This document shows positions 1-40,891 of a stretch of DNA of 40,891 nt, one piece after another. Every line of letters starts with the position of its first letter. Position 1 is the first letter of the stretch. Location of the stretch: NCBI GenBank assembly GCA_034717495.1, contig JAYELL010000048.1, positions 1-40,891 of the forward strand. The letters run 5' to 3'. A model generated the notes under the pieces. It saw only the letters and a program-made list of their open reading frames with translations, was not told the DNA's origin and did no database searches. This DNA is from Chloroflexota bacterium (GTDB lineage Bacteria > Chloroflexota > Anaerolineae > JAAEKA01). Both the position numbers and the translations under genes were made by a program.

Positions 1-57
1 CTCCATACCGATATGGATATCGGCAATGTGCAGCAATCGAATGGCAGGGTGTGTCAT
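1..57 (-). CDS. N-terminus of a Mre11/SbcD-type metallophosphoesterase (partial)
   Basis: The complement of 55-57 is an ATG that opens a frame running off the window edge. The 19 visible residues (start MTHPAIRLLHIADIHIGME) match the first beta strand and the D-x-H metal-binding motif of calcineurin-like phosphoesterases, in the form typical of DNA-repair exonucleases of the SbcD/Mre11 family. There the Asp and His bind the first catalytic metal. Only the first motif is visible, so another metallophosphoesterase is possible. It lies on the same strand as the HerA/NurA genes further right, which in archaea cluster with mre11 and rad50, so the partner gene (sbcC/rad50) may lie outside the window. 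It is too short to be called from length alone; the support is the motif at the right distance from a start codon. Confidence 0.7.
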   Translation of the reverse strand, partial: MTHPAIRLLHIADIHIGME

Positions 58-106
58 AGCGGCATGATAGCACGATCAGGTTTTCCTGCAAAGAAAGCGA
101 ACAATC

Positions 107-139
107 ACCTTCCAGGAAGCTCATAGTTTCCTGAAAGGT
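107..139. repeat. Palindromic repeat, copy 1
   Basis: Arms 107-118 and 128-139 pair with one mismatch around a 9-nt loop; the core is CTTCCAGGAA / TTCCTGAAAG. It is the same palindrome as 1253-1285 and resembles 23886-23939. It lies between the divergent phosphoesterase and vapB genes and has no T tract, so it is not an obvious terminator. Confidence 0.7.
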
Positions 140-213
140 CAGTAAATCAAGATGAATCCAGAAGTCCGACTTCTATTCTGCCTGTTCCCGTTAGCCCTGC
201 CAAGACACCGCGA

Positions 214-242
214 TTGACAGCAATATATGCATGCACTATAAT
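214..242 (+). promoter_or_regulatory. Consensus sigma70-type promoter of vapBC
   Basis: TTGACA at 214-219 and TATAAT at 237-242 are separated by exactly 17 nt, a perfect housekeeping promoter. The spacer contains the palindrome TGCATGCA (228-235), a plausible operator for the ribbon-helix-helix antitoxin that normally represses its own operon. The start codon at 285 follows with a GGAGA at about 272-276. Confidence 0.75.
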
Positions 243-284
243 GTCATTGATGCCTTCACCCGATCATAGCTTGGAGATTATTCC

Positions 285-551
285 ATGAAGCAGTTAACCG
301 TTCGCGGGATCGATAGCACCCTGCACCATCGCCTGAAAACCGAAGCCAGCCAGCGCGGCCTGAGCGTCAACCGTTATGTCCTGTCGCTCCTGCGACATGC
401 GTTGGGACTTGAGAGCGGCAACGGGAAGGAAGCACCCAGATCGTACCACGACCTGGATCACCTGGCCGGCACGTGGACAGAACAGGATTGCGAGGAATTC
501 GAGCAGCAACTGGCAACCCAGCGGGGCATTGACGAAGACCTATGGCGCTGA
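285..551 (+). CDS. vapB: Ribbon-helix-helix antitoxin (VapB/FitA type)
   Basis: This 88-residue protein begins with a ribbon-helix-helix DNA-binding fold at residues 1-42: the strand MKQLTVRGID, then two helices with the RLKTEAS...SVNRYVL pattern typical of FitA/Arc-type antitoxins. The C-terminal half is acidic (TWTEQDCEEFEQQL) and would wrap the cognate toxin and block its active site. The frame overlaps the PIN-domain toxin by 10 nt, the usual antitoxin-first arrangement with translational coupling. In this family the toxin-antitoxin complex binds the promoter, so autoregulation at the 214-242 promoter is expected but is inferred here. The module is oriented against the surrounding minus-strand genes, consistent with insertion. 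Confidence 0.88.
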   Translation: MKQLTVRGIDSTLHHRLKTEASQRGLSVNRYVLSLLRHALGLESGNGKEAPRSYHDLDHLAGTWTEQDCEEFEQQLATQRGIDEDLWR

Positions 552-952
552 ATAGCCTCCTGCTCGACACATCAGCCTACTCGGTCTTTAGGCGAGGCCA
601 CCCTCAAGTAGTCCAGGCGCTCCAGGAGGCAAAAACGATCTTGATCCCGGCTACCGTGCTGGGGGAATTGCTGGCCGGCTTTGCAGCTGGCAGCCGCCGG
701 GAAGATAATCGCAGCGAGTTGGAGGAATTCCTCCGTAGCGCTCGTGTGCATACGGTTCCCATTGGTACCCTCACCGCCGAACGCTACGCTCACATCTACG
801 CTTACCTGCGTGGCATTGGGCGCCCCATCCCCACCAACGACCTCTGGATCGCTGCATCCGCGATGGAACACGGCTCTGAGCTGTTGACAACAGATCGCCA
901 CTATCTGGATGTTCCTCAGATCATCGTGAGGTACGTCACCAGTAGCGAATGA
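542..952 (+). CDS. vapC: PIN-domain ribonuclease toxin VapC
   Basis: This 136-residue PIN-domain protein has the standard VapC length. The acidic residues that bind catalytic Mg2+/Mn2+ are visible: D9 (LLLDTS), E42 (LGELLAG), D100 (TNDLWIAA) and D118 (TTDRHYLD), so the toxin looks catalytically intact. VapC toxins cleave tRNA or rRNA at specific sites and halt translation; the target cannot be read from the sequence. The start codon overlaps the antitoxin gene by 10 nt. The stop codon overlaps the ATG of the next frame (ATGA at 949-952), so the downstream fragment may be translated by reinitiation. Confidence 0.9.
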   Translation: MALNSLLLDTSAYSVFRRGHPQVVQALQEAKTILIPATVLGELLAGFAAGSRREDNRSELEEFLRSARVHTVPIGTLTAERYAHIYAYLRGIGRPIPTNDLWIAASAMEHGSELLTTDRHYLDVPQIIVRYVTSSE

Positions 953-1188
953 CCCCCAATCTGGACACCATCTATGCCGGCACCGAGCAACACGGCGTGT
1001 TCAAGAGCAACGATCGGGGCGAAAACTGGCATGCCGTGGACGAGGGATGGCCCGGCGCCCGGTTGCTCTCGCTGGCCATCGATCCGACCGACCCAAGCAT
1101 CCTGTATGCCGGAACGGAGGACGGCATCTATATGTTCCAGAAACTGGAGCACCAGTTGCATTTGCCGACCATTGCGCGCGGCTGGTAG
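949..1188 (+). pseudogene. 3' remnant of a secreted BNR/Asp-box repeat protein
   Basis: The 79-residue frame contains a BNR/Asp-box repeat (AGTEQHGVFKSNDRGENW, with the S-x-D-x-G-x-x-W signature) and a second strand repeat (ILYAGTEDGIY). These are pieces of a beta-propeller such as those of sialidase-like or Ycf48-like proteins. It ends in LHLPTIARGW, which resembles a hydrophobic 'LPxxxR' tail that I recall at the C-terminus of many exported Chloroflexota proteins. A functional propeller needs several hundred residues and a signal peptide; both are missing. It begins exactly at the vapC stop (ATGA overlap), as if the 5' part of a larger gene had been replaced by vapBC. A coupled small protein is possible, but a broken gene is more likely. 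Confidence 0.6.
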
Positions 1189-1252
1189 CGCGCTTCCGCG
1201 CGTCCCTACGAGTCGCGTGAACGCTATCGGCAAAGGAGGAATTCGGAGAATC

Positions 1253-1285
1253 ACCTTCCAGGAAGCTCGCGGCTTCCTGGAAGGT
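1253..1285. repeat. Palindromic repeat, copy 2 (perfect 14-bp arms)
   Basis: ACCTTCCAGGAAGC (1253-1266) pairs perfectly with 1272-1285 around a 5-nt loop. It lies between the convergent BNR remnant and amidohydrolase gene, touching the amidohydrolase stop codon. It could act as a U-less bidirectional terminator or be a dispersed repeat; a closely similar copy lies at 107-139. Confidence 0.75.
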
Positions 1286-2898
1286 CATGAGCAATGGACG
1301 ATCCGCCCATCGAACACTGTCATTGCCGCTTGCGTGCCGGCGATCCCGGCCGGCGGACCAGCAAAGATATCCCGATCCAGCACGACGCAATCCGCCAACT
1401 TGCCGGGGCTCAGGCTGCCTAGCCTGTCGGTCTGCCCACTGGCAATGGCCGGTCCCATGGTGTAACCATAAACTGCCTCCGCGACAGTCAAACATTGCTC
1501 CGGGAACCAGCCGCCGGCCGGCGTGCCGTCTGGCCGTTGACGGGTCACCGCAGCGTGGATACCCAGGAAGGGGTTGGGGTCGGCCACCGGAGCATCGGAG
1601 CCCAGAGCCAGCACCGCACCGCCCTCCATCATGGTGCGAAAGGCGTAGGTCCAGCGCGCCCGGTCATCGCCCACGGCCCACTCCACCAGGCCCATGTCAT
1701 CCACCACGTGCAATGGCTGCACCGAGGACACCAGGCCCAATTCGCCAAGGCGTTTCAGATCGCCCGGGCGGCTGTGCTGCATGTGTTCGATGCGGTGGGG
1801 GGCAGAAGGCACGGCGAAGGGGGGGGGCGAGGACGCGGGGAGAACTTCGGTAAAGACGTCGAGCAACTCGTGGATAGCCTGGTCGCCGATGGCATGGATA
1901 CCAACGGAGATGCCGTGCGCGTCGGCCCGGGCCACTTTGTCGGCGATCTCGGCCATGGGCACGATGGGCAAACCTGTTCCGCCATCCTGGTAATCGTCCA
2001 GCATCCAGGCAGTGCGCGCCCCCAGGGAACCGTCGGCGAAGAGCTTGATGCCGCCGGTGCGCAGCCGGTCATCGCCAAAACCGGTGCGCAGCCCCAGGGC
2101 AATCATGGCATCCAGCGACTCGCCGGCGATCATGGCCCACACCCGCAGGTCCAGTGCCTGCCGTTGCCACAGGCGCTGCCAGGCCAGCATGTCAACTCGG
2201 CCCTTTTCGGCACCGGTGGAACGAAAATCGTGAATACCGGTCAACCCCAGGCGATGGGCCTCGACGATGGCATCCCGCATGGCCAGGTCAATCTCATCGT
2301 CGCCAGGCTTGGGAGCCACCGCGGACACCAGGTCCATGGCCTTGTCCCGCAGCACGCCGGTAGGCTGGCCTGCCCCATCCCGGTCGATGACACCGGCCTC
2401 GGGATCGGGCGTATCGGCTGTGATGCCTGCCAGCCGCAGCGCCATTGAGCTGGCTGTGGCCAGGTGCAGGTCGCTGCGATGGAGAAAGACAGGGTGATCG
2501 GGCGCGACAGCGTCCAGGTCGGCAGCGCTGAGAAAGTGTCGCTCAGGCCAGTTGGTCTCGTTCCAGCCCTGGCCGCGGATCCACTGGCCGGGCGGCGCGG
2601 ATTGCGCCGCCTGGCCCACAGCTTCCTGCGCGGCCGCCAGCGAGGGCAGCCCCGCCAAGCGCAGCCGGCGCCGGGCCAGCGCCCAGCCCTTAAAATGAAA
2701 ATGGGCGTCGGTGAGACCGGGCAGAACCCGCCGGCCCCGCAGGTCTACCGATTCTGTATTTGGCCGGGCCAGGTCGCGGATTTCGTCATCACTGCCCACA
2801 GCCAGAATGTGACCATCGCGGATGGCAATGGCAGTGGCGTCGGGAAAGCGGAGATCCTGTGTCCACAGTCTTCCATTCCAAAGAACCAGGTCTGGCAT
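1285..2898 (-). CDS. Amidohydrolase family 3 metal-dependent hydrolase (YtcJ-like)
   Basis: This 537-residue protein has the layout of the amidohydrolase_3/YtcJ family, which includes N-substituted formamide deformylase. A small N-terminal beta domain (LVLWNGRLWT) leads into the metal-binding TDAHFHFKG motif (the HxH pair, about residues 65-70). A TIM barrel follows with the later metal-binding positions in ADGSLGARTA, GISVGIHAIGD and HRIEHMQH. ALGSDAPV carries the catalytic Asp, and the C-terminus returns to the beta domain (GSLSPGKLADCVVLDRDI). The family hydrolyses C-N bonds; the substrate cannot be predicted. The ATG at 2898 is preceded by GAGGA about 7 nt upstream. It lies 72 nt downstream of herA on the same strand and may be cotranscribed, without an obvious functional link. 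Confidence 0.88.
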   Translation of the reverse strand: MPDLVLWNGRLWTQDLRFPDATAIAIRDGHILAVGSDDEIRDLARPNTESVDLRGRRVLPGLTDAHFHFKGWALARRRLRLAGLPSLAAAQEAVGQAAQSAPPGQWIRGQGWNETNWPERHFLSAADLDAVAPDHPVFLHRSDLHLATASSMALRLAGITADTPDPEAGVIDRDGAGQPTGVLRDKAMDLVSAVAPKPGDDEIDLAMRDAIVEAHRLGLTGIHDFRSTGAEKGRVDMLAWQRLWQRQALDLRVWAMIAGESLDAMIALGLRTGFGDDRLRTGGIKLFADGSLGARTAWMLDDYQDGGTGLPIVPMAEIADKVARADAHGISVGIHAIGDQAIHELLDVFTEVLPASSPPPFAVPSAPHRIEHMQHSRPGDLKRLGELGLVSSVQPLHVVDDMGLVEWAVGDDRARWTYAFRTMMEGGAVLALGSDAPVADPNPFLGIHAAVTRQRPDGTPAGGWFPEQCLTVAEAVYGYTMGPAIASGQTDRLGSLSPGKLADCVVLDRDIFAGPPAGIAGTQAAMTVFDGRIVHCS

Positions 2899-2970
2899 TC
2901 TTGTCCTCGCGTCTATCGACTGAAACCGGGGTTTATCTGTTTCTACAGCGGTGCTGGTTCTACCCCTGCC

Positions 2971-4746
2971 TTAATCAAAGCCCTCGAAATCCTCGTCCCC
3001 TCGCATGGACGTGACGTTAGCCTCGAACTGGCCCGGCAACTCTTCCTCATCTCGAAAACCCATGGCCTTGTAGAAGCCCAGATCGTAGCTGCGAGTGTGC
3101 ACCACGACCGGCATGGGCACGGCGTGGCCCAGGATCAGTGCCTGTTGCCGCGTATCCAGGCGAGCCAGTACCTCCCGGAGGCCGGCGGCGCCACTCACAC
3201 CCATCAACACCGCGTGAATATCGCTCTCCTCGTCCAGCAGGGCGGTGACCCGGGTGCCGATCTGGCTCATGACCTCCGGATCGATGCGGCTGGGGCGCTG
3301 ATCCACCACCAGAAGCGTCACGTTGTACTTGCGCAACTCCCTGGCGATGGTGCCGAAGATCGTATGGCTGGCGATGGCGGGATCGAGGAATTTGTGGGCT
3401 TCCTCGATGGTGATCACCAGAGGCCTTGGCTCTTCCGCCCTGTCACCGAAGGCGTTTTCCTTCTTCACAACATACTTCCGGTGCAGGCGCCGCGTCAGAA
3501 AGTTGGCGACAAAGAGGTAAGCATCCAGGCTATTTCCATAGCGCCCGAATTCCAGAACGACGCTGGTGCCGTTATCCAGGTGCTTGAATAGATAATCGAT
3601 AGTATCCGACTGGGCCTTGGGGACCAGAAACCCGTACCGGCGAAAGCGCTCGAAGCGCCGCCGCAGCGCTGCCAGGGTCTGATAGGTCTGTCCCATAGCG
3701 TCGGCCAGGCCTTTGAGGCCACTGGCTCCCGGCCCCTCTTCCGGGTCACCCCAGCTTTCGATCCATTTGTCGTCGAGGAAGTTGGCCAGCCATTGTTTTC
3801 CAATGCGACGGTGCAGGGCGTAGATGGCACCGATCTGGGCTTCGCTCAGATTGAAGATTCCCCGCAACATCTCCAGATCATCGGGCTCGATCTGGTCGTA
3901 GCCAATGGTGATGGTATAGTCGGGATTGGAGTTCCGTCGCCGGCTGGACTCGTCATCCAGCGTAAAAATACTGACCCGGCCATCGGGAAAGATCTGTTTG
4001 AGGCCCTTAACCCTGGTGGTAACCCCCTCGCTGCTTCCCTCCCAACCATACTCGTTGTGCATATCGAAAACCAGGTTGACAGCGGCATCGGCATGGATGA
4101 TGCCCGCCAGCAGCAGGCGACTGAGAAAGGTCTTGCCCGTGCCCGTCTTGCCAAAAACACCGGATGATCTTTCCACCAGCCGCTTCAGATCGAGCGTGAT
4201 CTTGACATCTTCCATGTCCAGGGGTTCACCAACATGGAAAAAGTAAGTGTCCCGCTGCTTATCAGGGCCCTCTGGCCCGAAGATCTCGTCGACTTCGTCC
4301 TGGCCGGCGGCACGCACTTCGCTGAAGTGACCCGGAATCGTCTTGACTGGCCTGGGATCCTGCGCGCCTTCTTCCAGGACCAGCATGGGGCTCAGGTGAA
4401 CCAGGCCGAAGGCGCTGGTACCCAGGTGAATCTGCCGCAGAAAGTCGTCATCTACAGCGGGCGGATTCAAGGCAATCTCTTCACTGGAAGCGCCCAGTTG
4501 CACATCGGTGATCATGCTGAAAAAACGCTTGCGGTCTCCATGCACCACGGAATAACTGCCCACCGCCAGCTCTTCGGTGTTTATCTCCCGAGCCAGGCGC
4601 ACCTCGAGACCACGCGACAGAGAACCACCAACTATCAATCCAAGGCGTTGGCGAACAGGTTCGAGAGCCCTACCGGCGCTGGGCAACGACTCAAATTCGG
4701 CGTCGGCGTCGTAATACTCACTCAATGGCTGAATAGTCTCGGTCAC
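2971..4746 (-). CDS. herA: HerA-type DNA translocase ATPase
   Basis: This 591-residue protein is a FtsK-HerA superfamily hexameric ATPase. Residues about 30-130 form the N-terminal HAS barrel (LGLIVGGSLSRGLEVRL). The RecA-like core carries Walker A GKTGTGKTF near residue 200, the DMHNEYGW segment, and Walker B VITIEEAHKFL near 441-452. The motif VVDQRPSRIDPEVMSQIGTR then follows, characteristic of HerA. In archaea and Thermus/Deinococcus relatives HerA translocates on DNA and works with the NurA nuclease to resect double-strand ends. Here it follows the HAS-like gene by only 3 nt and nurA two genes upstream, so the three form one operon. Bacterial HerA homologues with other effectors act in phage defence, but pairing with NurA favours repair. 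Confidence 0.92.
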   Translation of the reverse strand: MTETIQPLSEYYDADAEFESLPSAGRALEPVRQRLGLIVGGSLSRGLEVRLAREINTEELAVGSYSVVHGDRKRFFSMITDVQLGASSEEIALNPPAVDDDFLRQIHLGTSAFGLVHLSPMLVLEEGAQDPRPVKTIPGHFSEVRAAGQDEVDEIFGPEGPDKQRDTYFFHVGEPLDMEDVKITLDLKRLVERSSGVFGKTGTGKTFLSRLLLAGIIHADAAVNLVFDMHNEYGWEGSSEGVTTRVKGLKQIFPDGRVSIFTLDDESSRRRNSNPDYTITIGYDQIEPDDLEMLRGIFNLSEAQIGAIYALHRRIGKQWLANFLDDKWIESWGDPEEGPGASGLKGLADAMGQTYQTLAALRRRFERFRRYGFLVPKAQSDTIDYLFKHLDNGTSVVLEFGRYGNSLDAYLFVANFLTRRLHRKYVVKKENAFGDRAEEPRPLVITIEEAHKFLDPAIASHTIFGTIARELRKYNVTLLVVDQRPSRIDPEVMSQIGTRVTALLDEESDIHAVLMGVSGAAGLREVLARLDTRQQALILGHAVPMPVVVHTRSYDLGFYKAMGFRDEEELPGQFEANVTSMRGDEDFEGFD

Positions 4747-4749
4747 GTT

Positions 4750-5358
4750 TCACCCCTCGCTTCGCATTCGCTGCAAAATACCGTCAAGTCTGCCAGGATC
4801 CCGACTCAAAAGGCGAGCCAACTCCCGGCCGGCCGCTATGAGAAACTCCTGGGTTTCCACCGGTCCGTCCTGAACGGCAGCCATCTGCCTCAAAGAGGCG
4901 GCCAACAGCTCATCGGCGGGCACATCCTCCGCGTTCAACAGGGTGCGAAGAAAACCAAAGCCTCCGCCAAACTGGCGAATCTCATCCGGGCCGCAGAGTT
5001 CAACCCAACTCAGCGTTGCAGGGGGTTGAGGAGGTAAGCGGTGATAGATCCCTCCGCCATCCTGCCTGCCGCCAACCACAAGGGCATGGACCTCGACGGG
5101 CACCTGGCGGCGCTGGCGCTGGTCAGCCACGTACTCGTCGGTCAACGAGCCGGCAGCGATCAACTGCCTGACAAATGGATCGTCGTCGACTCGAACATCG
5201 GTGATCAGGCCATAGACCAGGCCACCCCTTCGTTCAACCCGAACCAGGGTACCGAACGAGGGAATTTCTTCCTCCAACGTCTGGCAGCCTACGGTGAAAT
5301 CCCTTGTGCTGGCGCGCAACACCCGGCCCACCCGCGTCAAATCGCTCATACCAATCAC
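4750..5358 (-). CDS. Stand-alone HAS-barrel-like protein of the HerA/NurA operon
   Basis: I do not know a named family for this 202-residue protein. Its first about 75 residues (VGRVLRASTRDFTVGC, then GTLVRVERRGGLVYGLITDV) have the alternating small beta-barrel pattern of the HAS domain at the N-terminus of HerA. The rest is predicted mixed or helical, including FGFLRTLLNAEDVPADELLAASLRQ and a helix at 165-200. No nuclease or ATPase motif is visible. It sits between nurA (6 nt) and herA (3 nt), which implies coordinated, probably stoichiometric production. A role as an adaptor between HerA and NurA is plausible, because HAS barrels mediate that contact in archaeal complexes; this is inference. 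Confidence 0.7.
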   Translation of the reverse strand: MIGMSDLTRVGRVLRASTRDFTVGCQTLEEEIPSFGTLVRVERRGGLVYGLITDVRVDDDPFVRQLIAAGSLTDEYVADQRQRRQVPVEVHALVVGGRQDGGGIYHRLPPQPPATLSWVELCGPDEIRQFGGGFGFLRTLLNAEDVPADELLAASLRQMAAVQDGPVETQEFLIAAGRELARLLSRDPGRLDGILQRMRSEG

Positions 5359-5364
5359 CTCGAT

Positions 5365-6558
5365 CTAATTGAGACCAGTGAATCCCTTCTGAGCCTGCTT
5401 CGACGACAACGCAACAGCCAGACCCCGTCGATACATCTCAACGCTTAACATCTGCTCAAACACATCTTTCTCCTGTCGACTGACCCGTGCCAGTTCGTCG
5501 GCGCGCGTCAGAACATAGGGATAGTTGGTCAGCCGGCAGTCAGCCAGCACCGAAGTCAGGGCCATGTCCATCTGGTCCTGTTTTCGGGCAATCCACTCCG
5601 GAACCTCAACACGCACAACACAGGGATTCTGCCTGTCATTCGCCACATTGAGGAAACAGAAGTAGATACGGTGGCCTTGAGACTCATAGCTTCTATTGAT
5701 CTCCGATGTCGCGGCGAACAGAGCGGAGCGTTGGCCTGGAGCCAGGTACCTGAACAGACTGCGATCAGCCAGCCCTCGATAGGGATTATCCTGGCGCAGT
5801 CGCTCCTTGGAGATTTCCTCCATGGATAATTCGGCCAGGTGTAATAAACGCAGAATGTTGGCGCTGCGAGGACGGTCGATATATCCAAACGGAAAAACGG
5901 CCGCCTTCTTCATGATGTCCAAAGCCCCGGCATACTTCTTGACCCGACGCCGTTGCTCTTCATCGCTCAAACGTTGGGGCATCCAGGGAAGAAGAGGCCC
6001 GTCACCCAAGGCGACGATACCACGCGCCAGGTCACCACCCAAGGCGAGGCGTTCCTCCCGGGAAAGGAGGGCAAGCACCTGCAATTCCCAGATATCCCGC
6101 CGGTAATTGACTTCATCGTTGTCAATCAACCCACCGCCGCGCTGCCGAAACAGATCGGTTGCCTCGAAACCTACCCGGGCCTCGGTAGCTGTGATCGGCG
6201 CCTCGCCGCTTCCCTGGCGCAATATGATCGTACCCACGTTAAGCAGATAGTATAGCGCAATGCCGTGGGTATCGGGATATATCTGCGATCCATCGCTGGC
6301 AATCAAGGTAGCAGGTTCGACAATTTTGGGTAGCTCTTGCAGTTCATCCAGCCGATCGCCCAGGGGATCTGCCCCGCGCCAGCTTGGATCAACTTTCTCA
6401 GCTTGTTTGAGCTTCTCCCTCAACTCATCGGTTACCTGTGCCTGTTCTTTGAGCGTCCGGCGCGCCTGATCCGCCTGATCCCGAAGCACACTGCGTTGCC
6501 CGGACAGAGCTTCAGCCATTTCTGCAACAGGCACCGTCAAACGATTTAACTCCAGCAT
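5365..6558 (-). CDS. nurA: NurA-domain nuclease
   Basis: This 397-residue protein carries the NurA signature. A long helical N-terminus (residues 10-65, coiled-coil-like) precedes the first catalytic Asp in LIASDGSQIYPD (D89). The second acidic motif is IVALGDGPLLPW, followed by FGYIDRPRSANILRLL. The C-terminal segment ADCRLTNYPYVLTRADE is the usual end of the family. NurA is a Mn2+-dependent 5'-3' exonuclease and endonuclease that docks on hexameric HerA to resect DNA ends. It is the first gene of the operon, with a promoter at 6645-6673 in a region shared with the divergent gene at 6866. The family often spans 300-450 residues, so the length fits. Confidence 0.9.
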   Translation of the reverse strand: MLELNRLTVPVAEMAEALSGQRSVLRDQADQARRTLKEQAQVTDELREKLKQAEKVDPSWRGADPLGDRLDELQELPKIVEPATLIASDGSQIYPDTHGIALYYLLNVGTIILRQGSGEAPITATEARVGFEATDLFRQRGGGLIDNDEVNYRRDIWELQVLALLSREERLALGGDLARGIVALGDGPLLPWMPQRLSDEEQRRRVKKYAGALDIMKKAAVFPFGYIDRPRSANILRLLHLAELSMEEISKERLRQDNPYRGLADRSLFRYLAPGQRSALFAATSEINRSYESQGHRIYFCFLNVANDRQNPCVVRVEVPEWIARKQDQMDMALTSVLADCRLTNYPYVLTRADELARVSRQEKDVFEQMLSVEMYRRGLAVALSSKQAQKGFTGLN

Positions 6559-6644
6559 GAGTTACCTCTTATACCTGCCTGAAACCAGTTGCCACTTGTG
6601 ATGCACAAAATGCGATTCCCTGATCGAACAAACATTCGCCCGTT

Positions 6645-6673
6645 ATTATACTGCAAGCACTTGTACGTGCAAA
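6645..6673 (-). promoter_or_regulatory. Promoter of the nurA-herA operon (minus strand)
   Basis: Reading the minus strand, TATAAT lies at 6650-6645. A -35-like TTTGCA (17-nt spacer) or TTGCAC (16-nt spacer) lies at 6673-6667. The -35 region contains GCAC...GTGC half-sites shared with the divergent plus-strand promoters. The whole 307-nt gap 6559-6865 holds only these promoters as far as I can see. Confidence 0.6.
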
Positions 6674-6686
6674 CCAGCGTTTTTCG

Positions 6687-6695
6687 TGGTATAAT
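6687..6695 (+). promoter_or_regulatory. Extended -10 promoter, upstream copy (plus strand)
   Basis: TGGTATAAT is a perfect extended -10 element; no good -35 is visible 17 nt upstream. It would start a transcript about 160 nt ahead of the gene at 6866. It lies just beyond the minus-strand nurA promoter, so the two could compete. Confidence 0.5.
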
Positions 6696-6707
6696 GTGAA
6701 AACACTA

Positions 6708-6736
6708 TTGACAAATATCCAACAGTATCGTAAAAT
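6708..6736 (+). promoter_or_regulatory. TTGACA-17-TAAAAT promoter (plus strand)
   Basis: TTGACA at 6708-6713 and TAAAAT at 6731-6736 are spaced by 17 nt. It lies 13 nt downstream of the extended -10 at 6687, giving tandem promoters for the gene at 6866 and leaving a leader of about 120 nt. Confidence 0.65.
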
Positions 6737-6865
6737 CGGCCATACTGGGATAAGCGCTATTGGTGTTGGTTGCCAGGAAAGCAACGGACGCCGTATCAAC
6801 TATGGCCATCCTCAATGCAATCTCGATTGGTGGAGAACCCAGACAATTTTTGAAAGGGGCTCGGC

Positions 6866-9025
6866 ATGGCTCGCATGAATACCGACATCGACTCCCTATC
6901 CATGTTCGACGGCGAACGCCGGACCAGATCCTGGAATGTCCGGACCGTTGAGCCGCACCCTTCCTCCCCCCAGGCTACCTCCCAGGGCAATCTGTATATT
7001 TTATTGGAGATTAGCGGAGAACCGGAAGCTTCAGCGCGGCTCTATCGCCTGCTGATGAATGCCATCCAAGGGGTATACTACGACTCGACCAGCGACGTGC
7101 GAGCAGCCCTTACTGAGGCTATACTCGCCGGGCATAAAGCTCTTCAGGAACATAACAGCGTGTACCCGGATGCGGTTCAGCTTGCCGGAGTCAACTGCGC
7201 TGTGCTCAAGGGCAATGAGCTTTTCCTGGGCGTCGGCGGCCCCGCCATGGTTTTGGTCGGACATCCGGAACGAGTCGAGCAATTCCCCGGGGAGATCCAC
7301 CTGGAGGCTGCTCCTTTAGGGGGCGCTGCGCTGCCCCATATCGAGATCTTTCGGACCTCTATCGGGAAAGAGGCGCTCATTCTGCAATTGGGAAGCAATT
7401 GGGCCGCGAATGTGCCATTGCGCAGGCTGGCCGGGGTCGCCCTTGCGTCCGATACCGAGACCGCCCTGGAATACCTGGAAACCCTGGCTCCCAGCGATGC
7501 AGACCTCAACGCCATGGCGGTTCATGTGACACCGTCAGCGCAGATCGCCGCCAGCGCGGAAGCGCTCGTCGCTCCCATCGTTGCTCCCCCGGCCGACCAG
7601 CAGGAAGAGACGCAAGAAGGGGAACCCGCTACAGAACAAGACGCGGCCGCTGATACCATCGAGGGAGAAGAACCGGTCGAACCAGAGGAAGTGATTGCCT
7701 CCGATGGGGAACGAGCCGTGGAGCTTGGCCAGGTCACAGCGGATCCTGAGCCCGTCGCCGAACCTGTGGTAGCAGAACCGCCCAAAAAACGGCGGTGGTG
7801 GCCCTGGCTATTGATACTGTTGATTCCGGCACTTATCGCAGCCGGTATCTATGCAGCACGCTGGTATCAACGGAGTGCGGTGGAGACGACAGTCGACAGC
7901 CTGATTCAGGGCGCTGTTGCTGCCTATGATGCAGCCATTCAGGAAGGTGTGCTGGACGAAACAGCCCGCGCGCAGCTTCAGGATGCCCAGGAACGGGTTC
8001 AGGAGGCCATTGAGCTGCTTCCCCAAGTCCCCGAGGCAGCCGATCTGCAAGCTGACATTCAGGCGCGCCTGAACGAAGTCAACAGTGTTACACCACTCTA
8101 TAAACTTCTCACGCTGCAGGAGCTGGGCGGTAGCGGCAGCGAGCCTTCCAAAATCGAGATGGACGGTGACCGCATCTACCTGCTTGACCGGGGACTCGAT
8201 CGCGTAACCCAGTATCGTATTGACAATGTGAGTGGCTTGATCCCGGAGACGTCAGCCGGGGTTCTGGCAGAGCGAGGTCAACCTTTGCCCGATGGACAAC
8301 TGGTGGGTGAACTGATGGACTTCGTGTGGGCCGACGCAGGTGGCAACCGAAACTCCAGTAATCTTTTGATCCTTGATAGCAACCGAAACCTGATCGAGTA
8401 TGACAGCGCGACGGGACTCTCTGCACTGGCTCTGGCCGACCGGGAGGCATGGCAGTCTCCCAAGGTCATCTCCAGCTTCATTGGCAACTTTTACCTGGTG
8501 GATGGCAGCGAGACAGGCCGCATACTGCGCTACCGCCCGACTGACGATGGCTACGGAAATGCCCCCGAGTCTTATCTGGAGGACGACGCCACTATCGATT
8601 TTTCGCGGGCCATAGATGTGGGCATCGATGGCGATATCTGGGTACTGTACCGGGACGGCATGGTGCAAGATTTCTCTGAGGGTCGCCAACGGGCTCTGGA
8701 ATTTGAGCAACCACCCGACACACCGTTAGCTCAGCCCCAGGCCTTCTTTGTGGGATCCGAGGCAGGCACCGCCCAGAATCTCTATATCGTCGACAGCGGA
8801 AACGGACGAATTGTGGAATTCGACAAAACAGGCAAATACCTGCAGCAATTCCGTCCTGATGACAGGACCGATCTGGAGAAGCTGCGAAAGATGCGAGACC
8901 TGTACGTTGATGAAATCGGCGGCTATTTCTACATCCTGACCGAGGATGGCCTGTATCGCACCGACATCCCCCAACCCCAGGTCGAAGCTGAGGTCGAAAC
9001 CGAAACGGACAGCGAGGAAAGCTAG
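6866..9025 (+). CDS. Membrane protein with a degenerate PP2C-like domain and extracellular NHL/beta-propeller
   Basis: This 719-residue protein has four visible parts. Residues about 37-225 resemble a PPM/PP2C phosphatase fold: helix AALTEAILAGHKALQEHN, then strands VNCAVLKGNELFLGVGGPAMVLV. The family's GDSR metal-binding turn is replaced by GGPA, so catalysis is doubtful. A Glu/Pro-rich linker follows (about 230-305), then one membrane helix at about 308-330 (WWPWLLILLIPALIAAGIY) after a KKRR stop-transfer cluster. After a helical segment, residues 410-705 form propeller-like repeats (ESYLEDDATIDFSRAIDVGI, NLYIVDSGNGRIVEFDKTG). The topology suggests a cytoplasmic pseudo-phosphatase coupled to an outside sensor. 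The ATG is preceded by AAAGGGG at good spacing. It is followed by an LCP gene, so a cell-envelope role is possible. Confidence 0.7.
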   Translation: MARMNTDIDSLSMFDGERRTRSWNVRTVEPHPSSPQATSQGNLYILLEISGEPEASARLYRLLMNAIQGVYYDSTSDVRAALTEAILAGHKALQEHNSVYPDAVQLAGVNCAVLKGNELFLGVGGPAMVLVGHPERVEQFPGEIHLEAAPLGGAALPHIEIFRTSIGKEALILQLGSNWAANVPLRRLAGVALASDTETALEYLETLAPSDADLNAMAVHVTPSAQIAASAEALVAPIVAPPADQQEETQEGEPATEQDAAADTIEGEEPVEPEEVIASDGERAVELGQVTADPEPVAEPVVAEPPKKRRWWPWLLILLIPALIAAGIYAARWYQRSAVETTVDSLIQGAVAAYDAAIQEGVLDETARAQLQDAQERVQEAIELLPQVPEAADLQADIQARLNEVNSVTPLYKLLTLQELGGSGSEPSKIEMDGDRIYLLDRGLDRVTQYRIDNVSGLIPETSAGVLAERGQPLPDGQLVGELMDFVWADAGGNRNSSNLLILDSNRNLIEYDSATGLSALALADREAWQSPKVISSFIGNFYLVDGSETGRILRYRPTDDGYGNAPESYLEDDATIDFSRAIDVGIDGDIWVLYRDGMVQDFSEGRQRALEFEQPPDTPLAQPQAFFVGSEAGTAQNLYIVDSGNGRIVEFDKTGKYLQQFRPDDRTDLEKLRKMRDLYVDEIGGYFYILTEDGLYRTDIPQPQVEAEVETETDSEES

Positions 9026-9026
9026 C

Positions 9027-9049
9027 AAATTGTCAATTGCCAATGGCGA
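9027..9049 (+). repeat. AATTG-word spacer
   Basis: AAATTGTCAATTGCCAATGG begins right after the stop codon at 9023-9025. The words AATTGTCA/AATTGCCA recur at 31062-31104 and 32478-32519 in the sense orientation of those operons. The rest of the gap to 9131 holds small hairpins (TCCCGC...GCGGGA at 9051-9073; ACCTTG...CAAGGT at 9073-9088) without a T tract. Confidence 0.55.
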
Positions 9050-9131
9050 ATCCCGCAGCGAAGCGCAGCGGGACCTTGTGGTCAAGGTTAACGCTTGCGT
9101 ACTGCCTGCGAGGGAGTGACCTACCTACAAT

Positions 9132-9161
9132 TTGCCAATGAGTATAGCCCTGTGCTAGAAT
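9132..9161 (+). promoter_or_regulatory. Promoter of the LCP gene, close to its start codon
   Basis: TTGCCA at 9132-9137 and TAGAAT at 9156-9161 are separated by 18 nt, and TG at 9153-9154 gives an extended -10. The ATG at 9168 is only 6 nt past the -10, so transcription from here would give a leaderless message. If the in-frame ATG at 9219 is used instead, the leader is about 50 nt. Confidence 0.6.
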
Positions 9162-9167
9162 CGTGCT

Positions 9168-10751
9168 ATGTACGAGCAGAATAGTGACCCTGGTTCAGCC
9201 GATAAGAGAGAGACAAAAATGTCTGACCAGCGGTCGAAAGTAAAGAGAATTTGGCCGGCCTTTGTGCTGGGCATTCTTTTTATTAGTCTTGTTGTTGGGG
9301 TGATTTACGCGTCGACGGCTATCTATCAATGGGCCAGAGAGACGGCGCGTTCGCTACCCGAAGTATCGGTAGTCAGCCCGCCCAATATTGTCCTGGCGTC
9401 GCGCCCGCAGGCCGGGGACGTCGAAACGACCGAAACAGCGCCACAACAAAAACCCGCCATATCCTCAGCACTTCCCGGCACCAGCCCGTCGCTGATCTTG
9501 CCCCAGGTAGAGCAGGATAATCGCATTACAATGCTTCTCCTGGGGGTTGACCAGCGTCCTGATGATTACAGTCCACCGCGCACCGACAACATAATTGTTG
9601 TCACGGTAGACCCTGACACGGGCAACGCGGGGATGATTTCCCTGCCTCGCGATCTATATGTCCCAATCCCGGGCTTTGAGCAGGGTGGAAAGATCAACAC
9701 GGCCTATGTCGTTGGCGAGACCAGCGACTATCCAGGGGGCGGGGGGGCGCTGGCAAAAAACACAGTCAGTGAATTCCTGGGCTATCCCGTCGACTACTAT
9801 GTCAAGATCAACTTCGACGGCTTCGAGAAAGTCATCGACCTGCTAGGGGGAATCGACGTTGTGGTACCCAATACCATCCACGACGAAGAATTTCCCACCA
9901 TCGATTATGGCTATTCGACCTTCCATATCGACGCGGGAGATCAACATCTGGATGGCGAAACAGCCCTGAAATATGTACGCGTACGAAACACGGACAGCGA
10001 CTTCGAACGTGCACGGCGTCAACAACAGGTTCTTATCGCCGTAAAGGACCGGGTTATTGAAAACAAGTTATTGGCCGGACTGCGGATTTTCGATTTCCTC
10101 GACGTGCTGGCCGACAACATCGAACATGACATTCCAGCGTCCAAGGTGGCAGAGTTTGTCTCCCTCGCCGGTCGAGTTCAGATCGACGATATCGAACGAC
10201 TTGTTCTGGACACGAAGTACGCCAAAGTAGACCCCGACAGCCCCTACGGCTGGATCCTGGTGCCTGATCGAGAGCGTATCCGACCCGCGGTCGACCAGGT
10301 GTTTTCGGCCAAAAAAGATGCCCCCCAACTGGATGTAGAGGCACTTGCCCGTCTACATGCCCAACAACAGGCACAGCAAGAGGCTGAACTGGCACGACAA
10401 CAGGTGCGCAATGATTTTCAGGCACAGGCAGAAGCATTGCGTCATAGCCTTGCAGGTGAAGGAGCCCGAATCGTCGTCCAAAATGGTACCAGCGATCCTG
10501 TACTGGCAGCCCGAACAGCAGATTGGCTCGAGCGCCAGGGATATGATGTCGTCCAACACGGCCAGGCAGAGCGGACAGACTACCCCCGGACGGTCCTGAT
10601 CTCTGGCACTGAAAAGCCCTTTACGACCACCAATTTGAAGGATATGTTCGCAATCTCAGACGACAATGTCTTGCGTGAAGATGCTCTTCAAGGAAATGTC
10701 GATATCCAGTTGATCGTGGGTCAGGACTTTTATCTGCTTGTTTCCAATTGA
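9168..10751 (+). CDS. LytR-CpsA-Psr (LCP) family cell-wall polymer ligase with LytR_C domain
   Basis: This 527-residue membrane-anchored protein has a short cytoplasmic N-terminus and one membrane helix (about residues 30-52, WPAFVLGILFISLVVGVIYA). The LCP catalytic domain spans about 120-370, with ITMLLLGVDQRP, the arginine motif RTDNIIVVTVDP, ISLPRDLYV, and the late KYVRVRNTDSDFERARRQQQ. A Gln/Ala-rich helix at about 390-420 leads to a C-terminal LytR_C domain (GARIVVQNGTSDP). LCP enzymes transfer undecaprenyl-linked glycopolymers onto cell-wall or surface acceptors outside the membrane. The acceptor in Chloroflexota is not clear. Start 9168 is reached by a near-leaderless promoter; ATG 9219 with a weak GAG upstream is an alternative. 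Confidence 0.88.
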   Translation: MYEQNSDPGSADKRETKMSDQRSKVKRIWPAFVLGILFISLVVGVIYASTAIYQWARETARSLPEVSVVSPPNIVLASRPQAGDVETTETAPQQKPAISSALPGTSPSLILPQVEQDNRITMLLLGVDQRPDDYSPPRTDNIIVVTVDPDTGNAGMISLPRDLYVPIPGFEQGGKINTAYVVGETSDYPGGGGALAKNTVSEFLGYPVDYYVKINFDGFEKVIDLLGGIDVVVPNTIHDEEFPTIDYGYSTFHIDAGDQHLDGETALKYVRVRNTDSDFERARRQQQVLIAVKDRVIENKLLAGLRIFDFLDVLADNIEHDIPASKVAEFVSLAGRVQIDDIERLVLDTKYAKVDPDSPYGWILVPDRERIRPAVDQVFSAKKDAPQLDVEALARLHAQQQAQQEAELARQQVRNDFQAQAEALRHSLAGEGARIVVQNGTSDPVLAARTADWLERQGYDVVQHGQAERTDYPRTVLISGTEKPFTTTNLKDMFAISDDNVLREDALQGNVDIQLIVGQDFYLLVSN

Positions 10752-10755
10752 CCGT

Positions 10756-10785
10756 TTTACTTTTTAAACAGTTTCTGAGTAAAAT
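10756..10785 (+). promoter_or_regulatory. Possible promoter of the universal stress protein gene
   Basis: TTTACT at 10756-10761 and TAAAAT at 10780-10785 have an 18-nt spacer. They lie directly after the LCP stop codon and about 36 nt before the start at 10821. The match is moderate; readthrough from the LCP gene is also possible. Confidence 0.4.
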
Positions 10786-10820
10786 GGGGACCGCAGCTCT
10801 TTTTTTCTGCATCGGAGATA

Positions 10821-11327
10821 GTGTTGAGTCCCATGTATCACCGTATCCTCGTTCCCCTTGACGGTTCTGTTTTTGCTGAGCTGGCCTTGGACCATGCCGG
10901 GCAGATCGCAGTCGCGGGAGAGACCGAAGTTCATCTGGTGACCGTTGCACCACTTCTGAGCGATCAGTCCCTGGCTGTGGTCGACTTATACCCCGTGCCT
11001 GCCTATCATGATTATCAGGCTGACCAGTCGGAAGAGATGCAGCAGGCGCGCGGGCAGTACGACGATTACCTGATTCAAGTGGCGGGGCGCCCGCCATTGA
11101 CAGGCCACGAAGTCAAAACAATCGTGCGCTTCGGCCACCAGCCAGCCGAGGAGATCATCTCTTACGCCGAGGATGCCGATTGTGATCTGATCGTCATGTC
11201 GACCCATGGCAGGTCTGGCATAGGCCGATGGGTCTACGGAAGCGTTGCCGACAAGGTATTGCGTGGCTCGCATATTCCCATCTTTTTGGTAAGGGCCCAG
11301 GAAAACTCGGCTGCCCAACAAAACTGA
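10821..11327 (+). CDS. Universal stress protein (UspA family, ATP-binding type)
   Basis: This protein of about 164-168 residues is a single Usp domain. It opens with MYHRILVPLDGSVFAELAL. It contains the nucleotide-binding signature near the C-terminus, STHGRSGIGRWVYGSVADKV, which fits the G-2x-G-9x-G-S/T pattern of ATP-binding family members. Usp proteins are cytoplasmic and help survival under starvation or energy limitation. The start is uncertain: GTG 10821, TTG 10824 and ATG 10833 are all in frame. The GGAG at 10814-10817 favours TTG 10824 by spacing, while the family alignment favours the ATG. Confidence 0.9.
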   Translation: MLSPMYHRILVPLDGSVFAELALDHAGQIAVAGETEVHLVTVAPLLSDQSLAVVDLYPVPAYHDYQADQSEEMQQARGQYDDYLIQVAGRPPLTGHEVKTIVRFGHQPAEEIISYAEDADCDLIVMSTHGRSGIGRWVYGSVADKVLRGSHIPIFLVRAQENSAAQQN

Positions 11328-11389
11328 GAGATCATCGATGCCAGTGAGTGTTTCTCTGGCATTCGGCGCCATCTCAAAGGAGGTTCAGT

Positions 11390-11614
11390 GTGTCAAGACG
11401 TATGTGGATGTGGGTCATCGCTGGCTTGATCATTGGTGTCATCGTGGGTGCAGTCATCGGATATTTCCTGGCAGAAGGTACCAAAAATCCGGTGCTGCTC
11501 GTTATTGGATGGATTGTAATTTCAGCTATCGGAAGCACCCTCTTTTTTGGCTTCTGGGGCTATGCCGACGAACAGCAGAAGCGGGTGCGCCAGCCCGACC
11601 TGATTGACGAGTAA
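11390..11614 (+). CDS. Small two-helix membrane protein
   Basis: I do not recognise this 74-residue protein beyond its topology. A basic start (MSRRMWMW) leads into a glycine-rich membrane helix (IAGLIIGVIVGAVIGYFLAEG), a second helix (VLLVIGWIVISAIGSTLFFGFW) and an acidic cytoplasmic tail. The GTG start at 11390 is chosen because AAAGGAGG at 11376-11383 lies 6 nt upstream; the longer frame from 11348 has no such site and would add an unlikely N-terminus. It follows the stress-protein gene by 62 nt and may be cotranscribed. Similar short glycine-zipper membrane proteins are often stress-linked, but no function can be assigned. Confidence 0.65.
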   Translation: MSRRMWMWVIAGLIIGVIVGAVIGYFLAEGTKNPVLLVIGWIVISAIGSTLFFGFWGYADEQQKRVRQPDLIDE

Positions 11615-11694
11615 ACCTGGATCACGATTGTATCCGTAGCTGACCTTGTCATTAGAAAAAAGCTAAGCTCCTGTTCGAGAAGCGCAGACACGAC

Positions 11695-11731
11695 AGCGCA
11701 ACGGCAGATCACATTTGCCGCTGCGCTTTTG
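11695..11731 (+). terminator. Rho-independent terminator after the small membrane protein gene
   Basis: AGCGCAACGGCA (11695-11706) pairs with TGCCGCTGCGCT (11716-11727) with one mismatch, followed by TTTT at 11727-11730. It ends the plus-strand transcripts from the 6866-11614 group. Confidence 0.7.
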
Positions 11732-11866
11732 TATTTCCCCACATACCCCCACCCCTCCATACTCGAATGTCGCGACCCAGGGATCACCCCACTCCCCCTG
11801 CCGCGCTGCAGTTAAGGCCCATTCCATGATGGGCCAATCATCTTCGGTCATGGCCAGGTGATTCAG

Positions 11867-11906
11867 TAAAAAAGGTGTTGCACGTAACAAGCTGTGCAAC
11901 ACCTTT
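11867..11906 (-). terminator. Rho-independent terminator of the sugar ABC operon (minus strand)
   Basis: Perfect 13-bp arms AAAGGTGTTGCAC (11871-11883) and 11894-11906 flank a 10-nt loop. On the minus strand the hairpin is followed by a run of T. It lies 42 nt beyond the stop of the solute-binding protein gene. The rest of the 333-nt gap 11615-11947 shows no gene I would support. Confidence 0.85.
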
Positions 11907-11947
11907 CATCTATCTAACTGGCTGAACAAACCAGATCAATCGATCAG

Positions 11948-14674
11948 TTACTGAATCTGCTCGAGTTGCTCCGCCAGGCTGGCATTGGCATCTTCGGTGA
12001 GCTGATCCAGGGTCTCCTGAACAGGCGCACCGCCAGCAATGGCAGCCATAGCTTCCTCTGCCATGTCTCGTACGAAGTCATAGCCCGGTGCCGGCGGCTC
12101 GAAGGTGCCGTAGGGCAGCAATTCGAAGGCGGTCTGGTAGGCCGGATTCTCGGCGAAGTAGTCGTCCAGGCCCTCGGCCACGCTGGCGCGTACCGGGAAG
12201 TAGTTGCTGGCCTGCGCCCACTTGGCCTGCACATCAGGGCTGGTGTAGTGCTTCAGGAACAGCCAGGCAGCCAACTGCTGCTCAGACGTGGTCTTGGGAA
12301 TGCTGACGCTGGCGCCGTAGATGTTCTGCGCCGGCTCTTCAGTGGTATACGGGATCGGTGCAACACTCCAATTGAAGTTGGCACCTTCCTCCACGGCACT
12401 ACGATAGTATGGCAGACCTGAGCTGGAGCCCACTGTGAACAGCAGGCGGCCCTGGCCAAAGTCGGTCTGGTCGCCGTAGCGCTCCGTCACAATGGTGGCG
12501 CAGCCCTCTTCGAACAACTCCTGCAGGAACGACATCGCCGCCACCGCCGCCTCGTTGTTGTAGTCGTATTGGCCATCTTCGTAGTCGAAAACATCCCCAC
12601 CTCGAGCGAAGGTCCAGCTCGCGAAGCGGGAGGCATCCACGCTCAATTCGTAGCCGATGGGGCTGACATCGGTGCTGGCCCCGCTGTAGGGTGAGGCGCT
12701 AGCCGCACAGGCCATCTCCTTGAATTCTTCAGGCGTTGCCGGCGGTGCATCGTAGCCCAATTCCTTCAGCCAATCCATGTTGTAGTACATCACTTCCATG
12801 GAGCGGTTGGGCGGGAAGCCCAGACGGGCATTGCCAAAGTTGGGGAAGATGTCCTGGTTGAAGAAGCCTGAGAAGAAGTCCTTCTGCTCAGCACTGTTCA
12901 AGCCATACTTGATGCTCTCGACGTAGGGAGTCATGTCCACCAGCGCATCGCCCAACTGGTAAGTTGCAGCCTGATTCTGGTAGGCCACCACCAGGTTGGG
13001 AGCATCCTCGGTATTCATGAAGGTCAACATCTTGTTGAAGATGTCACCATAACCACCCTGGTACTCGGCGACCACTTCGATGCCATACTTGTTGGTATCG
13101 TTGAACTCCTGAACGATCTCCTGCAGCGCCGTCTCACGGTCGCGCGTGTGCTGGTGCCAGAAGAAGACCGTCTGTCCGCTGGGGTCGATCTTGGCCAGAG
13201 CGTCGGGCGATTCGGGAATCTGCTCGAGCTGTTCCGCCAGGCTGGCATTGGCATCTTCGGTGAGCTGATCCAGGGTCTCCTGAACAGGCGCACCGCCAGC
13301 AATGGCAGCCATGGCTTCCTCTGCCATGTCTCGTACGAAGTCATAGCCCGGCGCCGGCGGCTCGAAGGTGCCGTAGGGCAGCAATTCGAAGGCGGTCTGG
13401 TAGGCCGGATTCTCGGCGAAGTAGTCGTCCAGGCCCTCGGCCACACCGGAGCGTACCGGGAAGTAGTTGCTGGCCTCAACCCACTTGGCCTGCACATCAG
13501 GGCTGGTGTAGTGCTTCAGGAACAGCCAGGCAGCCAACTCTGCATCAGGGGTGGTCTTGGGGATACTGACGCTGGCGCCGTAGATGTTCTGCACCGGTTC
13601 TCCAGTGGTATACGGGATCGGTGCAACACTCCAGTTGAAGTTAGCGCCTTCCTCCACGGCACTACGATAGTATGGCAGACCTGAGCTGGAGCCCACTGTG
13701 AACAGCAGGCGGCCCTGGCCAAAGTCGGTCTGGTCGCCGTAGCGCTCCGTCACAATGGTGGCGCAGCCCTCTTCGAACAACTCCTGCAGGAACGACATCG
13801 CCGCCACCGCCGCCTCGTTGTTGTAGTCGTATTGGCCATCTTCGTAGTCGAAAACATCCCCACCTCGAGCGAAGGTCCAGCTCGCGAAGCGGGAGGCATC
13901 CACGCTCAATTCGTAGCCGATGGGGCTGACATCGGTGCTGGCCCCGCTGTAGGGTGAGGCGCTAGCCGCACAGGCCATCTCCTTGAATTCTTCAGGCGTT
14001 GCCGGCGGTGCATCGTAGCCCAATTCCTTCAGCCAATCCATGTTGTAGTACATCACTTCCATGGAGCGGTTGGGCGGGAAGCCCAGACGGGCATTGCCAA
14101 AGTTGGGGAAGATGTCCTGACCGTAGAAGCCGCTGAAAAAGTCTCGCTGCTCCTCAGCAGAGTAACCCCATTTGGCACTATCAACCAAATCGGTCATGTC
14201 AATGAGAGAGTCGCCCAGCTGGTAGGTCGCAGCCTGGTTCTGGTAGGCCACCACCAGATTAGGAGCGTCCTCGGTATTCATGAAGGTCAACATCTTGTTG
14301 AAGATGTCACCATAACCACCCTGGTACTCGGCGACCACCTCAATCCCGTACTCGTTGCTATCGTTGAACTCCTGAACAATCTCCTGGAGCGCTTCTTCCC
14401 GGCCGCGAGTGTGCTGGTGCCAGAAAAAGACCGTCTGCCCGCTGGGATCCACCTCTGCCCATGCATCAGCCGTCGCAGTCATATCCTGGGTAGAAGGCTT
14501 GGCCGTTGGAGCTTCTTCTTTGGCCTCTTCAACTTTTTCGGTCACCTTCTCGGCCACTTCTTCGACCTTCTCCTGAACCTGCTCAGATGGCTCATCCTTG
14601 CCGCCACAGGCGCCAAGCACCATTGCGGCGACGAGAATAATCGCCAACAGTATCCAAAGCTTCGACCTTGTCAT
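11948..14674 (-). CDS. Sugar ABC transporter solute-binding lipoprotein with tandem duplicated binding domain
   Basis: This 908-residue protein is about twice the usual size of a family 1 extracellular solute-binding protein. The N-terminus has a lipoprotein signal with lipobox LGAC (Cys23), then a charged Glu/Lys linker (residues 28-58). Two complete binding domains follow, about 74-490 and 495-908, both starting DPSGQTVFFWHQHTR and ending LTEDANASLAEQLEQI. The second copy has no signal and is joined through PESPDALAKI. The halves keep one register with a constant 1263-bp offset and no indels. The permease genes just upstream make it the binding component of a carbohydrate importer. ATG 14674 has GGAGGAG about 8 nt upstream. 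Fusion of tandem genes or an assembly error are both conceivable. Confidence 0.9.
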   Translation of the reverse strand: MTRSKLWILLAIILVAAMVLGACGGKDEPSEQVQEKVEEVAEKVTEKVEEAKEEAPTAKPSTQDMTATADAWAEVDPSGQTVFFWHQHTRGREEALQEIVQEFNDSNEYGIEVVAEYQGGYGDIFNKMLTFMNTEDAPNLVVAYQNQAATYQLGDSLIDMTDLVDSAKWGYSAEEQRDFFSGFYGQDIFPNFGNARLGFPPNRSMEVMYYNMDWLKELGYDAPPATPEEFKEMACAASASPYSGASTDVSPIGYELSVDASRFASWTFARGGDVFDYEDGQYDYNNEAAVAAMSFLQELFEEGCATIVTERYGDQTDFGQGRLLFTVGSSSGLPYYRSAVEEGANFNWSVAPIPYTTGEPVQNIYGASVSIPKTTPDAELAAWLFLKHYTSPDVQAKWVEASNYFPVRSGVAEGLDDYFAENPAYQTAFELLPYGTFEPPAPGYDFVRDMAEEAMAAIAGGAPVQETLDQLTEDANASLAEQLEQIPESPDALAKIDPSGQTVFFWHQHTRDRETALQEIVQEFNDTNKYGIEVVAEYQGGYGDIFNKMLTFMNTEDAPNLVVAYQNQAATYQLGDALVDMTPYVESIKYGLNSAEQKDFFSGFFNQDIFPNFGNARLGFPPNRSMEVMYYNMDWLKELGYDAPPATPEEFKEMACAASASPYSGASTDVSPIGYELSVDASRFASWTFARGGDVFDYEDGQYDYNNEAAVAAMSFLQELFEEGCATIVTERYGDQTDFGQGRLLFTVGSSSGLPYYRSAVEEGANFNWSVAPIPYTTEEPAQNIYGASVSIPKTTSEQQLAAWLFLKHYTSPDVQAKWAQASNYFPVRASVAEGLDDYFAENPAYQTAFELLPYGTFEPPAPGYDFVRDMAEEAMAAIAGGAPVQETLDQLTEDANASLAEQLEQIQ
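11954..14470. repeat. Tandem in-frame duplication, 1263-bp period
   Basis: Copy A runs from about 11954 to 13216 and copy B from about 13217 to 14470. Landmarks compared at both ends give the same 1263-bp offset. Positions 12384-12856 and 13647-14119 (473 bp) are identical by eye, whereas the flanking parts differ at many sites, including clustered amino-acid changes beside the identical block. Confidence 0.85.
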
Positions 14675-14770
14675 AGTGATTCTCCTCCTTGAGAGTGTAG
14701 AAAAGGGTCAATCGATGGTTATCAGAGACGAACCTGCCTCTTCAGCGAAAACTAATCCTCCGTACTGCCC

Positions 14771-15670
14771 CTATCCCTTCAGACCGGAAGTGGCAATACC
14801 CTCGGTAAACTGCTTTTGGGTCAAAAAATACATAATGAGAATCGGGATCACTGTGATGACAGCGCCTGCCATCAGGAGTTGGGTCTCCGGACCTGCTTCT
14901 GTCACAAAGGTCCAAAGGCCAACCATCAGCGGTCGCCAATCAGGCTTGGTAGTCACCAGCAGAGGCCACAGGAAAGCGTTCCACGCACCGATAAATGCAA
15001 AGATGGTGACCGTCAGGATCGGTGCTACGCTCATGGGCAGCACGATGCGTAACAAAAAGCGAAAATGACCTGCGCCATCGATTTGGGCAGAATCCCATAG
15101 CTCATTGGGAATCTGAGCGAAAAACTGGCGCAAGAGGAAAATACTAAAGGCATTTGCCATGAAGGGTACCGTCAATGCAGGCAGCCTGTTGAGCCAGGTA
15201 CCACCGGGCAGGGGAATGACATCACCACGGATCATCAGGAAATTTGGGATCATGGTCACCGATTCCGGAATCATCATGGTTGCCAGCAAGATGGCGAATA
15301 GAACGTTTTTGCCCCAGAAATCGATGCGAGCGAAGGCATAGGCAGCCAACACGGATGATGTCAACAGTCCAGCCAACGTGACCAGCGTGATAATAACGCT
15401 ATTGAGAAAATATTTATCGAACCTGGCTTCCTCCCACGCCTCCACGTAGTTCGAGAATTGAGGTACATCGGGCAGCCATTGGCGATTGATCGTCTCTCCA
15501 AGAGTCATCAGAGAGGTCGATAACATCCAGAAAAAGGGCAGAAAGGCCAGAAACGCACCAAAGAACAGGATGGCGTATAGCACCAGGCGCCCAGGCTGAA
15601 TGCGAAAACCTGATGATTTAGAAGAGCTAACGCTCGACTGGTCATCCATGGTGGGTGCCGTACTAGCCAT
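14771..15670 (-). CDS. Carbohydrate ABC transporter permease, MalG type
   Basis: This 299-residue inner-membrane protein of the binding-protein-dependent transport superfamily has six predicted membrane helices; the first is LVLYAILFFGAFLAFLPFF. The EAA loop (LWDSAQIDGAGHFRFLLRIVLP) contacts the ATPase. The C-terminus QKQFTEGIATSGLKG is typical of MalG-like proteins. ATG 15670 is chosen over the longer frame because it overlaps the upstream permease stop by 8 nt (ATGGCTAG), which implies coupled translation. No ATP-binding subunit gene is present; such importers often share a general MsmK/MalK-type ATPase encoded elsewhere. Confidence 0.9.
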   Translation of the reverse strand: MASTAPTMDDQSSVSSSKSSGFRIQPGRLVLYAILFFGAFLAFLPFFWMLSTSLMTLGETINRQWLPDVPQFSNYVEAWEEARFDKYFLNSVIITLVTLAGLLTSSVLAAYAFARIDFWGKNVLFAILLATMMIPESVTMIPNFLMIRGDVIPLPGGTWLNRLPALTVPFMANAFSIFLLRQFFAQIPNELWDSAQIDGAGHFRFLLRIVLPMSVAPILTVTIFAFIGAWNAFLWPLLVTTKPDWRPLMVGLWTFVTEAGPETQLLMAGAVITVIPILIMYFLTQKQFTEGIATSGLKG

Positions 15671-16826
15671 AGAACACCTTCTCTCCAAAGACCTTGTTCT
15701 GGACCAAAGTCAGGGCCAAAATGATTGCAAAGAGAATCAACGCCTGGGAAGAAGCGTAGCCATATTGATTGGCCTTGTAAAAGGTATCGAAAATCTCCAC
15801 GCTTGCCACATCTGCCGTCCCCAGGGCCGATGGCTGTCGCATGACGTAAATATGATTGAAGGCCTTAAAGGTTCCGATGAAAGCAATTAGCGCCAGGTAG
15901 AAGGTAACAGGTGACAGGAGAGGCAAGGTAATGTATCGGAAAAGATGCCAGTTATTGGCACCATCGATCTTGGCTGCCTCATACAAGTCCCCAGGGATGG
16001 AGCCCAGGCCCGCCAGGAAGATAACCGTGTTATAGCCAATGTAGGTCCAGACACCAAAAAAGATGATCGACACCAGAGCCATGCTCGGTCCGGCGACCAG
16101 GCCGTCCAGATTCATGCCAAACATGGCATTGACAAAGGGAGCAGGCTCGAAGAGCCACTTTTGGGGATCCTGCCCAATGAGGGCCAAAGCCTGGTTGGCA
16201 AGAGAGCTTTCCCGGGGGCTAAAAATGGTGCGGAACACGACAGCTGTAGCCACCACTGGCGTGATGTAGGGCAGGAAGTAGATCATACGAAAGAACTCCT
16301 GCCCCTTGATATTCTGAAACAGAATGTATGCCAGCACCAGAGCAATACCTATTTCGGCTGGCACGGTCCCCAACGCATAGAATACCGTGCGGGGCAAGGC
16401 GTCGAGAAACCGGGGATCCCCGGTTTCCTGCATTCGGCCCCAGCCCATCATCAGCAGCCAACCGGCTCCGATCAGAAGCAAAGCGCAGATAACACCGGTG
16501 ACCAGACCCCGGTTGGTCGCAGCTTTAAAAGCATGTTGCCAAACGATGTAGGCTGCAACCAAAAGCAAAATCCCACCGATGAAGAAGACCATACCCTGCC
16601 AGTCACCCAGGGCCTTTTCGAAGTTTCCAAGACCAATGAACTTGCCCTGGCGTACACGCCAATTATAGGTGCTCACATACACGGAGTAACCAATGGGGAA
16701 GAGTCCGAAAATGGCGATGATCAAGAAAGCAGGGAAGACAAAAAGATAGCCTGCAAGTTGCTCCTTGATGTCTATCCAGCGCCACCGGCGCCGGGGTTTG
16801 GGGGCTGGAGATGCTGCGGCTGACAA
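15663..16826 (-). CDS. Carbohydrate ABC transporter permease, MalF type
   Basis: This 387-residue permease is first in the operon. A basic N-terminus (KPRRRWRWIDIKE) precedes the first helix (AGYLFVFPAFLIIAIFGLFP). An extra pair of hydrophobic segments at about 80-130 (MVFFIGGILLLVAAYIVW; GLVTGVICALLLIGAGWLL) makes it longer than the 290-310 residues usual for the family, similar in concept to the extra helices of E. coli MalF. The EAA motif YEAAKIDGANNWHLFRYITLP is intact. Together with the MalG-type permease and the duplicated binding protein it forms a sugar importer. Confidence 0.9.
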   Translation of the reverse strand: MSAAASPAPKPRRRWRWIDIKEQLAGYLFVFPAFLIIAIFGLFPIGYSVYVSTYNWRVRQGKFIGLGNFEKALGDWQGMVFFIGGILLLVAAYIVWQHAFKAATNRGLVTGVICALLLIGAGWLLMMGWGRMQETGDPRFLDALPRTVFYALGTVPAEIGIALVLAYILFQNIKGQEFFRMIYFLPYITPVVATAVVFRTIFSPRESSLANQALALIGQDPQKWLFEPAPFVNAMFGMNLDGLVAGPSMALVSIIFFGVWTYIGYNTVIFLAGLGSIPGDLYEAAKIDGANNWHLFRYITLPLLSPVTFYLALIAFIGTFKAFNHIYVMRQPSALGTADVASVEIFDTFYKANQYGYASSQALILFAIILALTLVQNKVFGEKVFYG

Positions 16827-16957
16827 GGTGCACTCCTCTCAGCAATACTGCCTCTCAGCGTGTCGTCCGTTGGGGAGGATGACGCGCGATTGGGTCGCAA
16901 CAGGGACAATTTAAATCGTTGCCAGGCAAACTTGACCATCCGGGATCCGTAAATGTG

Positions 16958-16987
16958 ATTATACTGTAAACCCCCCTGTTCGCGCAA
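16958..16987 (-). promoter_or_regulatory. Promoter of the sugar ABC operon (minus strand)
   Basis: On the minus strand TTGCGC (16987-16982) and TATAAT (16963-16958) are separated by 18 nt. This places the start about 125 nt ahead of the first permease. No clear operator was recognised. Confidence 0.55.
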
Positions 16988-17036
16988 GACGGGAACCCAT
17001 GATGGTTGTCCTACAGGGCAACACGGCTGCTCTGCT

Positions 17037-19325
17037 CTATCGAGCTTTGCGATTGCTCTTGCTGGCCTGCTTCATGAGAATCTTGTGATAGTTTCTCTCC
17101 CGCTCACCATCAGTTGGGTGTTTCAAGAAATAGCTCCCATCGGAATGTAGATCCCACGCCAGGCGATTATCATGCAAGGCCTCCTGTAATAAATTGATGA
17201 GACGCTGTTGGAGCTCAGGCTCATCGATAGGAGCTATCAACTCCACCCGCTCGTTGAGGTTGCGCCCCCGCCAATCGGCACTGCCGATAAATGTCCGTGG
17301 TTCGCCATTGTTGTGGAAATGGAAGATGCGATCGTGCTCCAGGAATCGTCCCAGTATGCTTACCACACGGATATTCTCACTGATCCCTGGCAATCCTGGT
17401 CGTAAACGAGTATGTCCCCGCAAGATTAAATCAATCTGCACGCCGGCCTGGGAAGCCTTATACAGTTTCCTGATAATCGATACGTCATCCAATGCGTTCA
17501 TTTTGGCGATGATCCTGCCGCTGCCATAGCTCTTCTGGAACGAAACCTCCTGCTGGATCAAGTCCTCGAATGTACTGCGCATGTACTGGGGCGCGACAAT
17601 AACCTCGTCATATCGCTGGCCAGGCGCGTAACCTGTCAGATAATGAAAGAGCTTAACCAGATCGTTGCCCAGCCTTGGAGAGCAGGTCAGCAACCCTAGA
17701 TCGGTATACAGTTTTGCGGTCTTGGCATGGTAATTCCCTGTGCCGATGTGACAGTAGGTCCGTGGCCCATCGGGCTCTTCGCGCACGATCAAGGTTGCCT
17801 TGCTGTGGGTTTTCAAGCCCACCAGGCCATAGGTCACATGAACCCCTGATGCCTCCAACATCTGGCCCCACTCGATATTGTTGGCCTCATCAAAGCGAGC
17901 CTTTACCTCAACCATTACCGCTACCTGCTTGCCCTGCTCTGCGGCATGCATCAATGCCTGAACAATGGGGGATTCATCGGAAGTGCGATAGAGCGTCTGT
18001 TTGATCGCGACAACCCGAGGATCAGCCGCGGCTTCCTCGATCAGTCGTTGTACGCTGGCAGCGAAGGATTCATAGGGATGGTGAACGAGGATGTCTCCCT
18101 GTCGCAAAATGGCAAAGATGTCTTGCGTAGCCTTGGTCTCTCCTTCATGTAACAACCGGCCTGGAATGACCGGCTCCCAATTTTTGTATCTCAAACGGGG
18201 ATAGTGCATGTCGGCGAGCTGAAAACATGCTGTGAGATCGAGCAGCCCATCGACCTCGACTACATCCTCGGGCTTCAAATCCAGCTCTCGTTCGAGAAGC
18301 CTACGAACATTGGATGGCATCGCCTTGTCCGCTTCCAGCCTTACCACCGGCGCAAAACGCCGTTCACGCAGTTCCCCGGAGATCATGGCCAAAAGGTCCT
18401 CGGCCTCCTCCTCGTCCCGACGAACATCGGCGTTTCGGGTAATCCGGAAGGGATAGACACCGAGGATATCCATGCCACCAAAAAGCTCACTGGCATGGTG
18501 GGCAATCAACTGCTCCACCGGTAGTAAATGTTTTTTGCCATCGGGGCGATCCCCTTTTAGCTCGATCCACCGTCCCCGGGTCGGAGGTACTTTCAGTCTG
18601 GCGAAGTGAATAGTTCCCTGCTTTGGATTACGCAATACCACCGCCAGGGAAAAACTGAGATTCGAGATAAATGGGAAAGGATGCCCCGGATCCACCGCCA
18701 GGGGAGTCAGCACGGGATAATAAAAGGTCCGAAAGGTCTTTTGCAGGAACTCTCGTTGCAGCGCAGTAAGATCATCGTAATCGCAGATGACGATGCCCGC
18801 CTCTTCGGCCAATGCGGGCTTCAGCTGTTTCTGCCAGATCTCCGTCATGGTGCCGTGCATGAGCAGCGTGGCTTCCCGGATGAGTGCCAGCTGTTGCGTT
18901 GGCGTGCGCCCATCGGGCGTCAGCTTGCGCACCCGGGCTGCCTTCTGCCGTTTCAGGCCACCCACCCGTTTCTGAATAAACTCATCCAGGTTGCTGGCGG
19001 TGATCGCCACAAAGCGCACCCGTTCCAGCAACGGCGTGCGTTCATCCATAGCCAACCAGAGAACGCGCCAGTTGAAATCGATCCAACTAAGCTCCTGATT
19101 GAAATAGAGCGATGGGTGCTTGAGTGACGCATCCTCGGGCACCGGCTGGGGAACAACCGCCCGGGGCACACACGACTTGCGCAAGCCGTCCGTTTCCGGG
19201 TCCGAACCGTTGCCAAGCTGCTCGTTTCCCCTGGATTGCCTATCCTTTTCCCCAACATCGGTGGCATCGGTCCCCGACTCTCCAACAGGTACGGCCGTTT
19301 TTTTGGTCTCGATCTTGTCTGCCAT
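17037..19325 (-). CDS. ppk1: Polyphosphate kinase 1
   Basis: This 762-residue protein fits PPK1, which reversibly polymerises the ATP gamma-phosphate into inorganic polyphosphate. About 60 charged N-terminal residues precede the N domain (SLYFNQELSWIDFNWRVL; LERVRFVAITASNLDEF). The first phospholipase-D-like half carries the autophosphorylated His in HIGTGNYHAKTAKLYTDLGLL. The second half contains the other catalytic His in RIFHFHNNGEPRTFIGSADW. ATG 19325 is preferred to 19343 because GAGGAG lies about 10 nt before it, whereas 19343 has no spacing for its AAGG. It is transcribed from an extended -10 promoter about 115 nt upstream, separately from the channel gene. Confidence 0.95.
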   Translation of the reverse strand: MADKIETKKTAVPVGESGTDATDVGEKDRQSRGNEQLGNGSDPETDGLRKSCVPRAVVPQPVPEDASLKHPSLYFNQELSWIDFNWRVLWLAMDERTPLLERVRFVAITASNLDEFIQKRVGGLKRQKAARVRKLTPDGRTPTQQLALIREATLLMHGTMTEIWQKQLKPALAEEAGIVICDYDDLTALQREFLQKTFRTFYYPVLTPLAVDPGHPFPFISNLSFSLAVVLRNPKQGTIHFARLKVPPTRGRWIELKGDRPDGKKHLLPVEQLIAHHASELFGGMDILGVYPFRITRNADVRRDEEEAEDLLAMISGELRERRFAPVVRLEADKAMPSNVRRLLERELDLKPEDVVEVDGLLDLTACFQLADMHYPRLRYKNWEPVIPGRLLHEGETKATQDIFAILRQGDILVHHPYESFAASVQRLIEEAAADPRVVAIKQTLYRTSDESPIVQALMHAAEQGKQVAVMVEVKARFDEANNIEWGQMLEASGVHVTYGLVGLKTHSKATLIVREEPDGPRTYCHIGTGNYHAKTAKLYTDLGLLTCSPRLGNDLVKLFHYLTGYAPGQRYDEVIVAPQYMRSTFEDLIQQEVSFQKSYGSGRIIAKMNALDDVSIIRKLYKASQAGVQIDLILRGHTRLRPGLPGISENIRVVSILGRFLEHDRIFHFHNNGEPRTFIGSADWRGRNLNERVELIAPIDEPELQQRLINLLQEALHDNRLAWDLHSDGSYFLKHPTDGERERNYHKILMKQASKSNRKAR

Positions 19326-19444
19326 CTCTATCAGACTCCTCATCCTTGAAGCAGTTGGGCGGCAATCCCAGAAACCATTTTCGCGGGATCATACGTCACC
19401 GTCGCATCCATGAAAGACCCATAACGTCCGACTCCCGTACTGCC

Positions 19445-19453
19445 ATTATAGCA
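19445..19453 (-). promoter_or_regulatory. Extended -10 promoter of ppk1 (minus strand)
   Basis: TGCTATAAT reads 19453-19445 on the minus strand, with no recognisable -35. The leader to the ATG at 19325 is about 113 nt. No phosphate-responsive box was identified. Confidence 0.55.
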
Positions 19454-19492
19454 GGCCTTGTGCTCCTTGGCTACCGATTTCCCCAAGCCTAC

Positions 19493-20317
19493 CTACGAAA
19501 GCAACTCTTCGATCTCCCCTAGCTGGTTGCGCAGCTCAGTAGTAGCCTCTTGATAGGCCAGCTCCTGTTGGTCCAATAGCCGCTGAATTACGAGCAGGCG
19601 GGCGCGGGGATCATCCGTATCCGTTACCGCAACGGGTTCAGTGGACGCTTGCAGGCGGCGATGCCTGGAGGTCCTGAACCAATTCGTGACAAAGCTGGTG
19701 AAAACACTGATAAGGCTGATACCCACTGCCATCAACAATGTCCCGACGATGCGTCCGCCTGAAGTGACGGGATATTTGTCTCCGTAGCCAACCGTCATCA
19801 CGGTCACGTAGGCCCACCAGAGAGCATCCTCAGCGGTCACGATGTTGGCGCCAGCTGCCTGGAATTCTGCTTCCAGGACGAAGGCCGCCGAAAATTCAAA
19901 TACCACGATGGCGACTGCGGTCAAGAGTAGCAGGATGCTTTGGGCCCGGTTATTTTCCGCGATTGTTTTCACCCTTCGCCGTTCGTCGTCCCCTAGTTTT
20001 CGCACGGCCAGCCAAAACTGGATCAGGCGCAGAAAGTGCAATCCAGGAATGCTGCCAAGGATTGTCATCCAACCGTAATACTCAAAAAAGTATCGACGCC
20101 TCCCCCGTTGCCTGAACACCTTGTAGAAACCATCGACGATCAGAAAAAGACTGATCAATGCACTGATGCCGAGGACTACCTGCCTGGCTTCCGGCGGCAG
20201 GTTGAGTGGTAACAGCAGTAGGATCTCATTGATCACGGAGATGAATGCCAACGCCAGTACGAACATCTCGTAACTGGGATTGAATGGTAGTCGACTGGAA
20301 GGATTATCCTCTTTCAT
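19493..20317 (-). CDS. Potassium channel protein (ion_trans_2, voltage-sensor-like N-terminus)
   Basis: This 274-residue protein has several hydrophobic segments (YEMFVLALAFISVINEILLLL; VVLGISALISLFLIVDGFY) and an SGSIPGLHFLRLIQF-like helix recalling the sensor part of voltage-gated channels. The pore module follows: outer helix ILLLLTAVAIVVFEFSAAFVL, pore loop, selectivity filter TVGYGD, inner helix VGTLLMAVGISLISVFTSFV. The C-terminus is a predicted coiled coil (RLLVIQRLLDQQELAYQEATTELRNQLG). It is probably a tetrameric K+ channel. ATG 20317 is chosen over 20353 because AGGAG lies 7 nt before it. The stop lies about 170 nt before the ppk1 start. Confidence 0.88.
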   Translation of the reverse strand: MKEDNPSSRLPFNPSYEMFVLALAFISVINEILLLLPLNLPPEARQVVLGISALISLFLIVDGFYKVFRQRGRRRYFFEYYGWMTILGSIPGLHFLRLIQFWLAVRKLGDDERRRVKTIAENNRAQSILLLLTAVAIVVFEFSAAFVLEAEFQAAGANIVTAEDALWWAYVTVMTVGYGDKYPVTSGGRIVGTLLMAVGISLISVFTSFVTNWFRTSRHRRLQASTEPVAVTDTDDPRARLLVIQRLLDQQELAYQEATTELRNQLGEIEELLS

Positions 20318-20714
20318 CGAATTGCTCCTGCATAGTCTTTGCTTAGGGGACAATACTGGGAAGTGGCGCCAAACATCCCATCGGACTGATCGATTCCCGA
20401 TAACTCGTTCTGATGCAAGTATACCTGACAGTTGGCGGCTCGTCTAGGTTCTGTATGACCTGGCACCGACACTTAATCAACTAAAGTGATTCCTGATAGA
20501 GACCAGGAGTTTGCCAGCATCATCGCCGCTCGTTTGGCCACCTTCAAACCCCTGTCTTGAAAACCGGCATTTTCGGCGGCATCGGGAGCCAATTCAGAGT
20601 TTGCCTACAGGCCCGCATCCTGATTAGCGGAGTCTGCGGAGCGTATCGAGGGGTGCCGGCCTACGCCGTGAGACGGACGAAGCCGTTTGTTCAAAGTTGG
20701 GCAACCCTTATGAT

Positions 20715-20735
20715 CCCTCCCCGAACCGGGGAGGG
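20715..20735. repeat. CCCTCCCCG hairpin
   Basis: CCCTCCCCG (20715-20723) pairs perfectly with 20727-20735 across a 3-nt loop. It is related in sequence to the next hairpin at 20773-20795, so the two look like units of one repeat. Confidence 0.6.
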
Positions 20736-20772
20736 GAGTCGGGATGACGCTACTCTGCAGACCTCAACCGCT

Positions 20773-20795
20773 CCCCCTCCCAGATTGGGAGGGGG
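20773..20795. repeat. CCCCCTCCC hairpin
   Basis: CCCCCTCCC (20773-20781) pairs with GGGAGGGGG (20787-20795) over a 5-nt loop and is followed by a G-run (CCGGGGGGTGGG). No T tract follows, so it is unlikely to be a standard terminator. Confidence 0.6.
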
Positions 20796-20880
20796 CCGGG
20801 GGGTGGGTCACAAGCGCCATATTGAGTGCGGCCTGATACAAATTGAGGAGAGTCGAGGCATCGTCCGGTGCGTGTGCCTA

Positions 20881-20889
20881 TGGTATAAT
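20881..20889 (+). promoter_or_regulatory. Extended -10 promoter giving a near-leaderless message
   Basis: TGGTATAAT lies at 20881-20889, and the ATG of the radical SAM gene begins at 20898, 8 nt after the -10. The expected transcript start (6-7 nt after the -10) would coincide with the start codon or precede it by a base or two. There is no room for a ribosome binding site. Confidence 0.6.
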
Positions 20890-20897
20890 GCAAGAAG

Positions 20898-22202
20898 ATG
20901 TCTCCAAAGGCGTTTTTTCTAAATCCGCCCAGCCTGCCGGGCACCACGGCCAACCGTGAGGGATCTGGCGGCATGGGAACAACAAGTGACGAGCCAAATG
21001 GCTTCGTCTACCCTCCTCAACTGCTGGCCACAGCTGCAGCTGTCTTGCGGGATGCGGGATGGCAGATTGCCGGACTCGATGCCGTTGTCCGGGATCTTGA
21101 CCCCGATACTGTCATCGAACAATTGCCCGCTTCAGAGCTGCTGGTCGTAACGGCGAGCTTTGCGACTCTGGCCGCCGATCGGGCGTTTCTCAACCGGCTC
21201 AGGGAACGCAAACCCTTGTCAAAAGTGCTGGCCATTGGCCCGGCTTTGTCATTTCCCCAGGTTTCCCATGCCCTTAGCGACCTGGTCGATATACTTCTGG
21301 CAGGCGAACCCGAACTGGCCGTTCCGACAGCGGCTCGGCGACTGCTGGACGGAGACATCAGGCCGGGTGAGGTGGTTAATCCCTATGAGCTGGTGCCGGG
21401 GAGCTATCATCCCGATGGCCGGTTGCTGGCACTGGACGCGCTGCCCATTCCCGCCTGGGAGATCTTCCTGACCGGGCGGGATGACTTCAGCTTCCTGACC
21501 CTGCACAGCAGCCGGGGTTGCGCCGCGGGCTGCCGTTTCTGTCCCTATGTCGTTGCTCAGGGCAGGGACCACCGTTTTCAGTCTCCCAGCCGCACGGCCG
21601 ATGAACTGCTTCACCTGGACGGCGCGTTTCAGGCGGGCCATGTCATGTTTCGCGATCCGGTATTCGCCCTTGATCGGAGCCGCGTGCTTGCTCTCTGCTC
21701 GGAGCTCCACCATCGCACCATGAAGCTCACCTGGGAGTGCGAGAGCCGGCCCGAACACTTTGACGGGCGTCTGTTACGGACGATGAAGGCTGCCGGCTGC
21801 ACGACAATCAAGATCGGCCTGGAGAGCGCCGATCCCGAACTGCTGGTGGCACTGGGGCGGGTTGGCGATCGAGATGAGGCTGTGACCTATCTGGATCGCG
21901 TGGCCGAGGTTGTGCAGTTGAGTCGCGATGCAGGTATTCTTTGCCGCATTTTCGTCATGGCCGGCCTGCCAGGCGAGACAACGCAATCAACCGAGCGCAC
22001 AGCCGGGTTTATTCGTAACCTGGAGCCGGCGCGACTGCACGTCAAAACATTCGTCTGGTATCCGGGGATATCGCTGGCGCAGACTGCAGGTCGCTCTGTG
22101 GATGATCGGGTCGAATTGCTGGAAGCAGCGGGAAATTACCGGTCACCTGCCTGGCAAAGAGTGGCTGATCGCTTAAGGCAGGTGGTTCGTGGTTGGGCAT
22201 AG
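20898..22202 (+). CDS. B12-binding-type radical SAM protein
   Basis: This 434-residue protein has an N-terminal Rossmann-like domain as in cobalamin-binding radical SAM enzymes (AFFLNPPSLPGTTANREGSG; LLVVTASFATLAADRAFL; VLAIGPALSFP). The DxHxxG cobalamin-ligand motif is not evident, so base-off B12 binding is doubtful. The radical SAM core carries CX3CX2C at C208, C212 and C215 (SSRGCAAGCRFCPYV), followed by IKIGLESADPELLV. Such enzymes methylate or rearrange unactivated carbons in lipids, cofactors or antibiotics. The next genes encode an HpnA-like epimerase and an acyltransferase, suggesting lipid or glycan tailoring. The N-terminal strand starts right at this ATG, supporting the start despite the missing ribosome binding site. 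Confidence 0.85.
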   Translation: MSPKAFFLNPPSLPGTTANREGSGGMGTTSDEPNGFVYPPQLLATAAAVLRDAGWQIAGLDAVVRDLDPDTVIEQLPASELLVVTASFATLAADRAFLNRLRERKPLSKVLAIGPALSFPQVSHALSDLVDILLAGEPELAVPTAARRLLDGDIRPGEVVNPYELVPGSYHPDGRLLALDALPIPAWEIFLTGRDDFSFLTLHSSRGCAAGCRFCPYVVAQGRDHRFQSPSRTADELLHLDGAFQAGHVMFRDPVFALDRSRVLALCSELHHRTMKLTWECESRPEHFDGRLLRTMKAAGCTTIKIGLESADPELLVALGRVGDRDEAVTYLDRVAEVVQLSRDAGILCRIFVMAGLPGETTQSTERTAGFIRNLEPARLHVKTFVWYPGISLAQTAGRSVDDRVELLEAAGNYRSPAWQRVADRLRQVVRGWA

Positions 22203-22203
22203 G

Positions 22204-23142
22204 ATGCGTCGCGCTTTTTTGACAGGCGGCTCTGGTTTCGTCGGCAGCCACGTGGCACGCGCGTTGTTGGCAAAGCAGGTGGCGGTACGCGTCCTGGTTC
22301 GTTCGCCCGTGTCGCCCGGAAGCCTGTTAAATCGGCTGGATGTGGAACTGGTGGCAGGAGACCTGAACGAACCAGGGCCATGGATGGACACACTGGCCGG
22401 TTGCGACACACTGTTCCACCTGGCTGCCTATTACAGCAGCGATCCTGCCGATGCCCACAGTCTCTACCAGGTCAACCTGGATGGCACACAGGCTTTACTT
22501 ACGGCGGCAGCCGAAGCCGGAATAGCACGGGTCGTGCACACCAGCACCATCGGTACTATCGGACGACCGGATAACGGAAGCCTGCCCTATGAAACGACCC
22601 CCTTCAATCTGTGGCGAACCGGTAGCCACTATGTGCGTTCCAAGTGGTTGGGTGAGGCGGCGGCGCTGCTCTGGAACAGGCGGGGCCTACCGGTGGTGGT
22701 GGTTCACCCGACGGCGCCGGTAGGGGCTGGCGATTGGCGACCAACCGCCACGGGAGGACGTTTTATCGATTTTCTGGAAGGCCGGCGACCTGACTACCCG
22801 GCTGGTGGCATGAATCTCTGTCCGGTTACCGATATTGCAGCGGGCCACCTGGCAGCAGCCATCCGGGGTACACCCGGCAGCCGCTACATCCTTGGACACG
22901 CGGATGGTAATCTGGATGAAGAGGCCTTTATCTCCCTTCTGTCGGAGGTAAGCGGGTTGCCTGCACCGCCGGCTGTGACGCGCAAAGCGGGCCGTCGGCC
23001 GGCGGGTTTGACCGCCGATCCGGCGCGGGCTATCACGGAACTGGGCATGCCGCAAGGGTGCTTGCGTGAGGCGATCGCTGATGCGGTGGCGTATTATGAG
23101 GGAACAAGGAAACGGGAAATAAGTAGACAAGGAAACAAGTAG
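22204..23142 (+). CDS. NAD(P)-dependent sugar epimerase/dehydratase, HpnA-like
   Basis: This 312-residue extended short-chain dehydrogenase has the nucleotide-binding motif TGGSGFVGSH near the start, DTLFHLAAYYS, the catalytic Ser/Thr region HTSTIGTIG, and catalytic YVRSKWLGE (Y-x-x-x-K). The overall pattern is closest to hopanoid-associated sugar epimerase HpnA and dihydroflavonol reductase-like proteins. ATG 22204 comes 1 nt after the radical SAM stop codon (TAG at 22200-22202); a GTG at 22189 would overlap that gene. The last about 12 residues (TRKREISRQGNK) are encoded by an iterated AAGTAGACAAGGAA spacer, so the original stop may have been lost into repeat DNA. Confidence 0.87.
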   Translation: MRRAFLTGGSGFVGSHVARALLAKQVAVRVLVRSPVSPGSLLNRLDVELVAGDLNEPGPWMDTLAGCDTLFHLAAYYSSDPADAHSLYQVNLDGTQALLTAAAEAGIARVVHTSTIGTIGRPDNGSLPYETTPFNLWRTGSHYVRSKWLGEAAALLWNRRGLPVVVVHPTAPVGAGDWRPTATGGRFIDFLEGRRPDYPAGGMNLCPVTDIAAGHLAAAIRGTPGSRYILGHADGNLDEEAFISLLSEVSGLPAPPAVTRKAGRRPAGLTADPARAITELGMPQGCLREAIADAVAYYEGTRKREISRQGNK

Positions 23143-23150
23143 ACAAGGAA
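23121..23150 (+). repeat. Direct repeat AAGTAGACAAGGAA x2
   Basis: The 14-nt word occurs at 23121-23134 and 23137-23150 (16-nt period). It spans the epimerase stop and the short gap before the acyltransferase gene, another case of iterated words in a gap between co-directional genes. Confidence 0.7.
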
Positions 23151-23187
23151 CTGCTCATTCTGCTCGGGCCGGAGTAAAGGACAGAAA

Positions 23188-23850
23188 TTGGATCAAATCA
23201 AAATGCGCTGGGCCATCTTCTGGATGCATCGCAGCGGGCAAAAAGGTTGGCGCAGGCTTGCCATGCGCCTGGCAGCCTGGGGACAGCCTCCCTATAAGGC
23301 TCGACGACGTCTGGCCCGCTGGGGGCAGGTTGGGTTCATCTCGCCAGACGCCCAGATCGATTGCCCTGGACTTCGACTCTCCCAGGGGTGTTTTATCGAC
23401 GACGATGTGACCATCTTTCAACACCCGGATGGTGGTGCCGTCGACCTTGGCGAAAGGGTCCATATCTACCGTGGTTGCATCGTCGAAACAGGTCCGGGGG
23501 GAAGCTTGACCGTGGGGTCGGATACCCACATCCAGGCTCGCTGCCAGTTTACAGCGTTTGCCGGCCCCGTCGAGATAGGGGCCCGGGTTCAGATCGCGCC
23601 CAACTGCTGCTTCTATCCCTACGATCACAGCTTTATTTTAGATGAAGACATCGCGAGCCAGCCCCTGCAGAGCAAAGGGGGCATTGTCATTGGCGACGGT
23701 GCCTGGCTTGGGGCGGGAGTGACGGTTCTGGATGGCGTGACCATCGGCAAGGGGGCGGTCATCGGCGCTGGCGCGGTTGTGACGCGCAACATTCCCGACA
23801 ATGGCATTGCTGTGGGTGTGCCTGCCAAGGTGGTGGGGGAACGGAGGTAA
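23188..23850 (+). CDS. Hexapeptide-repeat (left-handed beta-helix) acyltransferase
   Basis: This 220-residue protein shows the isoleucine-patch repeats of a left-handed parallel beta helix: ISPDAQIDCPGLRLSQGCFI, VHIYRGCIVETGPGG, VQIAPNCCFYPYDHSF. It ends in the classic acetyltransferase segment GDGAWLGAGVTVLDGVTIGKGAVIGAGAVVTRNIPDNGIAVGVPAKVV. The likely active-site His is in YPYDHSF. These enzymes transfer acetyl or other acyl groups from CoA (or ACP) to sugars. An about 45-residue basic N-terminal extension (RWAIFWMHRSGQKGWRRLAMR) may associate with membranes. Start TTG 23188 has AAAGGA 6 nt upstream; ATG 23203 is the alternative. It is third in an operon with the radical SAM and epimerase genes. 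Confidence 0.85.
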   Translation: MDQIKMRWAIFWMHRSGQKGWRRLAMRLAAWGQPPYKARRRLARWGQVGFISPDAQIDCPGLRLSQGCFIDDDVTIFQHPDGGAVDLGERVHIYRGCIVETGPGGSLTVGSDTHIQARCQFTAFAGPVEIGARVQIAPNCCFYPYDHSFILDEDIASQPLQSKGGIVIGDGAWLGAGVTVLDGVTIGKGAVIGAGAVVTRNIPDNGIAVGVPAKVVGERR

Positions 23851-23885
23851 GGTCGGAAAATTCGCCCCTCACCCAACCAACCGAT

Positions 23886-23939
23886 CTTCCAGGAAACGTC
23901 TCCATACGCAGCCCAGGTCTCGATTCAGCTTCCTGGAAG
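23886..23939. repeat. Palindromic repeat, copy 3 (long loop)
   Basis: CTTCCAGGAA (23886-23895) and TTCCTGGAAG (23930-23939) are perfect 10-bp inverted arms with a 34-nt loop, carrying the same core as 107-139 and 1253-1285. It sits between the convergent acyltransferase and mreB genes. A short CTCTG/CTCCGA-word stretch follows to 23985. Confidence 0.6.
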
Positions 23940-23983
23940 TGCTTCTCTGGCCCTCCGACCTCTGACACTCCGACCTTCTGCCC

Positions 23984-24988
23984 CTACGTCTCCGGCAAAC
24001 TGCGGTGCATAACGGCGTAGTTCTCCAGCGCCTTGCCGGCGCCGATGGCAACGCATGCCAGGGGATTCTCGGCCACGTAACAGGGCACACCGGTCTCCCG
24101 GGTCAGCAGGTCGTCGATATTTCGCAGCAGGGAACCACCACCGGTGAGCACCATGCCCCGATCGATGATGTCCGCAGCTAGCTCGGGCGGTGTTTTCTCC
24201 AGGGTCTGTTTGACCGTGCTGACGATTGATGCCAGCGGTTCGGCGATGGCCTCGGTGACCTCTTCCGAACTGATCTCAATGGTTCTGGGAAGACCCGCAA
24301 CCTGATCACGCCCACGGACCTCGATGGTCATATCCTCTTCCAGCGGCAATGCCGAGCCGATCTTGATCTTGATTTCCTCCGCGGTCTTCTCGCCAATGAG
24401 CAGATTATACTTTTTGCGCACATAGTTGATGATCGCGTCGTCCGTCCGGTTACCACCGACCCGTACGCTGCTCCACACGACGATGTCGTACATCGACACG
24501 ACCGCAGCTTCGGTAGTACCGCCACCGATGTCGACCACCATGTTGCCGGTGGGGGTACCGATGGGAAGCCCTGCACCGTAAGCGGCCGCCAGCGGTTCCG
24601 GAATGAGATAGGCATCTTTCGCGCCGGCCTGTTCCGCGGCATCCTTCACCGCTCTGCTCTCGACACTGGTCACACCGCGCGGGGTGCTGATCATGACCCG
24701 CGGTCGCAGTAATGGATTGCGGCCGATGGCGCGTTGAATGAAGTAGCGCAACATAGCCTCAGTTACCACGTAATCGGCCACCACGCCAGCCCGCAAAGGC
24801 CGGGCTACCTCGATGCTCTCCGGCGTGCGGCCAAGCATGTCCCTGGCCTCCTTGCCCACAGCCACGATTTTATTATCGCGCGTGGAAATGGCAACGACGG
24901 AGGGCTCCTGCAAGATAATGCCCTTGCCGCTGAGATAAACAATGATGTTGACAGTTCCAAGATCTATGCCAATGAGTTTTTCTAACAA
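23984..24988 (-). CDS. mreB: MreB/Mbl rod-shape actin homologue
   Basis: This 334-residue protein has the normal MreB length and all actin-fold motifs. Phosphate 1 is [19 protein letters not shown], the connect 1 region is [19 protein letters not shown], phosphate 2 is [16 protein letters not shown], and the adenosine motif is [15 protein letters not shown]. MreB polymerises under the membrane and guides lateral cell-wall synthesis. Translation starts at TTG 24988, with GGAGA 5 nt before it. The usual mreC and mreD partners are not adjacent; the gene stands alone behind the ATP synthase operon, with its own putative promoter inside that operon's terminator region. Confidence 0.95.
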
Positions 24989-25030
24989 TTTATTCTCCGA
25001 TGAGATTGTGAGAGTATGTGATCAGGTATC

Positions 25031-25058
25031 AGTATAACGAAAACGGGGCCAGGGGCAA
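25031..25058 (-). promoter_or_regulatory. Putative mreB promoter overlapping the atp terminator (minus strand)
   Basis: Minus-strand TTGCCC (25058-25053) and TATACT (25036-25031) have a 16-nt spacer. The -35 lies in the loop of the atp terminator hairpin, so termination of the atp operon and initiation at mreB would share the same DNA. Confidence 0.45.
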
Positions 25059-25077
25059 GTTGCCACCCTGACCCCGT
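25035..25077 (-). terminator. Terminator of the ATP synthase operon (minus strand)
   Basis: On the minus strand a 12-bp stem (25066-25077 with 25043-25054, one G-T pair) is followed by TTTTCGTTAT. It begins 24 nt after the atpC stop. Confidence 0.8.
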
Positions 25078-25100
25078 ATGGAGGACATTCGCTGTGGCGA

Positions 25101-25571
25101 TCAATCGGATTCCTCGCCTCCAATGCCTGGAGTTGGTGAGGCAGGACGCGGCTTTGACCGGCGCCTTCGGGCAATCTTGATACGCACATTCGAGCGCCGC
25201 AGTGCTTGTTCCATCAAACGGCGTCGCTCCTCAGTGCTGGGGACCCCGGTCTCAAGGAATTCCTGGGCCTTTCGTCGGGCTTCTTCGGCGCGCTGCAGGT
25301 CGATCTCATCGGCAGACTCGCCGGAACGAGCCAGCAGGGTCACCTTGTCGGGACGCACCTCCATGAAACCGCCGCCGACGGCGAAATGGATATCTTCTTG
25401 ACCCTCTTTTTTGACAACCACCTCACCCGGTTCGACGACGGTCATCAGGGGTGCATGTTTTGGCAGAATGCCCAGGACACCACTGGCGCCGGGCGCGACC
25501 ACCATGTTGACGTCATCCTCGTAGACGACGTTCTCCTGTGCGATGAACTCAAAGCGGATGGTATCAGCCAT
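25101..25571 (-). CDS. atpC: ATP synthase F1 subunit epsilon
   Basis: This 156-residue central-stalk subunit starts with the beta-sandwich (IRFEFIAQENVVYEDDVNMVVAPGASGVLGILPKHAPL; GFMEVRPDKVTLLA). A helical hairpin follows (DLQRAEEARRKAQEFLET; RRLMEQALRRSNVRIKIA). The tail RRRRSKPRPASPTPGIGGEESD is longer than in most homologues (about 135 residues) and is basic then acidic. Epsilon couples gamma rotation to the c-ring and its helices can inhibit ATP hydrolysis. It is the last gene of the operon, separated from atpD by an iterated-word spacer. Confidence 0.95.
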   Translation of the reverse strand: MADTIRFEFIAQENVVYEDDVNMVVAPGASGVLGILPKHAPLMTVVEPGEVVVKKEGQEDIHFAVGGGFMEVRPDKVTLLARSGESADEIDLQRAEEARRKAQEFLETGVPSTEERRRLMEQALRRSNVRIKIARRRRSKPRPASPTPGIGGEESD

Positions 25572-25586
25572 TGGTTTCCTTTGGTT

Positions 25587-25694
25587 GGAGACTCGGAGTC
25601 TCAGAGTTTCAGAGTCTCAGAAGGTCGGGACGTCTGGTCCTCTGACCCTCTGGCATTCTGATCCTCTGATAATCTGGCCCTCTGCCTCTCTGCC
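25587..25694 (-). repeat. CTCTGA-word spacer between atpD and atpC
   Basis: The gap is almost entirely made of CTCTGAnnCTCT-type words. The minus-strand 17-mer GAGACTCTGAAACTCTG (at 25602-25618) is identical to 35199-35215 and 37199-37215 on the plus strand. No hairpin with a T tract is evident. Confidence 0.75.
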
Positions 25695-28069
<2,375 letters not shown>

Positions 28070-28095
28070 GACCTAATACTTCCTAATTATCCACC

Positions 28096-29451
28096 TCAGG
28101 GCGTCTTGAGGATCACCAGCCGGGGTTCACTCGGTGGGCTGACTGTTTCAAACTGGTCGGGTCCCGTCTGCCGGACTACCTGGACGAACCAGGTACCCTG
28201 GCCTTCGAAGCCGTCCCGGTGGAAAAGTTTCATGAAGCGCTCGTAGGCCGTGAGGCTCAGACAGGGTTGCGAATACTGTCCATGGCAGGCGTCGCCCTTG
28301 CCTCGAACGCTGCCCGCATTGTAAACATTGCCGAGCGGATCCCTGGCAACCAGAACCAGCTCATAGAAATCCTCCGGCGCCAGTTGGCCCACCGGTGGCA
28401 CAAATTCCACGATCAGTGCCGAACCCTCTTCTCTGGACGTTTCCTGTTCCGGCCAGAGGGAGACCGGTGCACTGTAGGCGGTACTGGGTGGCGCCGGTGT
28501 TGCCGTTGCCCGAGGCAGCGCCGTTGGTTTTGGACGAGCCCTGGTCGGAGCCCGGGTAGGTGTGGCGGTTGCCGTCGGCGCGGGCGCAACATCGAAGGTG
28601 ATTCCGGTATTGCGGCTTGAATCGCGCAGCGCCTGGGCCCACCATATCATGCGACCCGCAGAGACTCCGGTGGTCGCCTCTCCCTGGTAGGCCCGTTCAA
28701 AGCCACCCTGGGGATCTGCGGTTGCAAAGCCAGGCTCCAGCAAACCACCTTCCGGCAGTTCAAGCCAGGTCAAAACTGTTTCACCGCCCTCGAAGCCGGA
28801 GGCGCGGAAACGCATCTCGGAACCGGGTATGGCCGGGTTGACCAATGCTTCAGCTCTGGGCAGTGCCGGAGGTACCGGCGTCGCCTCAGGCAGATACTCA
28901 CCCAACTCAATATCTTCGACCAAAAACGTGTCGTTTTCCCGGGCCAGGAAAATGGTCGCTGGTTGTGCACCAACAATGCCCTGGCCCTCGTAGGTTTCCT
29001 GCCAGAGCACGTTGACCGCAACCTGCCGGTCCGCGGTCGGCTCGGCGCCCAATACTTCAAAAAAGCTGATATGGGGGTTGGCAAGGGCCAGGCGCCCTAA
29101 CACAAGATCGGCCAACTTCTCTTTTCCGCTGGTCGTCAACAAGGACCCATACACCCCACGAAACTCACCGCCAGCCAGGCCGGTTAGAAAATCATGGGCG
29201 GTTTCCATGCCGATCTCCAGGTCAGAATCGGCAAGTGGCACGGCGCTGGGGGTGGAAGTGGGTGTTGCCGTACTTTCTTTGGTGGGTTTGGGCGGTACCG
29301 GTGTTGGCGTATCGGCCTCAGGCGTTTCGACAGGCGCAGAGGTCGGTGGCACCAGTGTTGGTTCAACCTCGGGAGTCGAGCTACATCCCGCCAGGAGCAA
29401 CAAGGCCGGCAGCAATAGGCCCAAAGCGAGTATCCGCAGAACTATTCTCAT
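28096..29451 (-). CDS. Secreted lipoprotein of unknown function inside the atp operon
   Basis: I do not recognise this 451-residue protein as an ATP synthase component. The N-terminus is a lipoprotein signal ending LLLAGC (Cys23), then a Thr/Pro-rich linker (residues 27-72). Residues about 73-185 look like an NTF2-like alpha+beta domain (AHDFLTGLAGGEFRGVYGSL). Residues 200-290 look like an Ig-like sandwich (SEMRFRASGFEGGETVLTWLELP). A second Thr/Pro linker leads to a C-terminal domain of WPEQ...FYELVLVARDPLG type with two Cys (about 395-405). It starts 12 nt after the atpA stop and ends 26 nt before atpG, with no good ribosome binding site, suggesting translational coupling. Whether it has a role near the synthase is unknown. 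Confidence 0.85.
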   Translation of the reverse strand: MRIVLRILALGLLLPALLLLAGCSSTPEVEPTLVPPTSAPVETPEADTPTPVPPKPTKESTATPTSTPSAVPLADSDLEIGMETAHDFLTGLAGGEFRGVYGSLLTTSGKEKLADLVLGRLALANPHISFFEVLGAEPTADRQVAVNVLWQETYEGQGIVGAQPATIFLARENDTFLVEDIELGEYLPEATPVPPALPRAEALVNPAIPGSEMRFRASGFEGGETVLTWLELPEGGLLEPGFATADPQGGFERAYQGEATTGVSAGRMIWWAQALRDSSRNTGITFDVAPAPTATATPTRAPTRARPKPTALPRATATPAPPSTAYSAPVSLWPEQETSREEGSALIVEFVPPVGQLAPEDFYELVLVARDPLGNVYNAGSVRGKGDACHGQYSQPCLSLTAYERFMKLFHRDGFEGQGTWFVQVVRQTGPDQFETVSPPSEPRLVILKTP

Positions 29452-29463
29452 ACGTTGATCAGA

Positions 29464-30972
29464 TTAGCCTAAAAACTGTTTATTGAAGTCATCGAGAGCA
29501 ACCTTCAGACCATCGATGGTCGCGTCGCTCATTTCCTTCTCCCGAGCGATCGATTGGCCGATGGCAGGATGGGTACTGTCCATAAATTGGTAAAAGGACT
29601 CTTCCCATTCGGCGATACGCTCAACGGGAATCTCATCCAGGTAGCCATTGGTACCGGCGTAGAGAGCCATGACCTGGTGTTCCAGAGACACAGGTTGATA
29701 CTGAGGCTGCTTGAGCAGTTCGCTGAGACGCTGGCCCCGATCAAGCTGTTGCTGGGTGGATGCATCCAACGACGAACCGAACTGGGCAAAGGCGGCCAGT
29801 TCCCGGAACTGGGCTAAATCCAATTTCAGGCGCGAGGCTACCTGCTTCATCGCCCGGGTCTGAGCCGCCGAGCCTACCCGGCTGACGCTGATGCCGACGT
29901 TGAGAGCAGGCCGAACACCGGCATAAAAGAGATCTGACTCCAGATAGATCTGTCCGTCGGTGATCGAAATCACGTTGGTAGGAATATAGGCGGAAACGTC
30001 GTTGGCCTGGGTCTCGATAATGGGCAGGGCTGTCAGGCTGCCGCCGCCATAGTCGGGCGCCAGCTTGGCGGCTCGCTCCAACAGGCGGCTGTGAAGGTAA
30101 AAAACATCGCCGGGATAGGCTTCGCGACCGGGCGGGCGGCGCATGAGCAGGGAAACCTGGCGATAGGCCTGGGCGTGTTTACTCAGGTCGTCATAGACGA
30201 TCAATGCATCCCTGCCCTGCTCCATAAATTCCTCGCCAATAGCACAGCCCGCGTAGGGTGCGATGTACTGCAGGGCCGCGGGTTCGGACGCCGTGGCAGC
30301 CACTACGGTGGTATGCTCCATGGCGCCATAGTGCTCCAATGTCGCCACAACCTGGGCTACCTGGGCCCGCTTCTGACCGATCGCCACGTAGATACAGATC
30401 AGGTCCTTGCCCTTCTGGTTGATGATCGTATCGATAGAAATGGCCGTCTTGCCGGTCTGGCGGTCGCCAATGATTAGCTCGCGCTGGCCACGGCCGATGG
30501 GGATCATGGAGTCGATGGCCTTGATGCCTGTTTCGACCGGCGTGTCCACCGATTTTCGCGTCACCACGTTGGGAGCGATGCGCTCGACAGAGCGGAAGCT
30601 AGTGCTGTTGATAGGACCCTTGCCATCGATGGGCTGGCCGACGGCGTTGATCACGCGGCCTATCATGGCGTCACCCACAGGTACGGAGACAATGCGCCCG
30701 GTGCCTCGGACGATGTTGCCTTCCTCGATGTCGCTGTATTCCCCCATGATAATCACGCCGATGTTGTCTTCCTGCAGGTTGAAGACGATTCCCAGCGTGC
30801 CGTTGGGGAACTCCACCAGCTCACTGGCGGCAGCACTGGTCAGACCGACGATGCGTGCGATGCCGTCGCCGACTTCGACCACGGTGCCCACGTCTACCAA
30901 ACGTTGGGGGGCTTCAAAGCTATCGATTTGCCGGCGAATTAGATCCGCCAGATCCTGCGAGCGTACTGTCAT
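29464..30972 (-). CDS. atpA: ATP synthase F1 subunit alpha
   Basis: This 502-residue non-catalytic nucleotide-binding subunit has the standard length. It shows the N-terminal beta barrel ([17 protein letters not shown]), Walker [16 protein letters not shown], Walker [19 protein letters not shown], and the arginine-finger region [22 protein letters not shown] 30972 has GGAGGA about 5 nt upstream. An iterated AATTG-word spacer separates it from atpH. Confidence 0.97.
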
Positions 30973-31061
30973 GAGTTCCTCCGGAAGGAGTAGTAAGAGC
31001 TATGGCCGGTCTGTGCGCAGCCTCTCGAACCGCAAGCGGAGTGGCTCGATGAAGCTCTGCC

Positions 31062-31104
31062 ATTGACAATTCTCAATTCACCAATTGATAATTGTCAATC
31101 AATC
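31062..31104 (-). repeat. AATTG-word spacer between atpH and atpA
   Basis: ATTGACAATT, CAATTCACCAATTGATAATTGTCAA and related words tile the end of atpH and the gap before atpA. On the operon sense strand they read AATTGACAATT...AATTGTCAATG, the same words as at 9027 and 32478. The remaining gap to 30973 shows nothing recognisable. Confidence 0.6.
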
Positions 31105-31632
31105 AGTGCTTACGCCCAGGCTCTGCCGCAAGCCGGCCAACCTGCTTGCCAGGCTGCGGTCCAGCAGTTTGTCGCCGACGCGCACGACGATACCGCCCAG
31201 AATCGCTGGATCAACGATGTATCTGAAATCCAGGTTCGAACCGAACTCGTCGACGAGTTTTTGTTCGATAGCCTGCCGCTCCTGGCTGTCCAACTCGACG
31301 GCACTGGTGATTTCCGCGATCGTCAAGCGCTGGCCGCCGCCGGCCGCCGCCAATTGATGCATCTCCTCCAATACGTCACCCAGGGCGGCGATATCGCCGT
31401 TGGCGAGCATGGCGAAGAGGAAATTACGCACAGAGCGCGGCAAATCATCGGGCATCTGCGTGACCAACAGACTCTGCTTCTCCTCGAAGCTGGGGCCTGG
31501 GTCTTCCAGGACTTTCGCCACGCCAGGGGTGCGGCCAATGGCTTCCGCTACGACAGCGAGACCGTCGATCCAGCCCTGGAGAGCCGTTTCGAACGCTACG
31601 TTGGCATACGTTCTTGCTTCGCTTGCAGTCAC
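31099..31632 (-). CDS. atpH: ATP synthase subunit delta
   Basis: This 177-residue OSCP/delta subunit links F1 to the peripheral stalk. The N-terminal helical domain (ARTYANVAFETALQGWIDGLA) and the C-terminal sandwich (ITSAVELDSQERQAIEQKL...GGIVVRVGDKLLDRSLASRL) match the family; the typical length is about 180. Start GTG 31632 is chosen because it follows the atpF stop by 1 nt with AGGGA 6 nt upstream and gives the normal N-terminus. Longer in-frame ATGs at 31653 and 31665 would overlap atpF. Confidence 0.93.
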   Translation of the reverse strand: MTASEARTYANVAFETALQGWIDGLAVVAEAIGRTPGVAKVLEDPGPSFEEKQSLLVTQMPDDLPRSVRNFLFAMLANGDIAALGDVLEEMHQLAAAGGGQRLTIAEITSAVELDSQERQAIEQKLVDEFGSNLDFRYIVDPAILGGIVVRVGDKLLDRSLASRLAGLRQSLGVSTD

Positions 31633-31633
31633 G

Positions 31634-32149
31634 TTAGTCCCTCGTCGTGCCATTTGTCGAGGCAAGGAATTCGCTTACATAGGCCTTCTGTGCCTCAGGG
31701 TCAGCCAGTTCGCGATCGAGAACCTTTTCAGCGGCAAGAACTGCCAGTTCGGCAATCTGCCCCTGGGCCTCGTTGATGATGCGTTGCTTCTCCCGATCGG
31801 CTTCCTCGCGGGCATCGTCGATGATGCGCTGTGCCTCTTCCCGGGCACTGGCCTCGATTTCGCCAGCCAGCGTTTCCCCGCGTTGAGAGGCGGAAGCGAT
31901 GCGATCCATGGCCTCGCGGCGTTCCAAGTTTATTTGTTCTTCCAACTGGGCACGTTCGCCTTCAGCCTCCTGGCGCGCGACCTCAGCGGCCTGCAATCCC
32001 GCTGCGATCCGCAGTTTGCGGCTTTCCAGCATGTTGAGCATGGGCTTGTAGAGCACCAGCCGCAGGATCACGAGTAGAATGACGAAGTTGACGATCTGTG
32101 CTAACAGAAGGGAGCCGTTAATGCCTAGTTGACCGAGGATTTCACCCAA
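31634..32149 (-). CDS. atpF: ATP synthase Fo subunit b
   Basis: This 171-residue peripheral-stalk subunit has an N-terminal membrane helix (LLAQIVNFVILLVILRLVLY) and a long Ala/Glu/Arg-rich helical stalk (AAEVARQEAEGERAQLEEQINLER). A C-terminal domain binds delta. One b-type gene is present, so the stalk is likely a homodimer rather than the b/b' pair of phototrophs. The stop codon is 1 nt from the atpH start, giving tight coupling. Confidence 0.95.
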   Translation of the reverse strand: MGEILGQLGINGSLLLAQIVNFVILLVILRLVLYKPMLNMLESRKLRIAAGLQAAEVARQEAEGERAQLEEQINLERREAMDRIASASQRGETLAGEIEASAREEAQRIIDDAREEADREKQRIINEAQGQIAELAVLAAEKVLDRELADPEAQKAYVSEFLASTNGTTRD

Positions 32150-32224
32150 TCTGGCACCTCCTTCTTGCCTTTGTCATATGTGTCTCAACCGAAATCGAAC
32201 ACCGTGAGATGGTTCGCTCGGCCA

Positions 32225-32519
<295 letters not shown>

Positions 32520-33572
32520 TTACTGATGTTCGCTGTCATGGTCGTGGCTGATCACAGCCATGGCCATGAAGATGAGTGTTAAGAATGCAAACACGAACGC
32601 CTGCATGAAACCAACGAATACCTCGAGGCCGTAGAAGGGCACCGGTGTTATGAACGGGACAAGGAAGGTCATCACAAAAAGCAAAATCGCACCGGCAAAG
32701 ATGTTGCCGAAAAGTCGGAAGGTGAAGGAAATGATCTTGGCGAACTCGCTGATTATCTCCAGGATACCCACGAAAACTTCGATGAGCTTCATCCCGATAG
32801 AATTGGAGCCGGTCACCGGCGGCATGATGAATTTGCGGAAATAGCTCAATCCCAGGGCCTGGACGCCGATCACCTGGGTCCAGAATACTGAGATCAACGC
32901 CAGAGCCAGGGGAACATTCAAGTCGGTGGCTGCGCCGCGCATATAGGGTAACAGCACATAGCCACCGTAGGCACTTTCATGGTGTGCCCCGTCGCCATGG
33001 CTTTCATCGCCATGAGCCATCGCTTCTTCGATCTCGTGAATCTGTTCGTCCGTCAGGTCGATCGGTTTGGCGCCGTCCAGAGAGGGGATGCCAAAGATCC
33101 CTTTGCGCAATTCGAAGCCGGAGGTGACGCCTGCTTCCGCATAGGCCACTTCGAGCGGCTCGATTTTGCCAATGGTATCAACGCCGGGCAGTAGCTCCAT
33201 CCAGTTAGCGACCAGCAAAAAGATCAACAGAGTCATGAAGATGCCGAAGAATTTTTTTGCGTTGCTCTTGCCGGCCACATCTTCGGCCATGTCGAAGAAG
33301 GTCTCGACGAACCACTCGACCAGATTCTGCAGACCCGAGGGAACGTCCTTCATATTGCGAGTGGCGAAAAATGCCAACACCAGGATAACAATATCAGCCA
33401 GAAAAGTGGCGATCAGCGTGTTGGTGACGGGGAAGTTGCCGATGTGAAAGACAATTTCGGGGCTAAGGACAATGGTGGGAAGAGGGATTTTGATCAGGAC
33501 TGCACTGGCAATCATCACCGCCAGGATACCGACGATGATGAGAATATTGCGGGGCGTCAGAATCTTTTGCAC
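32520..33572 (-). CDS. atpB: ATP synthase Fo subunit a with His-rich insertion
   Basis: This 350-residue protein is about 90-100 residues longer than common subunit a proteins. The catalytic helix motif is complete (EIISEFAKIISFTFRLFGNIFAGAILL), with the Arg that faces the c-ring. An additional polar stretch at about 160-210 carries many His/Asp/Glu residues (AHGDESHGDGAHHES), a likely metal or proton-buffering loop. The very C-terminus is again His/Asp-rich (ISHDHDSEHQ). GTG 33572 is used with AGGAGG about 10 nt upstream. The gene is first in the operon. A separate atpI gene is not seen. Confidence 0.94.
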   Translation of the reverse strand: MQKILTPRNILIIVGILAVMIASAVLIKIPLPTIVLSPEIVFHIGNFPVTNTLIATFLADIVILVLAFFATRNMKDVPSGLQNLVEWFVETFFDMAEDVAGKSNAKKFFGIFMTLLIFLLVANWMELLPGVDTIGKIEPLEVAYAEAGVTSGFELRKGIFGIPSLDGAKPIDLTDEQIHEIEEAMAHGDESHGDGAHHESAYGGYVLLPYMRGAATDLNVPLALALISVFWTQVIGVQALGLSYFRKFIMPPVTGSNSIGMKLIEVFVGILEIISEFAKIISFTFRLFGNIFAGAILLFVMTFLVPFITPVPFYGLEVFVGFMQAFVFAFLTLIFMAMAVISHDHDSEHQ

Positions 33573-33666
33573 TGCGCTGTGCCCTCCTTCGAGGCGGCGG
33601 GTTGCCGCAGAGAGATAAAAGATAAGTCCGTCCGGGTCAATACTACTTGCCGGAGCGAGCGGTCAG

Positions 33667-33695
33667 ATTATAACCGAACGCCAGAGAATTGCCAA
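33667..33695 (-). promoter_or_regulatory. Promoter of the ATP synthase operon (minus strand)
   Basis: TTGGCA (33695-33690) and TATAAT (33672-33667) on the minus strand are exactly 17 nt apart, giving a leader of about 90 nt before atpB. It is the best -35/-10 pair in the gap. Confidence 0.7.
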
Positions 33696-33821
33696 AATCA
33701 AAAAGGGGAGGGAAAACAGGGATATTTACCGTTACATAATGCATAGGCACGACGTCATGTTAGACGAAGAATGAGAGAAGTCGTTGATCGATCGGATTTG
33801 CTGTAATTTGAGGTAGACCAG

Positions 33822-35141
33822 ATGCGAGAACCACCACCAGGTTCGGAACAAAAAACAAATACTAACGCAGGGTCAAGTGGCGTAGGGGATTTCTGGCGTT
33901 GGTTGTTGCTGCTGACGATTTTTACGGCGGTGGCTTTGCTGGTGATCGGTACATTGTTGTCCAATCCCGACGGTGGAGTTCGGGCGGGCATCAGCCGGAC
34001 CCACGTCGCTCAGTTGGAGGAAACGCGGGCGGCATCGTTGACCGATGCCGCCGTGCCCACCACTGAACCGACATCCACATCGACATCGACTCCCGTACCC
34101 ACCAGAACACCCACCGCTACGATGACGCCAACAGCCACACCGACGCCAACCTCGACCGCGACTTTGACACCGATGGTTATTACGCCGCTACCTCAGCCGG
34201 CCGATCTTTTTGCTGCGGCGACGCATGTCGCCGAACAGACTCGACAGGTTGAACGGCATGGCACTGCGACCCCGTTGCCCCCCAACGTGGTGACGGCTAC
34301 CTTTACGCCGAAACCGCTGGTGGTGACCAATACCCCGACTCCTGGCAATCAGGAAACAGCCACCTATCAGGCGGTGGTGGCCACGGCCCTCGCGGCGACC
34401 ACTGGGACACCCACGCTGCCCGCTGTTCCTGTGGTTACGGCGACGCCCAGCCCGACCCGCACGCCGAAACCGATCGTTACCCCAAAACCCACATCGACGC
34501 CGACCCCGTTGTTCCAGTTGTTGAGCGACATCACGCCGACCCCAATCCCCCAGTTCCCATCGGAGCTTGTGGGCAAGATCCTTTTCAAAGGCACCGCGCT
34601 GGGTGAACCAAAGAATCCTCATGGGTATTACATGATCAATCCGGACGGTACCGGACTGGCCCGGTTGACAGGGTCATGGCTCTTCAGAGCAGCCGAAGGT
34701 CGAGACTCCCATTCAACTGGCGGGGAAGTGGGCGCAGTGGCCCGGGTGGATCCCAGAACACGCAGGTGGCAGATCTTCCTCCGTGACTACGGGTCGAATG
34801 AGCTGGAGCAGGTGACCTACTTTAGTTTTAACGGCCTGCGCACTCCGGTCTTATCACCCGAAGGCGACGCAATTGCCTATGTCACCTGGCACACGGGAAA
34901 CGATGAGATATGGGTGATCGAACGAGGAGAGAAAACCGGAACACAGTTGACATTCGATAAAGATGTCTACGAGCGCCATCCCAGCTGGGCTCCCGGTGGT
35001 AACCAGATCGTTTACTACCTTGAACGTGATGGCAAGACGCGCATCTGGATCATGGACGCCGACGGCAGAAACAAACACCCTATCACCAGCCCCGACTACG
35101 ACGCATGGGATCCGGTGTGGGTGAAGTATGCCGATTCATAA
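33822..35141 (+). CDS. Membrane-anchored protein with Thr/Pro-rich stalk and TolB-like propeller
   Basis: This 439-residue protein has a short cytoplasmic N-terminus, one membrane helix (about residues 25-47, FWRWLLLLTIFTAVALLVIGTLL), and a long Thr/Pro-rich extracellular stalk (about 70-235) with VVATAL-type breaks. The C-terminal domain, about 245-435, has WD40/TolB-like repeats: GYYMINPDGTGLARLTG, PVLSPEGDAIAYVTWHTGNDEIWVI, HPSWAPGGNQIVYYLERDGKTRIWIMDADGRN. Four or so blades are visible, fewer than a closed six-bladed TolB propeller. A role in surface binding is plausible but unknown. A GAGG lies 9 nt before the ATG. It is divergent from the atp operon and precedes sdhA. Confidence 0.8.
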   Translation: MREPPPGSEQKTNTNAGSSGVGDFWRWLLLLTIFTAVALLVIGTLLSNPDGGVRAGISRTHVAQLEETRAASLTDAAVPTTEPTSTSTSTPVPTRTPTATMTPTATPTPTSTATLTPMVITPLPQPADLFAAATHVAEQTRQVERHGTATPLPPNVVTATFTPKPLVVTNTPTPGNQETATYQAVVATALAATTGTPTLPAVPVVTATPSPTRTPKPIVTPKPTSTPTPLFQLLSDITPTPIPQFPSELVGKILFKGTALGEPKNPHGYYMINPDGTGLARLTGSWLFRAAEGRDSHSTGGEVGAVARVDPRTRRWQIFLRDYGSNELEQVTYFSFNGLRTPVLSPEGDAIAYVTWHTGNDEIWVIERGEKTGTQLTFDKDVYERHPSWAPGGNQIVYYLERDGKTRIWIMDADGRNKHPITSPDYDAWDPVWVKYADS

Positions 35142-35149
35142 ACAGATTA

Positions 35150-35228
35150 TCAGAGTATCGGAGTATCGGAGTGTCGGTCTGAGACTCTCTGACATGCTGA
35201 GACTCTGAAACTCTGGAACTCTCCCCTT
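35150..35228 (+). repeat. CTCTGA/GAGTATCG-word spacer
   Basis: GAGTATCGGAGTATCGGAGTGTCGG repeats then GAGACTCTGAAACTCTG (35199-35215). The latter 17-mer is shared exactly with 37199-37215 and with the minus strand at 25602-25618. It directly follows the propeller gene stop. Confidence 0.75.
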
Positions 35229-35306
35229 CCGAATATCGCTACAAGGGCCGTCGGCCAATTCGCCGGCGGTTTTATGATCTATATCATGCCGGAGTACCGG
35301 TTCATG

Positions 35307-35315
35307 TGGTAGAAT
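35307..35315 (+). promoter_or_regulatory. Extended -10 promoter of the sdh operon
   Basis: TGGTAGAAT lies at 35307-35315 without a convincing -35, 33 nt before the sdhA ATG, which has AAAGGAG at normal spacing. Confidence 0.5.
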
Positions 35316-35348
35316 GGTCACAAGTTCGTCATCAAAGAAAGGAGCCCC

Positions 35349-37145
35349 ATGGCAAACTCGAATACAACAATCACTCATGACCTCATCATCGTTGGAGCGG
35401 GACTGGCCGGCAGTTGGGCCGCCATGATCGCAGCCCAGAAAGGTGTCAAAGATGTGGGCGTGCTGTCCAAAATCCACCCGTTGCGGTCGCACAGTGGGGC
35501 CGCCCAGGGAGGGATCGCAGCCGCATTGAATAACGTGCGGCCTGTGCCGGGCACCGGTCCCCGCGGGCCCCTGGAGCAGATACCCGCTGGCGATGATCCT
35601 GTCGATAGCTGGGAATTGCACATGTTCGACACCATCAAGGGATCCGACTGGTTGGGCGACCAGGATGCCATCGAGATTCTGGTCAAGGATGCCATCGACA
35701 TTGTCTATGAATACGACCGGCTGGGCTGTGTCTTCAGTCGCACGCCCGATGGCCGCATTGCCCAGCGCCGCTTCGGTGGCCACAGCGCTCCCCGGGCCAA
35801 CTTCTCGGCCGACTGGACCGGCCATGTGTTGCTGCACACGATTCACGAGCAAGCATTGCGCCACGGAGTCAAATTCTACAGCGAATGGTTCTGCCTGGAC
35901 CTGATCGTCGAGGATAACATCTGCCGTGGCATTGTGGCCATGGAGGTCCTGACGGGCAGGATCGTCACCATGCGGGCCAAGGCGGTGCTCTTCGGCACCG
36001 GCGGCTACGGCCGGGCCTTCAAGATCACTTCAAATGCCCTGGCAAACACCGGCGACGGGGTAGCTATCGCCTACAACGCCGGCATACCATTGATGGACAT
36101 GGAGTTTGTGCAGTTTCACCCGACCGGGCTCTACCGCCACGGCATCCTGATGAGTGAAGCCTGCCGGGGCGAGGGTGGCTACCTCACCAACAGCCTGGGC
36201 GAACGATTCATGGAGAACTACGCGCCCGACAAGATGGAATTGGCGCCCCGGGACCTGGTCAGCCGCTCGGAGCAGACGGAGATCGACCAGGGCCGCGGCA
36301 TCATGGAAGATGGACAGGGCATCTATCTCGACATGACCCACCTGGGTGGGGAGAAGATCATGGAGCGGCTGCCGCAGGTGCGGGAGTTGGCCATCGAGTT
36401 CGTTGGGGTCGATCCCATCGACGCGCCGGTACCCATTCAGCCGACGGCCCATTACAGCATGGGTGGCATTCCCTGCGACGCCAATGGCCAGGTGCTTGCC
36501 GACGCCAACGGCACGCCGGTAGTGGGGTTCTTCGTCGCGGGCGAGGTAGCCTGCGTGAGCGTTCACGGCGCCAACCGCCTGGGTACCAACAGCCTGCTGG
36601 AGGCCTCGGTCTTCGGCCGGCGGGCGGGCTACGCGCTGGCCGATTTCATCCACGGTGGCGCGCAACTGCATCCAGTGCCTGGCGATCCGGCTGCGGCCAA
36701 CACCGAGCGGGTCCGCGATCTGCTGGACAACCCGGGCAACGAGCTTGTGGAGCCTATCGCGCAGGATCTGAAGGCCACCATGACCGACAACTGCGGCATC
36801 TTTCGCAGCGACGAAAGGCTGCGTATTGCCCTGGAGGACATCCACCGGTTGCAAAAGCGCTTCCAAAACGCCCGAGTGATGGACAAAAGCAACCGCTTCA
36901 ACACCGATCTGTTGGCGGCCATCGAGGCGCAACACATGCTCACCTACAGTGAGCTTATCGTCGGCGGCGCGCTCAACCGCACCGAGAGCCGCGGCGCCCA
37001 TTCCCGCACCGATTTCCCCAAACGGGATGATGAGGAGTGGCTGAAACATACCGTGGTCGAAAAAACCGCCGCCGGTCCGGTGATCAGTTATAAACCGGTC
37101 AACATCGATTGGAAGAAATACCCGCCGCAGGAGCGGAAGTACTAG
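35349..37145 (+). CDS. sdhA: Succinate dehydrogenase/fumarate reductase flavoprotein subunit
   Basis: This 598-residue FAD subunit oxidises succinate to fumarate. The N-terminal dinucleotide fold ([18 protein letters not shown]) is followed by the FAD-linking His in [16 protein letters not shown]. The substrate site contains [14 protein letters not shown] and the catalytic Arg region [30 protein letters not shown] and [27 protein letters not shown] are conserved signatures. The Trp- and Lys-rich C-terminus ([15 protein letters not shown]) is typical. It is the first gene of sdhABCD. Direction (respiration or fumarate reduction) cannot be decided from this subunit alone. Confidence 0.96.
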
Positions 37146-37146
37146 C

Positions 37147-37224
37147 GAGAGGATCAGAAGGGCAGAGAGTCAGAGGACCAGAAGGCTGTGGTAACACCGA
37201 GACTCTGAAACTCTGACCCTCCGC
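37147..37224 (+). repeat. CTCTGA-word spacer between sdhA and sdhB
   Basis: AGAGTCAGAGGACCAGAAGG-type words fill the gap, with the exact 17-mer GAGACTCTGAAACTCTG at 37199-37215. The gap has no terminator features. Confidence 0.7.
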
Positions 37225-37242
37225 CAACGGGAGTATACGACT

Positions 37243-38016
37243 ATGACCGAGAGCAAGAACGTAACCGTCCGCGTGCAACGCTTCAATCCCGACACCGACC
37301 GGAAGCCTTACCTGGATTCGTTTGAGGTCGAGTTGACGGCTGATAAGACGGTGCTGGACGCGTTACACGAGATCAAAACCCGGCAGGATGGCAGCGTGAC
37401 CTACCGGCGCAGTTGCCGCCATGCCATTTGTGGCAGTTGTGCCATGAATATCAATGGGGTCAACATGCTGGCCTGTAACAAACCCCTTCGCGATGTGCTG
37501 GACCGCAAGGGACAGGTAACCATTCGCCCCTTGCCTTACCTGCCCATCATCAAGGATCTGGTGGTCGATCGTACGGTATTCTGGGAGCAGTATGTGAGGG
37601 TCAAGCCCTGGCTGGAGCCCCCCGAGATCGAGACCGACAAGGAGTATCGAGTATCTCCCGCCGAGGTCGCGGCCCTGGACCATGCAGAGACCTGCATCAT
37701 GTGCGGCGCCTGTTATTCCGCCTGTACCGTGGTGGCAGGCAATAAACGCTACATCGGGCCCCATGCCCTGCTCAAGGCCTATCTGCGGGTGGTCGATCCC
37801 CGGGACACGGCCGTCGAAGCGCGGTTGCAGGAGATCTCGGGTTACGACGGCGTCTATCGCTGCCATACCATCTTCAACTGTATCGACGCCTGCCCCAAGC
37901 ACCTGAGCCCCACATCGGCCATCGAACGGCTGCGCAAGATGGCGCCAAAATCCAAACGGCTTGCGCAAGAGCGCCAGGAACGACAACGGACCCTGACACA
38001 ACCAGTGGCGGAGTGA
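37243..38016 (+). CDS. sdhB: Succinate dehydrogenase/fumarate reductase iron-sulfur subunit
   Basis: This 257-residue protein has an N-terminal plant-type ferredoxin domain with the [2Fe-2S] cluster motif SCRHAICGSCAMNINGVNMLAC. A C-terminal domain binds [4Fe-4S] (CIMCGACYSACTV) and [3Fe-4S] (CHTIFNCIDACPKHLSP). Spacings match SdhB, which carries electrons from FAD to the membrane quinone site. The ATG is reached after an iterated-word spacer; GGGAG is at normal distance. Confidence 0.95.
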   Translation: MTESKNVTVRVQRFNPDTDRKPYLDSFEVELTADKTVLDALHEIKTRQDGSVTYRRSCRHAICGSCAMNINGVNMLACNKPLRDVLDRKGQVTIRPLPYLPIIKDLVVDRTVFWEQYVRVKPWLEPPEIETDKEYRVSPAEVAALDHAETCIMCGACYSACTVVAGNKRYIGPHALLKAYLRVVDPRDTAVEARLQEISGYDGVYRCHTIFNCIDACPKHLSPTSAIERLRKMAPKSKRLAQERQERQRTLTQPVAE

Positions 38017-38031
38017 TGTCGATATGTCACG

Positions 38032-38078
38032 ATGTCATCATGTCACAAAACTCTCATGACATTTTGACATGATGACAT
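38032..38078 (+). repeat. ATGTCA hairpin between sdhB and sdhC
   Basis: ATGTCATCATGTCA (38032-38045) pairs perfectly with TGACATGATGACAT (38065-38078), with a 19-nt loop. The gap is tiled with ATGTCA/ATGACA words. The stem ends just before the sdhC ribosome binding site (GGAGG at 38084-38088), so it may influence sdhC translation or RNA stability. No T tract follows, so it is unlikely to terminate. Confidence 0.7.
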
Positions 38079-38097
38079 GATCCGGAGGATATTCAAA

Positions 38098-38448
38098 ATG
38101 TATAAAACAACCGGCTTTCTCAGCTTCGCCCTCCGCCGCCTGACCGGGCTGGCGCTGGTGGCCTATCTGTTCATGCATATCATGGTCATCGGCTCGGCCA
38201 ACGGTGGCAGCGCACGGTTTGATTCGGTGTTGAACTTCGTGCAGACGGACTTCTTTAAGCTGTTGGAGATTGGACTGTTGGCCGCGGTGGTCTACCATGC
38301 CGTCGACGGCATCCGTCTGTTGATCGTGCACTATTTCGATGTACCCGACAAGGAAAAAAGCCTCTTCTACGCCATATTCGCCGTGGCAGCCATCCTGGTG
38401 ATCGCCGGTGGCCTGCCCATATTACTATTCATGCTGGAGGGCAAGTGA
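38098..38448 (+). CDS. sdhC: Succinate dehydrogenase cytochrome b subunit (SdhC)
   Basis: This 116-residue membrane subunit has three helices. The first contains a likely heme-ligand His (RRLTGLALVAYLFMHIMVIGSA), the second VVYHAVDGIRLLIVHYF, and the third AIFAVAAILVIAGGLPILLF. The pattern S-x27-R-x-x-H-type SdhC start (FLSFALRRLTGLAL) fits the family. ATG 38098 has GGAGG 9 nt before it; the in-frame ATG at 38077 lies in the repeat hairpin and is less likely. It pairs with SdhD to anchor SdhAB and reduce quinone. Confidence 0.92.
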   Translation: MYKTTGFLSFALRRLTGLALVAYLFMHIMVIGSANGGSARFDSVLNFVQTDFFKLLEIGLLAAVVYHAVDGIRLLIVHYFDVPDKEKSLFYAIFAVAAILVIAGGLPILLFMLEGK

Positions 38449-38450
38449 TT

Positions 38451-38789
38451 ATGAGTATCATGCGAAACTGGCAGATCCAGCGACTGAGCGCGGTTGCCCT
38501 GCTGTTTTTTTTGACAACCCACATGGTTGTAGTTCACTATCCTCCCTTCCACATCACCTTTGACCGAATTCTGGAACGCATGGCCAACCCGGTCTGGAAG
38601 ACGATCGACATCCTGTTTCTGGCCTTTGTACTGGCCCATGCCCTGAGCGGCGTTTGGGCCGTAGTGACCGACTATGATGCCCTGTACCGCTGGCGCAAGC
38701 TGATCGGGGCCGTCGCCGTGGTGGCCGGGATCGCTGCGTTCATCTTCGGCGCGATGACCATCATGACCTTCCAGCCGGCAGGTGTTTAG
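38451..38789 (+). CDS. sdhD: Succinate dehydrogenase membrane anchor (SdhD)
   Basis: This 112-residue protein has three membrane helices (LSAVALLFFLTTHMVVVHY; ILFLAFVLAHALSGVWAVV; LIGAVAVVAGIAAFIFGAMTIM). The His residues in THMVVVHY and LAHALSG are candidate heme b or quinone-site ligands. ATG 38451 follows the sdhC stop by 2 nt, with GGAGG 10 nt upstream; GTG 38445 overlapping the stop is an alternative. It ends the sdh operon. With SdhC it forms a two-protein anchor rather than the fused single-subunit type. Confidence 0.9.
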   Translation: MSIMRNWQIQRLSAVALLFFLTTHMVVVHYPPFHITFDRILERMANPVWKTIDILFLAFVLAHALSGVWAVVTDYDALYRWRKLIGAVAVVAGIAAFIFGAMTIMTFQPAGV

Positions 38790-39005
38790 CGAAGGGAAGC
38801 GACAGTGCGTTATGTCATCCTCGCGAACGCGGGGAAGGTTTGGACCACGAAGGCGCGAAGTCTCACGCGCCAGCACGCTACGCCAGCAGGCGTGCCGAGA
38901 GGCAGCAAGCGGTGCGTGAGCTAGGCGTACCGTGAGGTAAGGACGCGAAGCGCGAAGGGTGCGAAGGGCGCGGGGACGCGGCGCGACAGACCGTTTAGCC
39001 ACGTC

Positions 39006-39025
39006 ACTCCCGCGGACGCGGGAGT
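39006..39025. repeat. Perfect 9-bp hairpin ACTCCCGCG
   Basis: ACTCCCGCG (39006-39014) pairs with CGCGGGAGT (39017-39025) over a 2-nt loop. CACTCCCGCGG recurs at about 39151-39161 without its partner, so this is a unit of a repeat family. Confidence 0.65.
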
Positions 39026-39070
39026 CCATGGATCTGGTGGGCGAAACCAGCCCGTGGACTCGGGTCAGGG

Positions 39071-39113
39071 AGTGGCAATGGATCCCCGCCGACCGCTCGG
39101 ATCCATTGCCACT
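39071..39113. repeat. Perfect 15-bp inverted repeat, 13-nt loop
   Basis: AGTGGCAATGGATCC (39071-39085) and GGATCCATTGCCACT (39099-39113) are perfectly complementary. No T tract follows on either strand. Confidence 0.75.
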
Positions 39114-39324
39114 GTGCTGGAGGTCGCGGGGATGACAGTTTGATGGAACCTTCACTCCCGCGGCGCCCTCCGGGATGCACGAGAGAATGACAGTGACTAG
39201 CGTAGGGATAACATAGGAGGGGGGCCGCGTTCGCCCCATTTCGCTCTCCGTGCTACCATTCGCTCAATTCGCCGAATTCGAGGCAGAATCCCGCGTCTGA
39301 CCCGTCTCTGCGAGGTACCGTCCA

Positions 39325-40449
39325 TTGTCAACACGCAAAAAGATTCTTAGTATCCTTGGCACACGGCCCGAGGCCATCAAACTGGCCCCGGTGATCGTGG
39401 AACTCAACCGCCGGCCCGAGATTTTCGACTCCAGGGTTTGTATCACGGCGCAGCACCGTGACATGCTCGACCAGGCCCTATTGCCCTTTGACATCGAAGT
39501 CCATCACGATCTGGACATCATGATGCCGGGGCAGTCGCTGGCAGAGGTAACCTCGCGGGCTGTAGCGGGACTGGATCGGGTCATCCTGGAGGAGCAACCG
39601 GACGTTATCCTGGTGCAGGGGGATACCACCACCGTTTTCTGTGGCGCGCTGGCAGGCTATTACAACCAGGTGACGGTCGGCCACGTCGAGGCAGGACTGC
39701 GCACCGGCGACAAGTATTCACCCTTCCCGGAAGAGGGCAATCGCCGCCTGACCGGCCACCTGGCCGATTTACATTTTGCCCCCACCGAACAGGCCAGGAA
39801 CGCCCTGTTGCGGGAGGGAATCTCGCCGGACGCCATTTTTGTTACCGGCAACACCGTCATCGATTCCCTGCTCTGGATGCGCGATCGGGTGCGCGGGGAA
39901 ACGCCGGCATTGCCCCCGGGCCTGGCGCAGCAGCTGGCTGACCGGCAAGTGGTCCTGGTGACAGGGCATCGCCGGGAGAGCTTCGGCCCAGGTTTCGAGA
40001 ACATCTGTTGGGCCATTCGGGAGGTTGCCGATCGATTCGACGATGTACTGTTCGTCTATCCGGTCCATCTCAATCCCCGGGTGCGGGAGCCGGTCAAGCG
40101 CATCCTTGGGAGTCACGACCGGATTGCCTTGATCGAGCCCCAGCCCTACGAGTCCTTTGTCTGGTTGATGGATCGCTCGGAGATCGTTTTGACCGACTCC
40201 GGGGGTGTCCAGGAGGAGGCACCCTCCCTGGGCAAGCCGGTCCTGGTCATGCGGGAGACCACCGAACGCCCCGAGGGGATCGAGGCCGGCAATGCCCGCC
40301 TGGTGGGAGTGGAGTGGGATCGTATTGTTGCGGCGCTGGCGGAGCTGTTGCAACATCCCAAACAGCGGGCAGCTATGGGCCAGGTCCGTAATCCCTACGG
40401 CGACGGACAGGCGTCCGTTCGCATCGCAGACATCCTCGCTCAACAGTGA
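39325..40449 (+). CDS. wecB: UDP-N-acetylglucosamine 2-epimerase (non-hydrolysing)
   Basis: This 374-residue cytosolic enzyme interconverts UDP-GlcNAc and UDP-ManNAc for surface polysaccharides. It carries LSILGTRPEAIKLAPVI at the N-terminus, CITAQHRDMLDQAL, the glycine-rich HVEAGLRTGDKYSPFPEEGNRRLT, VLVTGHRRESFG, and the UDP-binding segment LTDSGGVQEEAPSLGKPVLVMRETTERPEG. The catalytic residues usually assigned to this family (Asp, Glu, His) lie in these motifs. TTG 39325 is the likely start, with GAGG about 9 nt upstream; family members start at the same beta strand. It appears monocistronic here. Confidence 0.94.
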   Translation: MSTRKKILSILGTRPEAIKLAPVIVELNRRPEIFDSRVCITAQHRDMLDQALLPFDIEVHHDLDIMMPGQSLAEVTSRAVAGLDRVILEEQPDVILVQGDTTTVFCGALAGYYNQVTVGHVEAGLRTGDKYSPFPEEGNRRLTGHLADLHFAPTEQARNALLREGISPDAIFVTGNTVIDSLLWMRDRVRGETPALPPGLAQQLADRQVVLVTGHRRESFGPGFENICWAIREVADRFDDVLFVYPVHLNPRVREPVKRILGSHDRIALIEPQPYESFVWLMDRSEIVLTDSGGVQEEAPSLGKPVLVMRETTERPEGIEAGNARLVGVEWDRIVAALAELLQHPKQRAAMGQVRNPYGDGQASVRIADILAQQ

Positions 40450-40661
40450 GTCGGAGGGGCAGAGGGTCGCCGTGTTGCCCCATCCCCGTGTTCTTGACGC
40501 AGGACAAACCCAGCTAACCCAAACCAGGGACTTCGTACAGCCTCGACTCCTCGGCATATTGAGTGTTCCGTAATCCCCCGTTGTTCAGGATCATTCCAAC
40601 AACAAGGTACATAACATAACCGAAGTTCCTTCGCGGAATTGCTGGCCACTCTCCGCGGCAA

Positions 40662-40690
40662 TTGACCCCCCTATTCTTTTGTGCTATCAT
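40662..40690 (+). promoter_or_regulatory. Promoter of the downstream lipoprotein gene
   Basis: TTGACC (40662-40667) and TATCAT (40685-40690) are 17 nt apart, and TG at 40682-40683 gives an extended -10. The transcript would have a leader of about 40 nt with GGAGG before the ATG. Confidence 0.65.
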
Positions 40691-40736
40691 CGTTTTTTGC
40701 GGTACATAAACCTGCCTCGATTCTCGGAGGTCCCAT

Positions 40737-40891
40737 ATGTTCAGAAGCCCAGCCGTTACCGGTCGAGCGACCTTTGTCTTGCTGATTCTGGTCCTCTTTT
40801 TGATTGCTTGCGCGTCCAATCCCGTGTTTGTCACGAAAGAAATGTATCCTGTCCCCGCCGAGACAATGCAGCCTGAATTGTTTATCGAAGC
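40737..40891 (+). CDS. N-terminal part of a lipoprotein (partial)
   Basis: ATG 40737 has GGAGG (40727-40731) 5 nt before it and opens a frame running to the window edge (51 full codons). It encodes a lipoprotein signal peptide, with a hydrophobic run FVLLILVLFLIAC whose lipobox-like LIAC ends in Cys, then a polar stretch SNPVFVTKEMYPVPAETMQP. The signal and promoter support a real gene. The function is not visible. Confidence 0.75.
   Translation, partial: MFRSPAVTGRATFVLLILVLFLIACASNPVFVTKEMYPVPAETMQPELFIE

Follow-up and report, generated by a model that had tools for sequence, protein, structure and literature searches.

Models of ABC import generally assume a single binding domain per free binding protein, and the locus described here raises the question of why one lipoprotein should carry two. 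It lies in a 40,891-nt stretch of contig JAYELL010000048.1, hereafter the window, in a draft genome of 120 contigs from an Anaerolineae-class Chloroflexota bacterium (GCA_034717495.1). The answer that we favor, and hold to be probable though well short of certain, is that a UgpAEB-type ABC importer here relies on a binding protein whose entire domain has been doubled in frame, offering two equivalent receptors per lipid anchor to one permease pair.

Architecture of the locus

A 908-aa open reading frame spans exactly 11948 to 14674 and is read on the minus strand, from 14674 to 11948; the initial annotation had the coordinates right and left the strand unstated. Its central claim, one lipoprotein with two complete binding domains that arose by a genuine in-frame duplication, is borne out by Pfam, by the repeats, and by an AlphaFold2 model. 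The parts of the gene and its partner permeases are as follows.

11948..14674, minus: two-domain UgpB-like lipoprotein, tandem SBP_bac_8, 908 aa (ORF, Pfam, AlphaFold2 model)
14606..14674, minus: signal peptide with lipobox LGA-C23 (translation and lipobox pattern)
14450..14605, minus: Glu/Lys-rich stalk, residues 24-75, present in a single copy (translation, AlphaFold2 model)
13217..14449, minus: binding domain 1, residues 76-486 (Pfam, repeat comparison, AlphaFold2 model)
13187..13216, minus: junction linker PESPDALAKI, residues 487-496 (coincides with the end of single-domain proteins)
11951..13186, minus: binding domain 2, residues 497-908 (Pfam, repeat comparison, AlphaFold2 model)
14771..15688, minus: UgpE-like permease, BPD_transp_1 (Pfam and NCBIfam; gene order in relatives)
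15663..16826, minus: UgpA-like permease, BPD_transp_1 (Pfam and NCBIfam; gene order in relatives)

Pfam finds two SBP_bac_8 stretches in the protein (E 5.6e-66; 223.6 bits in total against a cut-off of 27), and in a profile scan of the genome each domain scores about 121 to 124 bits and falls within the UgpB-like CUT1 cluster. The lipobox LGAC with Cys23 matches the sequence pattern of a lipoprotein signal, and lipidation is predicted from it. Both domains are complete in the AlphaFold2 model (mean pLDDT 83.8), whose pTM of 0.53 leaves their relative placement undefined. The stalk is mostly of low confidence, with residues 17-70 below a pLDDT of 50 and disordered.

The reading frame stops after domain 2, and the permeases are separate genes that lie upstream of it on the same strand; the order permA-permE-SBP is kept at nearly all related loci with enough sequence. 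The genome has genes for MalK-type ATPases at other loci. A polyphosphate kinase 1 gene (17037-19343, minus) lies immediately upstream of the permeases and possibly hints at a phosphorus theme. On the plus strand of the window, a 719-aa reading frame (6866-9025) has no Pfam or NCBIfam match.

Mosaic identity of the two copies

Residues 66-486 and 487-907 align in a 421-aa register without indels, with 35 of 421 positions differing (91.7% identity), and the 1263-bp spacing of the direct repeats, noted at the outset, is confirmed. Outside the junction there are 28 amino-acid differences, clustered at residues 91-185 and 358-410; those singled out earlier around GDxLxDMT and SxxAEQxDFF (residues 155-185) are real. 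In the DNA the differences are strongly clustered: 66 of 330 nucleotides differ over residues 76-185, none of 471 over residues 186-342 (157 central residues with identical DNA), 21 of 204 over residues 343-410, and 4 of 228 over residues 411-486. The longest identical run between the copies is 473 nt, against a maximum of 190 nt when the same differences were shuffled 10,000 times. Copy comparison and shuffles together define the two tracts.

13647..14119, minus: 473 nt in copy 1 that match copy 2 exactly, likely a gene-conversion tract
12384..12856, minus: the corresponding 473 nt in copy 2

Because the differences are clustered and the identical run is so long, the mosaic is likely the mark of gene conversion between copies that had already diverged.

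Tandem binding proteins in the genome and its relatives

The window protein is not alone. Pfam scans of its genome find at least 12 tandem binding proteins, the window protein included (11 doubles and 1 triple): seven two-domain SBP_bac_1/8 proteins (contigs C48, which is the window, C113, C1, C43, C14, C5, and C24), alongside five Peripla_BP_4 proteins, of which four are doubles (C5, C103, C39, and C85) and one is the triple (C4). No tandem was found among the SBP_bac_5 proteins of this genome. Of about 40 SBP_bac_8 proteins in this genome, 7, or about one in six, are doubled, whereas four single-contig genomes of the class yield 127 matches and no doubled one (Fisher p 3e-5, for a comparison of few genomes made after the first result was seen). 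Tandem Peripla_BP_4 proteins do occur in two of these four closed genomes (G227 and G325), and since these are single-contig genomes, draft assembly fails as a general explanation. Two of the tandem loci merit separate mention: the triple is a 906-aa protein with domains 65-70% identical (L151:5446-8163, minus; G000 contig C4), and on contig C5 two neighboring operons (L125:3666-9904, minus; G000) contain one tandem each, of 836 aa (SBP_bac_1 type) and 728 aa (Peripla_BP_4 type), with copies 97-98% identical.

Among homologs of the window binding protein itself, sought in class members and GTDB contigs, most have a single domain, and doubling is thus not needed for transport. True in-frame doubles were found in at least 5 other genomes (L037, L038, L039, L104, and L105), so that relatives come in both forms and not, as the initial annotation had allowed, in the single-domain form only. 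The L038 double sits within a 1.34-Mb contig. In L039, from G188, the contig end cuts the second copy; in G019, of the same genus, the gene is split across two contig ends, which is consistent with an unresolved repeat. Several candidates fell away: long reading frames in G001:C49 (L029) and G042:C71 (L031) are binding proteins joined to an unrelated upstream frame, and G128 has two adjacent but separate UgpB-like genes. G002:C164, with two matches in one frame, is still a candidate, although the reading frame picked there did not show the tandem.

In a tree of these proteins, each copy of a double is placed nearest to its partner. Such a tree alone cannot count origins, because the double on contig C24 behaves as an old fusion with young-looking copies. 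Its ortholog in another genus (G005, contig C226) is likewise doubled, with a junction remnant in common, and between the two, 122 codon sites pair the copies within a genome versus 3 that are position-specific. On this codon comparison, the C24 pair shows a doubling common to two genera, with copies that have been homogenized within each genome. The C103 double and its ortholog in the closed genome G227, of another family, give 120 within-genome sites versus 0, which fits independent duplication as well as conversion.

These data bear on the possibility that the doublings are a neutral by-product, frequent in-frame duplications that persist without benefit since secreted modular proteins tolerate domain doubling. 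Copy identities from 25% to 99.5% within one genome suggest that doublings arise repeatedly, and doubled and single-domain forms intermingle in the tree, where an AU test rejects a single clade for all four close doubles (p 5e-7), a result that concerted evolution plus loss could mimic. However, both copies stay open and similar in each tandem, at least one doubling goes back far enough for two genera to have it in common, and recent long in-frame duplications are almost confined to binding proteins in a sample of 433 reading frames of at least 280 aa (824 kb of the genome, partly chosen near binding-protein genes, with the first half of each protein compared with the second). The nearest case outside binding proteins in that sample is a triple DsbA/thioredoxin-like lipoprotein of 627 aa at about 50% identity (L144:10162-12042; G000 contig C38). 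We consider neutrality rather unlikely.

Probable ligand and predicted contact residues of the two domains

The domains were at first described as sugar-binding, which is probably wrong. The closest solved relative, by sequence and fold, is the dinucleotide-binding protein of Thermus thermophilus (PDB 7c0f and mutants), which is single-domain and about 29-30% identical to the window domains; UgpB comes next. The four phosphate contacts of UgpB (Tyr, Ser, Ser, and Tyr) are present in both domains, as Y121/S204/S330/Y404 and Y542/S625/S751/Y825, and the same four are conserved in dinucleotide and glycerophosphocholine binders (PMC12718374). With the UgpAEBC glycerol-phosphate importer of E. coli, Phaeobacter, and M. 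tuberculosis (PMC12718374), the window system thus has in common these contacts, the UgpA/UgpE-type partners, and the Gly and Arg of UgpB. It departs from UgpB in having two domains instead of one, Gln for the Glu contact, and Tyr and Ser in both domains in place of the tryptophan clamp (W192 and W195, E. coli precursor numbering); the NCBIfam UgpB equivalog NF008211 scores 153.2 bits, below its cut-off of 411. Of the eight residues mutated in the dinucleotide-binding PDB entries (Y56, F79, N81, S127, Y224, T240, Y246, and Q274), five are identical, two conservative, and one changed, and the two domains agree at every one of the eight, in an alignment at about 29% identity.

Genome context points in a similar direction. 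An ExeM/NucH-like secreted nuclease gene, with NCBIfam scores below the curated cut-off, lies upstream of the operon in 13 related loci. Beside the window operon there is no nuclease, polyphosphate kinase being there instead, and the strong ExeM match of the genome is unlinked. Given the Thermus dinucleotide binder as nearest structure and the nuclease genes upstream of those 13 operons, we infer that the importer encoded here takes up phosphodiesters, probably dinucleotides, and not sugars; on the exact ligand the balance is about even.

The initial annotation had also proposed that the two domains might bind two ligands, and a version of this idea is that, like those of GlnPQ, they have diverged, or are diverging, toward separate ligands that a single permease would import. 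Every mappable contact residue of UgpB and of the dinucleotide-binding protein has the same letter in both window domains, which makes two ligands unlikely; moreover, the DNA of the central 157 residues is identical, and conversion opposes divergence. The 28 clustered amino-acid differences lend the idea some weight, as does L105, an older double whose copy 2 lacks three of the four phosphate-contact residues, and so do hybrids that combine different types of binding protein. We regard it as quite unlikely for the window protein.

The hybrids are of several kinds. Fusions of the same UgpB-like domain to PhnD occur in L042, L045, L046, L047, and L072, with phnC and phnE genes next; in four of these loci (L045:2863-10107, L046:2875-10263, L047:2862-10282, and L072:2800-9790) the hybrid lipoprotein gene lies between ugpAE-like permeases and phnC-phnE-like genes, and one protein may serve two different transporters. 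L108 has a PnrA-UgpB fusion. A 1019-aa lipoprotein with three domains, PhnD-PhnD-UgpB, adjoins a type I phosphodiesterase gene (L107:4695-7751, minus; G145), and in G005 SBP_bac_3 and SBP_bac_5 are joined in one reading frame (L030:2406-4832).

Finally, that an assembly error merged two genes, or a single gene, into one reading frame is highly improbable despite the draft genome and the 473-nt exact repeat, because doubles recur in at least 5 other genomes from unrelated assemblies, at least 12 tandems are found in this genome and others in two single-contig genomes, the junction is in frame with a new linker, several tandems have exact repeats of at most 11-110 nt, which are easy to assemble, and one orthologous pair has a common junction in two assemblies.

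What the doubling may do

A close precedent is GlnPQ of Lactococcus lactis, in which two substrate-binding domains (SBDs) separated by a 14-aa linker are part of one chain with one translocator (PMC8025302). The window protein is similar in having two complete domains, a short linker, and one translocator; however, in GlnPQ the two domains are fused to a transmembrane domain and have different amino acids as ligands, whereas the window chain is a free UgpB-type lipoprotein with matching sites. In OpuA there are also two SBDs per translocator, and tethering gives a millimolar local concentration (PMC11065425), but the two come from a homodimer with one per permease chain. Since linker length affects transport in GlnPQ (PMC8025302) and OpuA reaches such concentrations, the notion that the doubling raises receptor density is reasonable. 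The higher capture efficiency proposed initially is plausible. A benefit of tethering is not guaranteed, because in GlnPQ each domain binds on its own, with no cooperativity between the two (PMC8025302).

For two equivalent receptors on one anchor, the following scheme can be proposed. Both domains would recognize the same ligand, of phosphodiester type and most likely a dinucleotide or a comparable product of nucleases, and the flexible stalk and short linker would let either dock on the same UgpA/UgpE dimer, powered by an ATPase whose gene lies at another locus of the genome. With the domain doubled, receptors would be locally more concentrated for each anchor and each translocator. Recombination between the copies would amount to a dynamic state of mutual conversion, in which copies are probably gained or lost easily.

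The wider finding is the genome-wide scale of concatenation, the window protein being one of at least 12. Concatenating several binding domains looks like a real habit of the lineage and not an assembly error. A bolder reading, which we put forward tentatively and would not yet back over its alternatives, is that linking binding proteins in tandem serves this Anaerolineae-type lineage as a general means of uptake, with doubled and tripled proteins in several ABC importer families and, elsewhere in the class, hybrids feeding neighboring transporters. On this reading, copies would be kept alike by gene conversion, and the window protein would be an example that scavenges dinucleotides set free by secreted nucleases. 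A literature search, in which subscription journals were poorly covered, found no description of free concatenated binding lipoproteins used genome-wide and nothing relevant beyond GlnPQ and OpuA.

In such a genome one can ask, as a natural experiment, whether uptake is limited by the number of receptors per anchor, and its tandem series, from 25% to 99% identity, allows gene conversion, divergence, and hybrid formation to be followed. The operon context suggests a route for uptake of nucleic-acid breakdown products. For annotation, the lesson is that long binding-protein reading frames are not necessarily assembly errors. A further tandem, MalE-like, of 845 aa and with 87% identity between its copies, was seen in G021 (L028:3218-5752, minus), where the permease operon is otherwise unremarkable.

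Follow-up and report, generated by a model that had tools for sequence, protein, structure and literature searches.

Identical central block in the two domains of a tandem solute-binding protein gene of a Chloroflexota bacterium, probably produced by recombination within the gene

In the window (the whole stretch of 40,891 bases analysed here), a gene for a tandem solute-binding protein carries two copies of a binding domain that are identical over a central block of 473 bases and diverged outside it. The pattern is best explained, with good confidence, by a domain duplication, drift of the copies and recombination between the internal repeats, either as gene conversion or as unequal exchange. 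We infer the recombination step from direct observations, namely the exactness of the block, its silent synonymous sites, the variability of the same region in relatives and the presence of the tandem architecture elsewhere.

Results

The 908-residue protein has a signal sequence, followed by a linker rich in E and K and by two solute-binding domains (Table 1), with a repeat period of 421 residues. The Pfam model SBP_bac_8 matched both halves, in two stretches and with 223.6 bits against a curated cut-off of 27. The N-terminus resembles a lipoprotein signal, with the lipobox LGAC, and the product is probably a lipoprotein. The gene order permease-permease-receptor was found in nine of the 13 loci examined (L020, L021, L022, L023, L024, L062, L059, L088 and L046); in the available stretch of the other four (L086, L087, L089 and L090), there was no match to the permeases of the window. 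The gene product would be the membrane-anchored receptor of an ABC importer. Elsewhere in the window, a 719-aa open frame (6866-9025) gave no Pfam match at E 0.001, and a direct repeat of 49 bases (93-141 and 1239-1287, 82% alike) was present in copies 1146 bases apart. In addition, a short motif (AGTTTCAGAGTCTCAGA) occurs in inverted copies at 25596-25635 and 35182-35221; with at most one mismatch it had 14 matches in the genome, against three for the reversed control, and therefore it may be a dispersed repeat.

Table 1. Coordinates of the tandem gene, its repeated parts and the neighbouring permease genes in the window.
Feature	Position	Strand	Basis
Tandem solute-binding protein gene, two SBP_bac_8 domains, 908 aa	11948..14674	-	ORF and Pfam
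N-terminal binding domain, aa 76-487	13214..14449	-	self-comparison of halves
C-terminal binding domain, aa 494-908	11951..13195	-	alignment of halves, Pfam and model
Short interdomain linker, aa 488-493	13196..13213	-	alignment of halves
Identical block, 473 bases, N-domain copy	13647..14119	-	direct comparison
Identical block, 473 bases, C-domain copy	12384..12856	-	direct comparison
Most diverged C-domain stretch, adjoining the block (counterpart 14120-14267)	12857..13004	-	alignment
Second nearly identical stretch (counterpart 13233-13444)	11970..12181	-	alignment
ABC permease (BPD_transp_1), upstream of the 908-aa gene, same strand	14771..15688	-	Pfam
ABC permease (BPD_transp_1), presumed first gene of the operon	15663..16826	-	Pfam

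The earlier note had reported the two copies of the block as identical, and this is exact: they agree at 473 of 473 bases at an offset of 1263, and the extension halts at both ends with a mismatch at the very next base. The aligned domains differ at 93 of 1236 bases and have no identical run longer than this one; when the 93 differences were shuffled 20,000 times, the longest run never exceeded 165 bases (mean 65). The 5.0-Mb assembly contains exactly two copies of the block, and no third copy that could have acted as donor was found elsewhere in it. The two residue strings quoted in the earlier note border the block, in the N and in the C domain.

A comparison of synonymous divergence, which the earlier note had proposed, separates the block sharply from its surroundings. 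Among the 367 degenerate codons that encode the same residue in both domains, 39 differ synonymously, every one of them outside codons 185-342; the counts are 0 of 150 in the block versus 39 of 217 outside it (Fisher p 3e-10), and none of 50,000 synonymous shuffles reached the observed run. A tract with near-zero synonymous divergence and diverged flanks, as expected of gene conversion, is therefore present. Along the domain, starting at its N-terminal end, the regional counts are 12/52, 16/36, 0/150, 7/32, 0/29 and 4/68, so that divergence is patchy outside the block too.

Strong purifying selection on both domains could be thought to hold the block identical, and some constraint is expected, since both domains presumably need to bind and dock. 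To evaluate this explanation, 64 domains were extracted from relatives and the window. In the 1533 pairs with more than 1000 shared bases and less than 45% divergence, few of them tandem pairs within a gene, the synonymous fraction averaged 0.484 within the block region, against 0.492 outside it. The 19 pairs of single-copy relatives with at most 13% divergence, similar to that of the window domains, showed 15 to 43 synonymous differences in the block in all 19 cases, and a silent block in none of them; their longest identical runs were of 38 to 95 bases, and the contrast between block and outside gave a p just under 0.05 in only one of the 19. Amino-acid conservation in a 44-row alignment was 0.72 for the block, with 0.71-0.72 for the three other parts of the domain. 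The region is thus not specially conserved among orthologs, again as expected of gene conversion. Since its synonymous sites vary normally among relatives and its protein conservation is no higher than elsewhere, constraint does not explain the block, and we regard selection as ruled out by these controls, with a practically negligible chance of being the cause. The earlier note had argued that uniform selection could not produce such a block and had proposed gene conversion; the controls agree with the former, and the synonymous contrast together with the unremarkable conservation in relatives supports recombination.

The sequence outside the block deserves separate consideration. Divergence on both sides had been claimed and is confirmed, with a mismatch at each edge, but the two sides are unequal: 25 of 431 bases differ in 11953-12383, and 77 of 354 in 12857-13210. 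The domains therefore form a mosaic rather than a single island of identity. The highest divergence adjoins the block, and codons 135-184, within that stretch (Table 1), differ at 45 of 150 bases. Towards the 3' end, the second nearly identical stretch has two differences, at 12050 and 12089, and is possibly an older tract. In terms of codons, 4 of 97 synonymous codons differ in 382-487 and 35 of 120 in the remaining outside codons. This heterogeneity would also be expected if the duplication were recent and identical throughout, and the diverged stretches had later been imported into one copy from a related strain. However, the window domains are sisters against L020 and seven to eight outgroups in every region tested, including 135-184, with p-AU below 0.04 for all the alternatives. 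Therefore, any donor would have to be a close unsampled relative, and we consider import quite unlikely.

The assembly itself was the other possible source of identity: the blocks might differ in the living genome and have been merged by the assembler into one consensus that was threaded twice. The block is known from one assembly, which is fragmented (120 contigs) and represents the only genome of its genus, and its 473 bases exceed the usual short reads. Besides, the available text on metaSPAdes describes how aggressive bulge handling collapses strain differences (PMC8021871), although the assembler used here may be another one. Nevertheless, at k 21 to 77 the two halves share further, shorter segments, and the intervening bubbles were kept apart in the assembly, with single-base bubbles at 12050 and 12089 (k 21-33) and one of 35 bases at 12182-12216 (k 33-55). 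Collapse is disfavoured because these smaller bubbles, an internal control, survived within the same gene, and an assembler that keeps small bubbles would not obviously merge a larger block. The path entry-block-joint-block-exit is also the simplest that uses all the unique pieces, although more than two passes round the loop are possible and the number of passes in the assembly could be wrong. Furthermore, an identical core of 904 bases is present in an independent assembly, in gene L021, on a contig of 1.34 Mb. On this evidence we consider a merged block unlikely. A chimeric assembly, the other reading raised in the earlier note, fits poorly as a plain chimera, because the domains are joined in unique sequence, between the two blocks, and other assemblies have the same two-domain architecture. 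As the joint is unique, the existence of the tandem is independent of the block.

The search for related genes gave 37 loci in the genome scan and, in the class, a match at E 1e-60 or better in 201 of 396 genomes. At least nine tandem genes were confirmed (the window gene L001, L020, L021, L022, L057, L074, L085, L086 and L087), a lower bound that covers the loci inspected among the class-search matches; L022, cut by a contig end, and L061 are one gene. The halves share a DNA identity of 93% in the window gene, 81% in L020, 98% in L021, 87% in L057, 94% over 608 bases in L022, about 65% in L074, L085 and L086, and 69-71% in two shorter pieces of L087. For five of the 37 loci (L022, L046, L051, L053 and L054), the contig ends within the binding-protein gene. 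The count of tandem genes may be too low because assemblies break at this point, although the mere shortness of contigs could be a sufficient explanation. Five long open frames suspected of being tandem (L094-L098) were discarded, as they have one matching domain each.

The test of run length took in the window gene, L020, L021, L022 and L057 and left out L074 and L085-L087. The halves of L021 have 36 differences over 1272 bases, all of them in the initial 118 bases or at positions 1022 and above, and none of 10,000 shuffles gave a run as long as its core of 904 bases. The same was true of the identical run of 110 bases in L057 (0 of 10,000). For the runs of 103 bases in the partial L022 and of 44 bases in L020, 152 and 220 of the 10,000 shuffles, respectively, were as long. 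Clear tracts are thus present in three of the five genes (window, L021 and L057), and the signs of tracts in L020 and the partial L022 are at most weak.

In a tree of 63 rows, the halves of each of the seven included tandem genes were sisters. When L086 and L087 were added, the N halves of L085-L087 formed one clade and their C halves another, and the halves of L057 stayed together; forcing the N halves of L057 and L085-L087, four in all, into one group was rejected (p-AU 9e-5). L085, L086 and L087 are one family (f50) of tandem receptors that shares an ancestral tandem without homogenisation, and they provide a contrast group. Their separate N and C clades show an old and stable tandem in at least one case; the rest arose by separate duplications or have been homogenised. 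Homogenisation of tandem domains is not general, because the signs in L020 and L022 are at most weak and the N and C lineages of L085-L087 have stayed apart. As regards the window gene and L020, grouping of the halves within each gene was favoured in every region tested, and the AU test rejected an orthologous pairing of their N domains and of their C domains, both over the whole domain and in every region to which it was applied. This sisterhood in both genes is equally well explained by independent duplications; the linkers of the two genes, similar in length by eye, may hint at a shared duplication. Three single-domain relatives whose records are named Trueperaceae (Deinococcota), L041, L043 and L051, fall inside the Chloroflexota in the 63-row tree, and their placement may reflect transfer or misbinned contigs.

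Discussion

According to the explanation we prefer, the binding domain would have been duplicated within the gene and the copies would then have drifted apart. Homologous recombination between the internal repeats, by gene conversion or by unequal exchange between sister chromosomes and a subsequent contraction, would have overwritten a centre of at least 473 bases in one domain copy with the other copy, and the nearly identical stretch towards the 3' end would be the trace of an earlier tract.

Another aspect to mention is whether both domains work. The model of the C domain (mean pLDDT 95.2) has the fold of a solute-binding protein, with a TMq of 0.83 to solved binding proteins in Foldseek. 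The nearest solved structures to one window domain, each with a single domain, are the series 7c0f to 7c1b, a dinucleotide-binding protein of an ABC transporter, at about 30% identity in Foldseek, and UgpB (4aq4, 6x84), near in fold and sequence at 20-22%. The ligand of the 908-aa protein cannot be read from these likenesses. An assignment to UgpB, the sn-glycerol-3-phosphate receptor, was rejected, as model NF008211 gave 153.2 bits against a curated cut-off of 411. None of the 31 residue differences between the domains falls in any of the 20 columns that the 44-row alignment lists as invariant, and two fall in nearly invariant columns: where the C domain has E305 and S338, the N domain has D and G; judging from the residues, this pattern would fit two working receptors. 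Both domains likely bind the same ligand and dock by turns on one translocator, raising the local concentration of receptor. By analogy with GlnPQ, an ABC importer described in the available text of PMC8025302 as having two linked binding domains in a row that serve one translocator, the two heads likely share one ligand and one translocator. The GlnPQ domains differ in specificity and form one protein with the permease; the window domains, in contrast, form a separate SBP_bac_8-type protein and are 93% identical.

The process itself is already known. In bacterial paralogs such as tuf, gene conversion makes or keeps the copies within a genome alike at synonymous and non-synonymous sites, as stated in the available part of PMC6053082. 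Unlike those paralogs, the repeats in the window are domains within a single gene; they lie at a distance of 1263 bases and are homogenised in part. What is new is where the process occurs, namely between two domains of a single receptor gene whose relatives represent all stages; a literature search on tandem binding proteins and intragenic gene conversion of this kind gave nothing on this architecture among the matches listed. It is conceivable, as a tentative generalisation, that Anaerolineae repeatedly make double-headed ABC receptors by domain duplication within the gene, and that recombination keeps the cores the same while the ends drift; in that case, a single fused gene would evolve by internal concerted evolution and so maintain two equal receptor heads.

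As a warning, short-read assemblies may break or collapse such tandem genes. The gene offers a clear-cut example from nature of how repeats recombine within one coding sequence, with built-in controls: many relatives have the single-domain gene, and the tandems extend from 98% identical halves to fully separate lineages. This range allows the study of the position and rate of intragenic homogenisation, as well as of the benefit of a double receptor.
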